This document shows positions 1 to 64,000 of a DNA stretch of 64,000 nucleotides, one piece after another. Where the stretch lies: positions 1 through 64,000 of the forward strand of contig JAIRYN010000056.1 of assembly GCA_031267575.1 (NCBI GenBank). The letters are read 5' to 3'. The translations under genes were made by a program, and so were the position numbers. The DNA comes from Synergistaceae bacterium (GTDB taxonomy: Bacteria > Synergistota > Synergistia > Synergistales > Aminobacteriaceae). The number at the start of each line of letters is the position of its first letter. The first letter of the stretch is position 1. The notes beneath the pieces are model-generated. The model was not told the origin of the DNA. It ran no database searches and was given only the letters and a program-made list of their open reading frames with translations.

Positions 1-2186
1 GGGTCGCGCCCGGCGATATATTTTTCAACGGCGTGTATATGTTCAGCGTGACTCGCGTCTTTCCACACGTGGCCTTCCGTCGCTAAAATGTGAAACGGCG
101 CGACGCGAAGGTCATCCAGCGAGGGCGACGGCCAGCAATAGCGCCGATACGCTTCGGTGTAGCGCCCTAGGGCCTCGTCGCGCTCTTTATATTTTTTTAA
201 GAGTCCACCGAGGTCGACGTTCAACCCTGACGTGTTTTCTTTGACTTCGAAGGGCTCGGCCCCTCTTGTGTTCGCCTCTTCGAGGGCTTTGACGGCTGTG
301 GACAATCCGAGACGCCCGGCTTCTCCAGTCGCGGCGTATTGCTCGGAGAGCAATTTCTGCGCCTTTGCGGACCACGGCATCAGCTCGGTGTCAAGGCAGA
401 CCCAATCCGTCGAAAAATCCTCCCAGAAACGAGTGACGTTTAAAATGTCGCCTAAACGCGCGAGTAATTTGCCCTCACGATCTTCGTTTGACGCGTCGAA
501 AAAATGCCTGCCGGTGCGGGAGTAGACGATACCTCGCGAACCGTCGTCCACTCCGAATCGAGAACGAGCCGTTTTCTCGTCGCGGCAAAGAACGATCACG
601 GCGCGGCTGCCCATGTGTTTTTCCTCGCATATGACGGTTTCCACACCGTTCGCCTGAAAGTACGCGAACGCCTCGGTTGGTTGCTCCAGATAATCGTCCA
701 ACGGGCTTGTCGCGCAAGGAGACATTGTGGGCGGAAGATAAATGAGCCATCTCGGATCCGCCGCGAAGCGGCTCATGATTTCAAACGCTGCGAGAGAATT
801 TTCTTCCATAACGAGAATACGGCCATGCAAACTCGTTTCGATACGGCGTTTCCCCATAACGTCTTTCGCGTCGAGGGAATAACCGCGATCTTCGAAAACC
901 GGTGAAAGCGGTCGGAGGGGCGTATAATATTCGCGCGCCGCCTCGACGCCGACAAATTCTTTCTCCGGCCAGCGCATGGCCGTCAAACGCCCTCCAAAAA
1001 CGCAGCCTGTATCGATGCAAAACGTGTTGTTCAACGCCCGAACTTCTTCCAAAGCGATGTGTCCGTAGACCACGGCAGCCTGACCGCGGTAATCCTCTGC
1101 CCAGTCGATACGCTCCGGCAGACCAAATTCGTCCCGTTCGCCCGTTGTTTCGCCGTAGAGACAGAATGCCCGAACACGTCCAGACGCCCGGCCCTGGAAT
1201 TTCTCGCGCACACCGGCGTGCGCGACGACAAGTTTCCCGCCGTCGAGTACGTAGTGGCTGACGAGGCCGTTCAAAAATTCTTTCACAGCCTCGCGAAACG
1301 CCGGTGTTTCGTTTTCGAACGCCGCAATGGTGACGTCGAGGCCGTGGGTAGCCGCTACGCTGGAATCGTTGAGGTATTTCAATAACTTGACGTCGTGGTT
1401 TCCGGGAACGCAAATTGCCGACCCCGCGCGGGTCATGTTCATGACCAACCGCAGCGTCTCGACGTTTTTCGGACCCCGATCGCAGAGGTCGCCGAGGAAA
1501 ATGACCCTGCGTGCAGGCGCCGTGCGGATGGGGTCTCCCTCCCAGGAAGCGGAATAATTTCGCGCGTCCACGGTGTAGCCCAATTTGGTCAGGAGTTCAC
1601 ACAACTCGTCGAAACAGCCGTGAATGTCGCCGATGATATCGAATGGCCCTCGCTGGTCGCGCTTGTCGGTCCACAATGGAACGCGCACGATTTCGAGGTT
1701 TTCGAGTTCTTCGGGGGATTTTAGGACATGGACGTGACGAAACCCCTCTTTACGCAGGTGTTTCAGCGACTGACGGAGTGAACGCATGTGGCTGCGGATG
1801 ACGTGGGGCGGATAATTACGCGCCGGGTTCGCTTTGTTTCGCTCCTGGCAAAGTGACTCCGGGAAATCGAGCACGATGGCGACGGCATGGACGTCCTGTT
1901 CCCGCGCAAGTTCGAGCAGGGCTTTCCGCGCCTCTTTTTGCACGTTCGTCGCGTCGATGACGACAATTTTCCCCGCGTTTAGCCGCTTGCCAGCTACATA
2001 ATAGAGCACGTCGAACGCGTCTTTCGTCGCTTTTTGATTGGCTTCGTCGTCGGAAACCATAGCGCGGAAAAAGTCGGAACTCAAAATTTCCGTCTGTTTA
2101 AAAAAACGAGAGGCAAAAGTCGATTTCCCGCTCCCAGACGCCCCCACCAGCGCCACCACCGACAGGTTCGGTATGTCTATTCGCAT
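1..2186 (-). CDS. pnkp: Polynucleotide kinase-phosphatase-ligase Pnkp (partial, C-terminus beyond left edge)
   Basis: The end-healing and sealing enzyme of the bacterial Pnkp-Hen1 RNA repair system. About 728 residues are visible in one open frame that runs off the left edge; family members are about 850 residues. In order: a P-loop 5'-kinase domain (GASGSGKS at residues 15-22, then an IDATN strand), a metallophosphoesterase 2',3'-phosphatase domain (GDIHGC near 185, GDLCDRG, GNHD near 259), and an adenylyltransferase domain with nucleotidyl lysine motif EEKHMGSR (Lys near 523). The start ATG overlaps the stop of hen1 by 8 bases, so the two are translationally coupled. By family knowledge the kinase phosphorylates 5'-OH ends, the phosphatase removes 2',3'-phosphates, and the third domain ligates with Hen1 help. 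All three active-site signatures look intact. Confidence 0.93.
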   Translation of the reverse strand, partial: MRIDIPNLSVVALVGASGSGKSTFASRFFKQTEILSSDFFRAMVSDDEANQKATKDAFDVLYYVAGKRLNAGKIVVIDATNVQKEARKALLELAREQDVHAVAIVLDFPESLCQERNKANPARNYPPHVIRSHMRSLRQSLKHLRKEGFRHVHVLKSPEELENLEIVRVPLWTDKRDQRGPFDIIGDIHGCFDELCELLTKLGYTVDARNYSASWEGDPIRTAPARRVIFLGDLCDRGPKNVETLRLVMNMTRAGSAICVPGNHDVKLLKYLNDSSVAATHGLDVTIAAFENETPAFREAVKEFLNGLVSHYVLDGGKLVVAHAGVREKFQGRASGRVRAFCLYGETTGERDEFGLPERIDWAEDYRGQAAVVYGHIALEEVRALNNTFCIDTGCVFGGRLTAMRWPEKEFVGVEAAREYYTPLRPLSPVFEDRGYSLDAKDVMGKRRIETSLHGRILVMEENSLAAFEIMSRFAADPRWLIYLPPTMSPCATSPLDDYLEQPTEAFAYFQANGVETVICEEKHMGSRAVIVLCRDEKTARSRFGVDDGSRGIVYSRTGRHFFDASNEDREGKLLARLGDILNVTRFWEDFSTDWVCLDTELMPWSAKAQKLLSEQYAATGEAGRLGLSTAVKALEEANTRGAEPFEVKENTSGLNVDLGGLLKKYKERDEALGRYTEAYRRYCWPSPSLDDLRVAPFHILATEGHVWKDASHAEHIHAVEKYIAGRD

Positions 2187-3616
2187 TTTACGAAAACTCC
2201 CATCTGTGTCTGGGTTCCGAGTTCTTCATCGACGTCCCCGATATCGCTGAACGTGACTTCGTAACCGTTCCGCCTCGCGGTTTCGCTGCCCCACGTGTGA
2301 AACTCCTCGCGCGTCCACTCGAACCGGTGGTCGCGGTGGCGTAAAGGTGTAATAAAAAATTCGAATTTTTCGTTGTACTCGATGTTCGGTGTCGTGATGA
2401 CGACGATCCGCGGGCGCGCGTGCACAAACAATACATCCTCGAAGGCGCCGAAGCGATTTTTGTCGATGTGCTCGATAACCTCGATGCAGGTCGCGGCGTC
2501 ATATCCCGCAAAACGTTCGTCCCGGTAAGTCAGCGATCCCTGGAAGAGCGCGAATCTCGAAGCGGTTTTTTCGGGCATTTTTTCGACATGGAGACGCCGT
2601 TTCGCCTTTTCGAGCGCAAAAATCGACGCGTCCGTGCCGGCGACGCGGGCAAAGGATTTTTCGCGCAGAAGCAGACGCAGTAAGTTCCCCTCTCCGCACC
2701 CCAGATCGAGGACGGTGGACGCGCCATTTGACAGCAACGTCGCAACCACCGTTTCGAGGCGTCTGGTATTCAAATTTTTCTTGACCTCCGGTTTCAGGTC
2801 CGCTTTTTTGTCTACTTTATCTACTTTTTTGTCTACTTCGTCTATTTTTTCGTCTACTTCGTCCACTTCTTCTGTCGCGCCCGACTCGTCGTTGTCGAGG
2901 CGTTCCATCGCCATCCGCGTTAGGTGTTTTCGGCTCGCCAAATAACGCTGAACGATGAAATCCCGTTTAGGATGATTTTCCAGCCAACCTGTTCCTTTTT
3001 CCAACAATTTGTCTATCTCGTCCACGCCGACCCAATAGTGTTTTCTGCGGTCGAACACCGGTATAAGAACATAGAGATGAGCGAGGAGATCCTTCAAGAG
3101 ACACCGGCCGGAAAGCGAGAGATTCACGTAACACCCCTCTCCCCACTCCGGGAATTTTTCGTCGAGCGGTTCTTTTGAATAATGGACTTCATAACCGAGG
3201 GGCGCGAAAATGCGGTCGATCATTTCGACGTCGCCGCGGCAGGGCAACGCCGATAGTGTCGCCTCCAGATCGTGCTGGGAAGAGGCGAGTTCCGTTTTTT
3301 TGTCGCACCGTCCGGTGAGCGCCGTGCCAAAAACACGCGCTATTGTCGTGCTCATAAAAGACGAACTGACATAAGGACGGTCGTTGACGTAATCGAACAA
3401 GCCTCCGCCCCTCGTCCCTTCCTTGCCCTTCGCCAGGTCGATGGGGTCGATGTCGAGCAGGAGGGCGGCGGTACATCGCTCATCGGACGCTTCAGGGTAA
3501 AAAACATAAGCGAGCCCGTAACTGAGTTCGAATTTCTGCGGACGATTGGGGTTCTTGTGAAGCAGATATCCCAGGTCTGTCGCGTTTTTGCCCTGGTACG
3601 TTATTGTTAATAGCAT
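2177..3616 (-). CDS. hen1: Hen1 3'-terminal RNA ribose 2'-O-methyltransferase
   Basis: Partner of Pnkp; by family knowledge it methylates the 2'-OH at the 3' end of a broken RNA so that the repaired junction resists renewed cleavage. 479 residues. Residues 1 to about 240 match the bacterial Hen1 N-terminal region that stimulates Pnkp ligation (MLLTITYQG, DLGYLLHK, VFYPEA). The SAM-binding loop DLGCGEG is at 304-310. The metal-binding set is E379, E382 and H383 (CIEVIEH) with H427 or H430 (RHRDHRFEW). The start chosen has an AAAGGA ribosome site 8 bases upstream; an in-frame ATG 33 bases earlier lacks one. Residues 250-272 are a repetitive charged VDEVD/VDKVDKK linker encoded by degenerate tandem repeats. 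First gene of the hen1-pnkp pair. Confidence 0.94.
   Translation of the reverse strand: MLLTITYQGKNATDLGYLLHKNPNRPQKFELSYGLAYVFYPEASDERCTAALLLDIDPIDLAKGKEGTRGGGLFDYVNDRPYVSSSFMSTTIARVFGTALTGRCDKKTELASSQHDLEATLSALPCRGDVEMIDRIFAPLGYEVHYSKEPLDEKFPEWGEGCYVNLSLSGRCLLKDLLAHLYVLIPVFDRRKHYWVGVDEIDKLLEKGTGWLENHPKRDFIVQRYLASRKHLTRMAMERLDNDESGATEEVDEVDEKIDEVDKKVDKVDKKADLKPEVKKNLNTRRLETVVATLLSNGASTVLDLGCGEGNLLRLLLREKSFARVAGTDASIFALEKAKRRLHVEKMPEKTASRFALFQGSLTYRDERFAGYDAATCIEVIEHIDKNRFGAFEDVLFVHARPRIVVITTPNIEYNEKFEFFITPLRHRDHRFEWTREEFHTWGSETARRNGYEVTFSDIGDVDEELGTQTQMGVFVKCE
2803..2870. repeat. Degenerate tandem repeat encoding the Hen1 inter-domain linker
   Basis: Repeated GTCTACTT/GTCTATTT-type units (9-12 bp) read on the minus strand as alternating VDE and VDK steps. 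They lie exactly between the ligase-stimulating and methyltransferase domains, so length changes in multiples of three would be tolerated. One of several in-gene expansions in the window. Confidence 0.8.
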
Positions 3617-3801
3617 GTTTTCCATCCTTTGTCGGCAGGAGCTTCTCATGTCAAATCATTAGAAAAGCTCGATATTCTCCCACACGCCCGCAGCACGTCT
3701 CAGTATTCATGGCCATCATTGTATCATCTGTCTCGTATAAGGTGCCGCTCGAATCGCTGCCAGAGCTTCGGCCACCAGAGCGCTACGCAAACTCCAAAGA
3801 T

Positions 3802-4235
3802 TCAGAGGCAGCCGATGGGAAATATCCAGTTCGCTCCGTCCAGCGGAAGCAATTCTCCATACGTACACACTAAAACGTACACACCAAAGCACCTGGCTCG
3901 CGCTTTATGCTGGCGCACTGATCAAACTGAACAAAGGACGCGATGTCTTCTTTGCGCGGGGTTGCGGTTTTTTTAATTTCGACAGGATAGAACGCGCCGT
4001 TTTCCAGAATGAGCAAGTCAATTTCATTTCCCTGCCAGTCCCTGTAAAAATAAAATGGAGGCCGCAGTTCACCTTTATTGTAGCAGCTTTAAGGGCTTCA
4101 GAGATATCGAGCCTTGTATAATGGCATCCCATATTTTCTCCCCTGTCATCATTTTCGAGGCGGTGTTCTTACGTGCCGCGCGATAACTTTCTGTGGGAAT
4201 AAAAGGCATATCGAATGGGTCGCCTTGTATTAACA
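3802..4235 (-). pseudogene. DUF4143/AAA_14 ATPase remnant
   Basis: Wreck of an ATPase with a C-terminal DUF4143 nuclease-like region, a family often found as orphan genes. A first piece reads LIQGDPFDMPFIPTESYR and later IWDAIIQGS, matching the middle of the family. After an apparent internal deletion a second piece reads GELRPPFYFYRDWQGNEIDL and IKKTATPRKEDIASF, the family's conserved C-terminal part. The final frame is then broken by a 14-bp tandem duplication; deleting one copy rejoins GALVCTYGELLPLDG in frame with a normal end. The P-loop part is missing. Not functional. Confidence 0.8.
3861..3888. repeat. 14-bp tandem duplication inside the DUF4143 pseudogene
   Basis: Unit ACGTACACACTAAA occurs twice with one mismatch. 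On the minus strand it creates a stop and a frameshift; removal of one copy restores the family reading frame. It is direct evidence that the local tandem-duplication process mutates genes. Confidence 0.85.
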
Positions 4236-4309
4236 TATTTAACATTCAATATTAAATTTGTCAAAACTAAAATGCAAACCCCTCCTGAATACAGTTTCCA
4301 CACTTCTCT

Positions 4310-4343
4310 CCATTGGGGGGATTGCCGCCCCCCAATGGTTTTT
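4310..4343 (+). terminator. Strong stem-loop with T-run (reads as terminator on + strand)
   Basis: CCATTGGGGGG, a 7-base loop and CCCCCCAATGG form an 11-bp perfect stem followed by TTTTT on the plus strand. It lies just past the stop of the minus-strand transporter gene. No T-run follows the stem in that direction, so a terminator role for the transporter is less certain than a hairpin role. Confidence 0.6.
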
Positions 4344-4365
4344 CCTGTCTTCTGTAGGTTCTTTA

Positions 4366-5742
4366 CTAGAAGAATTTCTCAATGTAGCCGAAAATGAAAA
4401 TAATGGCGACCGCGCAGGGAATAACATAGGTTACATAGGCGCGCAACGCCTGAGGAATCTTCGCACCCTTTCCCGCGTTGGCCTCGGTCACGAAGTTATC
4501 CCAGCCCCAGCCGTAGCGGGAACAGCAAAACAGCAGATAGACGATGGCGCCCAGAGGCAGGAGGTTGTTGCTGACGATGAAGTCCTCCAGGTCCAGCACC
4601 ATGGAGCCCTCGCCCATAGGCATGAAGCTCGACCAAATATTGAAACCGAACACGCAAGGCAACGAGAGAATGAAAATGGCGAAGAAGTTGAACACGCTGG
4701 CTTTCTTGCGGTTCCAGCCCCAAGCGTCCATAGAACTGGCGATGAGAAGCTCGAAGACCGCCACCACCGTAGTCATGGCCGCAAAACTCATGAACAGGAA
4801 GAAGAGGACGCTCCACAGGCGTCCCTGAGGCATGTTGTTAAACATGGTCGGCAAGGTGACGAAGATCAGCCCCGGCCCAGCGCCAGGCTCGATGCCGTAG
4901 GCGAAGCACGCGGGAAAGATGATGAGCCCCGCGAAAAGGGCCACGAAGGTGTCGAGTGATGTGATGATAATGGACTCACCCAGCAGAGTTCGATTGCGGT
5001 CAATGTAGCTTCCGAATATCGCCATGCTTCCAATTCCCAAGCTCAGGGTAAAAAACGCCTGCCCCAGCGCGGCGTAAACAGTATTCCAGACACCGTTTTC
5101 GAGAAGTCTTCCGAGGTCGGGTTTCAAATAAAAGTCGAGGCCCTTCTCCGCCCCGGGCAGAGTGACCGAGCGGACGGCAAGGAGGAACACGATGACCAAC
5201 AGACCGCACATCATTACCTTCGTGGCTCGCTCCACCCCTTTTTGAAGCCCTCTGGCACAGATCAGTGACCCCAACCCCACCGCGAGGACGAGCCAGAAAG
5301 ATAACCCCCAAGGATCCTTGAGCATCGAACCGAAAAACACACCTACCTGATCGGCCGTCAGACCCTCCAAGCTCCCTGTCAGGTTATACCACGTGTACGC
5401 CAACATCCAACCCGTGACGGTGGTGTAAAACATCATCAGAATATAGTTTCCGGCCAGCCCGAAATAGCCAAAAATAGACCAAGATGTTCCTTTCGGCTGC
5501 AACGCTCTAAATGAGCCGATAACACTCTGCTTCGAGCCGCGCCCTACCGCGAACTCCATGACCATGACGGGCATGGCCAGGCATAAGAGGAAAGCAAGAT
5601 AGATCAGTACAAAGGCCCCCCCTCCGAAGCGGCCGGTAATATAGGGAAAACGCCAGACGTTCCCTAGACCTATAGCACAACCAGCAGACAAAAAGATAAA
5701 ACCTAAGCGACTCCCTAACGACTCTCTGCCTTTTTCTTGCAT
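4366..5742 (-). CDS. Sodium:neurotransmitter symporter (SNF/NSS) family transporter
   Basis: Inner-membrane sodium-coupled importer, probably of an amino acid or related amine; the substrate cannot be read from sequence. 458 residues with about 11-12 hydrophobic helices. The N-terminus carries the family signature AGCAIGLGNVWRFPY, whose backbone and side chains form the sodium and substrate sites, followed by GGGAFVLIY. GQAFFTLSLGIGSM in helix 6 and MSFAAMTTVVAVFE in helix 8 also fit. The start at 5742 is preferred because AAGGAG lies 9 bases upstream; an in-frame TTG three codons earlier sits inside that site. The gene stands alone on its strand. Confidence 0.92.
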   Translation of the reverse strand: MQEKGRESLGSRLGFIFLSAGCAIGLGNVWRFPYITGRFGGGAFVLIYLAFLLCLAMPVMVMEFAVGRGSKQSVIGSFRALQPKGTSWSIFGYFGLAGNYILMMFYTTVTGWMLAYTWYNLTGSLEGLTADQVGVFFGSMLKDPWGLSFWLVLAVGLGSLICARGLQKGVERATKVMMCGLLVIVFLLAVRSVTLPGAEKGLDFYLKPDLGRLLENGVWNTVYAALGQAFFTLSLGIGSMAIFGSYIDRNRTLLGESIIITSLDTFVALFAGLIIFPACFAYGIEPGAGPGLIFVTLPTMFNNMPQGRLWSVLFFLFMSFAAMTTVVAVFELLIASSMDAWGWNRKKASVFNFFAIFILSLPCVFGFNIWSSFMPMGEGSMVLDLEDFIVSNNLLPLGAIVYLLFCCSRYGWGWDNFVTEANAGKGAKIPQALRAYVTYVIPCAVAIIFIFGYIEKFF

Positions 5743-6065
5743 ATTTCTCAACTCCTTCTGAATTTTTTAATTCCCACAGTATAGCAGAAGGGGAAAACTT
5801 GCGGCTTTTAGTGATCCGTAAAACTTAAAAGTGTAACAAAAAAAGTATATAACCTAAATATAGTAAGGTATATTATAAGCTGCCGGGCGCTGGCCTTCCT
5901 GCAGATCATCGCCTTTGGTGGATATTTGACGCTGTCCTTATTTCGATATTTGCTCCCCATAGTGATGAAATATCTGTAGCCGCATTCCGTCTCCTGGGCA
6001 CACAAAATTTAAAGGGACCCCTGGTGGCGCCCCTCGACTTCTATTCCCGGATTAAAGTTACTCTC
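5743..6065. other. Gene spacer without a supported gene
   Basis: This 323-base spacer separates the transporter start from the flavodoxin stop. It holds the transporter's ribosome site and an AT-rich stretch at 5810-5880 that may contain its promoter. A 65-codon frame on the minus strand (5808-6005) has no ribosome site and no recognisable family. Nothing else is supported. Confidence 0.5.
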
Positions 6066-6494
6066 TCAGGAAGCCGCGATTTCCTCCCCGTAGGCGATGC
6101 ACTTGCTGGAGCTGGCGTCGTCGGGCGTCTCATGGACGGCAAGCCCCTCTCCTATCAATTGCGCTCCCGCGTCTCGAACACGGGTCGCCCATGCCCGAAG
6201 CCACTCTCCGTCACCCCAGCCATAAGATCCAAAAATAGCTACCTTTTTGCCCTTGAGCGTTGGCACTGCGTTGGAGAAAAATGGTTCCATTTCGGCCTCT
6301 TCGATGGTCTCTACACCCATGGACGGTGATCCAAACGCGATGATGTCGTAGTCCGCCAACTCGGCCACAGTAGCCTCGCCGACGGTTTTCTTTACCACTG
6401 ACGCGCCCTTGTCCAGCGCTCCTTTCGCGATCAACTCCGCCACCTTCTCCGTATTCCCCGTACCCGACCAATAAACGACGATTACTTTAGACAT
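6066..6494 (-). CDS. Flavodoxin
   Basis: Small FMN-binding electron carrier of 142 residues, the usual size of a short-chain flavodoxin. The phosphate-binding loop WSGTGNTE is at residues 9-16, the first isoalloxazine loop is around GSPSMGVETIEE, and the second is GSYGWGDGEW. AAGGAGG precedes the ATG. It lies downstream of the DUF3793 gene on the same strand with a 67-base gap, so the two may be co-transcribed. In an anaerobe with ferredoxin-linked hydrogenase and Etf systems it probably replaces ferredoxin under iron limitation or serves a specific reductase; this role is inference. Confidence 0.94.
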   Translation of the reverse strand: MSKVIVVYWSGTGNTEKVAELIAKGALDKGASVVKKTVGEATVAELADYDIIAFGSPSMGVETIEEAEMEPFFSNAVPTLKGKKVAIFGSYGWGDGEWLRAWATRVRDAGAQLIGEGLAVHETPDDASSSKCIAYGEEIAAS

Positions 6495-6561
6495 GCGAGA
6501 TCCTCCTTAAAGTGATTTATGGTGTTTTAACAAAATAATAATTAAACTGTAAGCGTTTAAG

Positions 6562-7218
6562 CTATAGCAAGGACTGCTCCCGACGGATTATCGACCGTAC
6601 AGCTCGATGCTCTGCTCTCCTGAAAATCCGAAACGTCCTACGCGCCCGCCGAACGTTACCATACACTTTCCAATACCCGACGGCCAACGGGCTTTTGCCT
6701 TTGTCGCGGATAAACCCCTCAACATCCTCTGGAGGATAGCCCAGGAAAAGCCCTATCTCGTGGGGAAACAGAAACCTCTCCCTCATTTCCCGTGTCTCCA
6801 TAAAACGCGCCTTTAGGCGCTCCAGGCAGGCATCCACACAAGGAATACACTTCTCATAACCCAAAGGGTTCAAAATACTCACGGCTTTTTCTGAAAAAAG
6901 CGCGCGGGCTAAATGGCCTTTTTTGTAGAGCATGAGAAGCATCGCGCTGTCGTTGGGCATGACCCGAGAGGAAAGGGCGAGGGCCTCCACCCGAAACTTG
7001 CGAAGCAATTCCTCTTTTCTGGAACACCATGCCGCTACGATGCCGTCATCTCCCCCACGCCGGAGGTTGATCAGGCTTCCCGGTTTTAGACCCTGGATGG
7101 TAGGAGCGGCAAAATAGGTCAGCAGAGACTCAATGTACTCGCCGGTGTCCTTTTCTTTGATCAAGCTCATAAACGCTCGCATCATGTGCATACCCTTCTT
7201 CATCCACCTATCACTCAC
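6562..7218 (-). CDS. DUF3793 family protein
   Basis: A 218-residue cytoplasmic protein of unknown function. The family signature is the C-terminal block HEIGLFLGYPPEDVEGF followed by GYWKVYG. A conserved Cys pair sits in CIPCVDACLERL. The true start is uncertain: GTG 7218, ATG 7203, ATG 7191 and ATG 7185 are in frame, and the upstream region is an 11-bp tandem repeat whose every unit holds an AGGTG ribosome-site-like core. A promoter with TTGACA and TATCAT 17 bases apart lies upstream at 7327-7355. It is followed on the same strand by the flavodoxin gene, suggesting a linked redox or metal-related role that I cannot specify. Confidence 0.85.
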   Translation of the reverse strand: MSDRWMKKGMHMMRAFMSLIKEKDTGEYIESLLTYFAAPTIQGLKPGSLINLRRGGDDGIVAAWCSRKEELLRKFRVEALALSSRVMPNDSAMLLMLYKKGHLARALFSEKAVSILNPLGYEKCIPCVDACLERLKARFMETREMRERFLFPHEIGLFLGYPPEDVEGFIRDKGKSPLAVGYWKVYGNVRRARRTFRIFRRAEHRAVRSIIRREQSLL

Positions 7219-7248
7219 CTATCACTCACCTATTATTCACCTATTATT
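7205..7248. repeat. Four 11-bp tandem repeats at the DUF3793 gene start
   Basis: Units CACCTATCACT (two copies) and CACCTATTATT (two copies). Read on the minus strand each unit supplies an AGGTG ribosome-site core, and the two GTGATAGGTG-type units also a GTG codon. Because 11 is not a multiple of three, successive GTG codons fall in different frames. Confidence 0.9.
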
Positions 7249-7326
7249 CATCCCTTAACTTTAAAAGCATCGAACAAAGAAACAAAAGAAAAAAACAGAA
7301 AATTTTTCATGTTTGATCTAACGAAC

Positions 7327-7355
7327 ATGATAAATGCTAAGAAGAATCATGTCAA
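7327..7355 (-). promoter_or_regulatory. Sigma-70-type promoter for DUF3793-flavodoxin
   Basis: TTGACA at 7355-7350, a 17-base spacer and TATCAT at 7332-7327, about 100 bases upstream of the DUF3793 start. Position, spacing and orientation are good; the start site would be near 7320. Confidence 0.65.
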
Positions 7356-7461
7356 TAGAAAATATCCATCTTATTACAGTCCAGATTTTATCCGCATTTA
7401 AAATTATAAAAGGCACTTGGAAATCCTTGATGATTTTTGACGTTAATCTTGTTTCAACCCC

Positions 7462-7489
7462 TTGACAGGTTTAAAATTTGAGATAGAAT
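7462..7489 (+). promoter_or_regulatory. Sigma-70-type promoter with no gene downstream
   Basis: TTGACA at 7462-7467, a 16-base spacer and TAGAAT at 7484-7489. It points into an intergenic stretch that ends in a hairpin plus T-run after about 70 bases, so it may drive a small RNA. Confidence 0.55.
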
Positions 7490-7495
7490 GTTTCT

Positions 7496-7563
7496 ATCAA
7501 CAAACAAATATGCGATAAATAAGTCGCTTAAAGATAACGCCCCCTCTTGTTCAGGCGTTTTTA
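7496..7563 (+). ncRNA. Candidate small RNA (promoter to terminator)
   Basis: The predicted transcript runs from the promoter at 7462-7489 to a hairpin made by AACGCC (7536-7541) and GGCGTT (7554-7559), followed by TTTT. It has no supported coding frame: a long plus-strand frame crosses it but lacks a ribosome site. It could also read on through the next hairpin. No known RNA family was recognised. Confidence 0.35.
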
Positions 7564-7571
7564 ACACCCCC

Positions 7572-7623
7572 AAAAAAGAAGGAGAGAGTTTGCGAGGTCC
7601 CCCCTCCAAACTCTCTCCTTCTT
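7572..7623 (-). terminator. Intrinsic terminator of the mbh operon
   Basis: A perfect 17-bp stem (7576-7592 with 7607-7623) and 14-base loop, followed on the minus strand by a run of T. It lies about 80 bases past the stop of the last hydrogenase gene. Confidence 0.9.
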
Positions 7624-7701
7624 TGTATTCTTTGTGTTTTGCGTGTTTTGTGATTTTTTTAACCTTTTTGACTGGCTTTGTGGTGTTTTTCCGAATAGAC
7701 G

Positions 7702-8115
7702 TTAGGCCTTTGCCGTGGCCGGACCGGTGTCCGTGGTGATGTTCTGTTTTCGCTTATAGGAGGAGATCATATACGTCCCCGACATGGAAAGACATTTTAC
7801 GGGGCAGATCTCCGTGCATTGAGCGCAGAAACAACAGCGGTCGTTGTGAATAATGATTTTCTTCTCCTCCGGCAGGTAGTCCGTGGCGTTGGCCGGGCAA
7901 ACCTTGACGCAGAGTCTGCACCCGATGCACTTGGCGCGATTGTAGTCGAGCTGGCCCCGGAAACGTGCGCCCACGGGAATCGGCGACTTCGGCGGATTCG
8001 CCGGATCGGACAGGACCGCGGTCAAAGAGGGCGGCATATGCGCGGCGGGGAAGAGGTTTGTAAAGGGCTTTGAACACAACTGACTCCAGAGCTGGAATAA
8101 TATGCGCGTGATCAT
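7702..8115 (-). CDS. mbhN: Hydrogenase ferredoxin-like subunit MbhN (NuoI-like)
   Basis: Electron-transfer subunit of the membrane-bound hydrogenase; carries electrons from ferredoxin toward the small subunit. 137 residues with two [4Fe-4S] motifs: CIGCRLCVKVCP and CCFCAQCTEICP, both in CxxCxxCxxxCP spacing. The N-terminal third is a membrane-contact and linker region, as in NuoI/EchF relatives. It is the last gene of the operon; its start lies 10 bases past the mbhM stop. The frame matches the usual length for this subunit. Confidence 0.92.
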   Translation of the reverse strand: MITRILFQLWSQLCSKPFTNLFPAAHMPPSLTAVLSDPANPPKSPIPVGARFRGQLDYNRAKCIGCRLCVKVCPANATDYLPEEKKIIIHNDRCCFCAQCTEICPVKCLSMSGTYMISSYKRKQNITTDTGPATAKA

Positions 8116-8125
8116 TTGGGACCTG

Positions 8126-9130
8126 CTACCGTACCAACACGTCGATGGAAAGCAGGAGCATCCCCGCGATGGAGAGCCCAGCGACTTTCACGATGTAAAA
8201 CTGCGAGGCCTGCCAAATCTTGAGGCGGCCGAAAGCCGTGCGCATCCACGTCACGAAAACCATCTGAATGGCGAACACCTTGATCCAAAAAAACAGGAAG
8301 TCGAAGATCGCTATAATGAACCCCCCCACGCCCAACAGGCTGGAGAAGGAGACGGGAACGAAAAGTACCGTGACGAAGGCCGCAATCGCGAAAGGGCGCA
8401 GGGCGAAGGAGACCTTTAGCAAAGCCAAATTCACACCACTGTACTCGATGATCAAGCCGTCCAAAATCTCCGTCTTGGCCTCCGGGATATCCATAGGGCC
8501 CTTGCCCGTTTCACCGGGCACCACAAAGACCAGAGAGAGGAACAGGCAGAACAGGCCGAAAGTCCCTATTTTGCCCACGACCTTCCAAATCGACATGGCG
8601 GCGAAAGTCTCCAGGCTGAAGGGAGAGCCGGGCATCCCCGACCTATAGGCTACCCAAGCCAGGGTCGAAATCACGATAGCCAGGGGGAACTCATAACTCA
8701 TCATTAGAGTGATCTCGCGCCCGGCTCCGATGTTGGCAATAGGGTTGCCACTGGCAAATCCCCCCAGGGCCAAGGTGAGCCCACCCATAGCCAAAAGATA
8801 GATCACCAAGATCATGTCGCCCTCGGTTCCCAAGACGGCAGGAAAAGAGCCGGTCGGGATGTAGAGAAAAACCATCAAGCTAACGACCAGGGTCAGCCAA
8901 GGAGCCAGCCCAAAAAAGAAACGCGCCGCTCGCCGAGGAACGATATTCTCTTTACCCATCAGTTTCAGGATGTCGTAGATCGGCTGAAATAGAGGAGGTC
9001 CTACGCGCCGCTGCATCTTGGCGTGAACGATCCGGTCCGCTCCCTCAAAGAGAAGGGCCAAAACCACAACCAGCGCCATTAACGCCACCCCAGCGAAGAT
9101 CTTCAAAAACAACGTGAAAATAGCGGTCAT
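8126..9130 (-). CDS. mbhM: Hydrogenase membrane anchor subunit MbhM (NuoH-like)
   Basis: Membrane subunit that links the hydrogenase arm to the ion-pumping arm; homologous to complex I NuoH. 334 residues with about eight hydrophobic helices. Family signatures are the N-terminal EGADRIVHAKMQRRVGPP, which is the quinone-site loop in complex I, and GPMDIPEAKTEILDGLIIEYSG, which contains the conserved acidic cluster. The start overlaps the mbhL stop by four bases. In this enzyme class no quinone is used; the site is thought to couple electron transfer to proton movement. Confidence 0.93.
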   Translation of the reverse strand: MTAIFTLFLKIFAGVALMALVVVLALLFEGADRIVHAKMQRRVGPPLFQPIYDILKLMGKENIVPRRAARFFFGLAPWLTLVVSLMVFLYIPTGSFPAVLGTEGDMILVIYLLAMGGLTLALGGFASGNPIANIGAGREITLMMSYEFPLAIVISTLAWVAYRSGMPGSPFSLETFAAMSIWKVVGKIGTFGLFCLFLSLVFVVPGETGKGPMDIPEAKTEILDGLIIEYSGVNLALLKVSFALRPFAIAAFVTVLFVPVSFSSLLGVGGFIIAIFDFLFFWIKVFAIQMVFVTWMRTAFGRLKIWQASQFYIVKVAGLSIAGMLLLSIDVLVR

Positions 9131-10386
9131 CTTTCCGTCCCTCCCAATCCCCGGGCCTGTATGTCAAAGGTCTTCTGGCGGCAACGTCCTACCAGCTCTT
9201 CCTTTGTGATGATCCCAGATGTGACGATCCCAGAGTCTCCATTGCCGTTCGTGACCAACATACGTTCCATGCAGGATATGCAGGGGTCGATGCTGTTGAT
9301 GATCAGAGGCGCGTCGGCCAGCTCGTTTCCACAGAACATCAGGGGCCAAGAAACCGCGTTGGCGTAGGTCGGAGCCCGCACTTTCCACCAGAAAACATTA
9401 TCGTCTCCACCCTTCAGGCGAACGATGTGGGTGTTGTCCCCTCGCGGGGCCTCAATGATGCCCCACCCCGTTCCCTCGGCCTTTTTCAACGAAGCCAGCA
9501 CCTTGTTGAGGTTGGGTTCCGCGACGAATGATCCCTCAGGCAGACCGTCCAGCACTTTTTCCATAATGTCCAGAGACTGATAGACCTCCAGCACGCGGAC
9601 GGCAAAGCGATCCAGCACATCTCCGTGAGTCTTCCCGAAATAGTCCTGAGGAACGACAGGCTCCACGGGAATATCCGCGTAAGCCTCATAAGGAGAATTT
9701 TTGCGGAGGTCCACTCTCAGCCCGCTAGCCCGAGCCGTGGGCCCGGTGGCGCTGTACCGGACGGCGTCGTCTCGACTCAGCACGCCCACGTTCCTCATCC
9801 GGGCATGAGCCACAGGGTCTTCCATAACAATCTCCCGGAAGGGGGTAAACTCTCGGCGGTAATAACGAATCATCTCCCGCGTGGCCTTCGCCAGTTCGGG
9901 AGTCACGTCCCAGCGAACGCCTCCGAAGGTCGCCACGCCGTAGTTGACGCGGTTACCCGTGAGCAACTCCAGAATATCCATGACGCGCTCGCGAAGCTGC
10001 ATCCCCAAGTGGAACGCGGAGTCGAAGCCGATGGTATAGCAGGCAACCCCGGACCACAAAAGGTGGGAATGAAGTCGCTCCAACTCCAGCACCAAAGTTC
10101 GGATGTACTGACCCCGCGCTGGAACGCTCAGGTTTGCCAGGTCCTCCACCGCGCGAATGAAGCATAGGGCGTGGCTGAAGGAGCAGATTCCGCAGATGCG
10201 TTCCGACAGATAGATCACCTGAATGGGACTACGCTCGCGGGCCATGAACTCGATTCCGCGGTGTATGGCACCGGGGCGCACTTTGGCGCCCATGATGCGC
10301 TCGCCATCCAGCTCCAACCAGGCCGTCACCGGCTCTTTCAAGCCCACGTGCACGGGACCGACGGGTATTGTGTAAGTAGTCGACAT
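9127..10386 (-). CDS. mbhL: [NiFe]-hydrogenase large subunit MbhL
   Basis: Catalytic subunit of a group 4 [NiFe]-hydrogenase. 419 residues. All four nickel-binding cysteines are present: C65 and C68 in ERICGICS, and C369 and C372 in DPCISCMER. This argues for real H2 chemistry rather than the sulfur-reducing Mbs/Mbx relatives, which have lost some of these residues. A 45-residue tail follows the DPCISCMER motif and would be removed by a maturation protease in family members; no protease or hyp gene is in this window. AGGAGG precedes the start. Located between the NuoC-like and NuoH-like subunits. Confidence 0.95.
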   Translation of the reverse strand: MSTTYTIPVGPVHVGLKEPVTAWLELDGERIMGAKVRPGAIHRGIEFMARERSPIQVIYLSERICGICSFSHALCFIRAVEDLANLSVPARGQYIRTLVLELERLHSHLLWSGVACYTIGFDSAFHLGMQLRERVMDILELLTGNRVNYGVATFGGVRWDVTPELAKATREMIRYYRREFTPFREIVMEDPVAHARMRNVGVLSRDDAVRYSATGPTARASGLRVDLRKNSPYEAYADIPVEPVVPQDYFGKTHGDVLDRFAVRVLEVYQSLDIMEKVLDGLPEGSFVAEPNLNKVLASLKKAEGTGWGIIEAPRGDNTHIVRLKGGDDNVFWWKVRAPTYANAVSWPLMFCGNELADAPLIINSIDPCISCMERMLVTNGNGDSGIVTSGIITKEELVGRCRQKTFDIQARGLGGTER

Positions 10387-10404
10387 TGTATACCTCCTCC
10401 CTGC

Positions 10405-10956
10405 CTAGCTCAATTCCCGAACGATTTCAGGAGCTGGGCCAGTCGCGTCACGCCGCCAGGGCTTGATCTCCTCGTTCCAGTCCTCCGGGAGAAAGACCAG
10501 GGCTTTGTTGGGAAGTCCCACGAAGTCCACGCCGAACATCTCTCGGATTTCGCGCTCACTGTACTCCGACCCTGGAAGAAGATCGTGCATCGAGGGCATG
10601 GAAAGGTCGCTCTTCGGTACCTGGACTGTGATGGAAACCCCGATTCTGCCCTTTTTCGTTCTTTGGAAAAGGGAAAAATGATAGTTGAGCGCTACGTTGT
10701 CCTTCGCACCGCTCCCCATGTCATCCCCGGAGATAACGTGAAAGTTCACAAAGTCGTAGGTGAACAGCTCCTCTAGGAAGGGGCGAAACGCCGTTCGGGC
10801 AACTTCCACCCACAGGTCGTGACCCTGGATTTCATTCGCAGCTCCAGCCTTGCGCTCGTGAACCTCCAGTCGCACGATGTCGTCTCCAAACTTTGCCTTG
10901 AGTGCGTCAATCAAAACGCTGTACGCTATCGCGGATTTTCCGAATTTGGACGTCAT
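10405..10956 (-). CDS. mbhK: Hydrogenase subunit MbhK (NuoC-like)
   Basis: Peripheral-arm structural subunit equivalent to the 30-kDa NuoC subunit of complex I. 183 residues. The family core is SEREIREMFGVDFVGLPNKALVF, ending in a tryptophan-rich tail (PWRRDATG). The open frame extends upstream into mbhJ, but the start at 10956 is preferred because it makes a standard ATGA overlap with the mbhJ stop. No metal-binding cysteines, as expected. Confidence 0.9.
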   Translation of the reverse strand: MTSKFGKSAIAYSVLIDALKAKFGDDIVRLEVHERKAGAANEIQGHDLWVEVARTAFRPFLEELFTYDFVNFHVISGDDMGSGAKDNVALNYHFSLFQRTKKGRIGVSITVQVPKSDLSMPSMHDLLPGSEYSEREIREMFGVDFVGLPNKALVFLPEDWNEEIKPWRRDATGPAPEIVRELS

Positions 10957-11444
10957 AGCGCCACCCTTTCCAGAACCGAATCTCCGACGTCTTCGCCCTG
11001 AGGCTCTCCTGCCTTGTCCAATGCCTCCAGCTTCAAAACGGCCTTGGCAACGCCCTCGATAATAGCCTCTGGGCGAGGCGGGCACCCATGCACGTAAACG
11101 TCGACGGGAATGATATTGTCCACGGGGCCGTCCAGGCTGTAGGACTTGTAAAAAACATCACCGGAACAACCGCAGTTCCCCACCACAACCACCACTTTGG
11201 GGTCCGGCATCTGGTTGTAGATACGCAGGAGTTTTGAGTGCATAAACTTCGTCACGGGGCCTGTCACGATCAAAACATCCGCGTGGCGCGGTGTCCCCAC
11301 CAGCTTCATGCCGAAACGCTCAATGTCGTATCGGGGACTGATGGTAGCCACAATCTCGATGTCGCATCCGTTGCAGGACCCTGAGTTGCATGTGGTCACC
11401 CACAGCGACTTGGGCAGTACTTTGAGCATGTCAAAAAATTTCAT
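10953..11444 (-). CDS. mbhJ: Hydrogenase small subunit MbhJ (NuoB-like)
   Basis: Small subunit that holds the [4Fe-4S] cluster next to the nickel site. 163 residues. The proximal-cluster cysteines are C24 and C27 (CNGC), C91 or C93 (GNCGCSG) and C121 (HGCPPRP), the pattern shared with NuoB and group 4 small subunits. It lacks the extra C-terminal clusters of uptake hydrogenases. Upstream AGGCGAAGG-type sequence serves as ribosome site. It starts the hydrogenase half of the operon. Confidence 0.94.
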   Translation of the reverse strand: MKFFDMLKVLPKSLWVTTCNSGSCNGCDIEIVATISPRYDIERFGMKLVGTPRHADVLIVTGPVTKFMHSKLLRIYNQMPDPKVVVVVGNCGCSGDVFYKSYSLDGPVDNIIPVDVYVHGCPPRPEAIIEGVAKAVLKLEALDKAGEPQGEDVGDSVLERVAL

Positions 11445-11469
11445 TATCCTTCGCCTCCTGCCTTCTCTT

Positions 11470-11808
11470 CTACAAAAGAATCAAAAGCCCGATCAAAGCC
11501 GTGGTTACGACGAAATACCCGGCGTAGTCGGAGGCGTTCCCACTATGAAATCGGTCCAGAAGCCTGTACAGCGGCTCCATGGCGACGCGAAAACCCCAAT
11601 AAGACGAGGAAGCCGGCACAGAAATAGCGGCTCCGTCCTCAGGAACCTCGTTGCCGGACAGGTAGATCTCGTCTTGGTCCGTATTGCGCTTGTAGTCCAT
11701 CCGCCCCAAGGAGCGGACCCACAGCACAAAACCGGAGACAATCAGAAAAAAGAAAAGCCAGACGAAAACGTTCCAATAGCCGAACCCCGTCTCTAACTGA
11801 TTCCACAT
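11470..11808 (-). CDS. mbhI: Hydrogenase membrane subunit MbhI
   Basis: A small subunit specific to Mbh/Mbs-type complexes, placed where the antiporter module joins the hydrogenase module. 112 residues with a helix near each end (WNVFVWLFFFLIVSGFVLWV and YFVVTTALIGLLILL) and a polar middle. By homology to archaeal MbhI it bridges the two membrane modules through a lateral helix; that role is taken from position and topology rather than a strong motif. Lies 2 bases past the mbhH stop. Confidence 0.8.
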   Translation of the reverse strand: MWNQLETGFGYWNVFVWLFFFLIVSGFVLWVRSLGRMDYKRNTDQDEIYLSGNEVPEDGAAISVPASSSYWGFRVAMEPLYRLLDRFHSGNASDYAGYFVVTTALIGLLILL

Positions 11809-11810
11809 CT

Positions 11811-13373
11811 CTACATCCCTCCCATCACGGCACGGACATAACCCTGCTGATCCAGTAAGGCTCTAGCCGCGTTCTCAAAAAGGTTGTGGTTGAACCAGCC
11901 GGGGAAAAGGGTGATCAGGAGGATCATCACCGTGAGAAGCGCCATTCCCGTGAGCATACCGTAAGGGGCTTCCTGGACGGCGACGAACTTGGCCTTGGCC
12001 GGCCCCAGGAACGCCGACTGGAAGACCTTCGCGAAAGACGCCAGGGTCAGCACGGAGGTGATCATGGCGATGGCGGACAATAGGGGATGTATGGCGAAGC
12101 TGGATTCGTAGATCATCCACTTGGAGACGAAGCCGTTAAAAGGGGGAAGACCGGAGATGGCCGCGGCCGCCACGGCGAACATTCCCGCGGTATAAGGCAT
12201 GTTTCGCACCAGGCCGCCCATCTTGTTCAGGTCCCGGGTTCCCGTAGCGTAATACAGCGCTCCTGCGCACAAGAAGAGCAGTCCTTTATAAAGGGAGTAA
12301 TTCATGACGTGGAATATTCCTCCCTTGACGGCGGTGAAACCGTAAGCCGCCATGTCCTCCGAACTACCCAGGGCGAGAAGGCCGACACCCATAGCCAAAA
12401 GCATGTAGCCCACCTGGGAGATCGAGTGATATCCCATCAGGCGTTTGATCTCGTGTTGCACTACGGCCATCATGACCCCGAAAAACATGGACATGCAACC
12501 CAAAACGATCAAGATCCAACCCACCGTCCCACCGCCCGCCAGGCCGGGAAAAATCGAATAGCAGATACGGATCAGGGCGTAGAAGGAGGCCTGACTCACC
12601 GTCACTAGGAGGCAGGTCACCCCGCTGGGGGCCTCGGCGTAGGAATCGGGCATCCAGGCGTGCATGGGAAACGCGCCGCACTTGAAGGCCAAGACGGAGA
12701 TGATCAGGGCCAGAACGACGCGTTCCAATGTGCCGAAGCGCATCATGTTCGACAGAGCCGCCATGTTCACAGCGTTGTACTTCCCGTAAAGGGCACCGAT
12801 GGCGATCAGAAGCAACATCGCCGCGATCTGGGAGACCAGCATGTACTTAAAACTGGCCTCGATAGTCTCCGGTTTGTCACGCCAGAAGGCGATCAAACCG
12901 AAAGAAGCGATGGAGGAAATCTCGACGAACACGAAAAAGTTGAAGAGGTCCCCTGTGGCGCACATGCCCAAAGCTCCCGTGGTCATGAGGAAATAAAGGG
13001 ACATGAAGCGCTTCCAGCCGGAAAAGCGATCCATGTAGTTGAGCGAAAAGACGGCGCCCGCGAAAGCGGCGAGGGAAATGCAGAGAATCAGAAGCGAGCC
13101 GAAGGCGTCGATCTCGAACATAATGCGGACGGGGTAGCTCATCCCAGAAGGCAAAGTTAGGGTAAAGTGCTCTCCCCCCATGACATAGACGAGCACCTGC
13201 CCGCCGAATGTCTCCAAACACAGGGAAAAACCCAAAAACAAAATGACGGCCATGAAAACTACGAAAAACACGTTGCGCGCCGTTTTTCCAAAAGACACCA
13301 CGAAGGGCGTCAGAAAAGCCCCCAACAGAGGAACCATGACGAGAAACGCCGGAAAGTGTTCGCGCAGGTTCAT
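11811..13373 (-). CDS. mbhH: Antiporter-like ion-pumping subunit MbhH (MrpD/NuoN-like)
   Basis: Large membrane subunit of the ion-translocating module. 520 residues, about 14 helices. Key elements: the helix-5 glutamate in FVEISSIASFG, the loop MHAWMPDSYAEAPSGV typical of MrpD/NuoL-M-N, and a charged helix near HEIKRLMGYHSISQVGYM. It probably moves Na+ or H+ outward, driven by ferredoxin oxidation. The coding frame overlaps the mbhG stop by four bases. Confidence 0.93.
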   Translation of the reverse strand: MNLREHFPAFLVMVPLLGAFLTPFVVSFGKTARNVFFVVFMAVILFLGFSLCLETFGGQVLVYVMGGEHFTLTLPSGMSYPVRIMFEIDAFGSLLILCISLAAFAGAVFSLNYMDRFSGWKRFMSLYFLMTTGALGMCATGDLFNFFVFVEISSIASFGLIAFWRDKPETIEASFKYMLVSQIAAMLLLIAIGALYGKYNAVNMAALSNMMRFGTLERVVLALIISVLAFKCGAFPMHAWMPDSYAEAPSGVTCLLVTVSQASFYALIRICYSIFPGLAGGGTVGWILIVLGCMSMFFGVMMAVVQHEIKRLMGYHSISQVGYMLLAMGVGLLALGSSEDMAAYGFTAVKGGIFHVMNYSLYKGLLFLCAGALYYATGTRDLNKMGGLVRNMPYTAGMFAVAAAAISGLPPFNGFVSKWMIYESSFAIHPLLSAIAMITSVLTLASFAKVFQSAFLGPAKAKFVAVQEAPYGMLTGMALLTVMILLITLFPGWFNHNLFENAARALLDQQGYVRAVMGGM

Positions 13374-13774
13374 CCTCGCAACCTCCTGATTTCATCGACG
13401 TCCATAGTCCCGTAATGCTTATGGATCAAAATCACGAGGGAAAGCATCAAAGCCGTTGTCGCGAGGGCGATAACAATGGCCGTCAGGGTCAGGCACTGAG
13501 GCGTGGGCAAGACCATGGCTTCTCCCTGACCCTTGAGGTAGTAGATAGGGATATTTCCTCCCTGACGATAACCCAGGAGCACCAGGAAAAGGTTTACCGA
13601 GGACCCCAGCACCGCTATGGAGATGCAGATCTTAATTAGATTTTTCTGAGTCAAAACTGAGTAAAGCGCCATGATGATCAGCAGAGCGACGAGAACGTAG
13701 GCGGAGTTCCCCACAATGTCCAGGGGATTAACGATCGAATCGGTCATGGCCGCGCTCCCCTCCCATCCCGGCAC
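13370..13774 (-). CDS. mbhG: MrpC-like subunit MbhG
   Basis: Small three-helix subunit of the antiporter module, homologous to MrpC/MnhC and NuoK. 134 residues. The conserved stretch PTPQCLTLTAIVIALATTA matches the MrpC consensus (PLPQALVLTAIVIG), preceded by a short cytoplasmic loop. The start overlaps the C-terminus of mbhF by about 47 bases, which is unusual for this operon; a later ATG at 13747 would shorten the overlap. Confidence 0.9.
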   Translation of the reverse strand: MPGWEGSAAMTDSIVNPLDIVGNSAYVLVALLIIMALYSVLTQKNLIKICISIAVLGSSVNLFLVLLGYRQGGNIPIYYLKGQGEAMVLPTPQCLTLTAIVIALATTALMLSLVILIHKHYGTMDVDEIRRLRG

Positions 13775-14216
13775 CCGTGTCGATCATTCGGATGCTACCG
13801 TACATGTGAACGATAACCAATGACAAAGCCCCCACGACCTCGAATCCCACGGCGACGTTCATCAGCGAGATTGTTCCACAGTGGGGAATCCACTCGGACA
13901 GGGGTTTCGCTCCATAGGGTATGGCCACGGAGTTGAAAAAGAACGAATTGGGAAACCCGAGGCAGCCGAAAATGAAAAAGGCCACAAGTCCCACGAACTC
14001 CAAAAACGTGTAGATCCCCTTCCGAACCCAGGAGACGAAGCGTTTTCCGCCACGCGCTACCAGTATAAAGCTCAGGAACGTGGCAACAATAGCTCCCCCT
14101 TGGAAGCCGCCTCCCGGAGTGTTGTGCCCGTTGTTAATCACGTAAACGCCGAAGACGATCATAAACCACGCGAAAATATCGCAAACCGACAGAACGATTA
14201 CGGATAAAGGTTTCAT
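13728..14216 (-). CDS. mbhF: MrpB-like subunit MbhF
   Basis: Membrane subunit homologous to MrpB/MnhB. 162 residues. The family signature NNGHNTPGGGFQGGAIVA is complete, with four helices around it. It forms part of the sodium-translocating half in archaeal Mbh structures. The ATG overlaps the mbhE stop by four bases. Confidence 0.93.
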   Translation of the reverse strand: MKPLSVIVLSVCDIFAWFMIVFGVYVINNGHNTPGGGFQGGAIVATFLSFILVARGGKRFVSWVRKGIYTFLEFVGLVAFFIFGCLGFPNSFFFNSVAIPYGAKPLSEWIPHCGTISLMNVAVGFEVVGALSLVIVHMYGSIRMIDTGAGMGGERGHDRFDR

Positions 14217-14485
14217 TCGTGCTTGCCTCCATCCCGGAAGAGGGCGCTGATGGAACTTAGGGCCGTAAAGAGCACCGCGGCCTCCCCTAAAGTATCAAAA
14301 CCCCTGAAATCGAAAACCATTGATGTGACCACGTTCTGCGCGGACCTGTCGGACAGGGCATGAAGCAGAAAATACTCGTCCATCTCCGTCTGCTCGGGTA
14401 CCCCGAAGGGATGGATCGCTTCAAACATGCCACAGAGCAACCCTCCCAGAACAATGGCTCCCACAATAAAAATCATTTTCTTCAT
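14213..14485 (-). CDS. mbhE: MbhE-like subunit (MrpA C-terminal type)
   Basis: A 90-residue subunit corresponding to the C-terminal extension of MrpA. It shows an N-terminal helix and the conserved end DFRGFDTLGEAAVLFTALSS, which is the MrpA/MbhE signature. Overlaps its neighbours by four bases on each side. Confidence 0.88.
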   Translation of the reverse strand: MKKMIFIVGAIVLGGLLCGMFEAIHPFGVPEQTEMDEYFLLHALSDRSAQNVVTSMVFDFRGFDTLGEAAVLFTALSSISALFRDGGKHE

Positions 14486-14751
14486 CGCTTTTCCCCCTTG
14501 CCGTATTTCTTGGACACACCCACGCCACAGGCCCGAAGCGTGATGATGAAGATCGTCGTCGAGAGCCCCGCTCCGATGCCGGCCTCCGCGATGGCCACAT
14601 CAGGTGCCCTCAAAATATAAAACTCCAACGCCAACACGAGGCTGAAAACGCCCAGCGCGATAATGGAGTGGACCAAATTGCGGAACCAGAGCGCCAGGAA
14701 AGCCGATAGAAAGAGCATGATCAGAACAGGAGCGTGTAGACTGGGATTCAT
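14482..14751 (-). CDS. mbhD: MbhD-like subunit (DUF4040)
   Basis: An 89-residue hydrophobic protein of the DUF4040 type. The conserved core is LRAPDVAIAEAGIGAGLST in the third helix. In archaeal structures this subunit belongs to the Na+ path. Overlaps mbhC and mbhE by four bases. Confidence 0.9.
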   Translation of the reverse strand: MNPSLHAPVLIMLFLSAFLALWFRNLVHSIIALGVFSLVLALEFYILRAPDVAIAEAGIGAGLSTTIFIITLRACGVGVSKKYGKGEKR

Positions 14752-15134
14752 GCCGCCACTCCTCCTTTGCGTTTTTCCGTTTCTTCGAGGCTATCCACCA
14801 CGGCCGGATGGGGCAGAACGCCGGACCGGTGCGCGGCTCGCGCCAAGGCGTGAGCTCCCGTGGGGTTGGAGATCAAAAGCACAACGACCGCTATCACGGT
14901 GTGGATAAAAAGGACCAGAAAGCGGTCTCCTTCCGTCCCCTCTTCCGCCAGAAAACGAATCAGAGAGTAAAGCAACAGACCGAAGACGGCGAAAAGCGTC
15001 CCAAAGGTGGAACATTTGGTGGCCCCATGAAGGCGCGTATAGACATCCGGGAAGCGATAGAGGGAGATGACTCCCAGACAGTTAAAAACAAGGCTGATCA
15101 AAAGACAAACCCCCACCAAAAGACCCAGCAGCAC
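14748..15134 (-). CDS. mbhC: MrpG-like subunit MbhC
   Basis: Homologue of MrpG/MnhG, 128 residues. The signature SLYRFPDVYTRLHGATKCSTFG is intact, followed by two helices and a variable tail. The start lies directly next to the mbhB stop. Confidence 0.92.
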   Translation of the reverse strand: MLLGLLVGVCLLISLVFNCLGVISLYRFPDVYTRLHGATKCSTFGTLFAVFGLLLYSLIRFLAEEGTEGDRFLVLFIHTVIAVVVLLISNPTGAHALARAAHRSGVLPHPAVVDSLEETEKRKGGVAA

Positions 15135-15422
15135 TCAAAGCCCCCCTTCCAGATGGCGCGCGAAGTAGAGAGTGCTCACGAAGGAAAGCGCCATATACAC
15201 GATCGCCACGTCCACCATCACGACAGAGTCGTACACCGCCCCCAGCAACAGCATGATCCCCGACACCAGAGTGTTGACCGTGTCCAAGGCGATCAGACGG
15301 TCCGGCGTCGTGGGTCCGGCGATCAGCCGCCCGACTAAGGCCACGATTAAAACGGCCATCAGCCAGGCTGTTCCCACAAAAAGGTATTGGCTCAGGTTCA
15401 TTCCACTATCCTCCTCACCCAT
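15135..15422 (-). CDS. mbhB: MrpF-like subunit MbhB
   Basis: Homologue of MrpF/MnhF, 95 residues, three helices. The conserved GRLIAGPTTPDRLIALDTVN motif is in the first loop. The frame overlaps the mbhA end by about 25 bases; an ATG at 15402 (MNLSQYLFV) would nearly remove the overlap and gives the usual family N-terminus. Confidence 0.9.
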   Translation of the reverse strand: MGEEDSGMNLSQYLFVGTAWLMAVLIVALVGRLIAGPTTPDRLIALDTVNTLVSGIMLLLGAVYDSVVMVDVAIVYMALSFVSTLYFARHLEGGL

Positions 15423-15877
15423 TGTCCGAACGTTCCGCAGATATCCTGTTCCGTAGGGGTCGGAGACGTGAGATTGATGGCATGGATATAAAACATCCCC
15501 TCTTCGTCGATATCCACCGTCAAGGTTCCCGGCGTCAGCGTGATAGAGTTCGCTAGCATCGTGCGTCCCATCTCTGTTTTGAGCCTCGGATTGAACTTGA
15601 CGATGCCCGGATTGATTTCCCCCGTGATCACTCGTTTAGCCACGTCCACGTTCGCCATCGCCAATCCCACAGCGAAGGGACCGAAAACGTACCGCAAAAA
15701 AAGCCACCATTTTCGAGGATTGAGTCCTCTCATACTCCAAAAGCTGGTCTGAGGCGAGCTTGCCATAAATGAAACAGCGACCGCCAGAAAAAACGCGATC
15801 GTCACTTCTTGTATGCTCATGCTCCCTGACCAGGAGAGGAGTAAATATGTGAAGAACGAGACCACAAACACGAACAT
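15398..15877 (-). CDS. mbhA: MrpE-like subunit MbhA
   Basis: First gene of the 14-gene hydrogenase operon, a homologue of MrpE/MnhE. 159 residues: two N-terminal helices, then the conserved cytoplasmic part GEINPGIVKFNPRL and SITLTPGTLTVDIDEEG. AGGAGGG lies 7 bases before the ATG. The 210-base region upstream holds an AT-rich stretch and 11-bp repeats but no clear promoter pair. Confidence 0.92.
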   Translation of the reverse strand: MFVFVVSFFTYLLLSWSGSMSIQEVTIAFFLAVAVSFMASSPQTSFWSMRGLNPRKWWLFLRYVFGPFAVGLAMANVDVAKRVITGEINPGIVKFNPRLKTEMGRTMLANSITLTPGTLTVDIDEEGMFYIHAINLTSPTPTEQDICGTFGQWVRRIVE

Positions 15878-16051
15878 CTCTTTCCCTCCTGTCTGGCTAG
15901 ATTTTTTAAAATATACTACCCTCCTGCTCAGTTTTTGTAAATCTCGCGTTCAATGGAGTTAATCAACTTAAAAACGACAGCACTAAACATAGCGAATTAT
16001 TTGTTTTAAGCTATACCAATTTGAGGCTTTTTCTCTTGATTTAAGGCTTTT

Positions 16052-16089
16052 ACTCTTGATTTACTCTTGATTTACTCTTGATTTACTCT
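16052..16089. repeat. 11-bp tandem repeat at the 3' end of the diguanylate cyclase gene
   Basis: ACTCTTGATTT in 3.5 copies, with a degenerate copy further out. The array begins at the stop codon of the minus-strand gene and extends into the spacer. Confidence 0.9.
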
Positions 16090-17329
16090 AGTGTTGAGCG
16101 CAATACTTCTCTTCCATTTCCTCTTTTCTCGCTGTTTTGTTGGCGTACATGACCTCGTCTGCCTGGTTGATAATATCCATGAGGGTGGGAGCGTCGCCGG
16201 GGAAAAGCGCGATCCCGAAATCCATGACGACTTCTATCGGCGGACTTTCGGGGTCAGCGTCGTCGCTTTGGATCCGTAGGTTCTTTAGCGCGGCATTGAC
16301 GCGGTCGACCACCATGTTGGCGTCGGACTTGATGATATTCGGCAACAGAAGCACGAACTCATCCCCTCCATAACGCCCCACGACATCGGTGACGCGCAAA
16401 CTTTTTTGAATGGTTGCGGCCGCTCGCGCCAGGACCTCGTCTCCTTTGGTATGGCCGTAGTCGTCGTTGACGTGTTTGAGATTTCCCATGTCTCCCATGG
16501 CCAGGCAGGCGTTTCCTCCGTAGCGTTTGATACGCTCATTTTCCTCTTGCAGGCGACGCATGATGTAACGTCGGTTCCCCAGTCCGGTCAGAGGGTCGAT
16601 GAAAGCTTCTTCTTCCCACGTGGCCAGAGATTCATAAAGGGCCCACAAGGTCGACGCGTAGTCGATCAAGGACTGGAACAACTCAAATTCATCGGGCGAG
16701 AAGCCTTCCGGTTTGTAAAGGTCTACCGCCCCGACACTCTGCAACCGACCGGACAACGTAGAAAGTAGCCTTGTTCTCAGGCCGTTTTCCAGACAGGTCG
16801 TAAAGGGGATTTTTTGGTTCACCACGTCTATGACCGCAACTCTGTCGGGAACAGGAAGATTTTTCGGTTCGTAACAAGTCAAGCGATTCAAGTTCAAAAT
16901 TCTGTTTTGGTCGTTGGTGATAAAATAAACAGCGCAGGCAGAGTTAGGTATCGTGTTTTTGAGATACTCCAGTATTCTTTCCAAAAGCTGCTCGCGGTTT
17001 CGAGCGCAGGACAAAGAATGAAACATATCGCGAAGCTGTTGAAGTTGCTGAGCGTGAGCGGCGTTCTCTTTGGCGCGCTCTGAGCGCGCTTTCTTGTTCT
17101 CTTTCCAGACGAACAAAACGCACCACGCCAGGCAAGCTACCGCTAACGCGAACAGAATAAAAGTCGGCCATTTCTTTCCCTCGAAAATTTCTTGGAGCAA
17201 GTATAACCATATCGCCAGATGCAGTGCACACACGCCTACAAGAAGAAGCACGGAGGTTCTTGGACGTTGAGAACTCTGGACCGGATCGCAATCATGCCCG
17301 CTTTTAGTATCTGTGTCCTTTTTCCTCAC
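16088..17329 (-). CDS. GGDEF diguanylate cyclase with membrane anchor and GAF-like domain
   Basis: Probably makes the second messenger cyclic di-GMP. 413 residues. Two N-terminal helices (about 25-45 and 55-75), a short coiled-coil (KARSERAKENAAHAQQLQQL), a GAF-like sensor region (about 105-235), then a GGDEF domain. The active-site loop is GRYGGDEFVLLLP and the metal/GTP region DMGNLKHVNDDYGH is close to consensus. No RxxD inhibitory site is seen just before the GGDEF loop (SLRVTDVVG has RVTD, which may serve). No EAL domain. It stands alone and its signal is unknown. Confidence 0.92.
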   Translation of the reverse strand: MRKKDTDTKSGHDCDPVQSSQRPRTSVLLLVGVCALHLAIWLYLLQEIFEGKKWPTFILFALAVACLAWCVLFVWKENKKARSERAKENAAHAQQLQQLRDMFHSLSCARNREQLLERILEYLKNTIPNSACAVYFITNDQNRILNLNRLTCYEPKNLPVPDRVAVIDVVNQKIPFTTCLENGLRTRLLSTLSGRLQSVGAVDLYKPEGFSPDEFELFQSLIDYASTLWALYESLATWEEEAFIDPLTGLGNRRYIMRRLQEENERIKRYGGNACLAMGDMGNLKHVNDDYGHTKGDEVLARAAATIQKSLRVTDVVGRYGGDEFVLLLPNIIKSDANMVVDRVNAALKNLRIQSDDADPESPPIEVVMDFGIALFPGDAPTLMDIINQADEVMYANKTARKEEMEEKYCAQH

Positions 17330-17498
17330 TTTTCAGCACTCCATGCGATTTCAACATTTTAAAAGTCATTGGGCTATTATACAACGCGCGACGGCATTGC
17401 GTTGTTGAGAATTGCGTTATAACCGCTAACTTAAAATATGGTATTGTTCAAGCTCAGGGGGACGGAGCCCGTTCGGTCTAGACTCTCTCGAATCTTCA

Positions 17499-17537
17499 TA
17501 GTGATGCGAAAAAGTGATGTGAAAAAGTGATGTGAAA
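17499..17537. repeat. Three 13-bp tandem repeats
   Basis: Units ATAGTGATGCGAA, AAAGTGATGTGAA and AAAGTGATGTGAA, directly after the terminator hairpin on the minus strand. Confidence 0.88.
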
Positions 17538-17566
17538 AGACGGCCGTCCAAATAATAAACGGCCGC
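17536..17566 (-). terminator. Intrinsic terminator after the etf-oxidase operon
   Basis: CGGCCGT (17565-17559) pairs with ACGGCCG (17547-17541), followed on the minus strand by TCTTTTC. It is about 70 bases past the stop of the FAD oxidase gene. Confidence 0.65.
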
Positions 17567-17602
17567 TTCTTTGGCCTGAATTTCAATTTTCCAAGCCTTT
17601 GG

Positions 17603-17650
17603 TTAGTTTTCTTGTTAGTTCTCTTATTAGTTCTCTTGTTAGTTCTCTTG
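17603..17650. repeat. Four 12-bp repeats that copy the gene's last codons and stop
   Basis: On the minus strand the gene ends CAA GAG AAC TAA, and this 12-base unit is then repeated three more times (with TAAGAGAACTAA and CAAGAAAACTAA variants). Each copy keeps frame and ends in a stop codon. Confidence 0.95.
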
Positions 17651-19066
17651 GCGGACCAGCTTTCCGGGATTGAGGATTTCTTGCGGGTCGAAGGCCAGCT
17701 TGATGGCGCGATGGATGGCGGCCTCCTCGGAGGTTTTGGTAGATAGAAGCGCCGGCAGCTTCAAAAATCCGACCCCATGCTCCCCGCTTCCAACCCCTCC
17801 AAGTTTCACCGATTCCGAGATCAACTCTTGGAAGTACTCTTCCGCGTACACTCCCCATTTTTCGGGCAGCATCCCGTCGGGTTTGACCTCCAAGGGGTGC
17901 AGGTTCCCATCGGCGATATGTCCCAGATTGCCCACCTTGACATTCCACTTTTTCGAGACTTCTTCGATTATTTTCATCATTTGCGGCACCGAGGAAAGCG
18001 GCACCACAAGGTCGCCGGACAGAGAACAGTATGGATCGTAAGCGCGCATCCCCTCCGCCAGATTTTGGCGCACGTTCCAAATCATGGACGAATCAATGCG
18101 GTTCTCCGCCACGAAGACCTCAAATGCTCCCTTCTCCAGGCACAGGGTTCCGACTTTTTCGTAAGCCGCTTCCAGTTCTTCGTCGTTGTTTCCTTCGAGC
18201 TGGATCAGCAGGTAACCCTCCGTTCTGTCTTGATAAGGCAGAGGTGTTCCCACGTAATCCGTTGTTACCTTGGCCGAAAATCGGTCGAAAAACTCGCAGG
18301 AGATCATCTTCGTTCCCGATTTCACCACTTCGGCGACGGTAAGAACCAGGGAGTCCAAGTCGGGATAGGCTGCCAACAGGTTAACGGTTTTGCCCGGCAG
18401 AGGCTCCAGGTTCACGATGACCTTCGTGATGATCCCCAGCGTTCCCTCCGAACCAACCATCAGTTGCAGTAAGCTATAACCCCAGGTGTCTTTGCGGAAC
18501 TTTCCTCCCAACTGGATCACCGTGCCAGAGGGAAGGACCACCTCCAGGCCCAGAACGTGACGCCGCGTGCTTCCATAACGGACAACCTTTCCCCCACCCG
18601 CGTTGGTGCCCACGTTGCCTCCGATGAAGCTGGTCTCCGTGCTCATGGGGTAACCGGCATAGAGAAACCCTTTTTCCGCCACGGCTTTGCAGAGATCGTT
18701 AGTGACGACACCGGGTTCCACCACCGCCACCCGGTTCACGGGGTCGATTTCGAGGATGCGGTTCATCTTCTCGATAGTGAGAACGATTCCCCCGTGAATG
18801 GGGATTGCCGCTCCTGCGATGCCACTGCCCGCCGCACGCGGGGTGACGGGGATGCTGTATTGGCTGGCGATACGCATGACGGCGCTGACGTGTTCAACGC
18901 TCTCCGGCCGGACGACCGCCTCCGGGTCGTGGGCGAAGATCTTTCCCGCCGTGTCGTAGGAGTAGTTTTCGAGGACATCCCGGTCCTCGAAAACGACATT
19001 TCTCTCTCCTATCGCCGCCCTCAGCTCGGCCACGATTTCGGGCGTAACCTTACCATACGCGTTCAT
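17639..19066 (-). CDS. FAD-linked 2-hydroxyacid oxidase/dehydrogenase (GlcD/LctD type)
   Basis: Probably oxidises a 2-hydroxyacid such as lactate or glycolate, passing electrons to the Etf pair encoded just upstream. 475 residues. FAD_binding_4 domain: RPESVEHVSAVM, PVTPRAAGSGIAGAA, GNVGTNAGGGKVVRYG and LMVGSEGTLGIIT. FAD-oxidase C-terminal domain: GNLGHIADGNLHP (metal/substrate histidines) and GSGEHGVGFLK. The start at 19066 overlaps the etfA stop by four bases; the frame stays open further upstream but inside etfA. In Acetobacterium the order etfB-etfA-ldh encodes an electron-confurcating lactate dehydrogenase; the same role here is inference. Confidence 0.88.
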   Translation of the reverse strand: MNAYGKVTPEIVAELRAAIGERNVVFEDRDVLENYSYDTAGKIFAHDPEAVVRPESVEHVSAVMRIASQYSIPVTPRAAGSGIAGAAIPIHGGIVLTIEKMNRILEIDPVNRVAVVEPGVVTNDLCKAVAEKGFLYAGYPMSTETSFIGGNVGTNAGGGKVVRYGSTRRHVLGLEVVLPSGTVIQLGGKFRKDTWGYSLLQLMVGSEGTLGIITKVIVNLEPLPGKTVNLLAAYPDLDSLVLTVAEVVKSGTKMISCEFFDRFSAKVTTDYVGTPLPYQDRTEGYLLIQLEGNNDEELEAAYEKVGTLCLEKGAFEVFVAENRIDSSMIWNVRQNLAEGMRAYDPYCSLSGDLVVPLSSVPQMMKIIEEVSKKWNVKVGNLGHIADGNLHPLEVKPDGMLPEKWGVYAEEYFQELISESVKLGGVGSGEHGVGFLKLPALLSTKTSEEAAIHRAIKLAFDPQEILNPGKLVRQEN

Positions 19067-20073
19067 TGCAGGACCTCCTTTCGGTGCATTTTCCTCAGGT
19101 CCTCGATGAGTCTCGGCAGAATCTCCAGCGCGCTGCCGACTAGACCGAAGTCCGCGACACCGAAAATGGGGGCCTCCGAGTCGGTGTTGATGGCGATGAC
19201 GTTTTCCGAGCCGCTCATACCCGCCAGATGCTGTACGGCACCCGATATGCCACACGCGATGTACAGCCGGGGCGTGACTGACTTCCCGCTGAGTCCGACC
19301 TGAGAGGAATGAGGCGCCCACCCCAGATCCACCGCGGTTCGCGATGCCCCAACGGAACCGCCCAATAACCGCGCCAGCTCGTCCAGAAGCGCGAAATTTT
19401 TAGCTCCTTTCATCCCCTTCCCACCAGCGATGATGACTTCGGCGTCCTGGATGGGCAGTCCCACCCGGGACTCAGGGTCGAATCCGAGAAAGGTCAGGGC
19501 CGACGCCAGCGCGGATTTCTTCGGGGTATACCGGATAACCTCGCCTTTACGCGAAGGGTCAGGAGCTAACGGTTTTTTTGACTTCGGGCGCACCGTGCAC
19601 ATCTGGGGACGGCGTTCGGGTGTCATGATGTCCGCCATAACGTTGCCTCCGATGGCAGGGCGCGTTTGAAGCAAAAGGCCATCTTTGATGGAGAGCCCTG
19701 TGCAGTCGGCCGTTAGTCCACACCCCAGCCTTGCGTAGAGCAAGGACATGGTGCTTCTGCCGCGGGTGGTCGCCGACGCGATGAACACATGGGGTCCAAA
19801 ATCCTGGATCATGTCCGCCAGTGTGCTCGCGCAAGCGTCGACAAGACCGTGTTTCAGCCCCGGTTCGTCCGCTAGGTAGACTTTATCCGCTCCGTGCTGG
19901 AAGAGGGGCGAAACGTCTGGCAGATTTTCGCCCAGAACCACGCTGGCGAGAGGAACGCCCAGAGCGTCCGCGACGCTCCGTCCCCACGCGAGCAGCTCGT
20001 AAGAGACGGGGTGAATCTTGCCATCCCGAAGTTCCGCCAATGTCCAAACTTCGCCCTTGCCGTCCGCCATCAT
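19063..20073 (-). CDS. etfA: Electron transfer flavoprotein alpha subunit
   Basis: FAD-binding half of an electron transfer flavoprotein. 336 residues. The C-terminal FAD-binding domain has VGLSGKSVTPRLYIACGISG, AVQHLAGM and VIAINTDSEAPIFGVADFG, all at consensus. There is no N-terminal ferredoxin domain, unlike Acetobacterium LctC. The ATG overlaps the etfB stop (ATGA), with AAGGAGG upstream inside etfB. It lies between etfB and the FAD oxidase, so the three likely form one complex. Confidence 0.93.
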   Translation of the reverse strand: MMADGKGEVWTLAELRDGKIHPVSYELLAWGRSVADALGVPLASVVLGENLPDVSPLFQHGADKVYLADEPGLKHGLVDACASTLADMIQDFGPHVFIASATTRGRSTMSLLYARLGCGLTADCTGLSIKDGLLLQTRPAIGGNVMADIMTPERRPQMCTVRPKSKKPLAPDPSRKGEVIRYTPKKSALASALTFLGFDPESRVGLPIQDAEVIIAGGKGMKGAKNFALLDELARLLGGSVGASRTAVDLGWAPHSSQVGLSGKSVTPRLYIACGISGAVQHLAGMSGSENVIAINTDSEAPIFGVADFGLVGSALEILPRLIEDLRKMHRKEVLQ

Positions 20074-20921
20074 CGACGCGCCTCCTTCGCTCCGCTTGGG
20101 GAGAGCCCCGGTGTCCCGATCGCTCCCATATCCGCCAAAAATCGTGTAAACTCCCCTATAGCACCATCAAAGTCACTGGCTACGGACACTTTGCGTCCTT
20201 TGCGCGTCACTTGGGGATAACCGACCTTGACGACCTTCGTCGGCGACCCCGCGAGTCCCACGTGCTCTCGGGACAGCCCTAGATCTTCGAAGGAGAGCGT
20301 TCGGATCGTTGCCCTCTTACCCCTCAGCTTCCCTCCCAAAGTACACAGCCGCGGCACGTTGATTTCCTTGACCACAACGGCAAGAGCGGGAAGGGGAGCC
20401 GAAAGGCGCTCGTGTCCGCCCTCCACCGCGCGCTGGACAAGAACGCCATCATCCTGAAACTCCAGCTTGCTGACGTAGGTCAAAACCGAGATTCCAAGAA
20501 GCGACCCCACGGCCGGGCCAACCTGCCCCGTTTCCCCGTCCGTAGCGCGCTCGCCCGCCAAAATCAGGTCGAAGCCACCCAGTTTACGCAAAGTCTCGGT
20601 CAGAATGCCAGCGGTTGCCAACGTGTCGGAGCCGGCAAAGGCCCGATCTGTCACTACGACGCCCTCGTCGCAACCCATGGCGATGGCGTAGCGCGCGGCC
20701 TTCACGGCGGCGGGGGGCCCCATAGTGACCACGGTCACGCGCGCGGAGAGCTTTTCTTTGATTCGCACGGCCTCTTCAATGGCGTGCAGATCCAAGGGGT
20801 TGACCTCCACCTCCAGTCCCTCGCGCGCCATAACCCCCGTCTCCGGGTTGATTTTGACGTGTTCCGTCGCGGGGACCTGCTTGATCAACACAGCAATTTT
20901 CAAGGTTTTTCCCAACTCCAA
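20070..20921 (-). CDS. etfB: Electron transfer flavoprotein beta subunit
   Basis: Partner of EtfA; in bifurcating Etfs it carries the second FAD. About 283 residues. Signatures: KIAVLIKQVPAT, NPLDLHAIEEAVRIKE, VTMGPPAAVKAARYAIAMGCDE and ERATDGETGQVGPAVGSLLG. The start is uncertain. A TTG at 20921 follows GGAGGTG by 6 bases; a TTG at 20903 follows GGAG and gives the usual family N-terminus (MKIAVLIKQ). First of the three-gene redox set, 43 bases after the transporter stop. Confidence 0.92.
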   Translation of the reverse strand: MELGKTLKIAVLIKQVPATEHVKINPETGVMAREGLEVEVNPLDLHAIEEAVRIKEKLSARVTVVTMGPPAAVKAARYAIAMGCDEGVVVTDRAFAGSDTLATAGILTETLRKLGGFDLILAGERATDGETGQVGPAVGSLLGISVLTYVSKLEFQDDGVLVQRAVEGGHERLSAPLPALAVVVKEINVPRLCTLGGKLRGKRATIRTLSFEDLGLSREHVGLAGSPTKVVKVGYPQVTRKGRKVSVASDFDGAIGEFTRFLADMGAIGTPGLSPSGAKEARR

Positions 20922-20964
20922 AAATGACACCTCCAATTGGTATTGATGTTCAAAAAATGTAACG

Positions 20965-22131
20965 CTACACTTCCGGGGCAGGGCTCGTCGCGAGGGCCTC
21001 CACGGTGGAGCGCCTTTTGCGGATCATTGCCGTCAAAAGAATCGGGATGACCACGAGCGGCGTCGAGAGGACTCCCACCCAGGCATAACCCTGCGCGATC
21101 AGGGGAATCAGGCCGAAGCTCGCGACGTACCAGGAAATCGCGACGTACACCGCTGAGGAGATGACGTCCACTTTACGCGAACTCGTCACCCCAGCGCGTT
21201 TCATCCACCAGGTCGAGATACGCCGGGCTCCACCGTAGATCAAACCGACTCCCGTCGAGACGACGGCCAGCAGCATAACCATGGAGAAAAGAGCCATCCC
21301 GACGCTGCCGCCCCCACCGTGTTGAGTGATGTACGTGATAGGGAGGGGGATCTCCGCTTTGTTCAGAATAGTGGGGTAATGGCTCAACGCGCCCGTGGAG
21401 GCCAGAACCAGCACACCCGCGTTGACGACGAAGCCGATGAGGGTCGCCTTCTTCACATCCTTCTGAGTACTCAGGGAGTCGGCCACGGCGGTATAGGCCC
21501 CGATCAGGGAGCATTGCAGCCCGGCGTACTTGACGCTCTGCCACATCGCGGGCCAGAACCCCCCGTTGGCTGAGGGCATGGTCTCGACAACCGCTACGAG
21601 CGACGAAAAATTCATGGCCAGGTTAGAAACATAGATGACGAGCATACCCGAAATGATCAGAATAGCCATAAACGTGGCGGCCTTGCGGACCGTCTCCGCT
21701 CCCCAAATCGTCAGCGCAAAGATAAACAGAGCGATGCCCACCGTCGTCACGTTGTAAGGCAGGTTCGGAACGAGCTGCTTCAGGGTTTCACCGCCTGTAG
21801 AAAAGGCCACGCCCGTAGCCATAAGCAGGATGATCAGGTACATGACTTCAATACAGAACGAGAAAAAGGGTTTCAGCCGTCCCAACGGCTCATAGTAGGC
21901 AACGCTCCAGCTCCGGTAGTCGTAGACCTTGTTTTTCACGGAAAAGGTCCAGGCGCAATAGAGAACCGCCGTAATGATCCCCGCGGAGATGATCGGCGTA
22001 AAAATCGCGTACCACCCGAACTGAACGTAAAAATCCACCAATTGCCGACCACTGGCGAACCCGCCGCCAAAATGTGTGGTAAACCACACAAAAGCCACCG
22101 CCCACGCGCCCCACTTTGCGTTATTGTACAC
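20965..22131 (-). CDS. YkvI-family membrane transporter
   Basis: Multi-helix inner-membrane protein of the YkvI family in the LeuT-fold superfamily. 388 residues with about ten helices. The N-terminal AFVWFTTHFGGGFASGRQLVDFY is the conserved unwound-helix motif of the group. GTG start with AGGAGG 10 bases upstream. It directly precedes etfB-etfA-oxidase on the same strand, so it may import the acid oxidised by that complex, though its substrate is unknown. A promoter, small peptide and terminator lie in its 5' region. Confidence 0.85.
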   Translation of the reverse strand: MYNNAKWGAWAVAFVWFTTHFGGGFASGRQLVDFYVQFGWYAIFTPIISAGIITAVLYCAWTFSVKNKVYDYRSWSVAYYEPLGRLKPFFSFCIEVMYLIILLMATGVAFSTGGETLKQLVPNLPYNVTTVGIALFIFALTIWGAETVRKAATFMAILIISGMLVIYVSNLAMNFSSLVAVVETMPSANGGFWPAMWQSVKYAGLQCSLIGAYTAVADSLSTQKDVKKATLIGFVVNAGVLVLASTGALSHYPTILNKAEIPLPITYITQHGGGGSVGMALFSMVMLLAVVSTGVGLIYGGARRISTWWMKRAGVTSSRKVDVISSAVYVAISWYVASFGLIPLIAQGYAWVGVLSTPLVVIPILLTAMIRKRRSTVEALATSPAPEV

Positions 22132-22228
22132 TGTAAATTCCTCCTGTTTTCGATTTTGGGGATTTTTTGATTTTTAAGGCGCTTTTATCCTCTTGATCCT
22201 CTTTATCCTCCTTTCAGCCTCTTGTCTC

Positions 22229-22263
22229 AAAAAAAACCGGGACCCTTTTCAGAGTCCCGGTTT
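22229..22263 (-). terminator. Intrinsic terminator between the small peptide gene and the transporter
   Basis: AAACCGGGAC and GTCCCGGTTT form a 10-bp perfect stem with a 10-base loop, followed on the minus strand by a run of T. It sits about 100 bases upstream of the transporter start, so it either ends a short transcript or acts as an attenuator. Confidence 0.85.
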
Positions 22264-22285
22264 GGAGTTTTTTAAACAACGACGC

Positions 22286-22384
22286 TCAAACGCCGATAAC
22301 CCCACCAGAGGACCCGCGAATAAGCGAAATAATAATAACGAGAAGGAGGCTAAACTTGAAGAAAATGAATAGATTTTTACCCAT
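22286..22384 (-). CDS. Small hydrophobic peptide (32 aa), leader or membrane peptide
   Basis: A 32-residue frame starting MGKNLFIFFKFSLLLVIII and ending GGVIGV, with a GAAGGAG ribosome site upstream of its ATG. It has one predicted helix, so it may be a small membrane protein. It lies about 60 bases after a near-consensus promoter and is followed by an intrinsic terminator and then the YkvI-type transporter gene. It shows no run of one amino acid that would suggest classical ribosome attenuation. It could be an independent small membrane protein or a subunit of the transporter. Confidence 0.6.
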   Translation of the reverse strand: MGKNLFIFFKFSLLLVIIISLIRGSSGGVIGV

Positions 22385-22445
22385 CGCAAGCCACTCCTTC
22401 GCTATTTTTATTTTATCTTAAAGTATTTTATCTTAACGTGGGAAG

Positions 22446-22474
22446 ATTCTAGACTGCTATCACGCACTTGTCAA
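22446..22474 (-). promoter_or_regulatory. Near-consensus sigma-70 promoter
   Basis: TTGACA at 22474-22469, a 17-base spacer and TAGAAT at 22451-22446. It drives the small peptide gene and possibly the transporter-etf-oxidase genes by readthrough. This is the best promoter seen in the window. Confidence 0.8.
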
Positions 22475-22512
22475 GTCACCCCAAAAGCGCTTTAGTCGAA
22501 CCGACTCTTTTC

Positions 22513-22551
22513 AGTCGATCAGGCTAGTCGATCAGGCTAGTCGGTTAGGCT
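22513..22551. repeat. Three 13-bp tandem repeats after the ribokinase stop
   Basis: AGTCGATCAGGCT twice, then AGTCGGTTAGGCT. The array begins 2 bases past the ribokinase stop codon. Confidence 0.92.
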
Positions 22552-22553
22552 AA

Positions 22554-23471
22554 TCAATATTCCCGTGTTATCAACGCGACAGGCTTGAGTCCAGCGGATA
22601 AAACCTCGTCCAGAATAGGAATGGAGGATGACGCGCCTTTGCGGGAGACAGCCAGGGAAGACGCTATCGACGCCAAGCGCAACGCCTCGTCAATGGTTTT
22701 ATCCGCAGCTAAAGAGGCGATGAAATACCCTAAAAAAGTATCTCCGGCGGCTGTGGTGTCCACGACCTCCACGTCGTATACGCCATGGCGTAGGGTCGTG
22801 TTTGCGTCTTTGTACAGGGCTCCGTCGCTGCCCAAAGTAAGAACGATGGAGGCCTTTGGGAAGCGAGATCGCATTTCATCCAGGATTTCCTCCGGTTTTT
22901 CCTTTCCAGAGAGTCCGTTCCCCTCTATTTCATTGAGCACGAAGCAGTCGACGAGATCCAAAGGATAGCGTGTCACCTCGGGGCCAAAGGGAGCGGGGTT
23001 GAAGACCACGTAAAGCCCTTCGGCAACAGCCGACTCTATCATGTACTCAATTTCGTTCACCTCGTTCTGCAGCACAAGGAAATCGTTTTTTCCAAAGCCG
23101 GAAAACGCGCTGTCGATATAGGGACGATCCATCTCGCTATTGGCGCCGCCAAAGAGGATGATGCAGTTCTCGCCTTCACTGTCGACCTGAATGATAGCGT
23201 GTCCCGTGTTTTTACCGGAGGAGTCCACTCTGTCCACGTTCACCCCCGCTTGTTTCATCAATTCGATCATCTCCCGCCCGTCGCTGCCGGTTTTGCCCGC
23301 GTGAAAAACCGACGCTCCCGCGCGGGCGAGGGCGATAGATTGATTCAGGCCCTTGCCTCCAGGAAAAATATTCAGGTCCGTGGCCGAAAGGGTCTCTCCG
23401 GGCTGCACAAAATGCCGGACGTCGTAAACATAGTCTATATTGATAGAACCGATGTTCAATATTCTGCGCAT
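22554..23471 (-). CDS. rbsK: Ribokinase (PfkB family)
   Basis: Phosphorylates ribose to ribose 5-phosphate in the cytoplasm. 305 residues. PfkB signatures: FPGGKGLNQSIALARAG near residue 37 and the ATP/anion-hole motif VVDTTAAGDTFLGYF near 235. The GS/NIDYVYDV start region and NPAPFGPEV fit ribokinase. It is the last gene of the nucleoside cluster, so it would process ribose freed by the two exported hydrolases and carried in by the ABC importer. Another sugar or nucleoside cannot be excluded. Confidence 0.9.
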   Translation of the reverse strand: MRRILNIGSINIDYVYDVRHFVQPGETLSATDLNIFPGGKGLNQSIALARAGASVFHAGKTGSDGREMIELMKQAGVNVDRVDSSGKNTGHAIIQVDSEGENCIILFGGANSEMDRPYIDSAFSGFGKNDFLVLQNEVNEIEYMIESAVAEGLYVVFNPAPFGPEVTRYPLDLVDCFVLNEIEGNGLSGKEKPEEILDEMRSRFPKASIVLTLGSDGALYKDANTTLRHGVYDVEVVDTTAAGDTFLGYFIASLAADKTIDEALRLASIASSLAVSRKGASSSIPILDEVLSAGLKPVALITREY

Positions 23472-23529
23472 ACGTTTGTTCCCTTCGCTGTGTCACTGGT
23501 GCGTTTCGACGCCCATGTTTTTTTCCACA

Positions 23530-23554
23530 GCCGAGAGGGTCTTCCCCTCTCGGC
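23530..23554 (-). other. Perfect stem-loop between hydrolase and ribokinase genes
   Basis: GCCGAGAGGG and CCCTCTCGGC form a 10-bp stem with a 5-base loop. No T-run follows in the transcription direction, so it is more likely an RNA-processing or stability hairpin than a terminator. Confidence 0.7.
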
Positions 23555-23574
23555 GTGAATTTTGTCTTAAAAAT

Positions 23575-24972
23575 CTATGATTCTGGAACCCACGGAGTCG
23601 CCTTCGTTTTTGTTGGGTCCTTAAAAGCCGGCGCTACGATTTCGTTCCAGAACTTCACCGGGTCCGTGTTCGCCATAATGGCGGCCTTCTGTGTCCCCAG
23701 CGGACCTTCTTGTCTTGGAATGGCGTAAGGAATGGATCTCCCGTAGTTTACAGTGTAATTGGAATCCACATCGACTTTCAACCCTGTTATATCCTGGTGA
23801 GTGGTTACAGGATTTTCGCTGACGGACGAATACCATGTGGTTACCACAGTCGGGTCGATGAGCCAGGCGGCTGCTATAACGTCATACGCGCCACTAGCTG
23901 TAGGAAGGCTTCGGTAAAAACGGCACTGTTGGACAAGATCATCGTAGAAGTACTGCGACTGTCCAAACCAGGTCATTTCCGCCTCGCTGTAATTGGCATT
24001 ATCTTCGGATGGGCTAGCGTCTATCGAGGTCGGTAACGCTTGCAGATACACTGCCGCCTCCAAACCATCGATGATCTGGTTTCCATACTGCTTGAACGTC
24101 TCGGACTCCTGATTTCCCCACGGCGTGCGCACGCATATTTTAGCGGCTTCTGGATCCGCCCACCAGTTAAATTCCGCGACGGCGGAAGAGTTTCCCTTCA
24201 TGTAGAAGGAGCCTCCCATGTACACGATCTCCTTCACCTTCCCGGCTATGGAGGGGTCTTTGCGGAGCGCCAGCGCAATATTCGTGAGTGGTCCTATCGC
24301 TAAGATCGTCACTTCATTGTTTGGGTTGTCATTGATTGCCTTGATGATAAAATCCACGGCGTTGTCGATATCATCGGGGTCCGCGTGCGAAGAACCGTCC
24401 CTCTGGGTAGGGTAGTAAGCATAGGGATAAGTGGGGTCGCCGACGCCGTACTTGCCGTAATTGGTGTCGTTAGAGACCGTTCCTTTATAAAATTCCTGCC
24501 AAGGTTGCATGGGGTCTCTGTTGGGGTTCACTTCGTAGAGTGAATTCGTGACCCAGCCAAAATAGCCGGGATAGGTCACCTGTCCGGTGATTTGCATCTC
24601 CGCTTTCATGACTTCCTTATCCATACGGTCGGCCCTGAGTCCATAACGCGTCCCCATGTAAATGGGAACTCCCTTTGTGGTGCCGTCGGTATGGGTGAGA
24701 TCTTTCGCCCTGATGATCTCCAGCTGACGGACTCCGTGGGCGAAGCCCCTCGGCTGAGATTCGTTGCCCGCCTCTACAGTGACCCCCAATAAGTCAATCT
24801 TGCCTTCGTTTCCTTTCATGTAGCCAGCCAACAGGACCATCGCGGCACCGTCGTCAAATCCGGGTCTCATGTCCGAGTCTAAGATGACTTTCTTGGGAGC
24901 GGCAAAAACTCCCGTCGCCATTGACATTAATACAATGACCGACAAAAAACATAACGAAGAGCTTTTCTTCAT
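23575..24972 (-). CDS. Exported nucleoside hydrolase (IunH family)
   Basis: Splits nucleosides into base and ribose outside the cytoplasmic membrane. 465 residues. Signal peptide KKSSSLCFLSVIVLMSMATGVFA, then the calcium-binding motif VILDSDMRPGFDDGAAM (the family's DxDxxxDD) and the active-site segment AEFNWWADPEAA. LAIGPLTNIALAL is also typical. The length exceeds the usual 310-350 because of insertions in the middle. The start at 24972 has GAAGGAGG upstream. It is a paralogue of the next gene and lies between it and ribokinase. Confidence 0.9.
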   Translation of the reverse strand: MKKSSSLCFLSVIVLMSMATGVFAAPKKVILDSDMRPGFDDGAAMVLLAGYMKGNEGKIDLLGVTVEAGNESQPRGFAHGVRQLEIIRAKDLTHTDGTTKGVPIYMGTRYGLRADRMDKEVMKAEMQITGQVTYPGYFGWVTNSLYEVNPNRDPMQPWQEFYKGTVSNDTNYGKYGVGDPTYPYAYYPTQRDGSSHADPDDIDNAVDFIIKAINDNPNNEVTILAIGPLTNIALALRKDPSIAGKVKEIVYMGGSFYMKGNSSAVAEFNWWADPEAAKICVRTPWGNQESETFKQYGNQIIDGLEAAVYLQALPTSIDASPSEDNANYSEAEMTWFGQSQYFYDDLVQQCRFYRSLPTASGAYDVIAAAWLIDPTVVTTWYSSVSENPVTTHQDITGLKVDVDSNYTVNYGRSIPYAIPRQEGPLGTQKAAIMANTDPVKFWNEIVAPAFKDPTKTKATPWVPES

Positions 24973-25001
24973 TTTAATTGCCCTCCTTCGCATTTTCTAA
25001 C

Positions 25002-26375
25002 TTATCGTTTTCTAAAGAAAATCGGCATCAGACAAAGCGCCGCTCCCAATATTCCCAGTGAAACAGCGGAACAGCCACCCCCAGCGGACCTTTGCGTTTT
25101 TTCGGAATTTGCGTCATAGGTCGGATCAAGTCCGGAATAGACCAGATTCCAAAACTTTTCCGCGTTGACGGTGTTGATGACGCGAACTTTCTGGGTCCCC
25201 ACTGGACCGAGGTTCTTGTAGCCGGGACTCCTGCCGTAGTCGATGTTATAATCGACATTGACATCGATCCACCAATCAAAATACCCAGTTTTGCTCAGGT
25301 CGTCGTCATAAGGCAAGACGATGTCATCGTTATTGATCTCGCCGATTAGAACGCCCGCGGTGATGGCGTCCCATACGTAAGAGTCCTCCGTAGAATTGGG
25401 GGCGGCGAAAGAGGCATAGTTTTTCTCGAACATAGCTTTGATGCCGGGGTTTATGCCAGGCAGGTTGACGATCTTCTCATATTCTTTGGGGGTAAAGTGC
25501 AGTTTTTCGCACACGTCGAGAGGCACAACATATTGGGTGATTTTATCTTCTTTAGAATCCGTCTTTCCCCATGGAGTGCGGACAGCGAATCTAGCAGCCT
25601 CTGGGTCGAACCACCAGTTAAATTCCGCCGCCGGGGTGGTGTTTCCAGCCACGTTGACCGCCCCGCCCATATAGATGACTTTTTTCACCTTGGGCACGAT
25701 TGTGGGATCTTGCATAACCGCCATTTGAAGGTTAGTGCATGGACCTATAGCGACAATGATGACTTCCCCAGGATATTTGTTTACCATCTCGACGATGAAA
25801 TCGGAGGCGTGCTGATACTTGCCGCTGAAACCCTTTCGTGCGTCTTTTTTGAGATCATATTGAGGGTCCTCAGCGTAATTCGTCTTGTAAACGGTTTTCC
25901 ACCCCAGTTCCGGGGAGGGGTCGACCGGTTCCTTATGTCCCCACGAGGAAAAAGCTCCAGCATACGTAGATACCCCCATTCCAAAGAGGGTCCTCTCATA
26001 ACCAGACCACTCCAATCCCGTGATTTCAAGGGGCGCAACAGCCTGGTAACGACCAGTCCTCATGGGCCAGCGCGCTCCCGCTATAATGGGGATGTCTTCC
26101 AAGCCGGTGAGTTCCAACTGTCGAACGCCAGCGGAAAGCCCGTCCTGAAGCCACTGATTGCCCGCGACGACCGTCACGCCCAAAAGATCGATATTCGGGT
26201 GATTGGCAAGCATGAGCATTGCCACGCCGTCGTCGAAAAGCTCCACCATGTCCGAGTCCAGAATAACTTTTTCCGACGAAAGCGCTGCGTTTGCTCCGAT
26301 CAGTCCGATCAGAACAATAAACGCCAACAGAAGACTCGTTTTTAAGGTTTTACTTTTCAAGGTTTTACATCTCAC
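25002..26375 (-). CDS. Exported nucleoside hydrolase with Synerg-CTERM-like sorting tail
   Basis: Second secreted nucleoside hydrolase, about 457 residues. Signal peptide TSLLLAFIVLIGLIGANA, calcium motif VILDSDMVELFDDGVAM, VAIGPCTNLQMAV and AEFNWWFDPEAA. The C-terminus is SAGGGCS, a hydrophobic helix and FRKR, a tripartite signal that fits the Synerg-CTERM surface-sorting domain; the first paralogue lacks it. The GTG at 26375 is preferred since GGGGAGG lies just upstream; the frame is open to 26426. Probably surface-anchored while its sister is periplasmic (inference). Confidence 0.9.
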   Translation of the reverse strand: MRCKTLKSKTLKTSLLLAFIVLIGLIGANAALSSEKVILDSDMVELFDDGVAMLMLANHPNIDLLGVTVVAGNQWLQDGLSAGVRQLELTGLEDIPIIAGARWPMRTGRYQAVAPLEITGLEWSGYERTLFGMGVSTYAGAFSSWGHKEPVDPSPELGWKTVYKTNYAEDPQYDLKKDARKGFSGKYQHASDFIVEMVNKYPGEVIIVAIGPCTNLQMAVMQDPTIVPKVKKVIYMGGAVNVAGNTTPAAEFNWWFDPEAARFAVRTPWGKTDSKEDKITQYVVPLDVCEKLHFTPKEYEKIVNLPGINPGIKAMFEKNYASFAAPNSTEDSYVWDAITAGVLIGEINNDDIVLPYDDDLSKTGYFDWWIDVNVDYNIDYGRSPGYKNLGPVGTQKVRVINTVNAEKFWNLVYSGLDPTYDANSEKTQRSAGGGCSAVSLGILGAALCLMPIFFRKR

Positions 26376-26426
26376 TTTTTGCACCTCCCCAAATTGATGA
26401 ACCAATGCAACGCTTGTTTGTGGCAA

Positions 26427-27398
26427 TCACGACAACATTACTGACAGCTTCGCCCTGTAAGTGTCCAAGATCACCGCTCCCACAATGATCGCCCCCGTCA
26501 CGATCTGTCGCGCGAAATCACTCATCCCCAGAAGCAGAAGGCCGTTGTTCAAGACGCCGATGATGGCCGCCCCGAAGAGTGTTCCGATAAGGCTACCCTT
26601 TCCGCCGCTCATGCTGGTTCCCCCGATGACTACCGCGGCTATGGCGGATAGTTCAAATCCGTTGCCGAGTATAGGAGAAGCGATATTGAGGCGCAGCATA
26701 TATAAAATTGCCGCCATACCCACTGTCGCCCCGCATATCACAAAAGCGGCTACTTTGTATATTTTCGTGTTGTGGCCGGAAAGCCGGACTGCTTCTTCAT
26801 TATTCCCAATCGCGTAGATCATTCGCCCGAAGACGGTTTTTTTGAGAATAAAATGCCCCACGGCGACCAAGAGTATAGCCATGATGAAGATGACGGGGAT
26901 TCCGAAATAAGAGAGGGTTCCGAAAGAATTGAATGCCTTCGGAAAGGAGAAGATCGTCCGAGAACCGCTTACTTGAAGCGCCGCACCCCGTGCCATATTG
27001 AGCATCCCCAGCGTAACGACGAAGGAGTGTATTTTCCATCGCTCGCAGACCCACCCATTGAAGAGCCCACAGACCATACCCGCCACCATCGACGCGAGAA
27101 CGGCCAGAACGATGGCGCTTCCCGCGTCGAGAGATTTGTTCGTGATGACCAGGCCAGCGAGTATCGTGCACAAAGCGAGCACCGAGCCCACGGATAAATC
27201 TATCCCTCCCAGCAGAATGACGAAGGTCATCCCCACCGCTATCACCGTGTTGATGCTTATCTGAGTGAAGATATTCGAGATGTTGTTGATGGATGCGAAG
27301 GCCGGCACAAAATAGGAGAACAGAACGCAGAGCAGAACAAGAACCACCCCAATTCCGGCTTCGTTGAGCATCAGATAAACGATTCGTTTGGTGTTCAT
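26427..27398 (-). CDS. rbsC: Ribose-type ABC transporter permease
   Basis: Membrane channel of a carbohydrate-uptake-2 ABC importer (RbsC family). 323 residues, about ten helices. Conserved GGIDLSVGSVLALC near residue 65 and AIAAVVIGGTSMSGGKGSLIGTLFGA near 245, the family's EAA-like loop. It overlaps the ATPase stop by four bases. Together with the ATPase and binding protein it forms the importer of the nucleoside cluster. Confidence 0.92.
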   Translation of the reverse strand: MNTKRIVYLMLNEAGIGVVLVLLCVLFSYFVPAFASINNISNIFTQISINTVIAVGMTFVILLGGIDLSVGSVLALCTILAGLVITNKSLDAGSAIVLAVLASMVAGMVCGLFNGWVCERWKIHSFVVTLGMLNMARGAALQVSGSRTIFSFPKAFNSFGTLSYFGIPVIFIMAILLVAVGHFILKKTVFGRMIYAIGNNEEAVRLSGHNTKIYKVAAFVICGATVGMAAILYMLRLNIASPILGNGFELSAIAAVVIGGTSMSGGKGSLIGTLFGAAIIGVLNNGLLLLGMSDFARQIVTGAIIVGAVILDTYRAKLSVMLS

Positions 27399-28918
27399 TC
27401 CGCAGTGCCTCCTTCATGGGATACCCGATACGCGTATTTCAAGATCCTCTCCTGCTCGAAATCGCGGCGCAAAACCTCACCCGACACGGCGCCGTTGGAG
27501 AAGACGACGATCCTGTGACAGATCCCAATGAGTTCGTTCAAATCCGAGGAAACGATCATGATCCCCTTGCCCTCCGCGAGAAGCCGCCAAAGAAGCAGAT
27601 ATATTTCATATTTTGCTCCTACGTCTATGCCTCGTGTGGGTTCGTCGAAGAGCAACACCTTCGCGTCACGAAGAATCCACTTTGCCAGAACAACCTTCTG
27701 CTGGTTCCCTCCCGACAGGTTCCTCGTCAGTTGGAGTATTGACGGCGTCTTAATCGCCAGCTCGCCCGCCATGCGCTCAGAAGCGCCGCGTTCCGCTTTT
27801 CTGTCGATCAAACCGAGCGACCCGAAGCGCGAAAATTTGTCCAGGGCGGCCAGAGACATATTGACCTCGACCGACATATCCAGAACGAGTCCCTGAGATT
27901 TCCGGTCTTCGGTGAGAAGACATACCCCCTCCTTGACCGCGTCTTTCGGCGACGCTATATTCAGTAGCCTGCCCTCTAGGGACACCGATCCGCCGAGTTT
28001 TTTGTCCGCGCCGAAGATGGCCCTTACCGTTTCGGTTCTCCGGGAACCAACGAGTCCCGATATCCCTAGAATTTCGCCTTTTCTCAGATGGAACGATATC
28101 TCATGGGGGCTGCTGGCGATACGGAGGCCCTTTACCTCCAGCAGCGGTTCGTCGAGGGGTTTTGGGGAGTCCATAAAGGGATATTCGGCGTCCATCTGTC
28201 GCCCCACCATCATGGAGACGATCTGGGGAATGTCGATCTCCTCGGTTTTCTTTGTGTCAACGAGTTCTCCGTTGCGCAGGACCGTTATGCGGTCACCGAT
28301 CTCGTAGATCTCTTTGAGGTGATGCGAGATATAAATGACTGTCAATCCTTGTTGTTTTTCGGTCCTGATGATCTCGAAAAGACGGGCGATTTCGTCGGGC
28401 GATAGGGTGGCCGTGGGTTCGTCCAGGATCAGCACCCGGCACTTGGAGGACACGGCTTTAGCGATCTCCACAAGCTGCATCTGGGCCACGCCCAAAAGCT
28501 CCACCGGCATCCACGGGTCCACGTCTAACCCCACCCGTCGCATAGTTTCTGTCGCGTCTCGAAAAAGTTTTTTCCTGTCAACCCATATTCCCTTGCGCGG
28601 AAGCTGGTCGAAGAAGATATTTTCGGCGACCGATAGGTAAGAAAGAAGGTTGAACTCCTGATAGACCACGCGAATGCCTCGATCCATCGCTTCTCGGGGG
28701 GTACATGGGAAATAGGGCTCGCCGTCTAGGAGCATCTTGCCGCCGTCTGGAGGATAAATACCACAGATGATTTTGATCAACGTCGACTTGCCGGCCCCGT
28801 TTTCTCCTACCAGAACGTGAACCTCCCCCTTTCGGATAGACAAAATGACGTCCGAGAGGGCGCGCACTCCGGGAAAATATTTCGATACGTTCCGTATGGA
28901 GAGAATGTCCGTTTCCAT
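27395..28918 (-). CDS. rbsA: Ribose-type ABC transporter ATPase (two nucleotide-binding domains)
   Basis: Energises the importer. 507 residues with two fused ATPase domains, as usual for RbsA/MglA. Domain 1: GENGAGKST Walker A, LGVAQMQLVEIAKAV signature region, VLILDEPTATLS Walker B. Domain 2 has the degenerate Walker A GLVGSRRTE typical of the family, but an intact signature LSGGNQQKVVLAKW and LLFDEPTRGIDVGAK. The start has AAGGTAGG upstream. It follows the binding-protein gene after a spacer with a hairpin. Confidence 0.93.
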   Translation of the reverse strand: METDILSIRNVSKYFPGVRALSDVILSIRKGEVHVLVGENGAGKSTLIKIICGIYPPDGGKMLLDGEPYFPCTPREAMDRGIRVVYQEFNLLSYLSVAENIFFDQLPRKGIWVDRKKLFRDATETMRRVGLDVDPWMPVELLGVAQMQLVEIAKAVSSKCRVLILDEPTATLSPDEIARLFEIIRTEKQQGLTVIYISHHLKEIYEIGDRITVLRNGELVDTKKTEEIDIPQIVSMMVGRQMDAEYPFMDSPKPLDEPLLEVKGLRIASSPHEISFHLRKGEILGISGLVGSRRTETVRAIFGADKKLGGSVSLEGRLLNIASPKDAVKEGVCLLTEDRKSQGLVLDMSVEVNMSLAALDKFSRFGSLGLIDRKAERGASERMAGELAIKTPSILQLTRNLSGGNQQKVVLAKWILRDAKVLLFDEPTRGIDVGAKYEIYLLLWRLLAEGKGIMIVSSDLNELIGICHRIVVFSNGAVSGEVLRRDFEQERILKYAYRVSHEGGTAE

Positions 28919-28966
28919 GTTTATGCCTACCTTGTTCGAGCTTAAAAGAAGGTTAACTCAGGAAGA

Positions 28967-29053
28967 GCCCCCCGACTCCAATATCTATCTATCAAGTCTG
29001 TAAAAATGCAAGTCTATAAAAATGCAAGTCTGTAAAAACGGAGTTTGGGGGGC
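28967..29053 (-). other. Intercistronic hairpin with repeat-expanded loop
   Basis: GCCCCCCGACTCC (28967-28979) pairs with the complementary arm at 29040-29053. The loop holds three 16-bp tandem repeats (28994-29041; unit AAGTCTGTAAAAATGC). Lacks a T-run on the minus strand. It sits between the binding-protein and ATPase genes, where family operons often have a hairpin that stabilises the binding-protein mRNA. Confidence 0.7.
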
Positions 29054-29071
29054 ATATTTTATGGCGGCGTT

Positions 29072-30013
29072 TTATTTTAGGTCTGTGGCAGAGACAACTT
29101 TTACTTCTGTTTTTGACCAATCGGAGATTTTTTCCCCGCCCAGAATACGGAACCCAACCTTGATCGCGTTGGCCGCCATCTCAGGCCCAAACTGATCCAC
29201 CGTGGCAAGCATTTTACCCTCTTTGATCAGTTCTTGACAGGCGCCAATATTGTCGAAACCGACGACTTGAACTTGCTCGGTCTTGCCAGCGGCCTCTATC
29301 GCGCGGACCACGCCCAGAGCCATGGAGTCATTGGCGCACATGACGCCCTGGACATCGGGGAACCGCGTCAGGAGGTTTGTCATGACCGTGTTCGCTTCTT
29401 CTGTCTCCCAGTGGGCCGTCGTGGACTCCAGGATCTGGAATTCGTAGTCCGCAACGCTCTTCATGAAACCGGCCTTACGTTGTTTCGCGTTGTCCGCACC
29501 AGGATTGCCTTCAATGATGATGACTTTCGCGCTCTTGCCCAACTTTTCCCCAAGGAAGTTGCCCACCAAGTAGGAACCTTCTTCGTTATCGGGGCCAACA
29601 AAAAGGAAGTTTTCAGGCAAGCCATTGTCCTTAAGGGCCTGCTTGTCCAGAGTGACATCGAAGTTGACGACCAGGATACCGGCATCCACGGCCTTCTTCA
29701 CCGACGGAACGAGGCCCACAGAGTCGGCTGGTGCCAGGATAATCATGTCCACCTTCTGGGATATGAAATTCTCCATGGCGTTGATCTGCGTGTCGATATC
29801 CGTTTCTGAGTTCATGCCTACGGGAATAAGTTCGAATGTGCCATCCTCTTGCGCGAATTTGCGAGCGCCTTCCTCCATTGTTTTGAAGAACTCGTTCGCC
29901 AATGATTTCATGACCAGTCCCACGACCGGTTTCTTCTCGGCTGCAAAAGCTACTCCGCCCAAACACATCACAAACATCACCAATAAAACCATAGCAATCA
30001 TTTTTCTCATCAT
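29072..30013 (-). CDS. rbsB: Ribose-type periplasmic sugar-binding protein
   Basis: Captures the sugar in the periplasm for the RbsAC importer. 313 residues. Signal peptide MRKMIAMVLLVMFVMCLGGVAFA, then a periplasmic-binding-protein type I fold: KPVVGLVMKSLANEFFKTMEEG, IILAPADSVGLVPSVKKA, VNFDV, IIEGNPGADNAKQRKAG and VMCANDSMALGVVRA. The start at 30013 (or the next ATG at 30010) is preferred: the signal peptide begins there and AAAGGAT lies 12 bases upstream. The frame is open for 19 further codons, but these are transposon-derived leader. First gene of the nucleoside cluster. Confidence 0.93.
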   Translation of the reverse strand: MMRKMIAMVLLVMFVMCLGGVAFAAEKKPVVGLVMKSLANEFFKTMEEGARKFAQEDGTFELIPVGMNSETDIDTQINAMENFISQKVDMIILAPADSVGLVPSVKKAVDAGILVVNFDVTLDKQALKDNGLPENFLFVGPDNEEGSYLVGNFLGEKLGKSAKVIIIEGNPGADNAKQRKAGFMKSVADYEFQILESTTAHWETEEANTVMTNLLTRFPDVQGVMCANDSMALGVVRAIEAAGKTEQVQVVGFDNIGACQELIKEGKMLATVDQFGPEMAANAIKVGFRILGGEKISDWSKTEVKVVSATDLK

Positions 30014-30200
30014 CGAAACCGATCCTTTCAGCGTACTAATACCTACTGATAACGAGTAGATACGTTTCACATAGTATTTCTTTGACTATGAAGCCAAAGA
30101 AAAAACTAAATCTCACAAAGCTCGCGGAAATACTCCACAAACGCCGTTGTAGTCCCGACTATCAGCTCGAATACCCTTTCGCGGCATAAATCACCTCCTC
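30014..30200 (-). mobile_element. TnpB-type transposon 3'-end relic forming the rbsB leader (copy C)
   Basis: Read on the minus strand: a piece of TnpB C-terminus (SRDYNGVCGVFPRAL), then the conserved right end with two hairpins (TTCTTTGGCT paired with AGTCAAAGAA, and CTACT paired with AGTAG) and ACGCTGAAAGGATCGG. It runs straight into the rbsB start. The TnpB piece now lies in a 24-codon frame (30187-30113) that has its own AGGAGGTG ribosome site. About 75% identical by eye to copies A and B at 39 and 40.7 kb. Confidence 0.8.
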
Positions 30201-30273
30201 TTCAACAGCTTATAACACGAGGCTTAAACGATTATTTTTTCTCTTAAAGTTATGGACACTCGCTTATTATATA

Positions 30274-30594
30274 TTGACATACTCCCACGACTAAAGTTGT
30301 AGGATTCTAAGATCGACAAAGACAGCCGACTGAAACCGGTCTTACGTCTTCTCCTTATAAGAGTGGATGCCCTCACTCTGAGAATATTTACAGCCACATT
30401 AATATCCCAGTCGTGTTCTGCCCCGCATCTCGTGTTGATAAGTCATAAAAGGAGTTTAACATAAAAGTAGACGTATGGCAAGAAACCAAATACAAAACAA
30501 ACGTCACCGTTGGTGGCGTTGCAATTTTCATCCAACGGCTGAGGCTGTTGGCTTTTTCATCGCTTTATCTCGCTTTATTTCGCTTTATCGTAAA
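30274..30594 (-). mobile_element. IS605-like deletion derivative, unit 1
   Basis: On the minus strand: a left-end segment with nested palindromes, then the last codons of a TnpB (CGAEHDWDINVAVNILRVRAST) and a decayed right-end hairpin (CCCACGACT with AGTTGTAGG). The transposase core is missing. Unit 2 has the same architecture, so both descend from one shortened element. Confidence 0.8.
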
Positions 30595-30637
30595 GAACGC
30601 ATGATGTTTAATGAAAGTTTTTCTTAAAATATTTTTT

Positions 30638-30949
30638 TTGACATACTCCCATGACTAAAGTCATGGGATTCTAAGATTAACAAAGACAGCCGATTGAAAC
30701 TGGTCTTACGTCTTCTCCTTTAAGGGTGGATGTAAAGGTGGATGCCCCCACTCTGAGAATATTTACAACTGCATTAATATCCCGGTCGTGTTCCGCCCCG
30801 CATCTCGCGTTGATAAGCCATAAAAAAAGTTTAATATAAAAGTAGACATATGACAAGAAATCAAATACAAAACAAACGCTACCATTAGCGGCGTTGCGAT
30901 TCTCATCTAATGGCTTCAGCCGTTGGCTTTCTCATCGCTTTATCGTAAA
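30638..30949 (-). mobile_element. IS605-like deletion derivative, unit 2
   Basis: Same layout as unit 1 but better preserved. The TnpB end reads RCGAEHDRDINAVVNILRVG and KGEDVRPVSIGCLC to a stop at 30677, followed by the classic right-end hairpin CCCATGACTTTAGTCATGGG. A 12-bp duplication adds FTST within the TnpB tail. The left end carries CGTTGGC-type palindromes shared with unit 1 and with 42.28-42.37 kb. Confidence 0.88.
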
Positions 30950-30976
30950 TTTTGTCTTTATTGGTCCACCATAGCA

Positions 30977-31024
30977 TATATATAGATATAGATATAGATA
31001 TAGATAGAGGTAGATAGATAAATA
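30977..31024. repeat. ATAGAT-type microsatellite
   Basis: AT and AGATAT hexamer repeats followed by AGATAGATA-type units. It marks the right edge of the transposon relic region. Confidence 0.85.
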
Positions 31025-31076
31025 AATAGATACTTTGCTAAGTGTCTATCTGTAGAAATTAATATTTAGCTCAATA

Positions 31077-31646
31077 CTATATGCTGACCTCTAGTGCCGC
31101 GATTAGTTTTACGGCAAAGTCGAGTAGTTCTTTTTCGGAAAGACTTTTTGTCTCCAGCGTCAAAGTTCTTTCTTTATCTAGAGAGACAGCCAGCGCCTGT
31201 CCCGTGACGTCGCCACACTCCAACACCGCGCGTTTTCCCGCGACGGTCAAGGTTTTGTAGGTCGAGGAGAAACCCAGTAGGCCCTCGTTCCCGGTGACCT
31301 CTCCCTCTGGAACGTAAAGGGTCCCTGGCCCAGATCCCTCCATTAGGTTGACCTCCACACCGGCGATAGGCGTCGTGCGGGTATAAACGCGGTTTGTCCA
31401 GCGTCCCAGTTCCTCTGACGTGGTCAAATGCGTAGTCTGCGCCTGGGAGCTATGCCATTCATCTAACACGTCGGGCAAAGGCACGGCCTCCGCAACCCGA
31501 CCGACCCCTAAAATGACTAGTCCCATCAGCAGTATTTCCATAAGCGAGTTTCGCGGTACGCGATTTTTTTTTGCCTCCTTTTTTATCCTGTCTGTTGTCC
31601 TGCTTTCCGATCTTTTCGTCTTTATGTTTATGGCAAAAACCTCCAT
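31077..31646 (-). CDS. Secreted or membrane-anchored hypothetical protein
   Basis: 189 residues, no family recognised. A basic N-terminal stretch (KTKRSESRTTDRIKKEAKKNR) precedes a hydrophobic segment, SLMEILLMGLVILGVGRV, ending in AEA, which looks like a signal peptide. The rest is a beta-rich hydrophilic domain (LDEWHSSQAQT, EVTGNEGLLGFSSTYKTLTV, ERTLTLETKSLSEKELLDF). The start is unsure: ATG 31541 would begin at the hydrophobic segment but the only good ribosome site (AAAGGAGG) lies too far upstream of it. Its spacer partner is the tmcAL gene on the same strand. Confidence 0.65.
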   Translation of the reverse strand: MEVFAINIKTKRSESRTTDRIKKEAKKNRVPRNSLMEILLMGLVILGVGRVAEAVPLPDVLDEWHSSQAQTTHLTTSEELGRWTNRVYTRTTPIAGVEVNLMEGSGPGTLYVPEGEVTGNEGLLGFSSTYKTLTVAGKRAVLECGDVTGQALAVSLDKERTLTLETKSLSEKELLDFAVKLIAALEVSI

Positions 31647-31673
31647 ATCTCTTTTTCATTATATCTTTTCATT

Positions 31674-31717
31674 ATATCCAGATTATAATATCCAAATATC
31701 CAGATTATAATATCCAA
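31674..31717. repeat. Two 22-bp tandem repeats
   Basis: A perfect tandem duplication of a 22-base unit beginning ATATCCAGATTATAA, located upstream of the hypothetical gene's start and past the tmcAL stop. Confidence 0.93.
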
Positions 31718-31755
31718 ACCGGTCGAGGTTTTGTGGAAAAATTTCGGGAGACAAA

Positions 31756-33078
31756 TCACGGATGTTCAGGAATATGCCTTTCTTCGTATCTCAAATCAGG
31801 GCAAGGTAGAAGAAGCTCACGCAAACGTGAGGCGCGAAACTCCAGATCCGCCATCGCACCCGGCGCCGCGGCCAAGCGAGTGACGACCGGAATTGTCCGG
31901 TTTCCATTTTTGGACTCTTTGGAGGCCCGCGCGCGCAAAAGGCTCCGCCCTCTTTCGTTGTACCCGAGTACGCGAACGTAAGAAGGGCCCAGGCGCGATA
32001 GATTCCAAGCCGTCCAACGGTCCAAGCCGACTAAACACCTTATGGTTTGACGCCGGATGCGGTTCCGGGTGTATCGGGCGCACACGCAACGCCCAACGAA
32101 ATCATCGTAGGAGTTCGCCTTGGCATAGTGTTTCAGAAAAAGGTTTTCTAGCCCTTCGTCCATCCCCGCGTACTTTCGCAGCTCCTCCGGTGAGAAGCGG
32201 AGCAACAACCCCCGCAGTAAAATCCACAGCTCCTCCGTACCCAGACAAAGCCGCCCTCGTCCTCCTTGTTCCTTCAAAAGCTCTAAGGCGACGGGCGGCA
32301 TGGCCTCCTTTATCCAGGATTTTTCGTAATCGTGAGTATGGCCTAACTCCTTCGGAACCCAAGCCGCGACGGCCGACCGGATCGCCGTGGCGCTGGCCAA
32401 GGGGCCTGAGGCTCTGTCGTGATAACCAGCACCTTCTCGCCGCACGGGGAGAGGGATCAAACCATAGTTTCCCCGGCGGACGCACAGGAGGTAGGAAAGA
32501 GCCAATGCGTTGTTGGGCATCGAGGCAAACGCTCCGCCACCGGGCAGCTCTTGATCGAGAGCCTGGGCGAGGGCCTTCGGATACGACATCCCTGACGCTA
32601 GGGCTTTCCTAAGATTCGACTTGAAAGAGAGGGGCTCCTGGATTAGAATGTCAATAATTGTGTCAAGGACGGCAACGGGATTTTCGGGAGAAAAATCGGC
32701 GAGAAGCGTTGTTGTTTTCAGATAAAACGTTTCCATTCCGAAAGAAAGGTGGGTTACGAACCCTGTTGCGGCTAAGGTATCGATGGCGCCACGGGCAAAC
32801 TCCGGTCCCGCGTTGCAGGCGTAGACAAAAGGCAACTCCAGGACCAGGTCCGCTCCATTTGCGAGGACCATTCGAGCGCGTGTCCATTTATCGAGCATGG
32901 CGGGAAGGCCCCGTTGCGTGAAACTGGACGACAACACAATCACTACAGCCGCGTCATTCCCGCGTCCGTTATCGAGACTCTTTCGAGCGCGGGCAATATG
33001 CAGGGTGTGTCCGTTGTGAAAAGGATCATATTCGGCAACGATTCCGATGACCGGATTTTGAAAGTCTATTGTCTTCAT
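31756..33078 (-). CDS. tmcAL: tRNA(Met) cytidine acetate ligase TmcAL
   Basis: By family knowledge it acetylates the wobble cytidine of elongator tRNA-Met using acetate and ATP. 440 residues. The nucleotidyltransferase-like N-terminus has IVAEYDPFHNGHTLHIARAR (HxGH-type motif NGH) and LSSSFTQRGLPAMLDKW. ELPFVYACNAGPEFARGAI and SATAIRSAV also fit the family. The start at 33078 gives the usual N-terminus; the open frame extends 13 codons further without support. It is divergent from acetate kinase, another acetate gene, across about 90 bases. Confidence 0.93.
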   Translation of the reverse strand: MKTIDFQNPVIGIVAEYDPFHNGHTLHIARARKSLDNGRGNDAAVVIVLSSSFTQRGLPAMLDKWTRARMVLANGADLVLELPFVYACNAGPEFARGAIDTLAATGFVTHLSFGMETFYLKTTTLLADFSPENPVAVLDTIIDILIQEPLSFKSNLRKALASGMSYPKALAQALDQELPGGGAFASMPNNALALSYLLCVRRGNYGLIPLPVRREGAGYHDRASGPLASATAIRSAVAAWVPKELGHTHDYEKSWIKEAMPPVALELLKEQGGRGRLCLGTEELWILLRGLLLRFSPEELRKYAGMDEGLENLFLKHYAKANSYDDFVGRCVCARYTRNRIRRQTIRCLVGLDRWTAWNLSRLGPSYVRVLGYNERGRSLLRARASKESKNGNRTIPVVTRLAAAPGAMADLEFRASRLRELLLPCPDLRYEERHIPEHP

Positions 33079-33167
33079 GATCGTCAAGTATAAACTAAAA
33101 ATAGAGGAGTCGGGCACTCAAAGGCCGCGCTCAATTTGAAGTTCACTCGAAGGGTGGTTTTTTCAGC

Positions 33168-34364
33168 ATGAAGATCTTGGTTATCAACTGTGGCAGTTCG
33201 TCCTTAAAGTATCAGCTTTTCGACATGGAAGGGGAAAAGGTGCTAGCCAAGGGGTTGGTGGAGCGCATCGGCATCAAAGGCTCCAGAATTAAGCACACGA
33301 AGATCGGGATGGATCCCATCGTCGTCGAGACGGAGATTCCCGATCACAAAGTGGGGATCAAGCTCGTCGTGGACGCGTTACTGGACAAAAAACACGGTTC
33401 TCTTTCCTCCCTCGACGAGCTGAGCGCGGTGGGCCATCGCGTGGTCCACGCCGGTGAGAAGTTCGCGACCTCAGTCAAGCTCGAACCGAAGGTCATGGCC
33501 GCGCTAAAGGAATGCGTCCCCCTCGCACCCCTTCATAACCCCGCCAATATCATGGGCATCGAGGCCGTCAGCGACGCCTTGCCGAAAGTCCCTCAGGTGG
33601 GAGTTTTCGACACGGCATTCCACCAAACGATGCCGAAGGCCGCTTTCATCTACGGGGTGCCCTACGGTTATTACGAGAAATACGGAGTACGCCGCTACGG
33701 TTTTCACGGCACCAGCCATTATTACGTCTCTCACCGGGCGGCCGAGATTTTGGGCAAGCCTGTTGAAAAACTGAAAATCGTCACTTGCCACCTGGGCAAC
33801 GGCAGCTCCATTACCGCCGTGAAAGGAGGCATATCCGTGGACACGTCTATGGGTTTCACCCCCTTGTCGGGCGTGCTTATGGGAACGCGCTGCGGAGACA
33901 TCGACCCGGCGTTGGTGACGTTCATCTCGGAAGCTGAAAAACTCTCCTCCGCCGAAATGGACTCCCTGCTCAACAAAAAAAGCGGTGTCTTGGGCCTGTC
34001 GGGGATCAGCAGCGATCTGCGCGACGTGGAGGCGGCCGCCGAGCGCAATGAACCGCGTTCCCAGCTCGCGTTGCAGGTTTTGAGCTACGGCATCAAGAAA
34101 TATATCGGCGCTTACGCCGCAGCTATGGGCGGGTTGGATGCCCTGGTCTTCACGGCTGGCGTGGGTGAAAACAGTTCCACGGTCCGGGCTATGTCCTGCG
34201 AAGGCTTGGAATTTCTGGGCATCGAGCTGGACAACGCCAAAAACGGAGTCCATGCCCAAGAGGCGATCATTAGCACGGAGACCTCCAAAGTCAAAGTTCT
34301 GGTCATTCCTACCGACGAGGAATTGGTTATTGCCCGAGACACCAAACGCCTCGTCAGGGAATAA
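33168..34364 (+). CDS. ackA: Acetate kinase
   Basis: Makes ATP from acetyl phosphate, the last step of fermentative acetate formation. 398 residues, the standard length. Signatures: VINCGSSSLKYQLFD at the start, GHRVVHAGEKF, GVFDTAFHQTMP, RRYGFHGTSHYYVS, CHLGNGSSI and FTAGVGENS. GAAGGGTGG lies upstream. No phosphotransacetylase gene is adjacent. It precedes yceD-rpmF on the same strand by 75 bases. Confidence 0.97.
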   Translation: MKILVINCGSSSLKYQLFDMEGEKVLAKGLVERIGIKGSRIKHTKIGMDPIVVETEIPDHKVGIKLVVDALLDKKHGSLSSLDELSAVGHRVVHAGEKFATSVKLEPKVMAALKECVPLAPLHNPANIMGIEAVSDALPKVPQVGVFDTAFHQTMPKAAFIYGVPYGYYEKYGVRRYGFHGTSHYYVSHRAAEILGKPVEKLKIVTCHLGNGSSITAVKGGISVDTSMGFTPLSGVLMGTRCGDIDPALVTFISEAEKLSSAEMDSLLNKKSGVLGLSGISSDLRDVEAAAERNEPRSQLALQVLSYGIKKYIGAYAAAMGGLDALVFTAGVGENSSTVRAMSCEGLEFLGIELDNAKNGVHAQEAIISTETSKVKVLVIPTDEELVIARDTKRLVRE

Positions 34365-34439
34365 GGGACGGAACGGAACCTTTGAGGTTGATTATTTGAG
34401 GGTTAATTTGAGGGTGGATTTGAGACGGAGGCGAGTTGT

Positions 34440-35033
34440 TTGACGGTGGCGTCGGGTATGCCCACAGGATGGAATTTTTTTGTCGAACTTCCCCCTCGGC
34501 GCGACAGTGAGACCGTCATCGAAAAAGCGTGGAAAATCGACATCGGAGAGGGCGTGTCCTTTGAGGGACAGCGTTTTTTCTTTCCCGGTGGCCTTTCCAT
34601 AGAAGCGACAGTTCAATGGCTGGAGGAATCTTTATTGTCCGTCCGGCTGTCTTTAGCGGCATCTCTAAAGGGACAGTGCGCCCGCTGTCTGACGGACGCT
34701 GTGCTTGCAATATCGGATGATTTGATGTATCTTTATTATTCGCGTGGCCTAGAGCTGGGCAAAGATACCGAGCTTCAGAGCGACGACGGATTCATGCCTG
34801 TGGAGATCGACTACTGGGGACGAACTTTGAACCTTTCGGATCAGGTATGGGAGAGCTTGCTGATGTTGCTTCCAGTAAAACTTTTGTGTCAGGAGGATTG
34901 CGCGGGGCTTTGTCCGTATTGTGGAGCCGACCTAAACGAAGGGGCTTGTTCTTGCGCTCTAGAAGAAATTGATCCGCGACTGGAGGTTTTGCGTGGCGCG
35001 CTGATCGATGAAAAAATCGATAAAAGAAATTGA
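34440..35033 (+). CDS. yceD: YceD/DUF177 family protein
   Basis: Conserved partner of rpmF with a proposed role in 23S rRNA or ribosome biogenesis. 197 residues. The family's cysteine-containing core is GQCARCLTDAV and the C-terminal part CQEDCAGLCPYCGADLNEGACSC is an unusually clear four-cysteine metal-binding knuckle. TTG start with GGAGG 8 bases upstream; an ATG 18 bases later is possible. A degenerate TTTGAGGG-type repeat fills the preceding spacer. Just upstream of rpmF, as in most bacteria. Confidence 0.9.
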   Translation: MTVASGMPTGWNFFVELPPRRDSETVIEKAWKIDIGEGVSFEGQRFFFPGGLSIEATVQWLEESLLSVRLSLAASLKGQCARCLTDAVLAISDDLMYLYYSRGLELGKDTELQSDDGFMPVEIDYWGRTLNLSDQVWESLLMLLPVKLLCQEDCAGLCPYCGADLNEGACSCALEEIDPRLEVLRGALIDEKIDKRN

Positions 35034-35097
35034 GGGGAAAAACTAATAAGACAAGAATCAACAAGAATCAAGAATCAAGACGTAAGGAGGGATAAAA

Positions 35098-35292
35098 ATG
35101 GCAACGCCTAAAAGAAAAACTTCACATGCTCGGACAGCGCAGCGCAAAGCTCAATGGTTGGGTTCGTTGAACGCGCCCAGTGTCGCTGTCTGTGGGCACT
35201 GTGGCGATCCAATTCTCAGTTATCAAGCCTGCCCGGCCTGCGGTTACTACAAGGGTCGCAAAGTTGTAACGGTCAAGGAAAAACTTATTTGA
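35098..35292 (+). CDS. rpmF: Ribosomal protein L32
   Basis: Large-subunit ribosomal protein, 64 residues. ATPKRKTSHARTAQRKAQW is the universal N-terminus, and CGHCGDP with CPACGYYKGRKV forms the zinc-binding version with four cysteines. TAAGGAGG precedes the ATG. The usual downstream plsX-fab genes are absent here; a repeat-rich spacer follows instead. Confidence 0.97.
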   Translation: MATPKRKTSHARTAQRKAQWLGSLNAPSVAVCGHCGDPILSYQACPACGYYKGRKVVTVKEKLI

Positions 35293-35345
35293 GGTAAAAA
35301 CGTCCCGTAACCGTTTAAAGTCTCTATACCGGGTAAAAGTTCAAG

Positions 35346-35402
35346 TTCAGGGAGGGGAGTCTGTGTGACCGTTGAATGGTCCTCAGTGGCTCCTCCCTGA
35401 GC
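35346..35402 (+). other. Long stem-loop, possible structured RNA or terminator
   Basis: TTCAGGGAGGGGAG pairs with GCTCCTCCCTGAGC around an inner GACC/GGTC hairpin. No T-run follows. CCCTGAGC at 35394-35401 could also pair with GCTCAGGG at 35571-35578, giving a 185-base closed RNA. Function unknown. Confidence 0.45.
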
Positions 35403-35465
35403 TTAGGTATTCGCACTTGTTGCCAGGAGCAAAAAAACGCTGGGCGTGAGGGAACTCAAACCGAC

Positions 35466-35566
35466 CATCTCACCTCCATCTCACCTTCATCTCACCTCCA
35501 TCGAGGAAAAACTGCGAGGAAAAACGGCAATGAAAAACTGCAAGGAAAAACTGTAAGGAAAAACTG
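35466..35566. repeat. Two adjacent tandem arrays (11-bp and about 13-bp units)
   Basis: CATCTCACCTC-type units, three copies (35466-35498), followed by about five AAGGAAAAACTGC-type units (35503-35566). Confidence 0.88.
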
Positions 35567-35776
35567 CCGCTCAGGGTCGGTTATAATGTTTTGTGTTTTG
35601 TCCGCTACAAGTACGAACTTTGAGGAACGATAACCTCGCTTGAGCGCGACCGCCGCGTGGTGTTTACGGGGCTTTATGTTGTTTTATATTTGTTTTGCTC
35701 CAATCGCGCTATAATGACTAACGTATTCGTTATTTAAGTGGAGTCTGGGATTACTTTCTTGATTGAGGTGAACGAT

Positions 35777-37120
35777 TTGAAACGAGTTCTGTCTTTTAGC
35801 GTAGCGTTTGTATTGTGTTGTGTGTTCTTGTTTGCTCCAAAGAGTTTCGCCGCGGAGATCGTCGCTCTGGATAGATACTTGACAATGGTGCGGGAGGGGA
35901 ACCACGCTCTTCAAGCGGGCATCCGAGCCGTGGAGGCCGCGTACTATGGGGTCTTGGCTTCTGTGGCGCCTCAGCGGCCCAATGTCGCTCTTTCGGGATC
36001 GGCTTCCTACACCACCGACCAGGTAAACGGCGACCAGCACAATAGAAACGCTATGGTCTACAATACCTCCTTGTCCTTGAGTCATCGTATCGACATCTCC
36101 GGGGCGTACACTCTGGACGAGCGACAGCAAATCCTCTCCTACGAAGGCCAGAGGGCGAATTTCGACAGCAACGTGAACAACCTGGTGGCGTCGGCCGAAC
36201 AGAATTACTGGTCCGCTGTTTTGGCGCGGGAGAACATCGCGCTTCAAAAAGACGTTCTACGTCAGCGCCAAGAAAACCATCGAGTGACCGAGGAGAAATA
36301 CAAACAACAATTGGTTCCCAGACTGGACTTGATCCGCTCAGAAGCCCAAGTGGTGGCGGCCGAGAGTCTTGTAACGGAAGCGGAGGCTCAGTACCGCAAC
36401 CTTCTGGCCGCGATGACGGCTTTGACGGGAGGCGTCGCGGTGGCGCCCCTGGAAGAACCGCTCTCCGTTCCCACTTTCGACGTTTCCGTCAGCCTGGAAA
36501 AAGCGCTTCTTTTCCGTCCCGACGTCCGAGCCTCCCGTTTGGCCCTGGAACGAAGCAAAGTCCTCAAACAACTGACGGCGAAGGGCATGTCCCCCACTCT
36601 GACCGGGCTCATTCGCTGGACGCCCTGGTCGGATCCCTGGAATTCTTCTACACCCCAAGATAGGGAGTTGGGCGCGTCTTTGACGTTGAACATTCCTATC
36701 ATCGATGGCAACGCCACCAAGTATGGCGTTTTGAACGCGGACAAATCGGTACAGGCCGCGGAGGCTTCTCTGCGGTCCTTGGAACACACGACAAACACGG
36801 ACCTTTCCGTCGCCTTCAATAACTGGGAGCTGGCCGAGGCTTTGGAAAAGGACAAACAGCGCCAGGTAGGACGCTCCGACGAGGAACTGCGCATCACGGA
36901 GCTGATGTACAATGAAGGAATGGGGGCTCAGATTGATCTGATCAACGCCCAAACGGAAAACCAGAGGGTGCGCACGGATTACCTGAATGCGATCAAGGGC
37001 ATGTACTCGGCCCTGGTGGAACTGCGAAGGGTTGTGGGCGACTATTCCCCCAACGAGGACGGAACATGGAAGCAAGCTGTCATTAAATACGGGAAGGGTA
37101 AAGAAGTTAAAGTACAATAA
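35777..37120 (+). CDS. TolC-family outer membrane efflux protein
   Basis: Outer-membrane channel for drug efflux or type I secretion. 447 residues. Signal peptide MKRVLSFSVAFVLCCVFLFAPKSFA from a TTG start with GAGGTG 5 bases upstream. Two OEP repeats: the helical hairpins around NYWSAVLARENIALQKDVLRQ and NNWELAEALEKDKQRQ show the family's heptad pattern, with beta stretches GSASYTTD and GASLTLNIPI. The frame is open 13 codons further upstream without a ribosome site. It is not next to a pump here; the ABC exporter at 60 kb lacks its own channel gene in view. Confidence 0.9.
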   Translation: MKRVLSFSVAFVLCCVFLFAPKSFAAEIVALDRYLTMVREGNHALQAGIRAVEAAYYGVLASVAPQRPNVALSGSASYTTDQVNGDQHNRNAMVYNTSLSLSHRIDISGAYTLDERQQILSYEGQRANFDSNVNNLVASAEQNYWSAVLARENIALQKDVLRQRQENHRVTEEKYKQQLVPRLDLIRSEAQVVAAESLVTEAEAQYRNLLAAMTALTGGVAVAPLEEPLSVPTFDVSVSLEKALLFRPDVRASRLALERSKVLKQLTAKGMSPTLTGLIRWTPWSDPWNSSTPQDRELGASLTLNIPIIDGNATKYGVLNADKSVQAAEASLRSLEHTTNTDLSVAFNNWELAEALEKDKQRQVGRSDEELRITELMYNEGMGAQIDLINAQTENQRVRTDYLNAIKGMYSALVELRRVVGDYSPNEDGTWKQAVIKYGKGKEVKVQ

Positions 37121-37139
37121 AGAAGTTAAAGTACAATAA
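37102..37139. repeat. 19-bp tandem duplication copying the gene end and stop
   Basis: AGAAGTTAAAGTACAATAA occurs twice; the first copy holds the last codons and TAA stop of the TolC-like gene. Confidence 0.95.
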
Positions 37140-37258
37140 GGTACACAATTCGCGATTTGAAACCAATGACGAAAGGGGCTATGAAGTAGACCATGTCTGT
37201 TGGGTCGAGAACCTCGGTGACGATTTTGAGTGGTTTGACCGGGGTTTTTCGTGTCCCA

Positions 37259-37287
37259 CTTCTCTGTAGGGAAGAAGGCTTTTTTAT
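37259..37287 (+). terminator. Possible weak terminator after the TolC-like gene
   Basis: CTTCTC, loop TGTA and GGGAAG form a 6-bp stem, followed after AAGGC by TTTTTT. Short stem, but placed in the spacer before the next gene. Confidence 0.4.
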
Positions 37288-37369
37288 TCAGGCATGACTA
37301 ACAAAACAGCGGATATTTGCGGATATTTAATGGCGTTGCCTGGAGGTGTTGTCTATAATGTGGTGTATT

Positions 37370-38050
37370 ATGCGTTGTTTTACAGTTCGTTTTACAATAA
37401 AAGCGTTCGTTTATTTTCTGTGTGTATGTGTTGCGGCGCCTTGCATTGCTTGGGCGGAGCCGGAACGATACGATTTCCCGAACTTCAATCGAAAAGATAA
37501 ATCTCTTGAATTTCTGCTTACCTCTCCTACCCAAGCCTCTATGTCGGCTTTGGCCGCCAATGCGCGACAAAACAAAGCCAAGCGCAACGAGGCTAAACAA
37601 AAAAGTATTGCCGCCTTGTTGCGGCAGTACAACAAAAAACTAGACGCTAACAAGGCTCACGATTACGCTGAGATCATTATACAAAACAGCGAGAAATTTG
37701 GTCAGGATCCTTTCATCATCGCGGCGGTGGTGGTCAACGAATCCTCGGCGAGACACGATGTCGTTTCTCGTGGGGGAGATTACGGTTTGATGCAGGTGCG
37801 CTGGCGCGTTCATCAGAAGACGATTAAAAAGAAGTATCCCCATATCGAAGAGGCAGAAGATATGCTCATTCCTGAAAACAACGTCTTGGTGGGAACGGAG
37901 ATTTTTTCCAGCTATCACGCGACGGCCAACCAAGACGTGAGAAGCGCCATGATGTACTACAGCGCCGGGAATAAACGTTTGACCGATAAAGTCTTTGCCG
38001 TTCTCTCCCAACTCGAAAAATCCTATTTGGCCCATTTGAAAAAGATTTGA
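37370..38050 (+). CDS. Exported lytic transglycosylase (SLT domain)
   Basis: Cuts peptidoglycan glycan strands. 226 residues. Signal peptide RCFTVRFTIKAFVYFLCVCVAAPCIAWA, a charged spacer, then an SLT domain: VVVNESSARHDVVSRGGDYGLMQVRW holds the catalytic glutamate (NES) and GLMQ motif, and MMYYSAGNKR matches the later AYNAG-type motif. The start at 37370 is chosen because the signal peptide begins there. The gene's stop lies in a 16-bp repeat array. Confidence 0.87.
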   Translation: MRCFTVRFTIKAFVYFLCVCVAAPCIAWAEPERYDFPNFNRKDKSLEFLLTSPTQASMSALAANARQNKAKRNEAKQKSIAALLRQYNKKLDANKAHDYAEIIIQNSEKFGQDPFIIAAVVVNESSARHDVVSRGGDYGLMQVRWRVHQKTIKKKYPHIEEAEDMLIPENNVLVGTEIFSSYHATANQDVRSAMMYYSAGNKRLTDKVFAVLSQLEKSYLAHLKKI

Positions 38051-38098
38051 TTTGAAAAAGATTTGATTTGAAATATAGTTGATTTGAAATATAGTTGA
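38035..38098. repeat. Four 16-bp repeats copying the gene end and stop
   Basis: TTTGAAAAAGATTTGA twice, then TTTGAAATATAGTTGA twice. The first unit contains the last codons and the TGA stop of the lytic transglycosylase gene. Confidence 0.95.
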
Positions 38099-38156
38099 GC
38101 CGCATAAAGGTAGTTTGTGTGAGGTTCGCTTGCACTAAGGTGGAAGGGAGGACGCT

Positions 38157-38879
38157 ATGATAGATTTCGGGAAGTACCACCTGTGTTTGAAAAAGCGGAA
38201 GAAGTCGGATTTTTTTACGAAAACACCCTGCGTGTTACGTCGCCTCACAGCAAAGGACAAAGACAGAGCTCTAGTTCTTCATCGCGCAATGGCATCGAAG
38301 GCAGAACCTGAATTGTTTGTGCCTGGTACGGACGGGGATTTTTTGTACATCCTCGAAGGAGGCGGCGTGGTGATAGGAGTTCAAGAGAAAAGCGGGCGCA
38401 TCATCTGTATGCGGACCATGCTTTTCCAGCCTCGCGGTGACGAAAACCCGAACGAGGATGTGAATCTTTTGCCGCATCAGTTGAAACGGATGGCCTTTAT
38501 CGACTACTGTATCGTTCACCGGGACTATCGAGGTAACAATCTCCAGTTTCTGACCTACTTCTACCTGGAGAACTCCTTGTGGGAGGATTATGACTACCTC
38601 TATACCACCGTCTCGCCGCGAAACGTCTTCAGTCTTCGCAACGTCATGAACTGCGGCTTTTACGCGTTTCAGCTCAAAGAGCGCTATGGAGGACATATGC
38701 GTTACCTTTTGCGCAAAGACTTGAAGCATAGTCCCTCTATTCGGATGAAACGGCACGAAAGCGCCTCTTTGCGAGACTACCCCGTTCAGCAGCGCATCAT
38801 GAACAGCGGCAAGGTGGGCTATCGTTTGGTGCACCATGTGTCTGGACTGCGGATGCTGTTCGGCGCGATTGAAAAATAA
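38157..38879 (+). CDS. GNAT-like acyltransferase
   Basis: Probable GNAT-fold acetyltransferase of unknown substrate, 240 residues. The acetyl-CoA loop region reads VHRDYRGNNLQFLTYFYLEN, followed by TTVSPRNVFSLRNVMNCGFYAFQLKERYGGHMRYLL, the strand-6 pattern of the fold. The first 30 residues are basic. GGAGGAC precedes the ATG. Its stop is followed by AATAAGAA-type repeats and then a TnpB relic. Confidence 0.75.
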   Translation: MIDFGKYHLCLKKRKKSDFFTKTPCVLRRLTAKDKDRALVLHRAMASKAEPELFVPGTDGDFLYILEGGGVVIGVQEKSGRIICMRTMLFQPRGDENPNEDVNLLPHQLKRMAFIDYCIVHRDYRGNNLQFLTYFYLENSLWEDYDYLYTTVSPRNVFSLRNVMNCGFYAFQLKERYGGHMRYLLRKDLKHSPSIRMKRHESASLRDYPVQQRIMNSGKVGYRLVHHVSGLRMLFGAIEK

Positions 38880-38918
38880 GAAAAAAATAAGAAGAAAATA
38901 AGAAATGTAGGGGAGCGG

Positions 38919-39104
38919 ACTTTCGGCTGTCTCCCTAACGAGGTTTGCACTTCTAAAACCTGTTCATGGAACGGAGTAATCAAGGATGTTGGAAACGCGA
39001 AAATTATTAAAGATGGGAAAATTGTTGTAGATCGGGACTACAACGGCGCTCGTGGAATATTTCTACGAGCTTTGCGAGATTCAGCTTTTTCTTTGACTGC
39101 ATAG
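38919..39104 (+). pseudogene. TnpB C-terminal remnant (copy A)
   Basis: About 60 codons of the C-terminus of a TnpB-type RNA-guided nuclease. The zinc-finger half reads VCTSKTCSWNG, then KIIKDGKIVVDRDYNGARGI with the last RuvC aspartate region (DRDYNGAR), and the end FLRALRDSAFSLTA to a TAG at 39102-39104. The second CxxC of the zinc finger is degraded and everything upstream is gone. The right end follows directly. Confidence 0.87.
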
Positions 39105-39173
39105 TCAAGGAAATACTATGCGAACTGTATCTACTACTTATAAGTAGGTATTAGTACGCTAAAAGGATCGGTT
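39085..39173 (+). mobile_element. Transposon right end forming the cca leader (copy A)
   Basis: The TnpB stop lies inside the first hairpin (TTCTTTGACT with AGTCAAGGAA). A second hairpin (CTACT ... AGTAG) and GTACGCTAAAAGGATCGG follow. In active TnpB elements this region encodes the omega-RNA scaffold. AAAGGAT is 15 bases before an ATG at 39182. Confidence 0.78.
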
Positions 39174-39227
39174 GTTGTAATATGGAGATTAGCAAGCCGA
39201 TAAAATCCTCGGAATTGTATTTCTCGG

Positions 39228-40631
39228 ATGGAACGTCACGTTCGTCTTTTGCGTGAGTTGCGACGCAGAGGGATCGCGAAAGCCTGGCTGGTGGGAGGAG
39301 TTGTTCGCGACTTCCTTCTGAACAAGAGCCCGGCAGATATTGATGTTGTCTGCGAGGAGTCCCAGGCGAAAACGATCATCGATAAACTCGGAGGTGCTGT
39401 GACGGGAAAGCCTCCTTTTTGCACCGTGAGTACGGTTTTGCCTATTCTCGACGAGAAAGGTTTTTCCCACAAATGGAACATCGAGATTACCCTTTTGACA
39501 GGGGGCTCCATTCAGAAGGACCTGGAACGCCGTGATTTTACGATCAACGCCATCGCGATGGACATCAATGGAAAAATGATTGATCCCTTCGATGGGGCCG
39601 CGGATATCCGTCGCCGTGTTCTCCGTCTTGTGCCCGCTTTGACGTTGCCCTACGAAGCCGACCCCATTCGCGTCGTGCGGCTGTTGCGCTTTGCCTGCGC
39701 ACTGGATTTTAGCGTCGACTCCATGACGGAGCTTTTGACGAAAAATTTCATCCGAGAACACCGAGGCGTATTGGCAAACGTTCCCCAAGAGCGATATGGG
39801 AAAGAATTTTTGAAGGGTTTCGCGTCGCGCCCCCTGGATTTTTTGTTGTCCCTCGAGGACTACGAATTATTGCCGGTGGTCTTGCCAGAGGTAGAAGCCA
39901 TGCGTGGGGTAGAACAACCCGCCATTTTCCACCCTGAGGGCGACGTGTTGGCGCACACCATTCGCGTGGTGGGCGAAGCCCAAAAGGAGATCCGAAAACA
40001 TCCCGAAAAACGTGACGTCGTACTTGCTCTCGCTGCTTTATTGCACGACGTTGGTAAGCCGCGTTCCGCGCGACCTCATCCTAAATACGACCGCGCTTGC
40101 TTTTTCGGCCATGAGAAAACGGGAGAGCTAATGGTTTGGGATATTTTAAGCAAATGGAGCATTCCGGGAAAAATTACGGCTCAGGTTACCGCTCTTGTTC
40201 GGCATCACATGATTCCAGGGGGGAATTTCACGGAGCGCACCTGTGTGAAATTGATCCGCAAAATAGGGGCGGAGACCGCGGAACAATTGTTTACCCTGGC
40301 GCTCTGCGACGCTAGAGGCACGCTGGGCACGGGAGACAATATCCTGGTCGCTCGGGAGCTTTTTGCCCAAGTTCACGATAACCTTTATCGGGCACAAGAC
40401 GCCTCTTTCAGACGGTGGCTTGACGGCAACGACGTCATGGATATCCTGAAAATTCAGCCCAGCCGCGAAGTCGGCCGAGTTCTGGAGGAGTTGGACGTCG
40501 CTGTTGGGGCAGGAGAGCTTCATAGCAGGGAAGAAGCCATCGAGTGGTTGAGACGGAAGTTCGGCCGAGAAACCAAAAGCGGACGTTGGGAAGGTTTGGA
40601 ACGTTTGTCAGGGACGGAAACTCGCTTGTGA
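39228..40631 (+). CDS. cca: CCA tRNA nucleotidyltransferase / poly(A) polymerase family with HD domain
   Basis: Adds or repairs the 3' CCA end of tRNA. 467 residues. Head domain: WLVGGVVRDFLLNKSPADIDVV with the GG and DxD (D37, D39) catalytic motifs, then RRDFTINAIAMD and DPFDGAADIRRRVLR. Template region DPIRVVRLLRFAC. A C-terminal HD domain (LLHDVGKP, HHMIPGG) adds phosphohydrolase potential. The start is weakly supported: no good ribosome site precedes it, and a 24-codon upstream frame (39182-39256) overlaps it, so translation may be coupled. Confidence 0.92.
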   Translation: MERHVRLLRELRRRGIAKAWLVGGVVRDFLLNKSPADIDVVCEESQAKTIIDKLGGAVTGKPPFCTVSTVLPILDEKGFSHKWNIEITLLTGGSIQKDLERRDFTINAIAMDINGKMIDPFDGAADIRRRVLRLVPALTLPYEADPIRVVRLLRFACALDFSVDSMTELLTKNFIREHRGVLANVPQERYGKEFLKGFASRPLDFLLSLEDYELLPVVLPEVEAMRGVEQPAIFHPEGDVLAHTIRVVGEAQKEIRKHPEKRDVVLALAALLHDVGKPRSARPHPKYDRACFFGHEKTGELMVWDILSKWSIPGKITAQVTALVRHHMIPGGNFTERTCVKLIRKIGAETAEQLFTLALCDARGTLGTGDNILVARELFAQVHDNLYRAQDASFRRWLDGNDVMDILKIQPSREVGRVLEELDVAVGAGELHSREEAIEWLRRKFGRETKSGRWEGLERLSGTETRL

Positions 40632-40656
40632 GGGGAAGTGGAATATTTCGGAATGT

Positions 40657-40776
40657 TTCAAAATATTTCTACGAGTTTTGCGAGATTCAGCTTTTTCTTT
40701 GGCTTTATAGTCGAAGAAATACTATGCGAAACGTATCTACTCGTTATGAGTAGGATTAGTACGCTGAAAGGATTGG
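40657..40776 (+). mobile_element. Transposon right-end relic forming the tenA leader (copy B)
   Basis: Shortened copy: FYEFCEIQLFLWL-type sequence is the broken TnpB end (stop at 40708-40710 in the TnpB frame), then hairpins TTCTTTGGCT/AGTCGAAGAA and CTACTC/GAGTAG, and ACGCTGAAAGGATTGG. The tenA ATG lies 8 bases past it. Confidence 0.8.
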
Positions 40777-40783
40777 CAATATC

Positions 40784-41452
40784 ATGAATGATATTTTTTC
40801 CGCCAAGGTTTTCGAAAAAATTCAACCGATCATGAAGCGGATTTATGAGCATCCATTTAATATGGAGCTGGCCAAGGGAACACTTTCGAGGGATCGTTTT
40901 TGTTTTTACATGCAGCAGGATAGCCTTTACCTTCTCCACTTCGCCCGCGCTCTGGCCTTCGCGGGCAGTAGGTCCCTTCAGGAGCGAAGGATTAGCGCGC
41001 TTTTAACGGCGGCACAAGGCGCGCTCCTGGCTGAACGCGCCTTGCACGAATACTATTTCGCGGAGTTCGGGGTTACACGGAGCGCAAAGGAAAATAGGGC
41101 TTGTTTGGGTTATACGTCGCTCATTTTGTCGACGGTTTCATTAGGGTCGTTGGGAGAAGCGCTTGCTGTACTCTTGCCCTGTTTCTGGATTTACCGCGAG
41201 GTGGGCAACCATATCCTCCATATTGCTGCGTCTCCGAACCCCTACGACAAATGGATACAAATGTACTCCGACAAGGAATTTTCCGACGGGGTGGATCGTT
41301 TTATCGATCTAGTGGATATTGTAGCCGGCGAAGCCGCGGAGCAGGAACGGTTGCTCATGGAAGATCGCTTCATCACCGCATCACATTTCGAGTACTATTT
41401 CTGGGATGAGGCCTATCGCATGAAAATAATGGATTGCGCCAGCGACATTTGA
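40784..41452 (+). CDS. tenA: TenA-family thiaminase II / aminopyrimidine aminohydrolase
   Basis: By family knowledge salvages thiamin breakdown products by hydrolysing aminopyrimidines. 222 residues. The catalytic set is present: D46 (MQQDSLYL), C133 (LLPCFWIYREVG) and E209 (YFWDEAYRM). LARALAFAGSR-type helix and HEYYFAEFG also match. No TPP riboswitch is seen upstream; the leader is a transposon relic. No thi genes adjoin it. Confidence 0.9.
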   Translation: MNDIFSAKVFEKIQPIMKRIYEHPFNMELAKGTLSRDRFCFYMQQDSLYLLHFARALAFAGSRSLQERRISALLTAAQGALLAERALHEYYFAEFGVTRSAKENRACLGYTSLILSTVSLGSLGEALAVLLPCFWIYREVGNHILHIAASPNPYDKWIQMYSDKEFSDGVDRFIDLVDIVAGEAAEQERLLMEDRFITASHFEYYFWDEAYRMKIMDCASDI

Positions 41453-41484
41453 CCGCCGTGGGCGCGGCGCGAGAAACTCGGCCT

Positions 41485-42246
41485 TTACCATTCAAAATGG
41501 GCACCCAAATAGAACTTTCGGGCAAGGGGGTTTTCCATCATCTCTTTGGGGGTGCCGTTCAAGATGATCTGTCCGTCGTGGATCAAATAGGTTCGATCCG
41601 TGATAGAGAGGGTTTCTCGCACGTTGTGGTCAGTGAGTAGAACACCGAAGCCCTGCCCTTTCAGTTCCTGAATCATGGCCTGTATATCGCTCACGGCGAT
41701 AGGGTCGATACCGCTAAAGGGTTCGTCCAGGAGAATGAAACGGGGACGCAGAGGCATGGCGCGGGCAATCTCCACTCTGCGGCGCTCTCCGCCTGAGAGC
41801 GCGTAGCCTTTTGTCTCAGCCACGTGGGTGACGCCGAACTGTGCTAGGAGATCATCCACCACGTCGTCTACCCCTATTTCCTCGCAAGCCAGCTCTAGGT
41901 TTTCCCGCACTGTCAGATTGCGAAAAACCGAGGACTCCTGGGGCAAATAGCCGATACCGCCCCTGGCGCGTCGGTATACGGACATGTCCGTAAGGTCCCG
42001 ATCACCGATGGCAACTTTTCCGGCGTCCGGCCGCACCAAGCCCACAATCATATAAAAAGACGTGGTTTTCCCCGCACCGTTAGGACCCAAAAGACCTACG
42101 ATCTCGCCCTCCTCCACATCGATGTTCACATCGCTCACCACAAGTCGATTTTTGTAACTTTTGCGGAGGCCCGACGCCGTGAGCTTGAGCGCCGCTATTC
42201 GATTCATTTCTCTTATTGTCTGTATTTCTTCCATCTCGCCCGCCAT
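41485..42246 (-). CDS. lptB: Lipopolysaccharide export ATPase LptB
   Basis: ATPase of the Lpt machine that moves lipopolysaccharide to the outer membrane. 253 residues. Walker A GPNGAGKTT, Q-loop YLPQESSVFRNLTVREN, signature LSGGERRRVEIARAM, Walker B FILLDEPFSGIDPIAV and switch LLTDHNVRETLSITDR, all at LptB consensus. Tandem GGCGGGCGAGATG units at the start mean ATG 42246, 42234 or 42207 could serve. lptA lies upstream but an IS relic separates them. Confidence 0.94.
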   Translation of the reverse strand: MAGEMEEIQTIREMNRIAALKLTASGLRKSYKNRLVVSDVNIDVEEGEIVGLLGPNGAGKTTSFYMIVGLVRPDAGKVAIGDRDLTDMSVYRRARGGIGYLPQESSVFRNLTVRENLELACEEIGVDDVVDDLLAQFGVTHVAETKGYALSGGERRRVEIARAMPLRPRFILLDEPFSGIDPIAVSDIQAMIQELKGQGFGVLLTDHNVRETLSITDRTYLIHDGQIILNGTPKEMMENPLARKFYLGAHFEW

Positions 42247-42278
42247 CTCGCCCGCCCTTCAGCCACCGTTTTGTTTAC

Positions 42279-42495
42279 CATAAAGCGATGAGAAAGCCAA
42301 CGGCTTCAGCCCTTGGATGAGAATCGCAACGCCGCCAACGGCGGCGTTTGTTTTGTATTTGGTTTCTTGCCATATGGTGAACCATAGGGTTGCGACGAAA
42401 ACACGGTGATAATCTCTAGTACATCCTTGCCGTAGCATTGTGATTGAAACCCTTAATGTTTCAGATGCTTCACCTATGCTTAACAATCTATTCAT
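42279..42495 (-). mobile_element. IS605/IS607-type relic between lptA and lptB
   Basis: The minus-strand frame starting at 42495 reads MNRLLSIGEASETLRVSITMLRQ, the MerR-like DNA-binding start of an IS607-type TnpA recombinase, then decays. At 42279-42366 lies the palindromic left-end segment also found in both 30-kb units, here in the other orientation. No functional gene remains. Confidence 0.75.
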
Positions 42496-42547
42496 AGTTA
42501 CTATATTAACATAGATTTAATTATATTTCTATCGTACTGTTCACATC

Positions 42548-43483
42548 CTATTCATTGACGTTTCCGAGCCTTTCCTCGTTCAAATCGATGGTGATCCTCA
42601 CGGGAGACGGATTTTCCGAGGTACCTTGTGGGGGAAAGCCTCCTATCGCCTCGATCCTGTTGTCGTCCAGAAAGTAGACGAGGGACTGGGCGGTGAGAAC
42701 ACGACTCTTCTGGACAGCCTTCACGTTTCCGTTCAAGACGGCGCTACCGCGCTCTACGGAGTAGACGGCGCTGTCTCCGTGGATATCCATCATCTCTCCG
42801 GCGGTGTTAGGGCGACCCTTCAGATGAACGCCGCCGCCGGCGGTCAATGTTGTTACAACGCCTTTCCAGAGAGTCCCCTGTAGGCTCTCAGCTGTAAAGG
42901 AGATGTTCGCCTCGTGATCCTCCAAGCGACGAACGGCAAGGGCTGAAAAGTCCGGTCCCTTCATATAGAATTTGTCCGCGTCGATCGAGATTTTTCCCAG
43001 GTCGCCCTTGACCCTTTTTTCCGCAATATAGGTGGGCGTTTGAGCGAAAAAAAGCGAAATAGACCCCGCCACGAGGTCGATCCATTGACCTTGCCAATCT
43101 CCAGAGGCCGCGATGCCCTCTGAAAAATGGATTTCCTTGTTTTTCACGTTGCCCGTACCCCGTTGCGCACGAACCATCAAGCCACCAGCCTGAATCTGAA
43201 CATTGCCGATGGCCAGAAAATCGCCGCTCATGGAATCGAAGCGCATTCTGTCGGCTGAAAGCTGGGCTTTGTCAGGCATGGCCGCCGTTGCCGCTGAGGC
43301 GAACAGAAAGAAAATCCCTAGGGTTAGAAAAAATCGAAGCAAGCGCTCAAAGCCTTTCTGCTCGATTCTCACCTGGCAAGGGTTTTCGTAGGGGGTTTCA
43401 GGGGGGGCAGTGAAGCCACTTTTAACCAAACGGACTCCGCCCCCCTGAGCTTGAATGTTTACAAATCGGATTTTGCGCTTCAT
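42548..43483 (-). CDS. lptA: LptA/OstA-like lipopolysaccharide transport protein
   Basis: Periplasmic bridge protein for lipopolysaccharide transport. 311 residues. A hydrophobic segment ending FLFASAATAA acts as signal or anchor, followed by repeated OstA-type beta strands (LSADRMRFDSMSGDFLAIGNVQI, GTGNVKNKEIHFSEG, IHGDSAVYSVERGSAVLNGNVKA). The start at 43483 has GAGGTGA 6 bases upstream and puts about 45 mostly polar residues ahead of the hydrophobic segment, unusual for LptA. Upstream of lptB; operon interrupted by an IS relic. Confidence 0.85.
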   Translation of the reverse strand: MKRKIRFVNIQAQGGGVRLVKSGFTAPPETPYENPCQVRIEQKGFERLLRFFLTLGIFFLFASAATAAMPDKAQLSADRMRFDSMSGDFLAIGNVQIQAGGLMVRAQRGTGNVKNKEIHFSEGIAASGDWQGQWIDLVAGSISLFFAQTPTYIAEKRVKGDLGKISIDADKFYMKGPDFSALAVRRLEDHEANISFTAESLQGTLWKGVVTTLTAGGGVHLKGRPNTAGEMMDIHGDSAVYSVERGSAVLNGNVKAVQKSRVLTAQSLVYFLDDNRIEAIGGFPPQGTSENPSPVRITIDLNEERLGNVNE

Positions 43484-43512
43484 TTTGCTCACCTCGCAAT
43501 CTTTTCCGCGGA

Positions 43513-44460
43513 TTAAGATCGTTTCGCTGGGAACGCCGCGCAAACGGCCACGCCTGCCAACGTTACTGGGACGAACTGGGCCATATGAGTGAAAAGAGCC
43601 AAGGCCAGGGCCTCGTCAGGACCGATTCCGCTGCGCTTTAGAGCCGTCAGGGCGACGATCTCATAGACGCCAAAAGCTCCCGGAGAAGAGGGCAGCAACA
43701 TACCCAATGCGCTAATGGCGAAGATGGAGAGGGTGGTACTCCAGGGCAACCCCAACTTGGCCACCGCGTTGATACCCAGGGTCATCTGGAGGCTGTAAAA
43801 AAACCATACCGCCAGAGAGGTGACGGAGAGCCAGGCAAGACGTCCCAGCGACATGTTTTCCAGGACTCCCATCAGGGCTTGAGAAACGAAACGATGAATC
43901 CTTCCGCGGCCGAAAAGCCCCGCAAATCCCTCCGCCCAAGACGGGCGCAGATGGAAGAGGGTCAAAATCCCCCAACCCACCGTCAGACACACCACAAAAA
44001 ACACCACGGCTTTCCGCTCGCCCATGTTCCAGAGAAACCAGAGGCTTAAAAGCGCCAGCACGTTCACATCGAAAAAACGTTCCATGAACACGATACCCAA
44101 AGTTTTTTGAGGAGAGATTCCGTTGTCGCGCCCCAGCCAGACGGCTTTCGCCACCTCTCCGGCTTTGGCGGGCAGAACGTTGTTGATGGCCAGTCCTGCC
44201 AGGGTCGCGCGGAAGGTCGATCGAAAGGGCAAAGGGGGAACGGTCATGTACGACAGTCGCAACCCCATGACGGCGTAGGCCATGAAGGAGACGGCCAGTA
44301 CACCCAACATCGGCGAAATCGGATAGCGCTTCAACACAGACAACAGGTCCGTAAAGGAGACGCCTCGAAAAGCGTAGATCAAGCACAACAAAGACAACCC
44401 GTATTTCGCGGCCATCCACAAAACGCGTTTCCAATTCCCGGCTCCATTTGGAAATTTCAT
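43513..44460 (-). CDS. Lysylphosphatidylglycerol-synthase-TM/UPF0104 (YbhN-like) membrane protein
   Basis: Flippase-like integral membrane protein, about 315 residues and eight to nine helices. Conserved motifs: NNVLPAKAGEVAKAVWLG, FMERFFDVNVL, and LGMLLPSSPGAFGVYEIVAL, all typical of the LPG_synthase_TM/AglD family. It lacks the C-terminal synthase domain of MprF. Probably helps lipid or envelope polymer assembly (inference), in keeping with neighbouring lptA. The start is unclear; ATG 44478 and ATG 44460 are in frame with weak ribosome sites. Confidence 0.85.
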   Translation of the reverse strand: MKFPNGAGNWKRVLWMAAKYGLSLLCLIYAFRGVSFTDLLSVLKRYPISPMLGVLAVSFMAYAVMGLRLSYMTVPPLPFRSTFRATLAGLAINNVLPAKAGEVAKAVWLGRDNGISPQKTLGIVFMERFFDVNVLALLSLWFLWNMGERKAVVFFVVCLTVGWGILTLFHLRPSWAEGFAGLFGRGRIHRFVSQALMGVLENMSLGRLAWLSVTSLAVWFFYSLQMTLGINAVAKLGLPWSTTLSIFAISALGMLLPSSPGAFGVYEIVALTALKRSGIGPDEALALALFTHMAQFVPVTLAGVAVCAAFPAKRS

Positions 44461-44678
44461 AAACGCTACCAACCCCATTGATCGCAAAATGACCCGCAGG
44501 CGACGCGTCGAACAATGACAATAATAACGCGAACTAGAAACAACGCCCCTTGCCGCGGCCAATCTATTGTATCCTATGACGACACCGTGACACGATGGAA
44601 AGGACATAAAATTCGGTATACTTGTCGTGAGAAAACGAACTGTGAAAAAGCAAACTGAAAAAAGGGAGAATCGAAATT

Positions 44679-46037
44679 TTGGAGCAAACGAACAAACGCG
44701 ACTCTGAAAAACCTAAAAAAATACCGGAGCATCTCACAGGAGACGTCTCTCCCTTTCTTCGAGACCTACAAGGCGCTCGGATATTGGGAATTAATCCGCC
44801 CGTTTACGACTTCGCCTGGTTTGACCTCTGGTCGAAACCTGTGGGGCTGCTGACCTTGCTTCATGCTCTGAGGCGGATGGGCTGTCAAGTGGATCTCATC
44901 GATTGTCTTTACGAGGGACGGACGAAGCCCCTGGACTTCGGGCGCTGGAGAGTGGAGCGGACACCCGTCGAAAAGCCCGAACCCTACGCGGACGCGAAAA
45001 TTCCCCGCAACTACTACCGTTTTGGGCTGAACAGCGCGGCTCTCGAAAAACGCCTTGCCTCTTGCCCTAGACCGGACGCGATTTTTGTTACATCAGGAAT
45101 GACTTACTGGTATCAGGGCGTTTTCGAGGTCGTGAAAAAAGCTAAGGCTGCCTTTCCCCACGCGCTAGTGGTGCTAGGCGGCCCTTACGCGCGTCTCTGC
45201 CCCGCCCACGCGGTCCAAAGCGGCGCGGACTTCATTCAAACTGAACCCTTTTCTTGGTCCTGGTGCCCACAGAAAACCTCTCCCGCACTGGATCTTTATG
45301 ACGCGCCTTCCTACGGCGTTCTCATCACCTCCTGGGGATGTCCTATGGAGTGCGAGTACTGCGCGGCGCGAAAACTGTGGCAAGGGTTTAAACAGCGCGG
45401 CCTTGAAGACATTTTCGCCGATCTGGCTTCCCAGGTGTCCCTCCAGACCGTGACGGACATGGCGTTTTACGACGACGCCCTGCTGCTGAACAAAGAACAT
45501 CATTTCTATCCCCTCTGCCGACACCTTCGCCAGCATTACCCCAACTTGCGCTTTCACACACCCAATGGACTCCATGTGGCGCAGCTGGACGACGAATGTT
45601 GCCGAACGCTTTTTCATACGGGGTTTCGCACCCTGCGCCTGAGCTTGGAGGGGACAGACGACTACACCGGTAAAGCTAGCTCCGGCAAAACGACGACATC
45701 GGAATACGCCCGCGCTGTGGAGTCTTTGAGTCGGGCAGGGTATGAGCGTGACGTGATCGAAACTTATATTCTCGTGGGGCTACCCGGACAAGACCTCACG
45801 CATGTTCGCGCCTCTATCGAGACGGTCAAAAAATTGGGAGGGCGTCCCAAACTGGCGGAGTTTTCCCCCATTCCCGGAACACCTCTTTACGAAAAATCCC
45901 TCGAGTTGACGCCCCAAATCGCGGACGAACCCCTGTTACACAATAACACTATCTATGCCCCCTACGTGGCGAGAACCTTGCCTCCTCGCGAGCTGCAAAA
46001 CTTGAAAGACCTGGCGCGAGGTGCGGCTCACGAATAA
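44679..46037 (+). CDS. B12-binding-type radical SAM enzyme
   Basis: 452 residues. The radical SAM cluster motif is SWGCPMECEYC (CxxxCxxC) near residue 220. The N-terminal part looks like a B12-binding Rossmann fold (ILGINPPVYDFAWFDLWSKPVGLL, DAIFVTSGMTYWYQG, VLGGPYARL) but no clear DxHxxG cobalamin motif is visible. The C-terminal half has LRLSLEGTDDYTGKASSGK and YILVGLPGQ. Substrate unknown; relatives methylate or rearrange lipids and natural products. TTG start with AGGGAGAA upstream. Single gene. Confidence 0.88.
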   Translation: MEQTNKRDSEKPKKIPEHLTGDVSPFLRDLQGARILGINPPVYDFAWFDLWSKPVGLLTLLHALRRMGCQVDLIDCLYEGRTKPLDFGRWRVERTPVEKPEPYADAKIPRNYYRFGLNSAALEKRLASCPRPDAIFVTSGMTYWYQGVFEVVKKAKAAFPHALVVLGGPYARLCPAHAVQSGADFIQTEPFSWSWCPQKTSPALDLYDAPSYGVLITSWGCPMECEYCAARKLWQGFKQRGLEDIFADLASQVSLQTVTDMAFYDDALLLNKEHHFYPLCRHLRQHYPNLRFHTPNGLHVAQLDDECCRTLFHTGFRTLRLSLEGTDDYTGKASSGKTTTSEYARAVESLSRAGYERDVIETYILVGLPGQDLTHVRASIETVKKLGGRPKLAEFSPIPGTPLYEKSLELTPQIADEPLLHNNTIYAPYVARTLPPRELQNLKDLARGAAHE

Positions 46038-46038
46038 C

Positions 46039-46230
46039 CTAACTGTAGTACTCCATCTTGTCATGAACGACCACCAACGAGTTGAAATCCTCGATTTTGG
46101 GACGCGACACAGTGACCGGTTCCCGCACATGTTCGTAATTTACGTTGGTCCGTCTTATCACGGCTCCTTGTTCTTTGTGGCGCGTATAACCCTCCGTGTG
46201 GATGATCGTGTTGTTCGTGACAATCCTCAT
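46039..46230 (-). CDS. Small hypothetical protein (63 aa)
   Basis: Short charged protein beginning MRIVTNNTIIHTEGYTR and ending in MEYYS, with a strong AAGGAGG site 9 bases upstream, which is the main support for it being a gene. No family recognised. An inverted repeat TTTACAG ... CTGTAAA lies about 45 bases upstream and may be an operator or leader hairpin. Its stop meets the end of the radical SAM gene from the other strand. Confidence 0.6.
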   Translation of the reverse strand: MRIVTNNTIIHTEGYTRHKEQGAVIRRTNVNYEHVREPVTVSRPKIEDFNSLVVVHDKMEYYS

Positions 46231-46474
46231 TTTGCCCACCTCCTTGGCACTGGATAACTGTCTTGATCTGTATTTTACAGCAACCGGACCACCTGTAAAG
46301 ATATCTATAACCTCGTCCAGTATAAGTGATAGCAGTGATAGCTTGGAAGTAAAAATCTATACAGGCTTAACGGCGGGAATTGTTAGCCCAAGACGAGCGT
46401 CTACGCTCCCGATATTCAGCATAGTTGGTTACCCTATTTTCCCTAGTGCTTGATCTACTCTCTAGATTGACTCT

Positions 46475-46996
46475 CTAGCTACCGTTTGCCTCAAACAAAA
46501 ATCCTGTTACGGTTAGGAGGGCCGCGTCGCCCTCCGTGATGCGCGTATCCTTGTCCGCCCACAGAATACGCGCTGGGGTGCAGGTACCATCGGAGTAAAA
46601 GTAAACGATCTCTGGCTCCAGACGCCATTCGTCCCCCTCCAGAGGGTGACGGATCTCCAGCGGTTTCCACTCCAGAGTGTATTTGGTGGGATCGAACTGG
46701 TCTTCTACTCGGGAGAGGGTCTCCACAAGAATATGCCCTCTGTCCGTCCTTTCGGCAACCTCCATCCGCAGCCTCACTCTGTGCCCGTCCAGGACTAAGT
46801 CAGTGATCTCCATGATGGTTTGTTGCAGGACACGAAGAGGAGGGTCATAGAAAAAAAAACGTTTAGGGAGCGCCATAGCGGCCATCATCGCTATGATCCC
46901 CACCACGAGCATGACCTCAATCAAAGTAAAGCCTGACCGAACGGACAGGCTTTTATACAGACCTCTATGCCGGGTCGTGGTTGGTGATATCCGCAT
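46475..46996 (-). CDS. gspH: Type II secretion minor pseudopilin GspH
   Basis: Minor pseudopilin at the tip of the secretion pseudopilus. 173 residues. Prepilin signal: basic leader ending SVRSG, cleavage before FTLIEVMLVVGIIAMMAAMAL with Glu at +5. The globular part is beta-rich. The start overlaps gspG by about 30 bases. An actctctag repeat begins at its stop. Assignment as GspH rather than another minor pilin rests on gene order and size. Confidence 0.8.
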   Translation of the reverse strand: MRISPTTTRHRGLYKSLSVRSGFTLIEVMLVVGIIAMMAAMALPKRFFFYDPPLRVLQQTIMEITDLVLDGHRVRLRMEVAERTDRGHILVETLSRVEDQFDPTKYTLEWKPLEIRHPLEGDEWRLEPEIVYFYSDGTCTPARILWADKDTRITEGDAALLTVTGFLFEANGS

Positions 46997-47435
46997 CCCA
47001 GCCTTCCCCGCCCTCCTCGCTGTCGCGAGCCGTCGAGAGGACATCGTAGGCGCCCCGTTCGCCCGGACAGCGATAAATGAAGGGATTCCCCCAGGGGTCA
47101 TCGGGAATACTCTTCATATAGGGTTCGGGTGGATATCTTTTGGGGACGGGGGCGATGGTGGGCTTCCTGATCAAGGAGTCGAGGCCCTGCTGGGTTGTCG
47201 GATAAACGCCATTATGCAGACGGTACATCTCCAGAGACGAGACGATGCTTTCGATCTGGGTTTTCGTGGTTGTGCGCCGGGCCTCTTCCATGCGGGCCAA
47301 GACGTTAGGGGTGACGACCGCCGCCAACAGCCCCATGATAACCACCACCACCATGATTTCAATCAACGTGAAACCTTTGCGTTTTTCGAGCTTCCAATTT
47401 TTTTCTTCTTGTTTTTCCTTTTTCGATACGACCAT
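46965..47435 (-). CDS. gspG: Type II secretion major pseudopilin GspG
   Basis: Main subunit of the pseudopilus. 156 residues. Prepilin motif KRKGFTLIEIMVVVVIMGLLAAVVTPNV, then the GspG C-terminus NGVYPTTQQGLDSLI and IPDDPWGNPFIYRCPGERGAYDVLS, with the calcium-site region at its end. The start at 47435 has AAAGGAG upstream; the frame continues through a 9-bp repeat array (47451-47495) that would add SEI repeats if it were translated. Confidence 0.95.
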   Translation of the reverse strand: MVVSKKEKQEEKNWKLEKRKGFTLIEIMVVVVIMGLLAAVVTPNVLARMEEARRTTTKTQIESIVSSLEMYRLHNGVYPTTQQGLDSLIRKPTIAPVPKRYPPEPYMKSIPDDPWGNPFIYRCPGERGAYDVLSTARDSEEGGEGWDADITNHDPA

Positions 47436-47450
47436 AGAATGCAATCTCCT

Positions 47451-47495
47451 TTCGCTTATTTCGCTTATTTCGCTTATTTCGCTTATTTCGCTTAT
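47451..47495. repeat. Five 9-bp tandem repeats in the gspG 5' region
   Basis: TTCGCTTAT in five perfect copies, just upstream of the gspG ribosome site. Nine bases keep the frame, so the array is compatible with an alternative N-terminal extension of GspG. Confidence 0.95.
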
Positions 47496-47706
47496 TTTAT
47501 TTTTCAATCCGAAGTTTTAAAGTTTATCCGATATTGGTGTTGTTATCAATGAATCAACGAATCAACGAACCAACGCTCGACGTCATTCCGACGAGCCAGA
47601 AACAGCACGTTGTCCAGAGTACTGTCTTTGTATTTTTTGTATTTCCTGTTGCTTTATTATCCGTCATTCCAAACCTCCGAGACGACAAATTCAAGATACT
47701 CGACCA

Positions 47707-48858
47707 TTATTTGACCATGCTGGAGAGGTCGAAGATGGGCAGCAAAATCGCTACCACTATAAAACCCACTGATATACCCAGCGTTAACACCATCGCCGGT
47801 TCCATCAGCGTCGCGATGCGCTCCATTTGACTCTGAGCGATTTCCCAGTTGTTCTGCCCCACGTTACTCAAGGCCTCAACCAGGTCGCCTCCCATTTCCC
47901 CCACGCGAATCACATACACGACCTCCTCGGGAAAACCCGTTTTTTCCAGCGCCTTATCAAAACGATGCCCCGCTTTGACCAAGTCAGCGATGTCCAGCCA
48001 TCGCTGTGGTTTGGCATCCATGGATGAAGCCATCCGTAAACCCTGTACTAGGGGAATCCCCGATTTCAAGAGCGTGGCGAGGTGCGTCATGATCAGAGAA
48101 ATCATCAACCGCTCGCGGAGACCACTCATGAAAGGAACGTGGAACTTCTTGCCGCGGCGCTTCATGATCAGCCAAAAGACAAAGAGGGCGATCAAGATAG
48201 GCAACCCGAAGGTATTGACGAAGTCCGCCAGCGTGAGTAGGATCCGCGTGGGTAACGGCAGGGCTTTGCCCATATCCGAGAACAGTACCGAGATCTTCGG
48301 AACCACATAGCTCAAAAGAAAGCTGACAACCCCGACGCCCACTACAATCATGACGATGGGATAGGTCATGGCGCTTTTGATTTTGCGCTGTAAGGTCTCC
48401 TCCATCCGAAACTGTTCGGCGGTCTGCTCCAGGACCGCGATCAGGGAGCCGCTCTGCTCACCCGACTCCACCACGCGCCATAGGGTCTCCCGGAAAGCTC
48501 CACTCTCGGCCAAGGCGACGTGGAACTTTTTCCCGCCCTCCACAGCGCTGAGCAACGCGCCAAAGGCCGCGCTGACCCGTTTGTCACGGCTCTGCTTGCC
48601 CAGGATTTTCAAAGAATCGGCTAAGGGCAGGCCAGACCTCAGGTACGACGCCAAGGAACGGCAAAACAAAATATGAGATTCTAGAGGCATCAACTTGGCT
48701 TTTTGTCGAGCGACCTTCTCCTCAGCTTGAGAGATGTCGACAACCACAACACCCCGCTCCGTTAGGCGCTCCACAGCTTGAATAGAGGAGGAAGCCTCCA
48801 GGATACCCTTCGTCTGTTTTCCCTTGCCGTCATAACCTGAGTAATTGAAATGCGGCAT
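47707..48858 (-). CDS. gspF: Type II secretion inner membrane platform protein GspF
   Basis: Polytopic inner-membrane platform protein. 383 residues. N-terminal MPHFNYSGYDGKGKQTKGILEA, then two T2SSF domains (CRSLASYLRSGLPLADSLKIL and MTHLATLLKSGIPLVQGLRMA), each followed by hydrophobic helices. MEPAMVLTLGISVGFIVVAILLP is the conserved C-terminal helix. Located between gspE and gspG. Confidence 0.95.
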   Translation of the reverse strand: MPHFNYSGYDGKGKQTKGILEASSSIQAVERLTERGVVVVDISQAEEKVARQKAKLMPLESHILFCRSLASYLRSGLPLADSLKILGKQSRDKRVSAAFGALLSAVEGGKKFHVALAESGAFRETLWRVVESGEQSGSLIAVLEQTAEQFRMEETLQRKIKSAMTYPIVMIVVGVGVVSFLLSYVVPKISVLFSDMGKALPLPTRILLTLADFVNTFGLPILIALFVFWLIMKRRGKKFHVPFMSGLRERLMISLIMTHLATLLKSGIPLVQGLRMASSMDAKPQRWLDIADLVKAGHRFDKALEKTGFPEEVVYVIRVGEMGGDLVEALSNVGQNNWEIAQSQMERIATLMEPAMVLTLGISVGFIVVAILLPIFDLSSMVK

Positions 48859-48899
48859 CCCCTCAAACCCCTTTTATTTTTATTATTTTTTATTCTTTT

Positions 48900-50516
48900 T
48901 TATTCTTCTCCTGCCACTCGTGTCAGCTCCTCTGGGGAAGTCTTTCCGCTGCTCACCGCGTCAAGGCCGATCTCCCAAAGGGTTTTGAAATTTCGTCCCC
49001 GGGCTATATCTCGCAACTTGGAGGCTGGAACTCCCGCGGAAACCGCCTCTTGGATTTCTTCATTGAGCACGAACTGTTCGTAGAGGCCCAAACGACCTCG
49101 GTATCCCGTGTTATTGCACTGAGGACAGCCCGCGGGTTCGTAGGCCATCGTCACGCCTTGACGAGCCATCATCACCGGAGGGTTGACCGGCCGGCGGCAA
49201 TGGGGGCAAAGACGCCGCGCCAGCCGTTGAGCCACCGTTCCAATGATGCAGCTGGCGGCCAGGTAAGGTTCTACACCCATGTCCACCAAGCGGATCACCG
49301 CTCCGATGGAGTCGTTGGTGTGCAGCGTCGAGAGCACCAAGTGACCCGTCAGAGAGGCTTGAACTCCAATATGGGCCGTCTCAAAATCCCGCATCTCTCC
49401 GATCATGACGATGTCCGGGTCTTGACGCAGAATGGAGCGCAAGGCCGAAGCAAAGGTTACCCCTGCCTTTTCGTTTACTTGAATCTGAGCCACGCCGGGA
49501 AGAGAGTACTCTATGGGATCTTCCACCGTGATGATGTTCACCTGGGGCTTGGCGAGGGCCTGAAGGATGGCGTAAAGGCTTGTGGTCTTTCCCGATCCCG
49601 TGGGTCCGGTGAAGAGGATCATGCCGTGGGGTCGATAAATCAGGCTCTCCATCACCTCACGCTCGTTTTTTTCCATACCCAGGTCTTCCAGGGTGAGAAG
49701 CCCATACCCCTTGTCCAGCATACGCATCGCCAAGCGCTCGCCGTGCTGAGTGGGAATGAGCCCCACGCGAATATCCACAGCCCGGTCCCCCAACGTGATC
49801 CCGATGCGTCCGTCCTGGGGAGCCATGTGCTCGGCGATGTCCATCTTCGCCATAACTTTAATGCGGCTGGTGAGAGGGGCCTGGTGGGTTCGCGGCAGGC
49901 GGAGCCGGTCCTGGAGCACCCCGTCCACCCGGAAGCGGATCAATACTTCGTCCTCGTAGGGCTCTACGTGAATATCGGTGGCCCGCTGCTTCAAGGCGTC
50001 CACAAAAAGCCCGTTCACCAAGCGTATGACCGGCACGTCCACCGAGTCGCTCAAGACATCTTCCCGACTGAGGTCGTCGATGTCCTCGATGCCCTCCATA
50101 TTTTTGGCGGCCTCGTCAGTGGCCACGCTGCGGATGTCGTAAAGGGTGTGCAATAGGTCCGAGATGTCCTTGTCCGGGTGCAATTCGAGATCAATAGGCA
50201 ATCCCATGGCCACGCCCAGCATTTGAGCTTTCGTGTAGGCGTCCAGAGATACTGCCCCAACGATCAATACCCCATCTTCTACCCGGAGGGGCACGATTTT
50301 CGCGGAACGGAGAATGTCGAGTCCCATAGACTCAGGAAGTAACTCGACGACGGACTTGGCTTCGGGTAACGCCGAAACGATTTGTTTCTCTTCAGTTTTT
50401 CTTTCAGTTTTCCCTTCAGTTTTCCCTTCCGTTTCTCCGCCCTTTGCTTCTTCTTTCTCCAACGAAAGTTCTGGGGTTTCGGGCAGCCGCGCTATTGCTT
50501 CCTGGTTTGAAGTCAT
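48900..50516 (-). CDS. gspE: Type II secretion ATPase GspE
   Basis: Cytoplasmic hexameric ATPase that drives secretion. 538 residues. MshEN-type N-domain, then Walker A FTGPTGSGKTTSLYAIL, Asp box TVEDPIEYS, Walker B LRQDPDIVMIGEMRDFETA and histidine box STLHTNDS. Zinc site: CPHCRRPV and CPQCNNTGYRGR. Residues about 28-43 are a repeat-derived EGKTEGKTERKTEEK linker. Five bases after the gspD stop. Confidence 0.95.
   Translation of the reverse strand: MTSNQEAIARLPETPELSLEKEEAKGGETEGKTEGKTERKTEEKQIVSALPEAKSVVELLPESMGLDILRSAKIVPLRVEDGVLIVGAVSLDAYTKAQMLGVAMGLPIDLELHPDKDISDLLHTLYDIRSVATDEAAKNMEGIEDIDDLSREDVLSDSVDVPVIRLVNGLFVDALKQRATDIHVEPYEDEVLIRFRVDGVLQDRLRLPRTHQAPLTSRIKVMAKMDIAEHMAPQDGRIGITLGDRAVDIRVGLIPTQHGERLAMRMLDKGYGLLTLEDLGMEKNEREVMESLIYRPHGMILFTGPTGSGKTTSLYAILQALAKPQVNIITVEDPIEYSLPGVAQIQVNEKAGVTFASALRSILRQDPDIVMIGEMRDFETAHIGVQASLTGHLVLSTLHTNDSIGAVIRLVDMGVEPYLAASCIIGTVAQRLARRLCPHCRRPVNPPVMMARQGVTMAYEPAGCPQCNNTGYRGRLGLYEQFVLNEEIQEAVSAGVPASKLRDIARGRNFKTLWEIGLDAVSSGKTSPEELTRVAGEE
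50391..50438. repeat. Four 12-bp repeats encoding the GspE N-terminal linker
   Basis: TTCAGTTTTCCC-type units, two exact and two variant copies, in frame inside gspE (GKTE repeats on the minus strand). Confidence 0.92.
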
Positions 50517-50518
50517 CT

Positions 50519-52543
50519 TTACTGCGCTTTACGACTTTTCTCGTACAGTTCTCTGAAACGCCTGTCCACTTCCGTCTCCACGGGGCTCATTTCCGGCCGA
50601 GTCTGGCCGAAATCCGATTCGAGGTTGGCGGCTTGGTTTGTCACCTTACGCATTTGTTTGGTATCGCGTATGATCTGGGGCGTCAGAAAGATGATGAAAT
50701 CGATCTTCTCTCGCTCTTTTGACACCTTCTGGAACAGGCTCCCCACCAGCGGGATGTAGGAAAGTCCCGGCACCCGTCGCCTCAGGGCTTTCTCCGTCTC
50801 TTTTACGATGCCCCCTAAGATGATGGTCTCCCCGTCCTCTACAACCACCGAGGTTTTTACCTGGCGTTTGGCCGTCACGGGTGTCACAGAACCGGCAGCG
50901 GTGAGTACATCCTCCGTCGTCTGCTCGATGTCCAGTGCCACCACGTTGCCGCTGCGGATATGGGGTGTAACGGTCAAAGTCAACCCCGTGTCTTTGTAAT
51001 CGTAGTTCTGTTGCATGGCGCTGGGGTTCGAGAGGTCCGAGGTCGAGCCCTTCAAAACGGGGATAACCTGCCCTACCTGGAATGAGCTTTCTTTGTTGTC
51101 GGTGCACATCAGACGCGGCACCGACAACACATTGACGGCGTCGTATTTTTTCAGCATTTCGATGGTCGCGTAGACTAGGGCCAAGGGCTCGTAGTTGGTC
51201 ACAGTGTAAGTGGATCCGTTGCGGTCAAGAAGCTGCTCGCTACGGGAGAGTTCGTTAAACCACTCCATAAATTGGCTGGGGATGGCGGCCTCGCCCAATT
51301 GTCCCATGCCGCCCATCATGAAGTTGTCCCAGATCTGTCCGCCCATAATGGACCAGTCGATACCCGCTCTATCCAGATTGGTCACGTTGACCTCCGCCAA
51401 GAAGCCGCGGATCAAGACTTGCTTAGGCTGAATGTCGATCTCGTTCAGAATTTTTTCGAGAGCGTCGTACTGACGCTGGGTGGACGCGAAAATCAGGCTG
51501 TTGGTGGTCACGTCGGGCACCACGATGGCTGGAAAGTTGCCGTCTTGATTGGGCTGCAACATGGCGGACGCCGCCAGCACCTTGCTGATTTGCTCAGCTG
51601 CCGCCGTGGCGTCGATATTTTGGAGCTTGTAAATGTGAAAATCCCCCTGTTGGCGGTCCACGTCCAACTCTTTGATGATCTTGGCAGCCTCCGCGATGAC
51701 GTTGGGTTCCGCCACGACGATGATCTGCCGACTGTTCTGGTCGGGAACGGCGGCGAGGCCTCGGAGGAGCCCTCCCGCCTGGGCGATGGCGTTGAGCTGG
51801 TTGGCGATAACCGCTGGGTCACCAAAGCTCAGGAAAAAAACTCGACTGGTCTTGGCGCTGGAGGGAATATCTAACCTGCGGATGAGTTCCACGGCCTTGC
51901 TGACGTCTGTGGCTCGCCCTTGCAGTACAATATCCCGGCCGTTGCCCACGGGGAGCACGATGACAGACTGCCCGAAAGCCTGTTGCAGTGCCTGGATCAC
52001 AAAATCCGCCACAATATAGTCTAGAGGAACGATGTGGGTGACGCTTTCCTCGCCTTGGCCGGGACTGCCTTTACCTCTTCCCACATGGGAAGAGGTACTG
52101 ACGCCTCCCTGTACCAGTTTGTCGTAGCTGCCCATGTTCTGTAAAGCCCAGCCCTGGGTCTGCAAGATGGACAAGAAAATTTGGCGCGCGTCGCGAAGGC
52201 TGGAGGGAGTGGGAGAGATAACGGAGATTTTCCCGGAGATGGTTGGCGGGACAACGACATTCCTCTGCATGAGTTCTGACATGAAACGCACAAACCTCAC
52301 GAGCTCAATGTCTGTAAAATTAAACTGGACCATGCCGGCCCGGCGCATAGCTTGAGCCGCCGCGATCAGGGCCTGCTCGTCCTGCTCCAACCGCGCACCA
52401 GGAGTAGAGATTCCGTCCGCGGCCCACGCTATGGAAAAACGCGGTACGGGCAAAAGAATGGTTGACACAAAGATACTTAAAACAAAGATGATTAAAGTCG
52501 TAAACATGCAGAGGAGCGCTCCGCAAAATTTCCTCAAAATCAT
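50519..52543 (-). CDS. gspD: Type II secretion secretin GspD
   Basis: Outer-membrane secretion channel. 674 residues. Signal peptide region FVLSIFVSTILLPVPRFSIAWA, N0-N3 domains (VRFVRFMSELMQRNVVVPP, LDIPSSAKTSRVFFLSFGDP, KELDVDRQQGDFHIYKLQNIDAT), then the secretin core (NVLSVPRLMCTDNKESSFQVG, VVEDGETIILGGIVKE, VPGLSYIPLVGSLF). Start is ATG 52543; a TTG two codons in has better ribosome-site spacing. Confirms a diderm envelope. Confidence 0.95.
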   Translation of the reverse strand: MILRKFCGALLCMFTTLIIFVLSIFVSTILLPVPRFSIAWAADGISTPGARLEQDEQALIAAAQAMRRAGMVQFNFTDIELVRFVRFMSELMQRNVVVPPTISGKISVISPTPSSLRDARQIFLSILQTQGWALQNMGSYDKLVQGGVSTSSHVGRGKGSPGQGEESVTHIVPLDYIVADFVIQALQQAFGQSVIVLPVGNGRDIVLQGRATDVSKAVELIRRLDIPSSAKTSRVFFLSFGDPAVIANQLNAIAQAGGLLRGLAAVPDQNSRQIIVVAEPNVIAEAAKIIKELDVDRQQGDFHIYKLQNIDATAAAEQISKVLAASAMLQPNQDGNFPAIVVPDVTTNSLIFASTQRQYDALEKILNEIDIQPKQVLIRGFLAEVNVTNLDRAGIDWSIMGGQIWDNFMMGGMGQLGEAAIPSQFMEWFNELSRSEQLLDRNGSTYTVTNYEPLALVYATIEMLKKYDAVNVLSVPRLMCTDNKESSFQVGQVIPVLKGSTSDLSNPSAMQQNYDYKDTGLTLTVTPHIRSGNVVALDIEQTTEDVLTAAGSVTPVTAKRQVKTSVVVEDGETIILGGIVKETEKALRRRVPGLSYIPLVGSLFQKVSKEREKIDFIIFLTPQIIRDTKQMRKVTNQAANLESDFGQTRPEMSPVETEVDRRFRELYEKSRKAQ

Positions 52544-52634
52544 TCACCTTCTCGAATCGAAATCGTAGGATCACGCAAACTCTTTATAGGGTATAGGGAC
52601 CTCAGTGTACCCGTTTCCCTTCATCCTATTGCGC

Positions 52635-52982
52635 CTATTGCGTTCCCGGCAGGTAAAGAACCATCTTTCGGTCCTGATACTCCACGGTGAGCCTTCGGAA
52701 TGTCAACTCCAGTCCATCGACAACAGGAACGGAGTCGGTATCCACACTCCATTTTACACCGTCTTTTTCTCCGCTGTCGGACATGTCTTCTTTCGTCAAA
52801 AAATCGAGGCGCACTTTCTGGGCCTCGTTCATCAGTTCTTGTTCCATCTTGACCTCGGCCAACGTGCGGAAGGACAAGGTAAGCAGCTTGAATCCGGCCG
52901 CGGTCACAAGCCCAATGATCGCCACTGCTACCATCACCTCGATCAGCGTGAAGCCGTCGCGGCATCCGTTACCGAACGGCAT
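52635..52982 (-). CDS. gspI: Type II secretion minor pseudopilin GspI-like
   Basis: Minor pseudopilin, 115 residues, a normal GspI size. Prepilin motif CRDGFTLIEVMVAVAIIGLVTAAGFKLL with Glu +5. The body contains FRTLAEVKMEQELMNEAQKVRLDF. The start at 52982 overlaps gspC by 14 bases. The GspI call is based on size, motif and the presence of separate GspH, GspK and GspJ genes. Confidence 0.82.
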   Translation of the reverse strand: MPFGNGCRDGFTLIEVMVAVAIIGLVTAAGFKLLTLSFRTLAEVKMEQELMNEAQKVRLDFLTKEDMSDSGEKDGVKWSVDTDSVPVVDGLELTFRRLTVEYQDRKMVLYLPGTQ

Positions 52983-53964
52983 ATCGCAGAGAGGTATTTG
53001 TGCCGTTGCGTAGAATCTCAACGTCGAATCGGTCGTTGTTCATCAGCGAAGACATGGAGTTAGTGATGTCCATCATGTTCTGGAAGCGGATGCCGTTGAT
53101 GGAGCGGATCACGTCTCCTCTCTGTACCCCCAACTGGGCCAGGATACTGTCTCTGTTGATCCACTGAACCTGTAACCCCTGCTCTCCCTCCGCAGGACGA
53201 ATACGAACGTTCCTCAGCTCTTCAAAGGGGTTCTCCATCAGCCGATTGACCATATCCCGGTTGATTTCGCCGTTGACCCCTTTCGTCGGATCGGCGGCAA
53301 GCACCTGCTGTCCTAGGTTCCCCTTCGCTGATCGCACTGTGGTTAGAGAGGGAGCCGGCAAGGCCGCCAGCCCTTCCTTGCTATAGCTCAAATCCTTGAC
53401 CACGCGTTCCTCGCCTTTTAAGAAAATCGCCTGGCGGTAGGTCACTTCTTCCAATCTGTAAACATCGAAGCTCTCGCGGAGCAAAATCATATGTTGTTTC
53501 CCCTGGTCTTCCAACAAAACGCCGGTGCCAGGCATGGTCCACCGCACCACGGCCGTCGCCAGAGAACCCGTGATCGGAGGAGGCGCGTTCTCCTCTTTCT
53601 CTTCTTCCATCGCCTCTAGGTCCGGCAAAACCATGGGCGTGACTTTGAAGGGATTGCTATTCAAAAAAGCGGTCATATTTGACATATCGGAGTCCTGTGC
53701 CGCCGCGAAGGCGGCGGAAGAAGCGGAAAGGGGACGGTTGCTCCGATTAGCGCCATCTAGCCAGACCCCCAGACAAACCATACCGAACCATCCTAGCACG
53801 AGCCCTATCAAAGCCGGCAGTGCCCACGTCCAAAGCCGGTAATAAACCCCTCCTTCGGAGCGAACTACGGCAGGCAATGGCTTTTCGCCACTTTTGCTCG
53901 GCATCGGCTTCGCCATTTTTCTGAACCCCGCAACGAGAAATCGCGCCGCGTTTTTTATTTTCAT
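52969..53964 (-). CDS. gspC: Type II secretion protein GspC
   Basis: Inner-membrane linker to the secretin. 331 residues. One N-terminal helix (WALPALIGLVLGWFGMVCLGVW), a homology region (VLPDLEAMEEE to VVRWTMPGTGVLLED), and a C-terminal PDZ domain (LQVQWINRDSILAQLGVQRGDVIRSINGIRFQNMMD). A degenerate 12-bp repeat fills the spacer upstream (53986-54027). Confidence 0.9.
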   Translation of the reverse strand: MKIKNAARFLVAGFRKMAKPMPSKSGEKPLPAVVRSEGGVYYRLWTWALPALIGLVLGWFGMVCLGVWLDGANRSNRPLSASSAAFAAAQDSDMSNMTAFLNSNPFKVTPMVLPDLEAMEEEKEENAPPPITGSLATAVVRWTMPGTGVLLEDQGKQHMILLRESFDVYRLEEVTYRQAIFLKGEERVVKDLSYSKEGLAALPAPSLTTVRSAKGNLGQQVLAADPTKGVNGEINRDMVNRLMENPFEELRNVRIRPAEGEQGLQVQWINRDSILAQLGVQRGDVIRSINGIRFQNMMDITNSMSSLMNNDRFDVEILRNGTNTSLRYAVR

Positions 53965-54036
53965 GGTCTTCTTTTCCTTTCTATACTTTATTATTCCATT
54001 GTTCTCTTTATTATTCTCTTGATTATTTTTTTCTGC

Positions 54037-54651
54037 TTAATTGACTGCCCTACGAAGAAGCCAGCGTCCCGGAGACTCTTGCCGTAGAGGCAGTAAATTC
54101 CCCAAAGCGGGCATTTCTTGTTCAAAGGACTCCGACTTGACGTCGATTGTCACATCTGCCCAACGAATAGGAGGATAGGCGGAGGAAGCGATGAGCAGAG
54201 TTCCGTTCATCGAAAGTTCCCCGTTGCTGCGCAACCCTTCCAGAAGGACCCCCTGGGCGCTGATAGAAACCATCACGCGGCCATTGCCAATCGTGACACC
54301 AGGGATCTTTCTGAGTGGAGTCACGGCCACGTCTCCCAAGACGCCGCCGGTAAAGGAAATCCGGCAGGTGGGGGCCATGTTCAACAAAGACGCCGCCAAG
54401 TCCGGAACGATCATCAAGGTTCTAATGGAGCCATCCATCACTCCCATAAAATTGCGGACGCTCAGATCCTCCACCACAAATCCCCCCGGCGCGTCCCCCA
54501 CGAAGGAGTAGGTGACGGAAAGCTGCAACCTCCGGATCGTCGCCAACAAAAGGCTCTCTCCCACTTGTTTCCAGGGCATAAAAAACCACATGGCCATACC
54601 GGCTCCAGCAATTAGCAGAAGTCCCTTCAAAAGAAATTTTATCGTTTTCAT
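54037..54651 (-). CDS. gspN: GspN-like type II secretion protein
   Basis: About 204 residues. N-terminal helix MKTIKFLLKGLLLIAGAGMAMWFFMP, then a GspN-type periplasmic region (GGFVVEDLSVRNFMGVMDG, NGRVMVSISAQGVLLEGLRSNGELSMNGTLLI). Placed between gspM and gspC, the usual position. The start at 54651 begins at the helix; the frame is open upstream inside gspM. Call rests on topology and location. Confidence 0.72.
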   Translation of the reverse strand: MKTIKFLLKGLLLIAGAGMAMWFFMPWKQVGESLLLATIRRLQLSVTYSFVGDAPGGFVVEDLSVRNFMGVMDGSIRTLMIVPDLAASLLNMAPTCRISFTGGVLGDVAVTPLRKIPGVTIGNGRVMVSISAQGVLLEGLRSNGELSMNGTLLIASSAYPPIRWADVTIDVKSESFEQEMPALGNLLPLRQESPGRWLLRRAVN

Positions 54652-54682
54652 TCTGTCAAAACCTCTCGACGAAAAATACCCT

Positions 54683-55192
54683 TCATGCCTCCGTCCCAAT
54701 GACGGCGTACAAGGAGAAAAGACGTTCTTCCCCCGCTGGGAGGGCGCGGATTTCCGCGGAGATGACCCGAATGCCTCGGGCAGCAAGAGCGCGCACGATC
54801 TCCGTCATTTCCTCCGCGTAAAGGCGGTTGATCTCCACGGTACATCTTCTGCCGTCGGGGGCGGGGGCGATTCTGGTGACACGGCTACCCAGTTCGACCT
54901 GAGCGGAAACCCGTGTGAAGGTCGTCATCACGTCCACCGCGTTCGTGTTCACGTCGGAGGGATCGGAGGCGAGACTCTTATACTCCGCGGCCAATTGCGA
55001 AAGGGTTTGATAACGGGTTTCTTGTTGGGTCAGGGATAAAGACGCGTTTTTAGACATATCGGAAAACCAGCTTGCGGCAATCCAGCTTGCGGCAGCGCAA
55101 AAGGTCACCACAAGAAAACGCGCAGAACCGTTTACCTCTCCCCGGATGATGGAGCGTATTTTGTTGAAATTCAGATCGAAATTCATCGCCAC
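54683..55192 (-). CDS. gspM: GspM-like type II secretion protein
   Basis: 169 residues with one N-terminal membrane helix (FLVVTFCAAASWIAASWF) and a ferredoxin-like periplasmic domain, the GspM plan. GTG 55192 or ATG 55186 may start it. Lies next to gspL, its normal partner. Sequence similarity is low, so topology and position carry the call. Confidence 0.72.
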   Translation of the reverse strand: MAMNFDLNFNKIRSIIRGEVNGSARFLVVTFCAAASWIAASWFSDMSKNASLSLTQQETRYQTLSQLAAEYKSLASDPSDVNTNAVDVMTTFTRVSAQVELGSRVTRIAPAPDGRRCTVEINRLYAEEMTEIVRALAARGIRVISAEIRALPAGEERLFSLYAVIGTEA

Positions 55193-55199
55193 GCCCGCT

Positions 55200-56357
55200 T
55201 CACCACCTTACGCTCAAATCGAATCGATACCCCACGCCCGGTGCGGTCTGTAGATTGGCCAATTGGGCGACGCTTGCCCGCGCGGTCCATGCCCGCCAAA
55301 AATCTTGGGCCGCTTCCATGCTCGGTGCGGAACCCGTGTAGTCGACCCCTTCTAAATTATAGCGCGCGAAGTCTAAAGTCACGTCCATACTGGGGTCTTG
55401 TTCGAAGATCGCGCCCAAATCGGTGAATACCTCGTTGAGCAGACGCCCTTCGGAGGAGCCGCCTCGAAGCTCCGCCACCTTGACAATGGCCAGGTTCAAC
55501 GGGTCGGGAATCCGCCCTGTCCTCAATGGGTCAAAAGTCGAACGATAAAGTTCTGAAGAACGGTCGCGCAATTCCACCACGCTTCTCCGGGTTTCGTAAT
55601 AACGCAAAACGTTCCCCCCCAAGACAAAGAGTCCCATGAGCAAAAGCCAGGACGCCACGCGAGAAAGGGCACTCACGGTTCGCTCCAGTACGAGCGCGCT
55701 GTCCAGGGCGCTTCGGGAGAGGTTCACCTCGCCAATCCAGGGGTACAGGTCAAGGCTTTTTTTGACGATCTCCGACAGACTGGCTATTTCGGGTCGGGTC
55801 GCGTCCAAGGTGAATGTATTCCCTATCTCTTCCTCTTTGGACTTGCAGTAGGCCTCGTACCAGGCAAGTTCCGATTCCTCGCTGGCCCGCTTCCGCGACT
55901 TCCAGCGGTAGAGAACGGGAACCCCGCCCCGCCAAAGCATGGAGCAGATATTTTCCTCGTCCAGCCAAAACGTCGCCCCTTCTCCCTCCACTTGGGAGAC
56001 CAAGGGCAGAGGCGCGGGCCAAACCCGGTTTTCCACTTGGATCGGCGCTCTCACGCTTTCCAAATCCGCAGAGGGAACGAACCAGGCTACTCCGCTGCTG
56101 CTCCTCGAGGTCTTGTCCAGAAGCGAGGGGAAAAGCTCCATTTCCCCGACCGAGGCATAAGGCAGAACCTGCAACTTCAGCGCCTCTCGAATGCGAAAGA
56201 CGTTATTAAAAGGAAAGGCAAAAGGAAAAATCGCCACCGATTTTAACGGGGCCAATGTCACGGTATACTTGACGCGTTTCGGCGTGGAGAACGACGGAAT
56301 CCTATTAGCCGTCTCCGCGGTTACGCGAAAAAAATCGGCATTTTCATAAAACAGCAC
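55200..56357 (-). CDS. gspL: GspL-like type II secretion protein
   Basis: 385 residues. A cytoplasmic actin-like N-terminal part, one membrane helix (LSRVASWLLLMGLFVLGGNVL), and a small periplasmic part. This matches GspL, which recruits GspE. GTG start with GGAGGAG upstream. Situated between gspK and gspM, as usual. No strong sequence motif is visible, so confidence is moderate. Confidence 0.75.
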   Translation of the reverse strand: MLFYENADFFRVTAETANRIPSFSTPKRVKYTVTLAPLKSVAIFPFAFPFNNVFRIREALKLQVLPYASVGEMELFPSLLDKTSRSSSGVAWFVPSADLESVRAPIQVENRVWPAPLPLVSQVEGEGATFWLDEENICSMLWRGGVPVLYRWKSRKRASEESELAWYEAYCKSKEEEIGNTFTLDATRPEIASLSEIVKKSLDLYPWIGEVNLSRSALDSALVLERTVSALSRVASWLLLMGLFVLGGNVLRYYETRRSVVELRDRSSELYRSTFDPLRTGRIPDPLNLAIVKVAELRGGSSEGRLLNEVFTDLGAIFEQDPSMDVTLDFARYNLEGVDYTGSAPSMEAAQDFWRAWTARASVAQLANLQTAPGVGYRFDLSVRW

Positions 56358-56451
56358 TCGAACTCCTCCTACATTTTACAATATTTCACGTGTAAATATT
56401 CCAAATTTCACGTAAATATTCCAAGCTCATGGCTCTATTTAGGATTCTTCC

Positions 56452-56493
56452 TATTAAAACTCTTCCCAACGGAATTAAGACTCTTCCCAACGG
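56452..56493. repeat. 21-bp tandem duplication copying the gspK end and stop
   Basis: On the minus strand CGTTGGGAAGAG-type sequence with its TAA stop is repeated: the last five codons (RWEES or variant) and stop occur twice. Confidence 0.94.
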
Positions 56494-57413
56494 ACGACCT
56501 TACCGGCCGTTTTGTCGAAGATAACGTTGAAACTCGTTCCTCCTCCAGTTTCCTCCAGGATTTCGATCTTGATCATGAAATATCGACTTTTGAAAGCCGT
56601 CAAGTTCATGAGGGTCGTCACGGCCTTGGCGGGAAAGCCTGGAATCCGGCGAAGGTCGGCCGTCCCCTTCAATGCCTCCTGTTCGCGGTAATCCGCGATT
56701 TTTTCGGCCAACGACCTATCCAGTCCGGGGAGAATCTCCATGACGTGCACGGGAGCCACGTTCAAGTTGATTTTTCCGTCTCCCCAGAGGGTGCAGTAAT
56801 CCGCCAACCCCTGCTTCTCAGATCCCCCGTACAGGATCTCAGGGGTGATTTCCTTCAGGCCCAGAAGCTCCGATAGATCCAGAAGGGAACGATTGAGATA
56901 GGTTTCCTGCTCCGCCCCGCCCATGCGGGGCCTGGCGTTTTTGTCAAGGAAGTCCAGAACCCGGTCAGTCAGCTCTCGGTGCTCCAGCTTCGTCCATAGA
57001 TCTTCCCAGGTTTGGCGCAGCTCGTTGCGAAGCGTATTGCCATCGGGTAGGAAAAGATGCCTGATGGGGATCTTGTCGTCCAAAGGAAGCACCTGAACCA
57101 CCCAGGTTCCCTGGTCTCCGGCGGGCAAGAAAAAGGGTTTGAACCAGTCGAGCCGTAAAGAATCGTAGTTGACCAGAGTATTGGCCTTGATCCCCGCCAC
57201 GATGGAGAGGGTCAGGACCTGAGCCATACTCCGGTTCGCCAAGGAGACTTTTTCACGCAAGGCGTTCTTCACCTGTAAACGGGTAAACCACGCGAAAGAA
57301 GTAGCGCAGGATATGAAAAGAACCCCCAACAGCAATACGGACACCAGAACAAAGCCGCGCCGTTGTCTTGTCTTGAAAAAAGAAGGCTTTTTATTGGGGA
57401 AAACCGAACACAT
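56475..57413 (-). CDS. gspK: Type II secretion minor pseudopilin GspK
   Basis: Large minor pseudopilin capping the pseudopilus. 312 residues. Prepilin-like start RRGFVLVSVLLLGVLFISCATSFAW lacks Glu at +5, as usual for GspK. Conserved GDGKINLNVAPVHVMEILPGL and TADLRRIPGFPAKAV, the helix-hairpin-helix region of the family. GGAGGAGC precedes the ATG. Overlaps gspJ by 23 bases. Confidence 0.9.
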   Translation of the reverse strand: MCSVFPNKKPSFFKTRQRRGFVLVSVLLLGVLFISCATSFAWFTRLQVKNALREKVSLANRSMAQVLTLSIVAGIKANTLVNYDSLRLDWFKPFFLPAGDQGTWVVQVLPLDDKIPIRHLFLPDGNTLRNELRQTWEDLWTKLEHRELTDRVLDFLDKNARPRMGGAEQETYLNRSLLDLSELLGLKEITPEILYGGSEKQGLADYCTLWGDGKINLNVAPVHVMEILPGLDRSLAEKIADYREQEALKGTADLRRIPGFPAKAVTTLMNLTAFKSRYFMIKIEILEETGGGTSFNVIFDKTAGKVVRWEES

Positions 57414-57984
57414 ATTCGACTTGCTCCTCCCCTCGCGTAAGCGAAAACTTCATACCTCGGGGCAGCCCGCCCTCATAGCTGTCGCTCCATTCCGGCGGCT
57501 CCAGTACGGACAGGTTCAACTCCGTGATATAGGGAGCGATCAACTGTCCATCCTCTTCCTTCAGTTTCTCGTATTCCACGTTCTCGGGCAGGGTTCCTGG
57601 TAGAAGCCAGCGATAAAGGCCGGAAACGCGGTCCTCGTTCATGACGGATCGTTGGATCAGTCGATAGACCAAGCTACCGGCCGCCAGGTTCTGTTTCGCG
57701 GGGGTGGCACTGGCGATGATCAAGGTGTCATCTTCTCCTCCTCCCAAACGCTGGTGATCGATCACTCGGACCACCGTTGGGGTGAGGCGCAAGCCAGCCA
57801 TCACGTCCTGAGCTATAAAAGCGGCAGTACGGCGCAGGGCGGTTTCGTTGGAATAAGCCACCTCCGTCTCCGTGATTTGACGGATTGCGTAAACCACCGG
57901 GGCCAGGGCCAAAGACGCGATCAACCCCGTCAAGGCGACGGCTATGAGAACTTCTATAAGTGTAAAAGCAGAGTTCGATCGCAT
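57391..57984 (-). CDS. gspJ: Type II secretion minor pseudopilin GspJ
   Basis: 197 residues. Prepilin motif NSAFTLIEVLIAVALTGLIASLALAP with Glu +5 and a short leader (MRSNSA). The rest fits GspJ in size (FIAQDVMAGLRLTPTV, LVYRLIQRSVMNEDRVSGLYRW). Head of the secretion gene run. Its start codon is duplicated by a 16-bp tandem repeat shared with the end of the preceding gene. Confidence 0.85.
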   Translation of the reverse strand: MRSNSAFTLIEVLIAVALTGLIASLALAPVVYAIRQITETEVAYSNETALRRTAAFIAQDVMAGLRLTPTVVRVIDHQRLGGGEDDTLIIASATPAKQNLAAGSLVYRLIQRSVMNEDRVSGLYRWLLPGTLPENVEYEKLKEEDGQLIAPYITELNLSVLEPPEWSDSYEGGLPRGMKFSLTRGEEQVEYVFGFPQ

Positions 57985-58009
57985 TCGGTTAAAATCGCAT
58001 TCGGTTAAA
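57978..58009. repeat. 16-bp tandem duplication at a stop/start junction
   Basis: ATCGCATTCGGTTAAA occurs twice. On the minus strand it holds the TAA stop of the upstream gene and the ATG of gspJ, so a minimal stop/start junction has been duplicated. Confidence 0.95.
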
Positions 58010-59945
58010 AAGGATCAATGCCCTCCTCGGGCACGGGCTCGACAATCCTCATTCCTCCGGAGCTGTGCAGCGGAACTAAGATGAGCGCGCTGACCACATT
58101 TCCCAAGCTGTCTATAGCATCCTGTTGAACTCCCAGCCGATAGGAACCCGGCTTCAAGTAACTTGCCAGGGCTCTGAGAATGTCCACCTGCTGAAGACGT
58201 TGGGACCAGTCGAGCAAAACGCGAAGTTCCTCAGAGTGAGGTTCCTGTAAAAAATACTGCCACAACAATTTGAAGCCCTCGAACACCGTCTGGGGGTTCT
58301 GAGTTCTTTCTCCCTCTCGAAGGTAAAAATACCCTAAGTTTTTCTGGGCCTCGTCGTGGACCATAAAGTGTTGAGAAGCCCTTTCCAAAAGGCCCCGCTG
58401 GACGGAAGCATTGCGAGAGTTCGAGGCTTCTCGGATCATTCTATCGCCCACCATACCGTCGGCCAAATAATAGAGGCTTCCCAGGCTGGCTGTCAGCAAG
58501 ACCATGCCACAGACCCGGGATAAGCTCCCCAAAGAAAAGATCTTTCGGGGCATCAGGGCCGCCGCCATGTCCCGATTAGACAGCGCGAACCCTAAAGAAA
58601 GCCACAGGATGTTTTCGATGCGATGGAAGGGTCGAGTCCACAGAGCGTTACAGGAGATTAGCGTAACGAGGGCGCAGGCCCAGATGACCTCCAGGTCCGC
58701 GTGCTCCCTGCGCCGCAACGCCGTGAAGAGGAGGGCAGCCCACAGTCCCCACATCGCCAAAAGGAGAACGCCCCCCGGAATCCCACCCTCGCAGAACCAC
58801 TGCAAAAATTCGTTGTGAGCCCAGTGGGTGTATTGCCACAGTTTATCGGGATAATGCGTGAACATCTCTCGCTGGGCTTCGAGGTAGTGCCATTTGTACT
58901 GGCCGATGCCCACACCGGAAAAAGGTTGCATATTGAACATGGTGACCGACGTGGCCCAAATGCCGTCTCGCCCACCAAAGGTCTCCATGTTCTTGAACAT
59001 ATCGAATATTTTAGCCACCAATTCCGTGGCGCGTCCAGAATTGACCGCGAAAACGACGACCAAAATCAGTAAAAAAGCGATGCCTACGTGCCCTAGGCGT
59101 TTAACATAGCCACTCCCGAACTGGCGCAAGGTGATGAAGCTCAGGACCATCAGGGCGACGGTTAGAGAAACCAGAGCAGAACGGCTGGTGCTGTTCAAAA
59201 GACCCCACATATTGATGCACATAAGTAGAATATTGAGAAGCGTCACGACGGGGTGGCGCTTTTTGCCTGAAGGGGTTGTGGCGTAGGCTATGTAAAGGTA
59301 GATGGAGCTCATGACGCAAATAGCCATCCATAACCCGAACATGTTTTGTTGTCCCGTGTTACCGATGTAGTTGCCGGGGGTAGGAAGAATCAGGTTGGAG
59401 ATCCCATTGAGGTTGCGGATCTGGAGTTCCGCGAACACCACATTGATCGCGGCGTTGATGTTAGCGAGCCACAGCAGCGGGCGCAACGTCCGACTGGGAA
59501 AGGAGTTCCACGAGATGACATAAAAGGCCCACACGGCAGAGAAACAGATGAGTTCCTGGATGAAACTGGACTTTGAGGAAATGGAGACCCATGTAGATTG
59601 CATCATCGAATAGGCCAAAAGACCCAGCCAGATCGTTCCGAAGAGATCGACCTTGAAATTCACATGTTCCCTGCCGTGGTACGTGAGGCGAGCGCCGGCC
59701 ACGATCAGAGCCATCCCCACGGGTACTCCCGCCACGACCCACTTGATCAAATGGAGGGTGTCGTACCAATATACGCCCGAATAAACCAGATTCGGAAGCG
59801 TTAGGGAGATAATCCACAGAGGCGCCAAGATCATAGGCGGGACAAGAGGAAACGACTTGCTGGAAGGCAGATTGGAAACCGGTTTGAGAGGCGGGGTGTT
59901 TTCTTGTTTTTTGAATATTTTTCTTTCCAGTTTTGAGATTGCCAC
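58005..59945 (-). CDS. O-antigen ligase / Wzy-like polytopic membrane protein
   Basis: About 646 residues with some 12-14 helices and a C-terminal soluble tail that looks like helical repeats (HFMVHDEAQKNLGYFYLREGER). The Wzy_C-type loop reads THWAHNEFLQWFCEGGIPGG, with GVGIGQYKWHYLEAQ before it. Members ligate O-antigen to lipid A core, polymerise it, or transfer glycans to proteins (PglL type). Placement directly ahead of pseudopilin genes makes protein glycosylation worth considering. GTG 59945 is preferred (AAAGG 9 bases upstream) over GTG 59963. Confidence 0.85.
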   Translation of the reverse strand: MAISKLERKIFKKQENTPPLKPVSNLPSSKSFPLVPPMILAPLWIISLTLPNLVYSGVYWYDTLHLIKWVVAGVPVGMALIVAGARLTYHGREHVNFKVDLFGTIWLGLLAYSMMQSTWVSISSKSSFIQELICFSAVWAFYVISWNSFPSRTLRPLLWLANINAAINVVFAELQIRNLNGISNLILPTPGNYIGNTGQQNMFGLWMAICVMSSIYLYIAYATTPSGKKRHPVVTLLNILLMCINMWGLLNSTSRSALVSLTVALMVLSFITLRQFGSGYVKRLGHVGIAFLLILVVVFAVNSGRATELVAKIFDMFKNMETFGGRDGIWATSVTMFNMQPFSGVGIGQYKWHYLEAQREMFTHYPDKLWQYTHWAHNEFLQWFCEGGIPGGVLLLAMWGLWAALLFTALRRREHADLEVIWACALVTLISCNALWTRPFHRIENILWLSLGFALSNRDMAAALMPRKIFSLGSLSRVCGMVLLTASLGSLYYLADGMVGDRMIREASNSRNASVQRGLLERASQHFMVHDEAQKNLGYFYLREGERTQNPQTVFEGFKLLWQYFLQEPHSEELRVLLDWSQRLQQVDILRALASYLKPGSYRLGVQQDAIDSLGNVVSALILVPLHSSGGMRIVEPVPEEGIDPF

Positions 59946-60141
59946 AAAATCACGACCTTTCACGTTCGCCTAACGTTCGCCACAACCCTGCTTCATTTCA
60001 ATTTTAGCGAACGTCGAACATCTTAGCATAAAATGAAGATTGCCGAGAAGCTGCTCTCCTGCCTCCGTCATTTAGCCGATGTCGTGTATGTTCCCTCTGG
60101 CAGTATACGCAGTATATAATGTTATTTAAGAATAAAATGTC

Positions 60142-60190
60142 ATTGAAGAATAAATCGAAGAAATAATATTGAAGAATAAATCGAAGAATA
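60142..60190. repeat. 26-bp tandem duplication before the ABC exporter genes
   Basis: ATTGAAGAATAAATCGAAGAA followed by ATAAT, then repeated without the ATAAT end. Located in the spacer upstream of the permease gene. Confidence 0.88.
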
Positions 60191-60240
60191 AATTGATTTT
60201 GGCGTTCGATGAAATTATCTTGAAATGATGGGGTGCTGGT

Positions 60241-61329
60241 TTGACGAAGCTGTTGGCTCTGGTAAAAAAAGAAGGACTTCAGATCGTCCGCGACCCGAGC
60301 AGTATTTTGATCGCCTTCGTGTTGCCTATGGTACTTCTTTTTTTGTTTGGGTATGGTTTATCGCTGGATGTCAAAGATATCCGCCTAGGTATCGCTCTGG
60401 AGGATCAGGGATGGGAAGCCCGCGACCTAATGATGGCCTTTTGGGGCAGCCCCCGCTTTAGCCCTGTTGTGGCCTTGACCCGGCAGGAGCTTTTTCCCTT
60501 ATTAGCCACAGATGAGCTGAATGGTGTCTTGGTGATTCCCAGCGGGTTCTCCGCGGCATGGCTCTCCTCGGGGTCTCACGCCGCCGTTTTATATTTAGCC
60601 ACGGACGGGATCTTCCCTAATCTCGCCGCGTTGATTCAAAATTACAGTGTCGGGGTCGTCTCCGGATGGGCTGGCGGGGAAGGACTCGTCACCTTGACGC
60701 CCCACTTTTGGTATAACAGCGAGATAGAGAGCCGTTATTCCATCCTGCCGGGAATCATGGCGATTATCATGGCCCTCATCGGCACAATGCTGACTTCTCT
60801 GGTGGTGGCCCGAGAGTGGGAGCGGGGCACGATGGAAGTTCTCCTTTCCACGCCCTTAAGTCCTTTCGAGATCCTTCTGGGAAAGCTGATTCCCTATTAT
60901 CTGCTGGCGATGTTTTCGACGTTCTTTTCTCTGGGCGTCGCTGTAAGCCTCTTCAATATTCCCTTCCGAGGATCCTTTTTTATGCTTTTCTGTGTGGCTT
61001 CCCTTTTTATGCTCGCGGCTCTGGGGTAAGGGTTGATCATCTCAACCTACACAAAAAACCAGTATCTCGCTTCTTTCGCCGCGTTGTTGTCCGCGTTCCT
61101 TCCGGCGGCGCTGCTGTCGGGATTTGTTTTCGAGATCGACGCCATGCCTTTGCCTCAAAGGATCATCGCCGCGGTTCTGCCAGCTCGTTACTTGGTGACC
61201 TGTCTGCACACCCTCTTTCTTGCGGGGGACACTAAAGGCGTGCTCTTGCCCAACATGCTGAAGCTGGCGGCACTCGGAGCGCTCTTTCTGGGGTTCACCC
61301 TACGACATACTCCGAAGCGGTTGGCTTGA
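60241..61329 (+). pseudogene. ABC-2 exporter permease interrupted by one in-frame stop
   Basis: First membrane subunit of a YbhFSR-like exporter. Residues before the stop: LVKKEGLQIVRDPSSILIAFVLP, a periplasmic domain, VVAREWERGTMEVLLSTPLSPFEILLGK and further helices. A TAA at 61027-61029 interrupts the helix AALG*GLIISTYTKNQ, then the same frame continues to the normal family end (LLSGFVFEIDAMPLPQRIIAAVLPARY). One base change (TTA or similar to TAA) explains it. TTG start with GATGGGGTG upstream. Could be a recent pseudogene, an assembly error, or a split protein. Confidence 0.85.
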
Positions 61330-61333
61330 CGCT

Positions 61334-62479
61334 ATGGCTTCGCTTCGTGACTCATTTCGCCGCGTCATCACCTTGACGATGAAAGAGTCATGGGTCGTCA
61401 TGCTGGACAAAAAGACTCGATTCCAGTTATTCCTGCCTCCTCTCGTCATGCTTTTTGTCTTCAGCTTCGCCATCACGATGGAGGTGAAAAACGCTTCTCT
61501 GGCGGTGTTAAACCGCGATTCCGGAGACCTGGGCCGTCAATTCGTCTCATATTTTTCCTCCGGTCCCACCTTTACCCGCGTCTTCGAGTTGAAAAGTGTT
61601 CAGGAAATCCGGCCGACGTTGGAAAATCAACAGGCCTTGCTGGTCCTCCACATCCCAGAAGATTTTTCGGCGAAACTTTTATTGGGACACCCGATTTCCG
61701 TACAAACTCTCCTGGACGGCAGAAAAGTCAACGCGGCCCAGATCGCCAACGGTTACGCCAATACCATCGCTCAGCGGTTCGAGTGGGATTTGCGCTTCGA
61801 ATGGGGTCTAATAAAAGAACCCCTTTCTTCCGGTCCTCCACTGGAGGTACTCACACGGTATTGGTTCAACCCGAACCAGTCATTTCTGTGGTTCAACCTG
61901 CCGGTGCTGCTGGTGTTGCTGACCCAGATGATCGCCTTGATCGTGTCGGGAATGAGCGTCGCCAGGGAGCGGGAGCTGGGGACCTTCGAACAACTGCTAG
62001 TTTCCCCCCTTTCCTCGGTGGAGATCGTCATCGGAAAGGCATCCCCCGCCGTCTTTCTGGCGTTTTGCGAGGGCATCGTCATTCACGGCATCGCCCGGAC
62101 AGTGTTTGGTGTCCCTTTCACAGGCAGTCTCTTACTTCTGGCGTTTTCTCTCTGGCTTTTCATTTTATCGGTGACGGGAGTGGGACTTTTCATCTCATCC
62201 ATCTGCGACACGCAACAACAGGCATTCCTGGGCTGCTTCGCCTACATGGTGCCGGCGGTGCTACTTTCGGGATTTGTGGCACCCATCGAGAACATGCCCC
62301 GCTTTTTACAACTCTTGACATTGTTGAATCCCGCGAGACACATCATCAGGACCTCCTTGGGGATTTATTTAAAAGATTTATCTCTGTCAGCCATCCTGGA
62401 GGAAATCTTATGGCTCGGTGGCATAGCCGGGGTAACGCTGCTCTTTGCGGCGTGGTTCTTCAAGAAGAAAACGCGGTAA
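61334..62479 (+). CDS. ABC-2 exporter permease (YbhR/YbhS type)
   Basis: Second membrane subunit of the exporter, intact, 381 residues. N-terminal helix region (KESWVVMLDKKTRFQLFLPPLVMLFVFSFAI), large periplasmic part, then VARERELGTFEQLLVSPLSSVEIVIGK, QQQAFLGCFAYMVPAVLLSGFVAPIENMP and LNPARHIIRT. It is a paralogue of the preceding gene. Starts five bases after its stop. Confidence 0.92.
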   Translation: MASLRDSFRRVITLTMKESWVVMLDKKTRFQLFLPPLVMLFVFSFAITMEVKNASLAVLNRDSGDLGRQFVSYFSSGPTFTRVFELKSVQEIRPTLENQQALLVLHIPEDFSAKLLLGHPISVQTLLDGRKVNAAQIANGYANTIAQRFEWDLRFEWGLIKEPLSSGPPLEVLTRYWFNPNQSFLWFNLPVLLVLLTQMIALIVSGMSVARERELGTFEQLLVSPLSSVEIVIGKASPAVFLAFCEGIVIHGIARTVFGVPFTGSLLLLAFSLWLFILSVTGVGLFISSICDTQQQAFLGCFAYMVPAVLLSGFVAPIENMPRFLQLLTLLNPARHIIRTSLGIYLKDLSLSAILEEILWLGGIAGVTLLFAAWFFKKKTR

Positions 62480-62503
62480 GCGATCATAAGGGAGCGGCAA
62501 TGC

Positions 62504-63490
62504 ATGAAGAAAATTTTGTTCGTTTTGATTTTGCTCGGCGTCGGATTAGGATGGATTTTTTACCGGGAGGGGATATTGGTTTTTTACGCTCCCTCCCCCA
62601 ATAAGGAGTTGAAGCTCTTCGGAAACGTGGAGATCCGTCGAGTACTTTTGGGCTTTCGCGTCCCTGGCCGGCTTTTGGACATTTACTACGAAGAGGGGCA
62701 GCAGGCCGCCTCCGGCGATTTGCTGGGGAAGATCGACTCGTTACCTTATGAGGTTCGGCTAGCTGAAGCGCAAGCGAACCTGCGTCAGGCGCAGGCTAAC
62801 CTGGAGAAGATGGAGAGCGGCTACCAGTCCGGGGAAATTCGTCAGTTCGTCGCCCGACGCGATCAGGTACGGGCATCCCTGAGCCTGGCTGAGAAAGACT
62901 ACGAACGCCTGTCGAACTTATTCGCCCAGAGAGCCATATCTAAAAAGGACCTGGACGACGTAACTTCCGTTCGAGACCGGCTGAAAGCGGAACTGACCTC
63001 GGCGGAGTCCGCGCTGGATTTGATGCGTAAGGGTTACCGTTCGGAGGATATCAAGGCGGCGGTGGCGGCGGTGGAATTGGCTGAGGCGCGGTTGTGGGAG
63101 GCGAATATCGCCCTCTCCGACACGAAGCTCTACACTCCGGCGGAGGGCACAATCTTGACTCGGGTTGCGGAGCCTGGGACGATTCTGGCGGCAGGACAGG
63201 GAGTTTACGCTATGATGCTGAAAAGACCTGTGCAAGTGAGGTCTTACGTGACGGAGCCGCAATTAGGAAAAATCCATCTGGGCATGAGGGGGAAGATATT
63301 CACGGATTCCCACCCCGACCCCTTGGAGGGAACGGTGAACTTTATCGCTTCTGAGGCGGAGTTCACGCCTAAGCAGGTTCAGACGGAATCTCAGCGTGTG
63401 GACTTGGTCTACCGTATTCGCCTGCTGGTCGAGGACAACCTTGGGGATCGCCTGAAAAACGGTATGCCCGTGACCCTGTTTCTGGAGTGA
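62504..63490 (+). CDS. HlyD/YbhG-type periplasmic adaptor protein
   Basis: Membrane fusion protein linking the ABC exporter to an outer-membrane channel. 328 residues. N-terminal anchor ILFVLILLGVGLGWIFY, biotinyl-lipoyl halves (GRLLDIYYEEGQQAASGDLLGKID and TPAEGTILTRVAEPGTILAAGQG), a long coiled-coil hairpin between them (about 85-195), and a C-terminal beta domain. AAGGGAG precedes the ATG. Overlaps the ATPase gene start. Confidence 0.93.
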   Translation: MKKILFVLILLGVGLGWIFYREGILVFYAPSPNKELKLFGNVEIRRVLLGFRVPGRLLDIYYEEGQQAASGDLLGKIDSLPYEVRLAEAQANLRQAQANLEKMESGYQSGEIRQFVARRDQVRASLSLAEKDYERLSNLFAQRAISKKDLDDVTSVRDRLKAELTSAESALDLMRKGYRSEDIKAAVAAVELAEARLWEANIALSDTKLYTPAEGTILTRVAEPGTILAAGQGVYAMMLKRPVQVRSYVTEPQLGKIHLGMRGKIFTDSHPDPLEGTVNFIASEAEFTPKQVQTESQRVDLVYRIRLLVEDNLGDRLKNGMPVTLFLE

Positions 63491-64000
63491 TCTCCATCGA
63501 GAACGTCTCCTTCGCTTTTAAAACACCGGCATTGAAGGGGATTACGGCCAAAATCCAGAGGGGGCGCGTCACGGGGCTCGTGGGCCCGGACGGCGCTGGG
63601 AAAACAACGTTGTTACGTCTGTTCTGCGGGCTTCTCGTTCCAACCGAGGGGCGTCTATCCATTTTGGGTGTCGACCCCGTTACTGAGCCCGCGGCGATTC
63701 ACGTTCAGGTCGGCTATATGCCCCAACGTTTTGGACTCTACGAGGACCTTTCCGTGATGGAAAACCTAGATCTTCAGGCGAACCTTCGCGGAGTTTCACG
63801 AGGAGACAGGAGAAAGCGTTACGAGGAGCTTCTGAGCTTTACTGGTTTGGGGCCTTTTACAAAGCGCCTCGCTGGGCGTCTGTCCGGGGGAATGAAACAA
63901 AAACTGGGGCTGGCTTGTACCCTCCTTGCCCGGCCGCCCGTGTTGCTTCTGGATGAACCCGGCGTAGGGGTTGATCCTGTGGCGCGGCGGGAATTGTGGA
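63487..64000 (+). CDS. ABC exporter ATPase (partial, runs off right edge)
   Basis: ATPase of the exporter, 171 residues visible. GTG start overlaps the adaptor stop (GTGA). Walker A VGPDGAGKTT, Q-loop YMPQRFGLYEDLSVMEN, signature LSGGMKQKLGLACTL and Walker B VLLLDEPGVGVDPVARREL. YbhF-type proteins often have two ATPase halves; whether this one does lies beyond the window. Confidence 0.93.
   Translation, partial: MISIENVSFAFKTPALKGITAKIQRGRVTGLVGPDGAGKTTLLRLFCGLLVPTEGRLSILGVDPVTEPAAIHVQVGYMPQRFGLYEDLSVMENLDLQANLRGVSRGDRRKRYEELLSFTGLGPFTKRLAGRLSGGMKQKLGLACTLLARPPVLLLDEPGVGVDPVARRELW

Follow-up and report, generated by a model that had tools for sequence, protein, structure and literature searches.

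An IS607-type transposon right end as the probable source of the translation leader of rbsB and of about 50 genes in a Synergistaceae bacterium

The closest described relatives of the element reported here are IS607, IS1535 and ISC1926, which share with it a serine-recombinase TnpA carrying an N-terminal MerR-type DNA-binding domain, a TnpB, and GG at both the right terminus and the host junction (PMC6188088). IS607 inserts at (G)GG (PMC6188088), and flanking motifs of IS607 TnpB have been identified as AGGAG or GAGGG (PMC11061315). Compared as sequences, these published targets and motifs match Shine–Dalgarno (SD) sequences. Our literature search found this link stated in no paper, and word searches of the main text of PMC11061315 and of PMC10711439 returned neither start codons nor ribosomes.

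We analysed a window of 64,000 nucleotides (the whole stretch of DNA under study) from a Synergistaceae genome, in which the leader of an rbsB-like gene carries a transposon right end. The features of this locus are as follows.

29072-30013, minus strand: rbsB-like periplasmic sugar-binding protein (PF13407, E 9e-64)
30019-30122, minus strand: right-end core unit forming the rbsB leader, 104 nt
30023-30029, minus strand: GAAAGGA, putative SD supplied by the element (AAAGGA 96-100% conserved in the 55 copies of subfamily A, defined below)
30039-30063, minus strand: hairpin 2, GTATCTACT / AGTAGGTAT, arms 30063-30055 and 30047-30039
30077-30102, minus strand: hairpin 1, TTTCTTTGGCT / AGTCAAAGAAA, arms 30102-30092 and 30087-30077
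30019-31087, minus strand: degraded IS607-type element 5' of rbsB, from left to right end, 1069 bp
31088-31093, minus strand: host flank TAGAGG left of the element, an SD-like remnant with the GG junction

The first-pass annotation had described the relic of a TnpB transposon right end leading straight into rbsB, with two preserved hairpins and ACGCTGAAAGGATCGG as ribosome site. This description holds: the core (30122-30019) ends 5 nt before the rbsB start codon at 30013, both hairpins are preserved (30102-30077 and 30063-30039), and GAAAGGA is present at 30029-30023, where it may serve as the ribosome site. The element is longer than the interval first proposed, 30014-30110, with about 1.07 kb between its ends: the left-end match TCAGCATATAGTATTGAGCTAAATATTAATTT, reaching 31087, adjoins host GG, and the right end is at 30019. 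The 19-nt tail of the unit had 0 matches in dinucleotide shuffles.

Upstream of the element, the stop codon of an ORF at 31077-31646 (minus strand), which has no Pfam match, comes from the left end of the element. When the flanks are rejoined without the element, this ORF (31646-31077) would read in frame into rbsB, so that the site may have been rearranged. Nested within the element, at 30274-30944, are two direct copies of another repeat beginning with TTGACATACTCCCACGACTAAAGTTGTAGGATTCTAAG; they are 86-90% identical, about 370 nt apart, and look like miniature elements of the IS200/IS605 type.

Its sequence identifies the unit as the right end of a transposon of the IS607 type, encoding a serine-recombinase TnpA and TnpB. 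In many copies the end of a TnpB, TSKTCSWNGVIKDVGNAKIIKDGKIVVDRDYNGARGIFLRALRDSAFSL followed by the stop, is coded 5' of the hairpins, and relatives in the same family, Synergistales bacterium MS502-76 and PG1894_187 among them, carry intact elements with TnpA, TnpB and a matching right end. TnpA in a relative's intact element is a serine recombinase with an N-terminal MerR-type helix-turn-helix (PF00239 and PF00376), and a TnpA-like frame also exists in one own-genome copy (L047/L077). Downstream of TnpA lies a TnpB with PF07282, PF01385 and PF12323 (L067), of which relics persist in own-genome copies. It is this combination of TnpA and TnpB domains that places the element in the IS607 type, and its right ends finish in GG as in that family. 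Filing under IS200/IS605 was considered and rejected, the TnpA being of the PF00239 and not of the Y1 type; Y1 transposases do occur in the genome, but the elements themselves yielded none. Internal deletions have left many own-genome copies as miniature versions. TnpB of this type survives there as fragments only, two of which lie at contig ends, and present-day activity is therefore uncertain. By sequence, the nearest solved structure to the intact TnpB of L067 (2132-3226) is 'TnpB-like protein L79' (9b0l); other chains of TnpB or Cas12f-like type follow at a clear distance.

Two more copies lie in the window, on the plus strand.

38937-39095, plus strand: TnpB C-terminal relic 5' of cca, with TSKTCSWNGVIK and DRDYNGARGIFLRALRDSAFSL
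39068-39171, plus strand: right-end core unit 5' of cca
39182-39256, plus strand: ORF of 24 codons, 10 nt past this unit and overlapping the cca start
39228-40631, plus strand: cca, tRNA nucleotidyltransferase / poly A polymerase family (PF01743 and HD domain)
40674-40776, plus strand: right-end core unit 5' of tenA
40784-41452, plus strand: tenA (PF03070), start codon 7 nt past the unit

The repetition of the rbsB unit before both genes, as proposed at first, is thus real, with a reservation for cca, whose long ORF (start 39228) begins 57 nt past the unit. With only the 24-codon frame at 10 nt, the cca copy makes the weakest case in the window. The tenA orthologues of relatives have no unit, and several show an ordinary SD directly before the start.

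Genome-wide, a covariance model built from 27 right ends (cut-off E < 0.01) recovered about 64 copies in the 2.76 Mb of the own genome and fewer in each of seven relatives; weak copies may be missing from all these counts, and the model was trained on ends with AAAGGAT and may favour copies of that kind. Two subfamilies can be distinguished by their terminal sequence, which is GAAAGGATCGG or nearly so in A (55 copies) and AAAGAATCGG or similar in B (9 copies). Gene starts were assigned by a mechanical rule: the ORF had to be 70 aa or longer, to begin no more than 30 nt away and not to extend 200 nt upstream. This rule places 48 of the 55 copies of A at a gene start, against 11.5-12.5% of controls (11.5% of all positions, about 12% of GG sites). 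When short genes are added by eye, namely rpmH, a LysW-like gene and two further short frames, the count rises to 52/55, all just before a start codon and in the orientation of the gene. The genome-wide tabulation of distances to the next start that the first-pass annotation had proposed gives a median of 8 nt between right end and start in subfamily A; the scatter far from genes or in random orientation that it had named as counter-evidence was not what was found. Most downstream proteins match Pfam families, many of them from near residue 1. The genes concerned include rplQ, rpmE, rpmH, cysS, pfkA, htpG, etfA, flgH and terD, as well as a phd antitoxin and several aminotransferases and transporters, and have no common pathway.

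Among copies of the relatives, 17/27 are at start codons. Many of these are nearly identical and presumably young. The proportion exceeds that of G-rich sites in the window (12-25%) but stays below the 52/55 of the more diverged own-genome copies. L002 and L003, among the youngest own-genome copies, are not at starts.

Two genera have a unit directly before the start of htpG, L122 in the own genome and L062 in G028; this suggests that the gene was hit independently in each. In G028, an open frame within the right end, starting MRKYLVAITKYKYAKRIG, continues in frame into the downstream gene at three sites (L062, L070, L071): htpG, a glutamate dehydrogenase-like gene and a third gene. The counterpart ATG in the own genome opens a 9-codon frame, MRNVSTRYK followed by a stop. 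Beyond these genomes, a pattern scan for the tail gave 0 matches over a set of GTDB genomes from which the own genome may be absent, and plasmids and phages yielded only distant TnpBs, 31-36% identical. One of them, in Vibrio phage F100 (L155, OZ195714.1), ends 72 nt before thyA in the same orientation, a native SD sitting after the end of the TnpB copy; in the Trichormus and Microcoleus phages, the copies lack the start-site pattern.

The host junctions point to how the copies came to lie where they do. For 23 elements the left end was identified; about 18 of these join host sequence at GG. The host sequence up to the junction is often SD-like: TATTAGGAGG at rpmH, TTTTGGAGG, GGTGGAGG, TAGAGG at rbsB and, in a relative, TTTAGAGG. 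Past the right end, host sequence resumes with a spacer and then the start codon. In genes of the window, GG natively precedes the start by a median of 8, equal to the median of the spacer after the right end. Flanks rejoined without the element give plausible SD-spacer-start sequences, and no sister strain with an empty site was found. As the sequences read, the simplest history would be insertion after the GG of an SD. The placement before start codons would then be explained in part by insertion after GG, often within an SD, and not by reuse alone.

The question is whether such targeting accounts for everything. Were the element simply to prefer SDs, the leaders would be neutral remains and the SD-like tail a requirement of the recombinase or of the guide RNA. 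Several facts fit this explanation: the young copies of relatives are already at starts in 17/27 cases, IS607 TnpA targets (G)GG, the TnpB motifs of the family are AGGAG or GAGGG, and mobile copies end in AAAGGATCGG too. The state of the old copies, however, argues against it. AAAGGA is 96-100% conserved in subfamily A, at least as well as the best-kept positions of the remaining tail, and in L010, the lone A copy where AAAGAA stands instead, GGAGGG follows immediately as an alternative SD. Erosion is one-sided and spares the SD end: at least 13 copies have no 5' side, some being reduced to their last 35-60 nt, whereas a single match consists of a 5' half without the 3' end, and that copy is not at a gene start. 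Moreover, the share at starts is higher in the older own-genome set than in relatives.

A natural comparison for the SD hypothesis is provided by subfamily B (L049, L050, L113-L117, L119 and L121; about 350 bp), which carries AAAGAAT in place of AAAGGAT. These copies have the same purine-GG flanks as subfamily A and lack the SD. Only one of the nine (L115) is at a real gene start, and there an AAGAAGG belonging to the gene itself follows the unit. The difference between 52/55 and 1/9 is marked (Fisher p = 3e-7) and persists when the mechanical rule only is applied (48/55 against 3/9, p = 0.0014). Together, the conservation of AAAGGA, the backup SD of L010, the one-sided erosion and the contrast with subfamily B suggest that the acquired SD serves the gene and has been retained. 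We therefore consider it unlikely that insertion bias is the whole explanation. Bias and retention probably both contribute, and we infer that translation uses the new SD and that it is kept by selection beyond the bias. The distance from SD to start, 9-15 nt, is on the long side; a 16S 3'-end pattern was absent from the assembly.

The conservation of the hairpins has to be read differently. Stem 1 had been said to be held by wobble changes between copies, and pairing is indeed maintained: across 22 own-genome copies, 97.5% of the cells of stems 1 and 2 pair, against 42-52% in controls with the partner slid. Other lineages have quite different stems in place of 1 and 2, with pairing still intact; these cross-lineage stems were compared by hand, MAFFT misaligning hairpin 2. 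This conservation does not support a leader function of the hairpins, as the stems covary also in the intact elements of relatives and several leaders have no hairpin 1, keeping just hairpin 2 and the SD. Since it is also seen in intact mobile elements, stem conservation most likely reflects the element's own RNA. From its position after tnpB and from published IS607 work, we infer that the right-end region corresponds to the omega-RNA scaffold, the guide RNA of TnpB. The unit matches no known Rfam family; searched up to E 5, L067, L062 and L108 matched neither RAGATH-18 nor any other Rfam model.

It is very improbable that the units are a dispersed cis-regulatory RNA, riboswitch-like or protein-binding, that runs a regulon and resembles a transposon only secondarily. 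Two covarying hairpins, a possible closing helix able to pair with the SD region and the 5' position on the sense strand would suit such a leader, but TnpB coding relics continue into the unit, the genes have no pathway in common, Rfam holds no match, leaders survive without hairpin 1, and an equivalent RNA is present in intact mobile elements. Least probable of all is that the units are kept for an outward promoter and not for a ribosome site, for although TTGACT or TTGGCT and TACTAT stand about 15-16 nt apart in many copies, a sigma-70 scan gives none at rbsB, and copies without hairpin 1 have lost the -35-like part while keeping the SD end at starts.

We thus favour the following history, in which the element both targets and restores translation signals. 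An IS607-type element would recombine at GG, the GG of a gene's SD being a frequent target, and sense-oriented copies would so come to separate the SD from the start codon, an event that alone would silence the gene. The right end, GAAAGGATCGG, would however bring in another SD, placed about 9-15 nt ahead of the original start codon, and the gene would stay translated. Decay would then strip copies of their coding part and left end, often of hairpin 1 as well, and the last 35-100 nt would be retained because they are now the ribosome site of the gene. We regard this model as a whole as likely: about 50 genes, including rbsB, tenA and possibly cca, would have a transposon-derived leader that keeps them translated. 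In the initial proposal of a TnpB right end reused as an SD-carrying leader, the core reading stands; hairpin conservation as a sign of leader function is not supported, and the IS607 type and the targeting are additions.

If the inferred steps hold, a bacterial transposon uses a site where its own damage can be repaired, and one transposon end has become the translation start region of about 50 genes, ribosomal protein and essential genes included. If true, this would also offer a biological meaning for AGGAG, the SD-like motif of IS607 TnpB nucleases. More speculatively, the G-rich flanking motifs of many IS607 TnpBs (AGGAG, GAGGG) might in effect be the SD, such elements then being RNA-guided parasites of translation starts whose right ends are selected to rebuild the SD and which have seeded ribosome sites across many bacteria; we hold this wider view to be possible but doubtful. 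In practice, caution is warranted, because the guide-RNA scaffolds of such elements can pose as 5' leaders or riboswitch candidates.

In comparison with known systems, the locus goes beyond the IS607 family as described in PMC6188088, where a right end that would rebuild an SD, the location of most copies before starts and large numbers of surviving leaders made of a solo right end do not appear. IS607 TnpB nucleases of the RAGATH-18 type (ISFba1; PMC11061315) likewise combine an IS607 TnpB with a structured right-end RNA, and their motif AGGAG or GAGGG resembles the SD flanks seen here; the right-end RNA differs, that of the present element matching no Rfam family. IS200/IS605 elements and their short non-coding derivatives also have TnpB, a guide RNA from the right end and short non-coding forms, but their TnpA is of the Y1 type, in contrast to the serine recombinase and GG junction found here. 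Finally, IStrons, which join a group I intron to an IS (PMC4227781), offer a parallel in limiting the harm of their own insertion; there this is done by RNA splicing, whereas here, with no intron, it would be the translation signal that is rebuilt.
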